Below are positions 1 through 21,398 of a stretch of DNA of 21,398 nucleotides, piece by piece. How positions within the stretch are numbered: position 1 is the stretch's first letter; each line of letters opens with the position of its first letter. Where the stretch lies: IMG/VR virus record IMGVR_UViG_3300009433_000071, positions 1 to 21,398 of that record; one strand, given 5' to 3'. The notes under the pieces were generated by a model that saw only the letters and a list, made by a program, of their open reading frames with translations, ran no database searches and was not told the origin of the DNA. Made by a program: the position numbers and the translations under genes. Source of the stretch: a virus.

Positions 1-372
1 GTCTACTTCTTCTTGTAACTCTTGAATATTCATTACCGCAGCATCTAATGCTGTTTCTAATGTTTCAGCAGATAGCGGTGAATTTTCTACAAGATCCGTT
101 GCTTGCGTATTAGAACTTTCACGTCTAAGTAAAACAGTTTCACCAGAAGCTGGTATATTGCCTGACGTAAACGTAATTGTGCCACCTGAAGAATTACCAA
201 CACCGGCCACCGTATAGTGTGTTGTTTTTGTTTTAACGGTTTCTGTACCCGCCGCACTTCTAATAATAACAACGATATCGTCATCATCAGAAATTTTAAA
301 CGTATACGCAAACGCTGTAGTAGAAGCATTTCCACTATAACTATTTTTAACCGTAGTAGTTGATATTGTCAT
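1..372 (-). CDS. Tail fiber protein, N-terminal part (runs off the left edge)
   Basis: This open frame begins with ATG at 372, overlaps the stop of the preceding gene in an ATGA junction, and continues without a stop through base 1, giving 124 codons of an incomplete protein. It begins MTISTTTVKNSYSGN, has FAYTFKISDDDDIVV and later GGTITFTSGNIPASGETV and LVENSPLSAETLETALD, and ends in a helical IQELQEEVD. This pattern matches the N-terminal virion-attachment domain of T7 gp17-type tail fibers, which fixes the fiber to the tail tube while the missing C-terminal part would contact the host surface. Its place directly after the gp16-like gene matches the T7 order of internal virion proteins followed by fiber. 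The family call is from remembered sequence pattern; the receptor-binding part is outside the window. Confidence 0.88.
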   Translation of the reverse strand, partial: MTISTTTVKNSYSGNASTTAFAYTFKISDDDDIVVIIRSAAGTETVKTKTTHYTVAGVGNSSGGTITFTSGNIPASGETVLLRRESSNTQATDLVENSPLSAETLETALDAAVMNIQELQEEVD

Positions 373-3311
373 TGTTCTTTAGCTTTCAGTAATTGACTTT
401 CCATAAATAAATCTTGTAATGTTCCCGCATACGGGCTTGATGTCATCATCCAATTTTTTGCAACTTCTCTTGCAAAATATATTTGTTGTTCAATTCTATT
501 TATTTTTTGTCCTCTAGATAATTCATTGTATCCAGAATCTTGTATTAAATTTAAAACATTTTGGTATGCTAATTTACCAACATACTTTCTGTACATGGTA
601 TATTCGCTATCAATTTTTTCTCCGTTAATAACTTTTGGTTTTTTAGAAAATGGAATACCACCAGCAAAATTATCTGAATGATCACCCATGTTCATTTTTA
701 GTTTAACCATTTCTTCAGCAACAGGATTGTCTTTTACTTTGGTACGCATAATTGGACTAACAATGTTAGGCCCAAGCGCATCATCATAAACTATTTCTTC
801 ACCCCAAAAACTTATTGATGGTTCTAATGTTTCAGACATTAACGGTACTTGTGATTTAATAGATGCTATTTTATTTTGTAAATAAACTAACACATTACCT
901 CCACTTCCACCCATGTCTGTTTGTCTTTTTGTTGGATCACCTTCATAAATAAAAGGTATTCCTCCTCTATTAATTTGAGCCACAATTCGTGGAACAAAAC
1001 TTTTTAAAAATTTATTAACATTAGCTTCATCATGTCTTGTTGGATCTGATAATAATTCTATAAAGTTTGACATGCCTTCCATGTATGTTTTATTTGTTAG
1101 GTTCGCACCTAACGCATACGCAAATCCTGTTACTATTTCTTCATAGTCTTGTTGTTTAATATAATTACCTGACACTAAATCACTTACATCAGCCGACATA
1201 CTAATCAACATTGCAAAGGGATCAAAACCAGAATAACTGTAATACGTATCACCAAGCTTAAAACTATTTTTTTGATACCCTGTTTCTTTTAATTGTAATT
1301 GTATTCCTCTGTGTGGTGAACCATTGCCAGTAAGATAACCCATTTGTGCTAACGTCATCATTGCACCCATAAATGTTGTACCCATTGCCATACGGCCGTA
1401 CGCCATTTCTGCTCTTACACCACCAGCAGCAATATCATCTTGCACCTTGCCTAACATAAAACCAACAGGCGTTCTTTCAATTGCATACTTAGCAATATTA
1501 ATTGGTGTTTTAGTAAACGGTAAAAAATACCGAACAACTGGTTTGTTTGCTATTGTTTGTATTGCTTTACCTGTACCGCCTAGTTCACTTTGAAACGTAA
1601 TATATTTTGCTAATGCATCAGCATCTTTCACTACATTTGCTGGTGGATTAACAATAAAATCAGCCATATAATCAGCTGCTTCATCCGGTAAAAGTTTACC
1701 ATTATCTAACATTTCTGTAGCACTACGCCATGCCTGTGCATACACTTCCATTTGATATGCTTGTGCTTTAAAAAAAGCATCTTGTGTTTGCAGCATTTTT
1801 GTAGGTACACGGCCTAAAGTAAAAATATTACCAAATACATTTGCCGATTTAGCCAGCCATGCATTTTCAATACCTTCACCTGAAAAAGCTTTTGGTCTAT
1901 AATTTTGTTCTAACTTAGAACCTGATACTAATTCATCACCAGTTTTAAAAGCTTGTGCAGATAGCTTAACATTACTTAACCAATTCATGCGAATAGCAAA
2001 AGCCATTGCTTCGTTTTCGCCTTTAGCTAAACCTTGATCTGCATTTTTATTTTTATTTAAAAATTTGTTTAATGGTTTACCAGCGTAATAACCCCACCCT
2101 CTTTCAAAACCTTGTGAATAGGTAGTAACAGCATTACCAACAATATTTCGTACATGTGATACTGGACTAGATAAAAGAATATTAATCCACGCTTCATACA
2201 AAGCATCAAAACCTCTTGTCCATCCAGAAGATAAAGAAGCAAATTTTGCTTTTTGATCTGCACGAGGTAGTTTTAAATACGCATCAGCCATTCCTGATAT
2301 TTCATCAGCGCCGCCCATTGTTTTTAAAACATCAGAAGTTAAAAAACTTTCTATATCAACATTACCACCAGCTTTAGCTTTAATATTAAAACTTTGTAAA
2401 GCTCTAGCAATTTCAGTTTGTGCGCCTTTGACTTGGGCCTGTAATTGTTTTGTAAAAGCCATATGCTGGGCAAAAGCTAATTTATCAGCATCTGTGCCAT
2501 TAACAGCCACTTTTGCTAATTCGTCTAACTTTGTCATTGATGTAACAAGCAAATCTCTAGCAGCCAACATTGTTTCCGAATTAAATAATTCACCTTGTTG
2601 TCTACCAAGAATTTTATTAGCTAATTTTTTTTCTGACATACCAAGTATATCAGCTAATTGTCTTGTAGCTTCGTTAGACATTTCCGCACGTTTAGCCGCA
2701 TCCATCGTTGTTTTATAAACTTGGCTTTGTGCTTCAATTAATTTTAAAACATCTTCTTCGGTACTAAATTTACCGCTATTAAAATCAGATAATCCATTAT
2801 CTAAAATATCTGATTTATTGTATTTAGTTAATACATCATTAGCATCAGCTAATGTTGGTTGTGATAAGTCTATTGTTTTAGATTCTTTAACTGTCCATAT
2901 GCTATCAGCATTTTCTGTTATTTCATCAGTTTGTTCTACAGGTACATCAATGTCATCTTCTTTAACTGTAAAGTTTGATGATTGATTTTTTTGTTTTTTT
3001 ATTTCGCTATTAAGTCTATTTATTTCTAACTTATCAGCATCTGTTAATTCAGGCTTACTTCGTATTTCATCTATTTGATCCGTTAAAGCTTGAACATTAT
3101 TTTTTATTGCTTCTTTTTCAGCTACCTTAACAGCAAGATCACTTTCTTTACCACCTTTTAATATGCCTTTTAGAACTGTACTAGCAGACGCTACTTCTAC
3201 TTCTTCCGGTAAATTATTTGGTTTATTTGCTGTATTTATAATGTCCTGTACACCAGAAGCTTGATCACTTTGTAGTAAACTAGCTGCTTGGTCGGGATTG
3301 GAATATGCCAT
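369..3311 (-). CDS. Large internal virion (DNA-ejection) protein, gp16/DarB-like position
   Basis: This is a 980-aa protein counted from MAYSNPDQ. A longer reading starting at 3353 is possible, but its extra 14 codons would be the stem of a terminator, so ATG at 3311 is the better start. Residues 1-310 are polar and helix-rich. Residues 381-393 read SSPVSHVRNIVGN and residues 594-617 contain RYFLPFTKTPINIAKYAIER; both resemble motifs I remember from very large phage and plasmid polyvalent proteins and ejected virion proteins. Residues 642-662 form a glycine- and methionine-rich hydrophobic stretch that could enter a membrane. There is no recognisable lytic transglycosylase motif, unlike T7 gp16. 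Its position between the ejection-protein cluster and the tail fiber supports a role as the last internal core protein, ejected to help move DNA across the cell envelope. The function is inferred from place and motifs, not from a clear catalytic domain. Confidence 0.75.
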   Translation of the reverse strand: MAYSNPDQAASLLQSDQASGVQDIINTANKPNNLPEEVEVASASTVLKGILKGGKESDLAVKVAEKEAIKNNVQALTDQIDEIRSKPELTDADKLEINRLNSEIKKQKNQSSNFTVKEDDIDVPVEQTDEITENADSIWTVKESKTIDLSQPTLADANDVLTKYNKSDILDNGLSDFNSGKFSTEEDVLKLIEAQSQVYKTTMDAAKRAEMSNEATRQLADILGMSEKKLANKILGRQQGELFNSETMLAARDLLVTSMTKLDELAKVAVNGTDADKLAFAQHMAFTKQLQAQVKGAQTEIARALQSFNIKAKAGGNVDIESFLTSDVLKTMGGADEISGMADAYLKLPRADQKAKFASLSSGWTRGFDALYEAWINILLSSPVSHVRNIVGNAVTTYSQGFERGWGYYAGKPLNKFLNKNKNADQGLAKGENEAMAFAIRMNWLSNVKLSAQAFKTGDELVSGSKLEQNYRPKAFSGEGIENAWLAKSANVFGNIFTLGRVPTKMLQTQDAFFKAQAYQMEVYAQAWRSATEMLDNGKLLPDEAADYMADFIVNPPANVVKDADALAKYITFQSELGGTGKAIQTIANKPVVRYFLPFTKTPINIAKYAIERTPVGFMLGKVQDDIAAGGVRAEMAYGRMAMGTTFMGAMMTLAQMGYLTGNGSPHRGIQLQLKETGYQKNSFKLGDTYYSYSGFDPFAMLISMSADVSDLVSGNYIKQQDYEEIVTGFAYALGANLTNKTYMEGMSNFIELLSDPTRHDEANVNKFLKSFVPRIVAQINRGGIPFIYEGDPTKRQTDMGGSGGNVLVYLQNKIASIKSQVPLMSETLEPSISFWGEEIVYDDALGPNIVSPIMRTKVKDNPVAEEMVKLKMNMGDHSDNFAGGIPFSKKPKVINGEKIDSEYTMYRKYVGKLAYQNVLNLIQDSGYNELSRGQKINRIEQQIYFAREVAKNWMMTSSPYAGTLQDLFMESQLLKAKEQ

Positions 3312-3325
3312 ATTGTTTTTTCCAT

Positions 3326-3351
3326 AAAAAAAGCCCGCACACTTGGCGGGC
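3326..3351 (-). terminator. Rho-independent terminator before the 980-aa virion gene
   Basis: Read on the minus strand, GCCCGC (3351-3346), a 7-nt loop and GCGGGC (3338-3333) form a perfect 6-bp GC stem followed directly by seven T (3332-3326). It lies 52 nt after the stop of the 889-aa gene and only 14 nt before the ATG of the 980-aa gene, leaving no room for a promoter between hairpin and start. It therefore probably reduces, rather than ends, transcription into the downstream virion and fiber genes, or the downstream genes start from a promoter in 3352-3403. That stretch is very AT-rich with TATAAC- and TATAAA-like hexamers but no convincing -35 box. Confidence 0.85.
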
Positions 3352-3403
3352 ATTTTATATTGTTATAGTTAAATTTTTGTATTTTGTGTAGTCTTTTTTA
3401 TAA

Positions 3404-6073
3404 TTATTTTGGGGTTCTTACGGTTGAATATTCACTATGAGTATCTTCCATATTATCAATTAATGCGTTTAATTTCTTTTTATTATCAGAAGCGGCAAAT
3501 CCTTTAAAGTTTCCACTATCCCAAAACTGAACAACAAACTTAAAGTTTTCTTTTAATACTTTGTTCATTTCAGCAAGAGTAAGCATATTGCCCATCATTC
3601 CCTCTACTTCATCAAGACCTCCTGATAAAATAATCTGTTTTCTTTTTTCTATTAAATCATCTTTTCCAAAATAAAAACTTTTGTAATTATCTTTATTAGC
3701 TTCATTAATATTAAAATCATTAGTTATAAATTTTTCTTCCGTAACAAAAACACCGTCTTTTTTTAATAATCGTTTAACTTCTTTAATTTGGGCATTTCTT
3801 GTATTGGAAATAAACTGAAAGACCATGCCTTCATGAATAACATCAAATTTTTTCTTTGGTTTATAATTAGGCCCAAAAGCATTTAGATCAAAGGTTGCCC
3901 CGTCAACTTGACTAATACTATCAAAATTATTTTTCATATCTTGGTTCATATCCAAACTAACAGTTTTTACTTTACCATTAGATTGTTCAGTAATAGCTTT
4001 ACCCCATGAACCTTCAGAAGCACCGATATCTAATACGTCAGCATTTTGATATGTTTTAGCAATTGCTGCACCAACAACATTTTGTACATCATCATATGCT
4101 GGAATACTTTTTGCTATATGATCATCAAAATTACCACGATGTGCAGAACGTGAATCAACGTAACCTTGTATATTATCTAATTGTAAAACTGGTTTGTATG
4201 GTATTTCTGATGCGCCAGCATCACCTTTAGTTACAGAAGAAAAGAAAGTTTGAGTTTCATTTCCTGTTCCGGCGAAAGTTTGGTCAACTTTGATTGTGTC
4301 TGTTCCTTCACCTCTGATTGTATCCCCCCATTGTTCTTGTTGGGGTTTAGTTCGGACATTAGCTGTTCCGCTAGATTCAACGCTTTGGTTGGGGTTAATT
4401 TGTCTGACGAAGCTTTCAATTTCTTCCCTTCTTCTTGTAATGGCTTTTCCATAACTGTCTATATCATTAATATCTGTTCCTTGTCGAACAAAATTTAATG
4501 CCCATACAGCCGCTTGTGTTTCAGAATCTGTCCATCCTAATTTTTTAGCAGCTTGATTAATAGTTGTTCTTATTTGTCGTATTTGTCCTTTAGTTGGTGA
4601 TGACGTATTAAAAAATATTTGAGCCATATGGCTATCAACAACAACAGTATCTAGACCACGCATTGCTTCCATAAAATTAGGAATTTTATTACCGCCAAGA
4701 AAAGCTGTTTCACCTAATCCTATACCACTTGGTAAACTACCATCTGTTTGACGTAATGTGCCTTTAGCGGGTTTTGCATTTGGATCATTAACGTATCTTT
4801 TTAAATTTTCTTTTATGCCATCAAGCATAGGAAGATCATCTATTGGTGTACCGTTTTTAATAGCTTTATACGCAGCCATTGCATTATCAATATTTTGACC
4901 ACCAACTTCTGCACGTTGTGAAGTAATAGATAATAAATCTTCAAACAGTTGTGCATCTTGTCCAAATATTTCATCAACAATTGGTTTGTGTACTTTATAC
5001 CATTCCCTCATGTTAGGAAATTTATTAGCCGCCATTACTGTATCATCAACATCAAGACGTGGTTCTTTCAATACACCTTCTGTTTTACTGTTATCAAAAA
5101 AAGATAATAATTCTTTAAATGATTTTGCTTTTGCTTCTGCATCATCTGCAACACCTACAGTTGCACCAGCAGCAGTAGTAGCAGCAAATTTTTTATATTT
5201 TACCGCTGCTTTTATTGCTGGAAACAATACTTCAAAACTTGCACCAATACCGGCTATTTCAGCCATGTTTAATAATTTGTTACGATATATTTCTCTAGTT
5301 TCATAATCACCACCATGTTCTTTTGGCGGGGGAATAGCTATCATTTCTGCTATAGTTTTTATTTTACCATCATCTAAAAACTCAGCAGCAATATTACCTA
5401 AGTTTGGATCTTTAGGATTTATTCCAAAACTAGCACCGACAGCTTCCGCCATAATCATTGCTATTGGTTTTGCTATCTTGCCAAACTTTTCTTTAAAGTA
5501 AGGCGCTTTCATTATTGTCATATAAGTCGGAACGGCTGGGCCAACAATCCCTGATAATTCTCTTGATATATTAAATGCTGTTGGACTAGCTTCGCTATTT
5601 TCAAACATTTGTTTATTACCTTCATCAAGCATTGCACGAAAAGCATCTAGGTTTTCTCTTTTAGGCCCAATGCGATAATCAAATAATTGTTCTGTTAAAT
5701 CACCAGCCATTACGCCGCCTTCATATAAAGATAGCATCATGCCTTGATCTTTTGCCCCACCAAAACCAAAAACACTATCAAAGGTATCTAGAACCGTTTT
5801 ACCGTAATCTAAAAATCCTTTGGTGTTTTCTTCTTCGGTAGGTGGTTGTTGTTGTTTTATTTCTTCTAATAATTTTTCAGAATTTTTTAATGCTTGAATA
5901 CTTTGATATTCGTCTAATTCTTTTTTAGCGGGATTATTAACTTCAGCATCTTTTGTAGCTGTAATACTATACAATTGATCATACCAATTTTCATTTTCCA
6001 TACTAACAACATTTTCATTAGTATCAGCTGTTTGATTATTTTGATCAAAAATTGTATTATTATTTAATTCCAT
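3404..6073 (-). CDS. Polyvalent-type virion protein with C-terminal SAM methyltransferase domain
   Basis: This 889-aa protein starts 3 nt after the upstream stop, with AGGTAA as ribosome site. Residues 1-90 are polar. Residues 90-330 alternate amphipathic helices with Gly/Ala-rich stretches (AGATVGVAD near 302). Residues 350-530 form a distinct region with LLSITSQRAEVGGQN, GNKIPNFMEAMRG, VVVDSHMAQIFF and QAAVWALNFV, resembling a domain I remember as DUF7178 in phage proteins. Residues 670-865 are a class I methyltransferase: motif I VLDIGASEGSWG (680-691), acidic end of strand 2 in VSLDMN (D708), motif IV region FDVIHEGMVFQF (743-754) and LLKKDGVFVTEEKF (769-782). The DPPY/NPPY motif of DNA amino-methyltransferases and the PC motif of 5mC enzymes are absent, so the substrate is unknown. 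Flanking ejection genes suggest it is packaged and injected; antirestriction as in P1 DarB is a hypothesis. Confidence 0.8.
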   Translation of the reverse strand: MELNNNTIFDQNNQTADTNENVVSMENENWYDQLYSITATKDAEVNNPAKKELDEYQSIQALKNSEKLLEEIKQQQPPTEEENTKGFLDYGKTVLDTFDSVFGFGGAKDQGMMLSLYEGGVMAGDLTEQLFDYRIGPKRENLDAFRAMLDEGNKQMFENSEASPTAFNISRELSGIVGPAVPTYMTIMKAPYFKEKFGKIAKPIAMIMAEAVGASFGINPKDPNLGNIAAEFLDDGKIKTIAEMIAIPPPKEHGGDYETREIYRNKLLNMAEIAGIGASFEVLFPAIKAAVKYKKFAATTAAGATVGVADDAEAKAKSFKELLSFFDNSKTEGVLKEPRLDVDDTVMAANKFPNMREWYKVHKPIVDEIFGQDAQLFEDLLSITSQRAEVGGQNIDNAMAAYKAIKNGTPIDDLPMLDGIKENLKRYVNDPNAKPAKGTLRQTDGSLPSGIGLGETAFLGGNKIPNFMEAMRGLDTVVVDSHMAQIFFNTSSPTKGQIRQIRTTINQAAKKLGWTDSETQAAVWALNFVRQGTDINDIDSYGKAITRRREEIESFVRQINPNQSVESSGTANVRTKPQQEQWGDTIRGEGTDTIKVDQTFAGTGNETQTFFSSVTKGDAGASEIPYKPVLQLDNIQGYVDSRSAHRGNFDDHIAKSIPAYDDVQNVVGAAIAKTYQNADVLDIGASEGSWGKAITEQSNGKVKTVSLDMNQDMKNNFDSISQVDGATFDLNAFGPNYKPKKKFDVIHEGMVFQFISNTRNAQIKEVKRLLKKDGVFVTEEKFITNDFNINEANKDNYKSFYFGKDDLIEKRKQIILSGGLDEVEGMMGNMLTLAEMNKVLKENFKFVVQFWDSGNFKGFAASDNKKKLNALIDNMEDTHSEYSTVRTPK

Positions 6074-6076
6074 AAT

Positions 6077-7873
6077 TTACCTATTCTGTATATCTTCTAA
6101 TTTTTCACTATCTGATTTTTCATCATCGTTACCATCAAACCAATTAAACATAGAGTTAGTTTTATTTTTAGAATCATTAGCATCATCACCAGTTGGCACT
6201 TGACTATCTTTATTCATTTCATCAACTAATTGTATAGCTTGCAACATAGCTTCCATTGCATTTAATTTTTCTAATTCTGCAATTGCCATTTCATTAGTAT
6301 AATCTTTTCCTAAATAAGATGATCCTAATGAAGCTGCTACTTTTGTTGCTTCTTTAGCATCTTTAATATCTTGCATGGTATAATCTTTTGCGACTTTACC
6401 TTTTACACCCCACACCGGTGTTGTAAATATACCCATGTTAACAGCAAAATCACCTGAACCAATTGTTAGTGTACGTGTTAATATGTCTACGGTCATTGCT
6501 TCAAAATCAGTAAACCCTTGCATATACAAACGATCAAATTCTTCTAATGCTGCACCGGCTCTAGCATTCCACGTTGGATCAAACTTAGCTAAAATATTTC
6601 CTGATTTATCAACAATTTTTTGTAATCGTTTACGTGAATTATCATAACGTACAAAATCTTTACTCTTACTTTTTTTCGTATTAATTAAACTTAATTTTTG
6701 TGCAATAGTTTCTGCTGTTAATTTTTGAAAAATAAAAGCATCATTTTGTAATTCATCGGCAATAGCATCTAATTCATCATCTGATGTTGCATTTAATATT
6801 CGATCAGTAATATCAACTAATGTTGCCGGATTATTTTCATCAATATCTTTATCCGTAACTTTTGCCAAAATTTTATCATATTGGCTTTCTGTTAATCCTC
6901 GTCTATCAATACCCATTGATGTTTCTAAATCTTGTATTGTCGGTAATCTATTAAATGTTTCTTCACTTGGATTATTTTCATATTCCGCAATACGTGTCAT
7001 TAAATTTGTGTAATTAACTAATTGCTGTTTTTTTAAATCTTTTTCTATTTGCTTTTCTTTTTTAGATTCTGATCTATTGTATTCTGCAATATCACCTTCA
7101 ATTTTTCTATCCGCTTTTTCAATTAAAGATAAACGTATTTCTTCTTTTAAGTTTGGATAAGATACATCATCATACAATTGTGATTTAGCTTTAATTGGAT
7201 CAGCTAAAATATCTTGTGTGGCATTAATTTTATCAATACGTTGTTTTGCTGCTAATTCTAATTTAGCTGCTTTATCTGCATCATAAATACCAAGACCAAC
7301 ACCGGCTTCAAAAATACCCGCAATTTTATCATTACCAAATAATGCTATTTTAGCAGTTTCTATTTCAAAAGAATTTTTACCTTTAGTAATTTGATTAATT
7401 AAATTTTCTGTTTGATCAATGTCTTTCGCTTTATAATCTTCTATCATGCGAACACGGTTTTCATTTTTAATGCTAATTGATTTTGATTGTACAGATTTAT
7501 TAAACGAATTAATAAAACGTCTTTTTACAACAGGATCAGAAATACTATTAAGTATGCTTGTTTTTAGTAAATCTGCTTGGGAAACAAATTTTTGTAATCC
7601 ATCATCATAAGAATATTCGTTTTCTGCTTTTGTTTGTAAATCTAATAAACCACTTTCTGATTTACTTTCTGCACCAACTAAAGCATTGTTTCTTTTTATT
7701 TCAGTTTCTGCTGCATAAAATTTTGCCGATACATTTTGAACACTACCCGCTAAATTAGCCATAGCTGCATATGGCGCAGCAGCTGTATTAGGATTAATTT
7801 TTAAATTAGATTTAATATTTCCTAATTCACTTGTTACATCACCTTTTGATTTATATACTGGTATCTTTGCCAT
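6077..7873 (-). CDS. Internal virion protein, gp15-like position, coiled-coil rich
   Basis: This 598-aa protein has ATG overlapping the upstream TAA in a TAATG junction, so it is translationally coupled to the gp14-like gene. It begins MAKIPVYKSKGDVTSELGN, has an Ala-rich segment at about 31-45, and is then almost entirely charged and helical, with long heptad-like Lys/Glu-rich stretches (for example around residues 240-285 and 385-410). The C-terminus is acidic (NWFDGNDDEKSDSEKLEDIQNR region). I see no enzyme motif. Long helical proteins at this place, between gp14-like and gp16-like proteins, match T7 gp15, which forms the periplasmic part of the DNA-ejection channel. T7 gp15 is longer (about 750 aa). 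The assignment rests on gene order, length and helical character, since sequence in this family diverges quickly. Confidence 0.65.
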   Translation of the reverse strand: MAKIPVYKSKGDVTSELGNIKSNLKINPNTAAAPYAAMANLAGSVQNVSAKFYAAETEIKRNNALVGAESKSESGLLDLQTKAENEYSYDDGLQKFVSQADLLKTSILNSISDPVVKRRFINSFNKSVQSKSISIKNENRVRMIEDYKAKDIDQTENLINQITKGKNSFEIETAKIALFGNDKIAGIFEAGVGLGIYDADKAAKLELAAKQRIDKINATQDILADPIKAKSQLYDDVSYPNLKEEIRLSLIEKADRKIEGDIAEYNRSESKKEKQIEKDLKKQQLVNYTNLMTRIAEYENNPSEETFNRLPTIQDLETSMGIDRRGLTESQYDKILAKVTDKDIDENNPATLVDITDRILNATSDDELDAIADELQNDAFIFQKLTAETIAQKLSLINTKKSKSKDFVRYDNSRKRLQKIVDKSGNILAKFDPTWNARAGAALEEFDRLYMQGFTDFEAMTVDILTRTLTIGSGDFAVNMGIFTTPVWGVKGKVAKDYTMQDIKDAKEATKVAASLGSSYLGKDYTNEMAIAELEKLNAMEAMLQAIQLVDEMNKDSQVPTGDDANDSKNKTNSMFNWFDGNDDEKSDSEKLEDIQNR

Positions 7874-8373
7874 TATGCTGTTATTCCTTGTTGTGTACTA
7901 TAATAAGAACTACCACCACTTAGTAAACTTTGGCCCGCTTGTGCATAGTAACCAGAAGCAACAGACTTACCTTCCATTCGTGCTAAGTCAGCTTGCATAG
8001 AATATAAAATACTTTCTTCTTCTTTTTGTTCTTTAGCAATCTGTGAATTGTATGTCATAAATTCTTTTTCTAATTCTGCTTCACCAGCATTTTCCATTAA
8101 TACTAATAATGGTGTTTCGCCAACACGGTCTGTTTGTACACCAGATACATTATACGCTACTCTTGTTTGCGCTTGTAAATCTTCAAAGCGATCATCAAAA
8201 CGTGCTAAGTTAAATTTTAATTTATTATCTTCGTTTTCTGCTTCTTTTAATGCAATATCTGAATTACGATCTTGTATTGTGCCATTAAATTTACCAGCAG
8301 CTTCAGCGGTCTTACCCGCTTTAATTGAACTAGCTACAGCAACAGCTGTACTTGCTATTAGTATTGCTTCCAT
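7873..8373 (-). CDS. Internal virion protein, gp14-like position
   Basis: This 166-aa protein starts in a TAATG overlap with the gp13-like gene upstream and ends in the same kind of overlap with the gene downstream. The N-terminus MEAILIASTAVAVASSIKAG is hydrophobic and small-residue rich, suited to membrane insertion. The middle is a charged helix (DIALKEAENEDNKLKFNLARF), then VAYNVSGVQTDRVGETPLLVLMENAGEAELE, a helical stretch, and a Gly/Ser/Tyr-rich end. In T7, gp14 (196 aa) is the smallest core protein and forms the outer-membrane part of the ejection channel. Similar small proteins with the 'SGV...GSPLLVLMENA' pattern occur in many podoviruses at this locus. The call is by pattern and gene order. 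Confidence 0.7.
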   Translation of the reverse strand: MEAILIASTAVAVASSIKAGKTAEAAGKFNGTIQDRNSDIALKEAENEDNKLKFNLARFDDRFEDLQAQTRVAYNVSGVQTDRVGETPLLVLMENAGEAELEKEFMTYNSQIAKEQKEEESILYSMQADLARMEGKSVASGYYAQAGQSLLSGGSSYYSTQQGITA

Positions 8374-8816
8374 TAAAATATCCTTGCAAATCGGTAGTAG
8401 TCTTTTTTGTCTACACCATATTGTTTCATTAACCCTTCATTTTCTAAACCAAGCCATTTAGCAAATTGATGACCAACAGAAAAATCTTTTAGTACCGCAG
8501 TTTGTAATCTATTCATTTTATTTTCATAAATTAATTTATCTAAACCCCATTTAATAACACGGGCTGAAGATAATTTATGTTTATTCATTAAGTTGCTACC
8601 TAGCACCCATCCTTCGTAAACACCTTCCCACACAGGAACAATACCACCACTACAAACAATACCTTCATCTGTAACAGCGGTAAAACTTTTATTTTTTTCT
8701 TCTAAACTGTTTAATAAGTGTTGATGTTTTTCAGCAAGTTTTAAAATATTATTATTCATAATACCTGTAACTAACACTTGCGCATGAATTGATTCAAAAG
8801 GAATAAGTTTAAGCAT
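8373..8816 (-). CDS. GNAT-fold protein resembling T7 gp13
   Basis: This 147-aa protein begins MLKLIPFESIHAQVL. A TTG three bases upstream could extend it by one residue, but the ATG at 8816 lies in an 8-nt overlap with the end of the tail tubular B gene, a usual coupling arrangement. The pattern of a conserved N-terminal strand, SFTAVTDEGIVCSGGIVPVWEGVYEGWVLGS in the middle, then LSSARVIKWGLDKL and FAKWLGLENEG, is that of the GNAT acyltransferase fold as seen in the T7 gp13 family (about 138 aa). T7 gp13 is needed for correct virion assembly but is not a major virion component; whether it acetylates anything is unknown. Its place between tail tubular B and the gp14-like gene is the same as in T7. 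Confidence 0.8.
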   Translation of the reverse strand: MLKLIPFESIHAQVLVTGIMNNNILKLAEKHQHLLNSLEEKNKSFTAVTDEGIVCSGGIVPVWEGVYEGWVLGSNLMNKHKLSSARVIKWGLDKLIYENKMNRLQTAVLKDFSVGHQFAKWLGLENEGLMKQYGVDKKDYYRFARIF

Positions 8817-11589
8817 CAAATGTATTTAACCTAGCAAAAACAGAAACAATAGTTAATGGTAATGGATCAGCTTGTCGTAAAAAAATAAATCCATCTTTAT
8901 CGTAATCACTTCTAAATTCTGCATCTTTATCACCCGTAAATAACGGGATAGATACAGTTAATGGAAACGAACTAGAACGAAACGGAATATTTTCCATGTC
9001 TGTTAAACTTCCACCGACTTCAACACCTACCGTATCTAATAAACGTAATGTTACATCATGAATACGTTTTGTTTTACCTTGCGCTACACCATCTTCAGCA
9101 CCCGCTTCAATACGCATAGTTTGTAAAATAGATGTATACGGTAAACCTATATGAACACTTTTTGATGAACGATCTAATGTTATAGAACCACTCGATACAG
9201 TTTTATTAGGATGTGTACCTCCATCAGCTAATATTGCTACTGTTTCACCTTCTAAATGATCTAAACCAGATATACTTGTTGTTGCTCCACCAGAATATGT
9301 AAGGCCGGAATCAACATAGAAAGCATCAGATACATCATCACCAAAATCATAATTATTAAAAAATTCTATAAAGCGTCTAGTAACACCATTTATATATCGT
9401 TGAACAACAATAAAAGTTTGATACTCATTACTTTCTGTAGGTATTGTTGCAATACTTTCTACTTTAGCATCTACTAAAATTTTATCTGTTTGTGCAGTTG
9501 TATGAGCAGACGATAAATTAACATAACTAGAAAAATCATCTGTTGTTGATAATTTAAACTGATCGTTATCAATTTTTAAAATATAGTATTTTTGTTTGTT
9601 TGTTAAACCACCAATAGATGTACCTGTATTATTATAATAAATGTAATCACCTGTAGAAAAACCATGTGATGCAGAATACAAAATATTATTATAAATATTT
9701 ACACCTTTATAAATATATTGCGTTGTATTAGTTGACGGTGCAGAATATAAATCAATAGCTGTGCCAGCTGTAGCATTTGCCGCTGTTGTTGCTAATTTAA
9801 TTGTATTACTGTTTGTCGCAATAACATAATATAATTTTTCATTACTCAAACCACCAATAACATTAGATCCGGCATAATAATAAACAGCATCACCAGTAGA
9901 ATAACCGTGTGATGATATAGTTATTGTATCACTACCAACAGATACATTTGATGCATTAGACGTAAAACTTTTTGCATGTTGAATAATTGTTTTACCACTA
10001 TCAGCGTAACCACCAATAATATGTCTATGCCATCCAATAACATTTTCTGTACGTTGATATGTTAAACCACATAACTGGCCATCGTTACGAACACACCATA
10101 AGATACCGTGCGGTTCTTGTTGATAGGACATTTCTTTAATACCACTATCTGTTATGTGTTCAGCTAATATAGTTAAATCAGGAGCAACATAAGAATCTGA
10201 ATCATAGTTATATGTTAATTCTCTAACTTTTCTTTTGGCCCTTTGTAAAAACAAAGTTACGTTTCCGACTTGTGCCGGTTGTATTTTTGATGTGCCGTAA
10301 TTAGCTTGTTTTTTTATTTGTATATTTGTTGGTGTTAACGGTTCAGAAGATCCTGAAGCTGTTACAATAAATTCACCACCAGTTGTTCCTAAAATTAATG
10401 AACGCTGTGATGACATATACCGAATAGCGTTAACTTGATTTGATGCTATCGTATATATCATTGCGCTATCAGCATTTGTGCCTAATGTAAAATTTTCATA
10501 ATCACCAGATTTAGAAAAAAATATTGTTTGCGGATTATTATTTGTGCCAGCAAAAACTAATCGTTCTTCAAAAAATGCTACTGTAGATGGATAATTATTT
10601 GCAGATACATTAAATAATGGAGTAGTTAATTTATTAACTGTATCACTACCACCAGCACTAAACGTACCATATGAAGATGAATTAACATTGTTATCGTCTG
10701 TATCTAATAAATTAAATGATGTTGAAGATCCTACTGTACCAACTTTGTAAATATTTCCATTTAATTGTGTCATTCCACCAATGTTAGAAAAAGTTACAAA
10801 TTGACCTTCTGTATATCCATGATTAGTTGACGTAGTTATAACTGCTGGATTTGCTTTTGTTACACCACTAACAGCAACATCTGCTGACGTTGTTATTGTT
10901 GGCGATGCTAATGTCCATGACGTATGCCCTGTACGTGTTAATTTACGTATAGAATATGATGGATGAGCCAAGTACATTGTGTCCGCACTTTGTGCAAAAG
11001 TAACATCAAAAATATTTGCCGTTTCATACGGTGTTGCTATTTCATAAATTCTTGCAGCCGTACCAGCAGAACTATAAGCTGTAAAAGAAGAACTATTAAT
11101 ATTGTTGCCGTCTATATCTGTTAATTCAAAAGTATTTGTTGATTTATTTTTTACTAAATATCTTTTATTATTTAATTCTGTCATTCCAACAACAGAAGCA
11201 ATATACACTTCATCCCCGTTAGAATATCCATGACTATTAGAAGTAATAACACATGGGTTAGCTTGTGTTGCACCCGTAATAGTTTTATTAGCTTCGGTAA
11301 TATATCCGCCATCTTTATAAAAGCGCATATACTGATTACCTAATTCTAAAATATATGTTTGCGTTGTTGAAAACTCAAACGGAATAATACGTGTACTTGC
11401 TGAACTAGTATTTACTTCAGCAACAAATTTTGTGCCACTACGTCTACTTGCTGAACCATGAGGATGGATAACTAAATTTTCCATCGTTTTTGTGCCATTA
11501 AAATATTTATTAATGTCTGTTCTACCATCAAGACGTGGTGATAATTCACCAGCCGTAAAATTACTAAAAGCAAAAGATACTCTTGCCAT
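8809..11589 (-). CDS. Tail tubular protein B (T7 gp12-like nozzle) with four inserted FCCH-like repeats
   Basis: This 926-aa protein starts with ATG 3 nt after tail tubular A, with AGG in the preceding Arg-Tyr codons as ribosome site. The N-terminus FAFSNFTAGELSPRLDGRTD is the hallmark of this tail nozzle family, followed by MENLVIHPHGSASRRSGTKFV. The core continues with FEERLVFAGTNNNPQTIFFSKSGDYENF (340-367), GTTGGEFIV and ILWCVRNDGQLCGLTYQR (496-513). It is longer than T7 gp12 (about 794 aa), and most of the extra length comes from two pairs of related segments at residues 102-181, 242-320, 548-620 and 628-700, each starting with a HGY/F-S/T-x-G-D/Q motif. They look like the FCCH-type domains annotated in other phage proteins. 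The protein forms the distal tail tube together with tail tubular A. Confidence 0.9.
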   Translation of the reverse strand: MARVSFAFSNFTAGELSPRLDGRTDINKYFNGTKTMENLVIHPHGSASRRSGTKFVAEVNTSSASTRIIPFEFSTTQTYILELGNQYMRFYKDGGYITEANKTITGATQANPCVITSNSHGYSNGDEVYIASVVGMTELNNKRYLVKNKSTNTFELTDIDGNNINSSSFTAYSSAGTAARIYEIATPYETANIFDVTFAQSADTMYLAHPSYSIRKLTRTGHTSWTLASPTITTSADVAVSGVTKANPAVITTSTNHGYTEGQFVTFSNIGGMTQLNGNIYKVGTVGSSTSFNLLDTDDNNVNSSSYGTFSAGGSDTVNKLTTPLFNVSANNYPSTVAFFEERLVFAGTNNNPQTIFFSKSGDYENFTLGTNADSAMIYTIASNQVNAIRYMSSQRSLILGTTGGEFIVTASGSSEPLTPTNIQIKKQANYGTSKIQPAQVGNVTLFLQRAKRKVRELTYNYDSDSYVAPDLTILAEHITDSGIKEMSYQQEPHGILWCVRNDGQLCGLTYQRTENVIGWHRHIIGGYADSGKTIIQHAKSFTSNASNVSVGSDTITISSHGYSTGDAVYYYAGSNVIGGLSNEKLYYVIATNSNTIKLATTAANATAGTAIDLYSAPSTNTTQYIYKGVNIYNNILYSASHGFSTGDYIYYNNTGTSIGGLTNKQKYYILKIDNDQFKLSTTDDFSSYVNLSSAHTTAQTDKILVDAKVESIATIPTESNEYQTFIVVQRYINGVTRRFIEFFNNYDFGDDVSDAFYVDSGLTYSGGATTSISGLDHLEGETVAILADGGTHPNKTVSSGSITLDRSSKSVHIGLPYTSILQTMRIEAGAEDGVAQGKTKRIHDVTLRLLDTVGVEVGGSLTDMENIPFRSSSFPLTVSIPLFTGDKDAEFRSDYDKDGFIFLRQADPLPLTIVSVFARLNTFDA
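9490..9948 (-). repeat. Second pair of FCCH-like protein repeats in tail tubular B
   Basis: Two adjacent segments (residues about 548-620 and 628-700) share the skeleton SHG(Y/F)STGD..YY, then IGGL(S/T)N...YY(V/I)(I/L), then a strand ending in KL(A/S)TT. They are closer to each other than to the first pair, which suggests a local duplication. This is a protein-level repeat; the DNA of the two copies has diverged. Confidence 0.75.
10630..11286 (-). repeat. First pair of FCCH-like protein repeats in tail tubular B
   Basis: Residues about 102-181 and 242-320 share HGY(S/T)(N/E)G, GMT(E/Q)LN, F(E/N)L.D.D.NN(I/V)NSSS and a small-residue run before the next core strand. They are separated by about 60 residues of nozzle core (IYEIATPY to TRTGHTSW), so they sit as insertions at two sites and not as a simple tandem array. 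Confidence 0.75.
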
Positions 11590-11592
11590 GTT

Positions 11593-12171
11593 TTAATACC
11601 TACTGTTTATAAATGTATTGGCTTCTATTTGATCAAAGTATCCTTCGGTTGCATCTGCATGTCTTGCTTCACGCAATTTATCTTGATACGCTGCCATCAT
11701 AATTTGCGACAATGATGTAGACGCAGTAATTGCATACGCTAATTCTGCTGCTAATCTTGTTGCTAAAACTTCTTGTAATAACACATCATATTCATTGGGA
11801 TCTGTTATTCTTGCTATGTATAATATTTTTAATGGTGAACCTTCATTGGTTACAATTTTTCTACCTTCTAATTTATGTTCTATTTCAGAACTAAGAACAG
11901 GATCATCACTTTCTAATTTCATTACACGCAAACAATCAGACGGTAACGTATATGCTTTTGTCCATCCCCAAGTTGGTGCTATTGAATCTGCTGCAATAGA
12001 AGCACGCTTCATTAAACAATTCCATGAATGATTACGAAATACTGCATCACGTACCGGTTCAAACCGTTGGTTGCACAATCGTGCATTTTTTGAATCTTCA
12101 GTTAAAGACGCAATGGTGCTTGCACCAAGCATACTTAATCCTGAATTACAAATTTCTACTATTGAAGCCAT
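11593..12171 (-). CDS. Tail tubular protein A (T7 gp11-like adaptor)
   Basis: This 192-aa protein is close in length to T7 gp11 (196 aa). It begins MASIVEICNSGLSMLGA and has LTEDSKNARLCNQRFEPVRDAVFRNHSWNC, followed by WGWTKAYTLPSDCLRVMKL and, near the end, LLQEVLATRLAAELAYAITAS. These are the standard features of the podovirus adaptor that docks under the portal and joins it to the nozzle protein. The start lies one base after the stop of a 48-aa gene, with a TAGGTTAAC ribosome site, and tail tubular B follows after 3 nt. The identification is strong from pattern and neighbours. Confidence 0.92.
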   Translation of the reverse strand: MASIVEICNSGLSMLGASTIASLTEDSKNARLCNQRFEPVRDAVFRNHSWNCLMKRASIAADSIAPTWGWTKAYTLPSDCLRVMKLESDDPVLSSEIEHKLEGRKIVTNEGSPLKILYIARITDPNEYDVLLQEVLATRLAAELAYAITASTSLSQIMMAAYQDKLREARHADATEGYFDQIEANTFINSRY

Positions 12172-12172
12172 G

Positions 12173-12319
12173 TTAACCTATTATTGTTTTTTTCTTTTTG
12201 GGAAAGCCAGCTTTCATGTTGGCATATGCTTTAGAACTAATTGTTGATTTAGATTTAGGTCTACTCGATCCCGCTTTTTTGCGTTTGTTAATATTGCCGT
12301 ACAAACTATTTTTAGCCAT
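12173..12319 (-). CDS. Small, very basic 48-aa protein
   Basis: A short open frame begins MAKNSLYGNINKRKKAG, continues through SSRPKSKSTISSKAYANM and ends KAGFPKKKKTIIG before TAA. An AGGAAAAAT ribosome site precedes the ATG, and the stop is one base from the tail tubular A start. About a third of the residues are Lys or Arg, with nearly no acidic ones, so it probably binds nucleic acid or a negatively charged capsid surface. Small basic proteins with the same 'NSLYGNIN-rKKaG-SR...STIS..AYANMKaGF' look are found next to tail tubular A in other marine podoviruses, as far as I recall. Its function is unknown. It sits just after a terminator, so its level may differ from that of the capsid genes. 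Confidence 0.8.
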   Translation of the reverse strand: MAKNSLYGNINKRKKAGSSRPKSKSTISSKAYANMKAGFPKKKKTIIG

Positions 12320-12333
12320 TATTTTTCCTTTGT

Positions 12334-12361
12334 AAAAAAAAAGGGGGGAATGATCCCCCCC
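12334..12361 (-). terminator. Rho-independent terminator after the capsid/decoration genes
   Basis: On the minus strand six G (7 including 12361) and A pair with T and six C across a TCAT loop, giving a 7-bp stem, followed by nine T (12342-12334). It begins 8 nt after the stop of the 145-aa gene and ends 15 nt before the 48-aa gene. No promoter can fit between the hairpin and that gene, so the tail genes must be read by readthrough. The terminator probably keeps capsid and decoration transcripts abundant relative to tail transcripts. Confidence 0.9.
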
Positions 12362-12368
12362 AAGTTAT

Positions 12369-12806
12369 TTATTTTGTGTAGTATACCCAGCAATAAATAC
12401 TACCACTAATGGTTGCGCCACCAGTTGTAATTTTTATATTTGTAGCATCTTCTACTTTGTAACCTAATCCAGCTACTGCGGTATTTGCAGCAGTAGAACC
12501 ACCAAGCATAGATTGAACTTGCCCAGCCGCATTCCATGTGCCTACAGCAGCAAGGTATCTGTCATCATCACCCGCATCACCCACTTTTAAAGTAGATGAA
12601 CCACCAAGTGCGTCACACTTCAAGATTACATCATGAATTGTTGCACCAGCCGGTACTTTTGCGATTGTGATGTCAGAGCCACTTGCTAAAGAAGAAGCTT
12701 CATAGGTATCGTGCCAAACCATCATTGGTGATAAGTTTCCTCCATCACCCATTACGCTTGGAACTGAATCAAGATTTGTTATTGCAACACTTTTTACACT
12801 AGCCAT
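12369..12806 (-). CDS. Probable capsid decoration or other small structural protein
   Basis: This 145-aa protein follows the major capsid gene after 12 nt. An excellent ribosome site (AGGAGG, 12820-12815) overlaps the capsid stop codon and lies 8 nt before the ATG, which predicts very high expression. It is rich in Gly, Ala, Ser and Thr and predicted mainly beta: ASGSDITIAKVPAGATIHDV, LKCDALGGSSTLKVGDAGDD and DRYLAAVGTW, ending GSIYCWVYYTK. The 'KVP.GA.I..V.L..D......LKVGD.GD.DRY' pattern is one I remember from small phage head proteins. High expression, place between capsid and terminator, and size fit a decoration or head-fiber protein, but I cannot prove attachment to the capsid. Confidence 0.65.
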   Translation of the reverse strand: MASVKSVAITNLDSVPSVMGDGGNLSPMMVWHDTYEASSLASGSDITIAKVPAGATIHDVILKCDALGGSSTLKVGDAGDDDRYLAAVGTWNAAGQVQSMLGGSTAANTAVAGLGYKVEDATNIKITTGGATISGSIYCWVYYTK

Positions 12807-12818
12807 ATCCTAACCCTC

Positions 12819-13691
12819 CTATTCGTTACACGGAATTTGAACTACTTTTTCTTCTTCCATTCTTACTGCGCCGATATCCATAGAAAAATACACTTGTGTA
12901 CTATATGATTTATCCGCACGTTCAGAAATTTTAGAACCTATATCACTACCGATTGCGAGTTTAACCGCATCTTTAGTGAAAGCAAAAATTAGTCTGTCAT
13001 CCGTATTAGTTGCATCAAAGCTTAATCTGTTAGACATAATAAATTTAAAACCTAAAAAAGAATCTACTTGACCCTGAGCTAGCGCTTTAACTGTATTGAA
13101 GTCAGATGATTTCACTTCAGTTGTGTTTAATAAATCTGAAATTTGTTGTGCGCCACATACAATGTATCTTGCTATGCTTGGATCAACATCTTTCAAATCC
13201 ATTTTTTTCTTCGCATCAAGAAGTTTAGCTACAGTTAAACCATCTGATTGGTTTGATGTTGCAAATTTTTGAGTTGAAGGAAGGGCAACAGTTGTTGAAC
13301 CTGTTTCCCCTGAGAATGAATTACCACCTAATGCAGTAACTATTACATCATCCATTGCTCTACCCATTGCCGCAGCTGCTGCTTTAGAATAAGAAGAAGT
13401 AGGATCAATCAGCATTCTTACTTTGTCAGCGTCATCAATAAGATCCGCCCACTCGTAAGTAGCTAGACTAACACGTCTACGAGAATGTGGTGTGTCTACT
13501 TGGGGTGTAGAAGCATGTCTGCTTGTTCTCAATTGTGCAGTAGTTGAACCTACTTGATCGAAATAAGCATTTTTGCCTGTTACACTTTCAACATCCACAG
13601 CTTCACGCAAACGGCTACCCATTTGTTGTGATAGCATTTGTACATTGTTTGAATACTGTTGTACAAAAGCTGTAGTTATTTGATTTGACAT
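12819..13691 (-). CDS. Major capsid protein
   Basis: This 290-aa protein starts MSNQITTAFVQQYSNN. An upstream TTG would add seven residues, but those codons contain the AGGAG ribosome site, so ATG at 13691 is the start. The N-terminus is helical and followed by LREAVDVESVTGKNAYFDQVG, the basic HSRRRVSLATYEWADLIDDADKVRMLIDPTS region, AMGRAMDDVIVTAL and, later, VCGAQQISDLLNTTEVKSSDF and FLGFKFIMSNRL. This is the layout of HK97-fold capsid proteins of the group found in many marine and alphaproteobacterial podoviruses (Phage_capsid_2-like from memory); T7 gp10A is somewhat longer. It follows the scaffold gene, has its own long leader and is followed directly by the decoration-like gene. The identity is well supported by order and pattern. 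Confidence 0.9.
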   Translation of the reverse strand: MSNQITTAFVQQYSNNVQMLSQQMGSRLREAVDVESVTGKNAYFDQVGSTTAQLRTSRHASTPQVDTPHSRRRVSLATYEWADLIDDADKVRMLIDPTSSYSKAAAAAMGRAMDDVIVTALGGNSFSGETGSTTVALPSTQKFATSNQSDGLTVAKLLDAKKKMDLKDVDPSIARYIVCGAQQISDLLNTTEVKSSDFNTVKALAQGQVDSFLGFKFIMSNRLSFDATNTDDRLIFAFTKDAVKLAIGSDIGSKISERADKSYSTQVYFSMDIGAVRMEEEKVVQIPCNE

Positions 13692-13837
13692 ATTATCTCC
13701 TATAGTTGTCAAAGTTAAAAGTTTCGATAAGTTGCCTACAATGTAGATTTACCTTCATTAACGCTTGATCAGCGGTAGTCTTATTCCTACTGTCAATTCA
13801 AATTGCTTGCGCAGTTGCTTGAAATTTTTTTTTTACG
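13692..13837 (-). promoter_or_regulatory. Capsid gene leader, 146 nt without a gene
   Basis: This is the longest gap inside the structural block. On the minus strand it holds CAAGCAA twice in direct repeat with a 12-nt period (13821-13815 and 13809-13803), a perfect -35-like TTGACA (13796-13791) with only a weak GCTGAT at the -10 distance, and an 11-nt palindrome CTACATTGTAG (13746-13736). The T10 run at 13825-13834 is a run of A on the transcribed sense, so it is not a terminator. A leader of this size before the most abundant protein suggests a promoter, RNA processing site or stabilising 5' end, but no single element is convincing. Confidence 0.4.
13697..13701 (-). promoter_or_regulatory. 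Ribosome binding site of the major capsid gene
   Basis: AGGAG lies 5 nt before the ATG at 13691. It decides the start, because it would be inside the coding sequence if translation began at the upstream TTG (13712). It is stronger than the ribosome sites of most other genes in the window. Confidence 0.85.
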
Positions 13838-14659
13838 TTACGCTTCTGGTGTTACCATTTGACGTAAAGCAAAAACATCATTAACGAATTTTTTATGATC
13901 AGGATGTGCCGCATTCCAGTACGGACTTCCTTCTTTCATTAATTCGCCAATCTCTTTTTGTGCTTCATTTGGTGTTAAAGCACCTTGTGTTTCGCCTACT
14001 AGTTTATCTTCTGACATAGATTCCGCTATCTTTACAAAAGCTTTTACTATTTCAGGATGATCACCTAGCAATCTTCCATCTTGTAATGGCAAATTAAATA
14101 TTTCTTCATTAGCAAAAGTTCTAGCTGCTTGTGAAGCTTTATTTATTTTTTCTGGGTATGCCATTCCATATTCTTTTTTTAGTTCAGTTTCTGTTTGTTG
14201 TTTTAATATTTCTTGATTTGCAGACAAACTTTCTACTGATTGATTTTGCATATTAGAATAAAAATCTAAAATGCCTTTAGCTTGATTTGCATTTAACCCT
14301 AGTGTGTGGGCCACGTTACCAAACTCTTTTACTTGTGCTATATCATTTTCATTTTCTGAAGGATAATTTAATCCATATTCTTCTGGAGTAGATGGTCTAC
14401 CTAAACTATTGTAAGCTGCATTCCATTCTTCCTGTGTTGAATTTTGATTTGGTATAGCAATTTTATCTAAGCCAATCATTCGTTGTGCTGACAAATAAGA
14501 TTTTGCTAATGTGTTTGCATCGTTAAAATTTTTTAATGATGGTTCACCACGTATTGATTCATCTAATGTATCAACAAAAGTTTGTGGTGCTTCCGTTGCT
14601 GTCGGTTGCGCAGATTCAGTTGCCGTTTCCGATTGAGTTGCCTGTAATTCTTCAGCCAT
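13838..14659 (-). CDS. Scaffolding protein
   Basis: This 273-aa acidic protein begins with a low-complexity stretch rich in Glu, Thr, Ala and Gln (MAEELQATQSETATESAQPT), then FVDTLDESIRGEPSLKNF, a helical LAKSYLSAQRMIGL and the sequence RPSTPEEYGLNYPSENE. Many podovirus scaffold proteins share the 'IP...s..ew...y..lGrP.sp.eY.l' pattern seen here. The C-terminus is basic enough to contact the capsid (KKFVNDVFALRQM). It overlaps the Bbp19-like gene by 8 nt and precedes the capsid gene, the standard place of the scaffold, as T7 gp9 before gp10. It should fill the procapsid and leave before DNA packaging. Confidence 0.88.
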   Translation of the reverse strand: MAEELQATQSETATESAQPTATEAPQTFVDTLDESIRGEPSLKNFNDANTLAKSYLSAQRMIGLDKIAIPNQNSTQEEWNAAYNSLGRPSTPEEYGLNYPSENENDIAQVKEFGNVAHTLGLNANQAKGILDFYSNMQNQSVESLSANQEILKQQTETELKKEYGMAYPEKINKASQAARTFANEEIFNLPLQDGRLLGDHPEIVKAFVKIAESMSEDKLVGETQGALTPNEAQKEIGELMKEGSPYWNAAHPDHKKFVNDVFALRQMVTPEA

Positions 14660-14897
14660 TGTTTTCCTTCATTTCTTTTTGTATTTGTTTATTTGGTTCT
14701 TTTAACATCCCCTTGATAAATAAAAGAACAGACCTTTGTCCTTCTAAGAATGCTGTTTCATTAACATCACCCTTCGTATGTGTTGTCGCTAAAAAATGAC
14801 AACGCAATTCTAAATCTTTAATAACTTGCTTCCCTTCTTCTGATCCAAAAGTTATTTGATAATATTTTCGTAATTCACCTACTTGTTCAGGTGTCAT
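14652..14897 (-). CDS. Bbp19-like small structural protein
   Basis: This 81-aa protein is joined to the portal gene by a 4-nt ATGA overlap and to the scaffold gene by an 8-nt overlap. It has YYQITFGSEEGKQVIKDLEL, then CHFLATTH, and TAFLEGQRSVLLFIKGML. The arrangement F.s..G..Vl.dL...C followed by ...aFleGqR.v.l.I is what I remember of the family named after Bordetella phage BPP-1 Bbp19, which also lies between portal and capsid genes. Its exact role is unknown; a minor head protein is likely. The call is by pattern and location. Confidence 0.75.
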   Translation of the reverse strand: MTPEQVGELRKYYQITFGSEEGKQVIKDLELRCHFLATTHTKGDVNETAFLEGQRSVLLFIKGMLKEPNKQIQKEMKENNG

Positions 14898-16498
14898 TCT
14901 ACCGCCTTAATCATTGGCGCAGCATTTTTAGCTACCTCACTCATTTGTTGTGCTTCTTGCATTTCTGCTGCTTGTTGTTGTTGCTCTTGTCGTTCTTGGC
15001 GCATGTTTGCTACTTCTTGACTTGATCTCAACACTTTAGAAGGTACACCTAAAATATTAGCAGCATGTTTCATTAATTGATCCATATCGTAATGATCCAT
15101 AATGTTTGTTGTTTCTGCTAATGGCATTGCAATTTCAAGTGAACGTAAAATAGATTGTAATTCACTTTGACGTTGCGCCCTTGCTAATGGTGATACATAT
15201 TCAATCTCAATTGGTTGACCTTGTAATATTGGTGGCGCTTCTGGTAGTTGTCCTTCACGCAACATAATATTAAACACTCTAGTTATAAGCGGTTGTAATA
15301 ATTCAGATTGTAATCTACCAAGAACCGGTGCAAGCAATCGCATTTTTTCTTCATTACGTTGCACTACTTCTGTAGCGGTCATGTTTTGATTTTGTGTTAA
15401 TATTAATTGATCAACATAAAATGCTTGACGTATTGCTTCACGTCTTTGTTCTTCATAGTTTAGGCCCAACATTGTATTAGCACCTGTAACTAATGGTTCA
15501 ATACGATCTCTAGATCCAGCACGGTAAAAGTTTAATCCACTAGGAACAGTACGTATTGGTAAAATAAAACCATCATCCGGAACAAGCAGCGGAGGATCAA
15601 CTTGTTTTTGTACTGCACGAATACTTGTTTCAGACATTTTATTTAACATCTTAATATCTGGTAATGCGGTCATAGCTGGGGAACGGCCATAAACTTCATT
15701 AGAAGCTTTTAACCACCGGCTTACCATAAACGGAAATTCGTCATATCCGCTTTCACTTAATATTTTTTTATCTTCTATATCACAGTAGATAGAAGCAAAT
15801 GGTTTATTGATAGAATCTTTTTTTGTGTAATCTCTATCACTACGTGGCATAACAACGTGCATTATTTTAACTTCTTCGTATGGATCTTTTTCCATCATTC
15901 GTAACACACGTTGACTTACTTTATCTTCACCAAATTTTTCAATACATTGACGTGCTGACATTTTTAATTCACGGTATACGGTGTCAACAATGCCTTTTGC
16001 ATTTTCTGATACACAAAATTCTTTTACGTACCTTGTTGAAAAACGCATGACATTATCCGGATCACTTTCAACAAACATACAAGCTGTACCAAAACTTGCT
16101 AAGTCATAATAAAATTCATGTATTTCTTGTTGAAAATTTGAACGTGAGAAAGCCACGTACATTGATTCTTGTGCGGATTCTAACCACTCTTTACTTGTAT
16201 CATCTGTATCTAAAAAATTATCTTTGTATGCTAATGCAAACCACGCACTTGCACTATTTGTTAACATACCATGTAATGAAGCTGACAATAACTCAAGAGC
16301 ATGTATAGCGGTTGCATCAAATATTAATTCTGTTCGCTTGTCGCCTTTTGTCCTAGTTTTTTCTATGTCAGCTTTTCGTGGTAAAACATAGTCTGCAACA
16401 TCTTGCCAATGTTCTTCCCATGTTTCCCGTTCTGCAATCAGCTTATGCTTACGATCTATTAGTCTAGCACATCGCTGTTTTTCTGTTTGTCGTTCCAT
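14894..16498 (-). CDS. Portal protein (T7 gp8-like head-to-tail connector)
   Basis: At 534 aa this protein is almost the same length as T7 gp8 (536 aa). The N-terminus is basic and helical (RCARLIDRKHKLIAERETWE), followed by WQDVADYVLPRKADI and the ELLSASLHGMLTNSASAWFAL block, then FEFY-type tail region EIHEFYYDLASFGTACMFVE. Later come GYDEFPFMVSRWLKASNEVYGRSPAMTALPD and MTATEVVQRNEEKMRLLAPVLGRLQSELLQPLI, all hallmarks of the podovirus connector family. The C-terminus is a Gln/Glu-rich coiled coil (about 495-520). It forms the 12-fold channel at the capsid vertex, binding the terminase during packaging and the tail afterwards. The ATG follows the previous stop directly, with AGGAAAC as ribosome site. 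Confidence 0.95.
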   Translation of the reverse strand: MERQTEKQRCARLIDRKHKLIAERETWEEHWQDVADYVLPRKADIEKTRTKGDKRTELIFDATAIHALELLSASLHGMLTNSASAWFALAYKDNFLDTDDTSKEWLESAQESMYVAFSRSNFQQEIHEFYYDLASFGTACMFVESDPDNVMRFSTRYVKEFCVSENAKGIVDTVYRELKMSARQCIEKFGEDKVSQRVLRMMEKDPYEEVKIMHVVMPRSDRDYTKKDSINKPFASIYCDIEDKKILSESGYDEFPFMVSRWLKASNEVYGRSPAMTALPDIKMLNKMSETSIRAVQKQVDPPLLVPDDGFILPIRTVPSGLNFYRAGSRDRIEPLVTGANTMLGLNYEEQRREAIRQAFYVDQLILTQNQNMTATEVVQRNEEKMRLLAPVLGRLQSELLQPLITRVFNIMLREGQLPEAPPILQGQPIEIEYVSPLARAQRQSELQSILRSLEIAMPLAETTNIMDHYDMDQLMKHAANILGVPSKVLRSSQEVANMRQERQEQQQQAAEMQEAQQMSEVAKNAAPMIKAVE

Positions 16499-17230
16499 TT
16501 AGTTTCCTAACCCTTCATCTGAATTACTTCCAATAATTGTTGAACCCGTTGTTGATTTACCGGAAATTTTTTTCTTTCCTGTTATCATGTTAAACGTGTT
16601 ACTAATTGTTTGCCCAACAAGTCCTTGTACATTTCTTTTCTTTTTATATGGTTTGCCTTCTTGTTTTGCTTGAAAGCCACCTCGATAATCTGCGTAGGCA
16701 GCTTCAGGATTTGCTGCATTTGCACCCGCTTCACCAGCTGCAATTCTCATTGGTGTTCCTACTATTGGTGGTGCAGCAAAAGATAGACCGGCTAATATTA
16801 ATCCTTTAGTTCTGTTTTGTGATTCTAACATTTTGCTAGAAATAGGAATGCTTGTCATTGCACCAGTTGGATCGCCACTACCCATTGCGCTATTAGATGC
16901 ACCATACTTAATAGCATTGGCATTCGATATAATTTTACCATTAACAACATTGGAATATCCGCCAGTATTTTCATTGTAAGACAACAATTTTTTGTTAGCC
17001 ATTTCTTCATTAGTGTATGCAGATGCTTCATTGCCATACATATAAATGTCTTTGCCTTTTAAATTATACGCACCATAATCTTTTTTTTGCGTACTACTTC
17101 CACCAGTTTGATTAGTTTTTAAACCCAATCTTTTACTAACAACAGTTTTTATTTCTGTTGCTGTATTTCTATTAGATTCTTGTTGTCTTTCATTTCTATC
17201 TCTACTAGCTGTACTTGTTGTAGCACTCAT
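16499..17230 (-). CDS. Unknown protein with hydrophobic Gly/Ala segment, before the portal
   Basis: This 243-aa protein is not one I recognise. Residues 1-50 are polar and rich in Thr, Ser, Asn and Gln. Residues 51-110 hold Tyr- and Asn-rich sequence (YNLKGKDIYMYGNEAS). Residues 143-172 form a Gly/Ala/Pro hydrophobic stretch (LILAGLSFAAPPIVG and beyond). Then come a basic patch (KPYKKKRNVQGLVG) and a Ser/Thr/Gly-rich tail containing TTGSTIIGSNSDEGLGN. That tail is faintly like the TILT..QGL motif of the two preceding small proteins. The ribosome site AGGATAATTATG uses the last codons of the upstream gene. It is cotranscribed between terminase and portal, so a head-assembly role is likely, but the function is unknown. 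Confidence 0.75.
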   Translation of the reverse strand: MSATTSTASRDRNERQQESNRNTATEIKTVVSKRLGLKTNQTGGSSTQKKDYGAYNLKGKDIYMYGNEASAYTNEEMANKKLLSYNENTGGYSNVVNGKIISNANAIKYGASNSAMGSGDPTGAMTSIPISSKMLESQNRTKGLILAGLSFAAPPIVGTPMRIAAGEAGANAANPEAAYADYRGGFQAKQEGKPYKKKRNVQGLVGQTISNTFNMITGKKKISGKSTTGSTIIGSNSDEGLGN

Positions 17231-17232
17231 AA

Positions 17233-17553
17233 TTATCCTAACAAGGTAGGCGCAACAGTATTTGCTTTATCACCTAGTCCTTGTGATCCAGTTAATATTG
17301 TTTTTGATCTACCTTTTTTTTTACGTTCTAAACTATCTGCTATGCCATCCATACCAGAAGCCATGTCTACTTCTGTAGTTGACGGGCCTTGTGTTGCTGT
17401 AACTTCTTCCATTGGTTTTATACTTACTGGTTTTGTTATTGATGGTTTTGTTGTTGGTTGTTCTAATACCGGTTCAGTAGGTACTGCTGTTTTTAATTTA
17501 GGATATTTTTCATCTATTGTTTTAGGAATAAATTTTTTAATAACGCCACCCAT
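17233..17553 (-). CDS. Small TILT-motif protein, copy 2
   Basis: This 106-aa protein has a Pro/Thr-rich, presumably unfolded middle (PTEPVLEQPTTKPSITKPVS), a basic patch ERKKKGRSK and the C-terminal sequence TILTGSQGLGDKANTVAPTL followed by LG. The last 25 or so residues match those of the gene just upstream (KKKG, TILT, QGL, AN, V, P, LL in register), while the N-terminal parts are unrelated in sequence though both Pro-rich. It starts 2 nt after the upstream stop (TAATTATG). Small proteins with a C-terminal TILT-type motif occur near terminase and portal genes of many podoviruses, from memory. The function is unknown; a short docking peptide for a head component is a possibility. Confidence 0.8.
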   Translation of the reverse strand: MGGVIKKFIPKTIDEKYPKLKTAVPTEPVLEQPTTKPSITKPVSIKPMEEVTATQGPSTTEVDMASGMDGIADSLERKKKGRSKTILTGSQGLGDKANTVAPTLLG

Positions 17554-17555
17554 AA

Positions 17556-17780
17556 TTAACTCAACAATGATGGTCTAACAATATTAGCATCTTCTATTAA
17601 TCCTTGTTGTGATGTTAGAATAGTAGACGCATTACCTTTTTTCTTTTTTGCTAATTTCTTTTCTTCTTCCATTGCTTCCTGTGCTGCTTCGTTTTCTTCT
17701 ATTGTTGGATCAGGCATTTCAGGCAATGGCTTTACCGCTGGCGGCGGTGCTGGCATTGGTGGTGGTTTTAAAAATCCCAT
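17556..17780 (-). CDS. Small TILT-motif protein, copy 1, proline-rich N-terminus
   Basis: This 74-aa protein starts in a TAATG overlap with the terminase stop. Residues 1-24 are almost all Pro, Ala and Met (MGFLKPPPMPAPPPAVKPLP), then an acidic helix (EENEAAQEAMEEEKK), a basic patch (KLAKKKKGNAS) and the C-terminal TILTSQQGLIEDANIVRPSL followed by LS. It shares this C-terminal motif with the next gene. The order Pro-rich arm, charged helix, short conserved tail looks like an adaptor or scaffold-type peptide rather than an enzyme. The function is unknown. Coupling to the terminase gene suggests a part in packaging or early head assembly. Confidence 0.8.
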   Translation of the reverse strand: MGFLKPPPMPAPPPAVKPLPEMPDPTIEENEAAQEAMEEEKKLAKKKKGNASTILTSQQGLIEDANIVRPSLLS

Positions 17781-19087
17781 TATCGTATTCCTATTGTTTG
17801 TTTGTTTTTATCAAACGGGTTGTAAACATCTTGCGCCATTTGTTGTGGTGCTTCTATTTGTTCGGTGTTTCTATTAATTGATTGTGCCATTATACGTGCA
17901 GCATCACACATATGACTTGACCAATCATGTACGGGCTTATCCCGATATCTTCTTGCACGTTCATCCCATGCACGGTGATATTGTCGTAACGCATTTAACA
18001 ATGGTTGACAGTTATCAGCATCTATATAACAGCGAGGAAGAAGCATCTTTAGCGATTCAATCCCATCTTCTAGCGGCATCTTCGGAATAACCGTTGCCCG
18101 TATACCAAGCTGATATAAATATTCTTTTCTACTTACACCGGTAGATAGTTCTTTTACTTCCAAATCATGGGGAAAGAACATTCCGTTTTTATCGTAAAAA
18201 TAATCTTTTTCTTCTATAATCTTAACATAATGATCTAGCGCTTCACCGTTCGCTTCATAACAATCAATAATAGATACGGATCTACCAATCTTTTGAAACC
18301 AAATAATACTGGTATAATCATGAAAGCCTAAATCTACCGCAATGTTTACTTTAACACTAGGATCGTAAGGCACTTTAGTAATATGATTCTTATCTGATAA
18401 CACATTAACTAATGGGCCGTAGACAGATCCACCAGCGTTTGCATCCCAGCTACATTCAAACTCTTGCATGAACGCATCTTCCGACATGGAAGCACGGGCA
18501 TCTGCTAATTCTTTTGGATCTAATATTCCTGTTTCAGAACTCTTATATGTTTTACAAAACCAGCCGTCTGTTATTCTTGCATGTTCATATACTTCATGGA
18601 AATACGACATACCCTTCGGTGTTGATATAAATAAAACTTTTCCTTTTTTATCCGCAATAGCCGGTCTAATAATTGTTCCAAATAATTGATCTGATTGTTG
18701 TGCCGTTTCATCAATGACAACAAACGATAATGCTAAACCCCTCAAGGCATCCGGTGATTCACCAGACAGTAACATAATTCTTGGCCCATGTGCAAAGGTT
18801 ACTGATAACTCCGTTTCATTAAATTTTGCATACGGTATATCTTTACAAAAGTTTTTTAAATAATCCCACGCTACCCTTCGGGCCTGAATTTGTGTTGGAC
18901 TAATAAAAGCCATACGGGCCATTTTATCTGTAGACCGTAGTGCTTCCCTAATTAAGTGTACTAGAGCCGCTATTGTTTTACCTCCACGCCTGTGCATGGA
19001 AATAACGACAAACCTATTCGTATCTAATGCCTTATGTATTTCTATTTGTTCTTTACGTGGATGATACGGTATTTTTATTACTGGCAT
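17780..19087 (-). CDS. terL: Terminase large subunit
   Basis: This 435-aa packaging motor starts directly at the TAG of the 67-aa gene and lacks a visible ribosome site, so translation is probably coupled. The N-terminal ATPase has Walker A-type MHRRGGKT (31-38), Walker B SFVVIDE (121-127, catalytic E127) and the coupling motif LFISTPKG (152-159). The C-terminal RNase H-like nuclease has VDLGFHD (D252), FFPHDLEVKE (D308) and HDWSSHMCDAARI (D395). At 435 residues it is compact compared with T7 gp19 (586 aa). It cuts the concatemer and drives DNA into the procapsid through the portal. All expected catalytic residues are present. Confidence 0.97.
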   Translation of the reverse strand: MPVIKIPYHPRKEQIEIHKALDTNRFVVISMHRRGGKTIAALVHLIREALRSTDKMARMAFISPTQIQARRVAWDYLKNFCKDIPYAKFNETELSVTFAHGPRIMLLSGESPDALRGLALSFVVIDETAQQSDQLFGTIIRPAIADKKGKVLFISTPKGMSYFHEVYEHARITDGWFCKTYKSSETGILDPKELADARASMSEDAFMQEFECSWDANAGGSVYGPLVNVLSDKNHITKVPYDPSVKVNIAVDLGFHDYTSIIWFQKIGRSVSIIDCYEANGEALDHYVKIIEEKDYFYDKNGMFFPHDLEVKELSTGVSRKEYLYQLGIRATVIPKMPLEDGIESLKMLLPRCYIDADNCQPLLNALRQYHRAWDERARRYRDKPVHDWSSHMCDAARIMAQSINRNTEQIEAPQQMAQDVYNPFDKNKQTIGIR

Positions 19088-19291
19088 CTAATTAATGGGG
19101 TTGTCGATTAAATCTTTAAAAAGACCAATGTCATTTTGTGTTTGTTCTAAAAAAATACCAGCCCACTTTTTAACTTCTTCCTCATTTTTTAATCCAGTAA
19201 ATGTAGCCCAAACCATCTTTTGTTTTGTGTCGTAAGAAATAATACAGCTTAATTGGTCTGTAATTTCTAATGTTTTACTAACTATGTCCAT
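19088..19291 (-). CDS. Small unknown protein before the large terminase
   Basis: This 67-aa protein (MDIVSKTLEITDQLSCIISY at the start) is not one I recognise. It reads like a compact alpha/beta domain: strand ISYDTKQKMVWATFTGL followed by helix NEEEVKKWAGIFLEQTQND. GGAG precedes the ATG by only 4 nt. It is the first gene after the 294-bp gap and abuts the terminase start, so it may mainly provide translational coupling or be a small packaging factor. Both ends fit the operon, and its base use is like that of its neighbours, so it is probably real. Confidence 0.7.
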   Translation of the reverse strand: MDIVSKTLEITDQLSCIISYDTKQKMVWATFTGLKNEEEVKKWAGIFLEQTQNDIGLFKDLIDNPIN

Positions 19292-19585
19292 GTGGCTCCA
19301 TTAATCCCATGCTTAAACGATATACCACTCGCCCACTAGATTTTGGGGGTATAGGGCCTGAGTACCACTAAATATGGGGTATACCTTTAAAACACTTAAT
19401 CTATATCTAGCGGCAGAAAATGGCTGATATCTGTAGTAGTCAGATCATGAACCTGACGGAAACCGCAGAAAACAAACAAAAACTGGGGGTGATACACAGT
19501 ATGTACACACTAACCACAAGATGTAGGATCAAAGAACCTCATAATGCGCCCGCAAGGCTGGCAATGCGCCGGCCATAATAAGTAA
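19292..19585 (-). other. Gene-free segment between small and large terminase genes; candidate packaging or control site
   Basis: This 294-bp segment has no open frame of note and looks richer in G and C than the surrounding coding DNA. It contains a G-run motif three times on the plus strand: GGGGGTATA (19345-19353 region), GGGGTATACC (19376-19385) and GGGGGTGATA (19485-19494). It also holds the direct repeat AATGCGCC (19543-19550 and 19563-19570), an imperfect hairpin GGCTGGC...GCCGGCC at its right end, and an imperfect palindrome TCAG-N9-CTGA around TCATGA (19440-19456). Small-terminase binding (pac/cos) sites often lie in or near the terS gene. A promoter for the structural operon is an equally good explanation; I see no convincing sigma-70 pair. 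Confidence 0.5.
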
Positions 19586-20005
19586 CTATTTACCTATCTT
19601 ATCCAATCCATCATCATGATCAATAACAGTTAAGGGATCAGATATATCATTACTGAACTCAATCTTAATTGTCGTATCTTGCTTCACTTCTTGTTGTAGC
19701 TTTTCACTAAACAGACTTGGTATCATTGATTTACACATCCATCTGATATGAGCCAGTTGTTCACGAACTACTTGCATTTGTGTTGGTTCAGGATTCTCAA
19801 TCAACTCAATTGATTTATCATACCAAGCCATTGCACCTTCCTTACGTGCTGTTAACACACGTTCAGCAAGCTTCATGTCCTTCCTTGTCCAGTTATTAAA
19901 TGATGTTGAACTAGGCATATCTTTGTGCCTACATATCCTTGATAATGGTTCACCAAGTTGTAGTTGCTCAACAATCTTATCAATAATCTGTTCGGATCTT
20001 TTCAT
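19586..20005 (-). CDS. terS: Terminase small subunit
   Basis: This 139-aa protein has a helix-turn-helix-like N-terminal part (IDKIVEQLQLGEPLSRICRH, then MPSSTSFNNWTRKDMKLAERV) followed by ARKEGAMAWYDKSIELIENP, and then a helix with VREQLAHIRWMCKSMIPSLF and a variable tail (VKQDTTIKIEFSNDI). This is the pattern of the small terminase family seen in Sf6/P22-like and many alphaproteobacterial phages, where the HTH binds DNA and the central helices form the ring. It overlaps the HGGMS gene by 26 nt. The separation from the large subunit by a 67-aa gene and a 294-bp gap is somewhat unusual. Confidence 0.85.
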   Translation of the reverse strand: MKRSEQIIDKIVEQLQLGEPLSRICRHKDMPSSTSFNNWTRKDMKLAERVLTARKEGAMAWYDKSIELIENPEPTQMQVVREQLAHIRWMCKSMIPSLFSEKLQQEVKQDTTIKIEFSNDISDPLTVIDHDDGLDKIGK

Positions 20006-20213
20006 CTATGTACTTGTCCAATGCTTCAGGATTGTTCTTAAAATACTTTAAATTACTTAATGCTTTACGTTTACCTTCTATCGTTGTTTGTCCTCTAGAC
20101 ATGCCACCATGTAGTTTACATCTACCATTAAACAATGCTTTAGCTTGACAAGGATTGCCATCATACTTTCTTCTAGCACCACAAGGAATTTTCTTTAAAG
20201 GTCTACCAACCAT
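19980..20213 (-). CDS. Small HGGMS-motif protein with CCCH zinc-binding pattern
   Basis: Counted from ATG at 20213 this is a 77-aa protein. A TTG start at 20237 would add eight hydrophobic residues and is less likely, although neither start has a clear ribosome site. It has C11, C22, C32 and H35 in CGARRKYDGNPCQAKALFNG then RCKLHGGMS, a probable zinc-binding loop, followed by a basic helix TTIEGKRKALSNLKYFK. The motif HGGMS(T)G with preceding cysteines occurs in small proteins next to terminase genes of many proteobacterial phages. The biochemical role is unknown; DNA binding during packaging or replication is a fair inference. Confidence 0.8.
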   Translation of the reverse strand: MVGRPLKKIPCGARRKYDGNPCQAKALFNGRCKLHGGMSRGQTTIEGKRKALSNLKYFKNNPEALDKYIDEKIRTDY

Positions 20214-20243
20214 AATAAACAAACGAAAGGCCAGCAATTATAA

Positions 20244-20672
20244 TCATATATTTAGTAATTGTTGTAGTTTTTGTCTAGTCTTTTTATTTTTTTCTTTATC
20301 AAGATCATCACACAGCAAGTACAAAGACAATAAATACTTTTTATAAACTGTTGAACGATGATAACCAAAACGTCTTGATAGTTCTTTCCAGCCAAAATTA
20401 TTTGCTCTTGCCCAAACTAATCTACGCATATCAACATCAGGCATTAACAGAAACAAGTAAATACATAATTCCCATAAGCTTACAGCACTTGTACTTAAAC
20501 GAACTGTATATTCTGCATCATGATATCCATAGGCTAATTTAGCATCCTGTAATGTATTAACATCAAACCATGCTGTTACACTTTGCTTCTTCATCCAATG
20601 AGGAAGTCTACGATCAGTACGTGCAGCAGATTGAAATGCCACCATTAAATCTTTAGGCGTAACTTCTGCCAT
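20244..20672 (-). CDS. DUF6362-like helix-turn-helix protein
   Basis: This 142-aa protein starts with AAAGGATTT just before ATG and overlaps the end of the winged-helix gene by 20 nt. The N-terminal half has DLMVAFQSAARTDRRLPH and a Tyr-rich stretch. The C-terminal half has MPDVDMRRLVWARANNFGWKELSRRFGYHRSTVYKKY, a sigma-region-4-like helix-turn-helix. The pattern 'R-R-L-P ... D-R-R-L-V-W-A-R-A ... W-K-x-L-x-R-x-F/L-G-x-x-R-x-T' is that of DUF6362, common beside HGGMS and small terminase genes in alphaproteobacterial phages. It may be a DNA-binding regulator of late genes or a packaging accessory. The family call is from memory. Confidence 0.75.
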   Translation of the reverse strand: MAEVTPKDLMVAFQSAARTDRRLPHWMKKQSVTAWFDVNTLQDAKLAYGYHDAEYTVRLSTSAVSLWELCIYLFLLMPDVDMRRLVWARANNFGWKELSRRFGYHRSTVYKKYLLSLYLLCDDLDKEKNKKTRQKLQQLLNI

Positions 20673-21306
20673 AAATCCTTTGATTACATTCTTTTAAAGC
20701 CCACTCAACCTGTTGTGGGTTATCAGATAATAAATACCCTTGTAAATCACCCCAGTATTCCCGTGAATAATGTTTAGACCAATTTCTACCCATGTACTCC
20801 ACAGCATATTCTAGCGAACCTTTTTTAGACTTTTTACCCTGAACTGTATCTCTGTATGAAGTCCTTCCTGACCTATCAACAGACATCATTTTACTAGCAA
20901 ATCCTATTAAACTTTTTACCTTTTCATTCTCAAATTCTTTCGGTGTTTCTTTAATAGTTTCTTTAATAGTTTTGGGTGCAATCTCATGCACTACCTTTTG
21001 ACGTGATTTTGCACCCCTTGATGCATCATCTTGCACTAGGTTAAAGTTAAATCCATACCAATTTGATAACCCTTGATGGCTCTTTAACATGATGACAACA
21101 TACCTGTGCGCAATCAATTGTTTCATGCCATACTTTACACTCCTGACACACAACCCCGATTTGCGAGCAAGGTAATTATAACTAGGATTACATTGTTTAG
21201 TTTGTAGATTTAAACAATTCAATAACTCCATAGCTACACGTCTAGCACCATCAGATAATTTTTTATCACGGCTAATTTCAAGCTGAAGCTTCCATTTAAG
21301 CAGCAT
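20653..21306 (-). CDS. Winged-helix DNA-binding protein, probable replication protein
   Basis: This 217-aa protein has GAAGG nine bases before its ATG. Residues 18-90 form a winged helix of the HTH_36 type: SDGARRVAMELLNCLN, PSYNYLARKSGLCVRSVKYG as helix-turn-helix and MKQLIAHRYVVIML as wing. Residues 111-125 hold a repetitive linker (TIKETIKETPKE) encoded by a 12-bp tandem repeat. The C-terminal part (YAVEYMGRNWSKHYSREYWG and on) is a helical domain. Proteins with this layout are usually annotated as phage replication (O-like) initiators or HTH regulators. Its position upstream of the packaging genes fits either a late regulator or a replication protein. I see no ATPase motif. Confidence 0.7.
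   Translation of the reverse strand: MLLKWKLQLEISRDKKLSDGARRVAMELLNCLNLQTKQCNPSYNYLARKSGLCVRSVKYGMKQLIAHRYVVIMLKSHQGLSNWYGFNFNLVQDDASRGAKSRQKVVHEIAPKTIKETIKETPKEFENEKVKSLIGFASKMMSVDRSGRTSYRDTVQGKKSKKGSLEYAVEYMGRNWSKHYSREYWGDLQGYLLSDNPQQVEWALKECNQRIYGRSYA
20946..20972 (-). repeat. 12-bp tandem repeat in the linker of the winged-helix gene
   Basis: TTTCTTTAATAG on the plus strand occurs twice without a gap and is followed by TTT, giving 2.25 copies. On the coding strand it encodes the duplicated TIKE of TIKETIKET. The unit keeps frame, so copy-number change would only alter linker length. Confidence 0.9.
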
Positions 21307-21397
21307 CGAGTAAATCCTTCATGCTATGTAAATTTGTTTGCGGTATCCAGTAACTTGATCTGCCGGCCCTTGTTCCCCAATATTGATTCTTTTTTCC
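21296..21397 (-). CDS. 3' end of an unidentified gene (runs in from the right edge)
   Basis: An open frame enters from the right edge and ends at TAA (21298-21296), overlapping the start of the winged-helix gene by 11 nt. It reads NQYWGTRAGRSSYWIPQTNL near the start and ends HSMKDLLDAA. A second frame, ending at TGA (21321-21319) and reading GEQGPADQVTGYRKQIYIA, is also open from the edge and has slightly more AT-rich third positions, so I cannot decide which is the true upstream gene. I recognise neither. Confidence 0.35.
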   Translation of the reverse strand, partial: GKKNQYWGTRAGRSSYWIPQTNLHSMKDLLDAA

Positions 21398-21398
21398 A

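Follow-up and report, generated by a model that had tools for sequence, protein, structure and literature searches.

A CmoA-like SAM-dependent module and a predicted DNA-glycosylase fold in a putative ejected protein of uncultured phages

Genes and gene order at the locus

The DNA analyzed here, called the window, is that of a marine phage and comprises positions 1 to 21,398 of IMG/VR record IMGVR_UViG_3300009433_000071 (21,398 nucleotides in all). Matches to Pfam and PHROGs outline a podovirus-type late block, with internal-virion genes and then tail-tube, capsid, and portal genes, and the gene order is that of Pelagibacter phage HTVC028P. The genes in and around the slot of interest are the following.

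369..3353, minus strand, 994-aa internal virion protein in the gp16-like position (phrog_6651, E 2.7e-40)
3404..6073, minus strand, gene of an 889-aa multidomain protein (open reading frame; 94%-identical full-length relatives in contigs L002 and L003; overall dN/dS 0.20)
6077..7873, minus strand, 598-aa protein without a family match, at the gp15 position (positional counterpart HTVC028P gp35)
7873..8373, minus strand, 166-aa internal virion protein (phrog_418, E 2.9e-9)
8373..8819, minus strand, 148-aa protein (phrog_4177, E 7.7e-25; internal virion phrog_308, E 5.2e-10)

Genes for proteins that match internal-virion PHROGs (148, 166, and 994 aa) flank the 889-aa gene, in keeping with the preliminary description, which had placed it between gp15-like and gp16-like ejection genes; the name gp15-like for the 598-aa protein, however, reflects position and size only, because that protein has no family match. 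In HTVC028P, the 889-aa slot is occupied by gp34. No SAM domain was recognized in gp34 and its relatives, so the C-terminal parts found in this slot differ between phages. The gp34 family (L086 10733-13597 and L182-L196) has a conserved C-terminal part with a VEEMQSDL motif, which no Pfam model matches. A portal-based scan of viral contigs returned 80 loci, most of them ending short of the 889-aa slot. Elsewhere in the window (8809-11589), a tail-tube-B-like protein of 926 aa, which exceeds its HTVC028P counterpart in length, matches the E1_FCCH-type repeat model twice (PF16190, E 7.7e-24).

The 889-aa protein would comprise three parts: a lineage-specific N terminus, a DUF7178 module, and a C-terminal CmoA-like SAM module.

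5054..6073, minus strand, N-terminal part, aa 1-340 (nearest relatives only; weak collinear likeness to HTVC028P gp34)
4370..5017, minus strand, DUF7178-like module, aa ~353-568, predicted HhH-GPD DNA-glycosylase/lyase fold (Pfam, iterated profile, AlphaFold2, fold matches)
3407..4258, minus strand, CmoA-like class I SAM-dependent module, aa ~606-889 (homology extent, AlphaFold2 model, PDB matches)

Scans of viral contigs with the full 889-aa and 994-aa queries gave two near-identical relatives and nothing else, and for this reason the N terminus is not placed. Its likeness to HTVC028P gp34 is weak (BLASTP E 0.004 in a single comparison; hhalign P 0.007). Comparison with a 94%-identical relative gives dN/dS values of 0.23 for aa 1-340, 0.22 for aa 345-570, and 0.20 overall; the lowest value, 0.11, is that of the SAM module, indicating that this module is constrained and not decayed.

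The C-terminal SAM-dependent module

Residues ~606-889 make up an entire class I SAM-dependent domain. The preliminary description had assigned a methyltransferase domain to aa 670-865 of the 889-aa protein (window positions 3479-4066); a domain does lie there, but its real extent is wider, from near aa 606 to the C terminus. The signature motifs that it had listed are present, namely, VLDIGASEGSWG from aa 680, D708 as the acidic residue following beta-2, FDVIHEGMVFQF from aa 743, and LLKKDGVF from aa 769.

4001..4036, minus strand, motif I VLDIGASEGSWG, aa 680-691 (D682, G684, and S686 correspond to EcCmoA D62, G64, and S66; E687 is clade invariant)
3812..3847, minus strand, motif IV region FDVIHEGMVFQF, aa 743-754 (E748 is invariant and clade specific; Q753 and F754 correspond to EcCmoA Q136 and F137)
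3641..3643, minus strand, R811, aligned with EcCmoA Arg199 (Arg in 5 of 32 clade members, window protein included)

The full domain is borne out by general methyltransferase models, with Methyltransf_31 of Pfam over its gathering score (E 7.8e-7), by phrog_4752, annotated "tRNA methyltransferase" (aa 648-813, E 5.8e-19), by 119 homologous stretches, by the low dN/dS, and by an AlphaFold2 model (pLDDT 87.9, pTM 0.87). Conserved residues, among them D682, G684, S686, and D708 at SAM-binding positions, and the model together suggest that the module binds SAM.

Closest family and fold were sought in the PDB. With a profile built from 32 clade members, CmoA sequences being left out, the only PDB sequences below E 1e-5 were CmoA/YecO (1im8, 4e-9; 4iwn, 2e-6; 4gek, 3e-6). 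Structural comparison of the model in VIA gave Z scores of 20.5, 20.4, and 20.3 for 1im8, 4gek, and 4iwn, over 213-219 aligned residues; MM_2633 (3dtn) and CysG/BelI are tied with CmoA (Z 19.1-19.9), and other methyltransferases follow at 17.3, 16.6, and lower. The Foldseek ranking differs, with CysG and MM_2633 first and CmoA from rank 13. The tied matches are small-molecule SAM enzymes to which the module is 15-19% identical; CysG and BelI are malate-type carboxyl O-methyltransferases with a His-His-Asp metal site (PMC11408123). Naming the closest subfamily, a check that had been proposed, gives CmoA/YecO, tied in fold with MM_2633 and CysG/BelI. The SAM-dependent domain stands, but strictly speaking it may not be a methyltransferase, given that it is closest to CmoA and the related small-molecule methyltransferases. 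As had been remarked, the sequence has neither the DPPY nor the PC motif, and a DNA-methyltransferase reading was dropped, there being no such motif and the fold matches being CmoA type.

Relation to CmoA

CmoA is a carboxy-SAM synthase and a tRNA-pathway enzyme. Its SAM contacts include Y39, D62, G64, S66, D89, N90, D117, I118, N132, and F137; D117 contacts the adenine and Asn132 the methionine, while the carboxy-SAM carboxylate is bound by Arg199 (PMC3663124). The phage clade keeps, fully or nearly so, the equivalents of D62, G64, S66, D89, F137, E164, K165, K185, and K198. At the D117 position, 29 of 32 clade members have Ala (A732 in the window protein), and cofactor binding could therefore differ from that of CmoA. 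None of the 32 has Asn at the Asn132 position (G749 in the window protein), a position that discriminates poorly because most phage CmoA proteins compared also lack it. The N90 position holds Pro in 31 clade members and Met in the window protein. R811 and K810 of the window protein align with Arg199 and K198, Arg occurring at position 199 in only 5 of the 32 and never at 203 in the clade. Residues invariant and specific to the clade are E687, E748, K794, W851, G854, and G858, and more than 20 columns, clustered at motif I, motif IV, and the C-terminal strand, are invariant or nearly so over divergent phages.

The module shares with CmoA/YecO the fold, the SxP and DxGxS motifs, LQF/FQF, R143, EK, K185, K198, and an NF near the C terminus. 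Unlike CmoA/YecO, with which it is only 16-20% identical, it has lost D117 and N132, does not conserve Arg199 across its clade, has an N-terminal FF..G segment, a C-terminal extension, and invariant E687, E748, K794, and W851, and is embedded in multidomain phage proteins. It falls far below the family cutoff: the TIGR00740 equivalog model scores 34.1 bits for the full protein and 37.1 bits for the domain, against a cutoff of 193.3. In a tree, the module clade is set apart from nine CmoA proteins on a long branch with 100/100 support, the exact root being uncertain because the branches are long. Enzymes that would use carboxy-SAM were sought alongside the module, and neither PF00145 (CmoX type; 27 module-bearing records) nor PF08003 (CmoB type; 23 records) gave a match, which is weak evidence since many of these records are fragments. 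The standard CmoA-CmoX arrangement was dropped on the PF00145 result. Residue changes, the TIGR00740 shortfall, the separate clade, and the absence of carboxy-SAM users lead us to read the module as a nonstandard CmoA: judged from alignments and the model, the domain is probably CmoA derived and SAM binding but not a carboxy-SAM synthase.

Phage CmoA proteins that make Cx-SAM are known from a CmoA-CmoX-CmoY DNA-carboxymethylation pathway, for which SAM depletion has been raised as a possibility (PMC12783734). They are phage encoded and belong to the same wider family as the module; they differ from it in being free-standing genes beside a cytosine methyltransferase, whereas the module forms a separate clade for which such neighbors were not found in the 27 records searched. 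Arg at E. coli position 199 (EcCmoA, Y3, and PaBG) or at 203 (F1, SPbeta-like, S-CRM01, Evaa, and MT835562) characterizes the nine CmoA proteins compared, EcCmoA and the phage proteins of L173-L179 and L005, never both together and in SM1 neither. The Arg at 203 may be a shifted carboxylate-binding Arg. Staphylococcus phage vB-SscS-F1 (L005 4953-7471) has a CmoA-like gene near a cytosine methyltransferase, resembling the CmoA-CmoX pairs of PMC12783734.

Distribution of the SAM module

Relatives of the module are widespread in viral contigs, where an alignment scan found at least 119, of which 80 loci were kept. The open reading frames that bear it range from 343 aa (cut by a contig end) to 5,546 aa, 36 of the 80 exceed 1,000 aa, and the position of the module within them varies. 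Neighboring genes in other phages encode tail-tube, portal, terminase, and major head proteins. In a second group of ~480-800-aa proteins, the gene lies between those of terminase and portal in the examples examined. The best viral-structure match, at 43% identity, is an "ART-PolyVal-like domain-containing protein," and two of the best matches are that protein. Across 50,697 phage records, the sole carrier is Maribacter phage Panino, in the 1,829-aa protein WZE63588.1, whose gene adjoins virion genes. Scanning 84,980 bacterial and archaeal genomes for two short peptide motifs, an approach that could miss distant relatives, revealed none. Two individual loci may be mentioned: in L131 (7242-8885), adjoining genes of 547 and 421 aa each match the CmoA-like module, and in L114 (7656-9110), a 340-kb jumbo-phage contig, the module is in a 485-aa protein and not in a giant polypeptide.

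The DUF7178 module

The central module matches Pfam DUF7178 at E 0.013 in the window protein and over the cutoff in the homologous modules of L106 and L100. Two of its residues are invariant in 14 sequences.

4685..4687, minus strand, K463, Lys of the GGNK motif, invariant, proposed as the catalytic Lys of a glycosylase/AP lyase
4634..4636, minus strand, D480, Asp of the VVVDSH motif, invariant, proposed as the catalytic Asp

The AlphaFold2 model is all helical (pLDDT 74), and the 50 matches listed by VIA are all HhH-GPD proteins, the highest scores, Z 10-10.9, belonging to archaeal 8-oxoguanine glycosylases (3fhg, 10.9 over 163 residues), although scores of this size could arise by chance for mostly helical models and Foldseek E values for this model are only 0.7 and above. 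The Asp region aligns with AIIDRH of MjOgg, a sequence match of E 1.3 in which the Lys residues were paired by eye; so aligned, K463 and D480 occupy the places of the catalytic Lys and Asp in these glycosylases. The predicted fold is like that of HhH-GPD glycosylases (OGG2 such as MjOgg and SsOgg, EndoIII, and OGG1), as is the presence of an invariant Lys followed 17 residues later by an invariant Asp, but the module is only 8-13% identical to these enzymes and its model has a pLDDT of 74. An HhH-GPD DNA-glycosylase fold for aa ~345-570 is a good prediction, not a proof.

An iterated profile located a DUF7178-like module in at least 16 proteins that have the CmoA-like one, either before or after it, a co-occurrence that shows no specific link because most proteins searched had been picked for the CmoA-like module. 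None was detected in Panino or in the 480-800-aa group, and phage records yielded no relative. A literature search returned no paper on DUF7178, a Pfam family of unknown function.

Discussion

Polyvalent proteins, surveyed in phages and conjugative elements by Iyer et al. in 2017 (PMC5512222), likewise combine several unrelated and reshuffled modules in one polypeptide and are encoded with virion genes, some being annotated ART-PolyVal. The window protein shares its modules with other such proteins and is encoded among virion genes, but at 889 aa it is short for this class. Neither CmoA nor a glycosylase is named among the domains in the main text of that survey, and in the literature searched we found no description of a CmoA-derived clade in polyvalent proteins or of a glycosylase fold for DUF7178; the polyvalent ejected protein is itself a kind already known. 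P1 DarB, cited in the preliminary description as a precedent, is virion associated and has a SAM-dependent domain, and as an analogy of delivery it holds, with packaging of the window protein suggested by gene position. It is not a relative: the DarB methyltransferase is an N6-adenine enzyme fused to an SNF2-type helicase and LPD36 (PMC5512222), and by Pfam and the absence of a DPPY motif the window protein has no N6-adenine methyltransferase motif, SNF2-type helicase, or LPD36.

The reading that we favor, and consider reasonably probable, is that the 889-aa product belongs to the ejected proteins of polyvalent type, in compact form, and that its C-terminal module is a SAM-using effector acting on a small molecule or exposed group and not making Cx-SAM. 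From its gene position and its relatives, we infer that the protein would be packaged in the capsid alongside the internal virion proteins and enter the cell with the DNA, so that two enzymes might arrive simultaneously in one polypeptide. The SAM module would bind SAM and most likely alkylate, by methyl transfer, a small molecule or exposed group near the clade-specific E687 and E748, carboxy-SAM probably no longer being made; the target of the glycosylase-like module may be DNA. The result would be a host metabolism or defense altered ahead of phage gene expression. In CmoA, a lid covers the cofactor (PMC3663124) and, if kept in the module, argues against a bulky nucleic-acid substrate.

Alternatively, the module could still be a carboxy-SAM synthase in the infected cell, where it would either provide a host or phage enzyme with Cx-SAM or deprive SAM-dependent defenses of their SAM. 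The nearest characterized family is CmoA, R811 and K810 align with Arg199 and K198, the E164-K165 equivalents are kept, and phage enzymes of this activity exist (PMC12783734). We nevertheless regard it as unlikely, given that Arg is found at 199 in no more than 5 of the 32 clade sequences and in none of them at 203, where several phage CmoA proteins have it, that N132 and D117 are replaced with TIGR00740 far under its cutoff, and that the 27 and 23 records searched hold no C5-methyltransferase or CmoB-like match. Cooperation of both modules on DNA, in which a base would be removed or probed and the DNA or a nucleobase-derived product then modified, seems to us quite improbable. It would accord with the co-occurrence of the two, whichever comes first, in at least 16 proteins, with fold matches that, among those listed, are all HhH-GPD (3fhg, Z 10.9), and with the invariance of K463 and D480. 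Both modules, however, are mobile in large multidomain proteins that were mostly chosen for the CmoA-like one, no DUF7178 was detected in Panino or the 480-800-aa group, and the DNA-methyltransferase motif is absent from a module whose CmoA counterpart has its cofactor beneath a lid.

That the SAM domain is a structural, catalytically dead remnant serving only virion assembly or ejection appears very improbable. An altered adenine-binding position would fit such a remnant, as would an ejection-gene slot in which the proteins of other phages have different C-terminal parts; a dN/dS of 0.11, the lowest in the protein, more than 20 invariant or near-invariant columns across divergent phages, and retention in unrelated protein architectures all argue otherwise.

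Ejected phage effectors act ahead of phage gene expression, and few such enzymes have been identified. The effector module that we favor is traceable to a precise ancestor, CmoA, forms a separate clade in at least 119 viral contigs, and is linked to a DUF7178 module. Because it is common to giant polyvalent proteins, often beside a domain resembling a DNA-repair glycosylase, it probably serves many uncultured phages as a common tool of early infection. A bolder proposal, on balance doubtful, is that a phage-restricted CmoA-derived enzyme with new chemistry, injected with a DNA-glycosylase domain, constitutes an unrecognized counterdefense or host-takeover machine in many uncultured phages. Maribacter phage Panino is cultured and carries the SAM module, making virion proteomics and enzyme assays possible.
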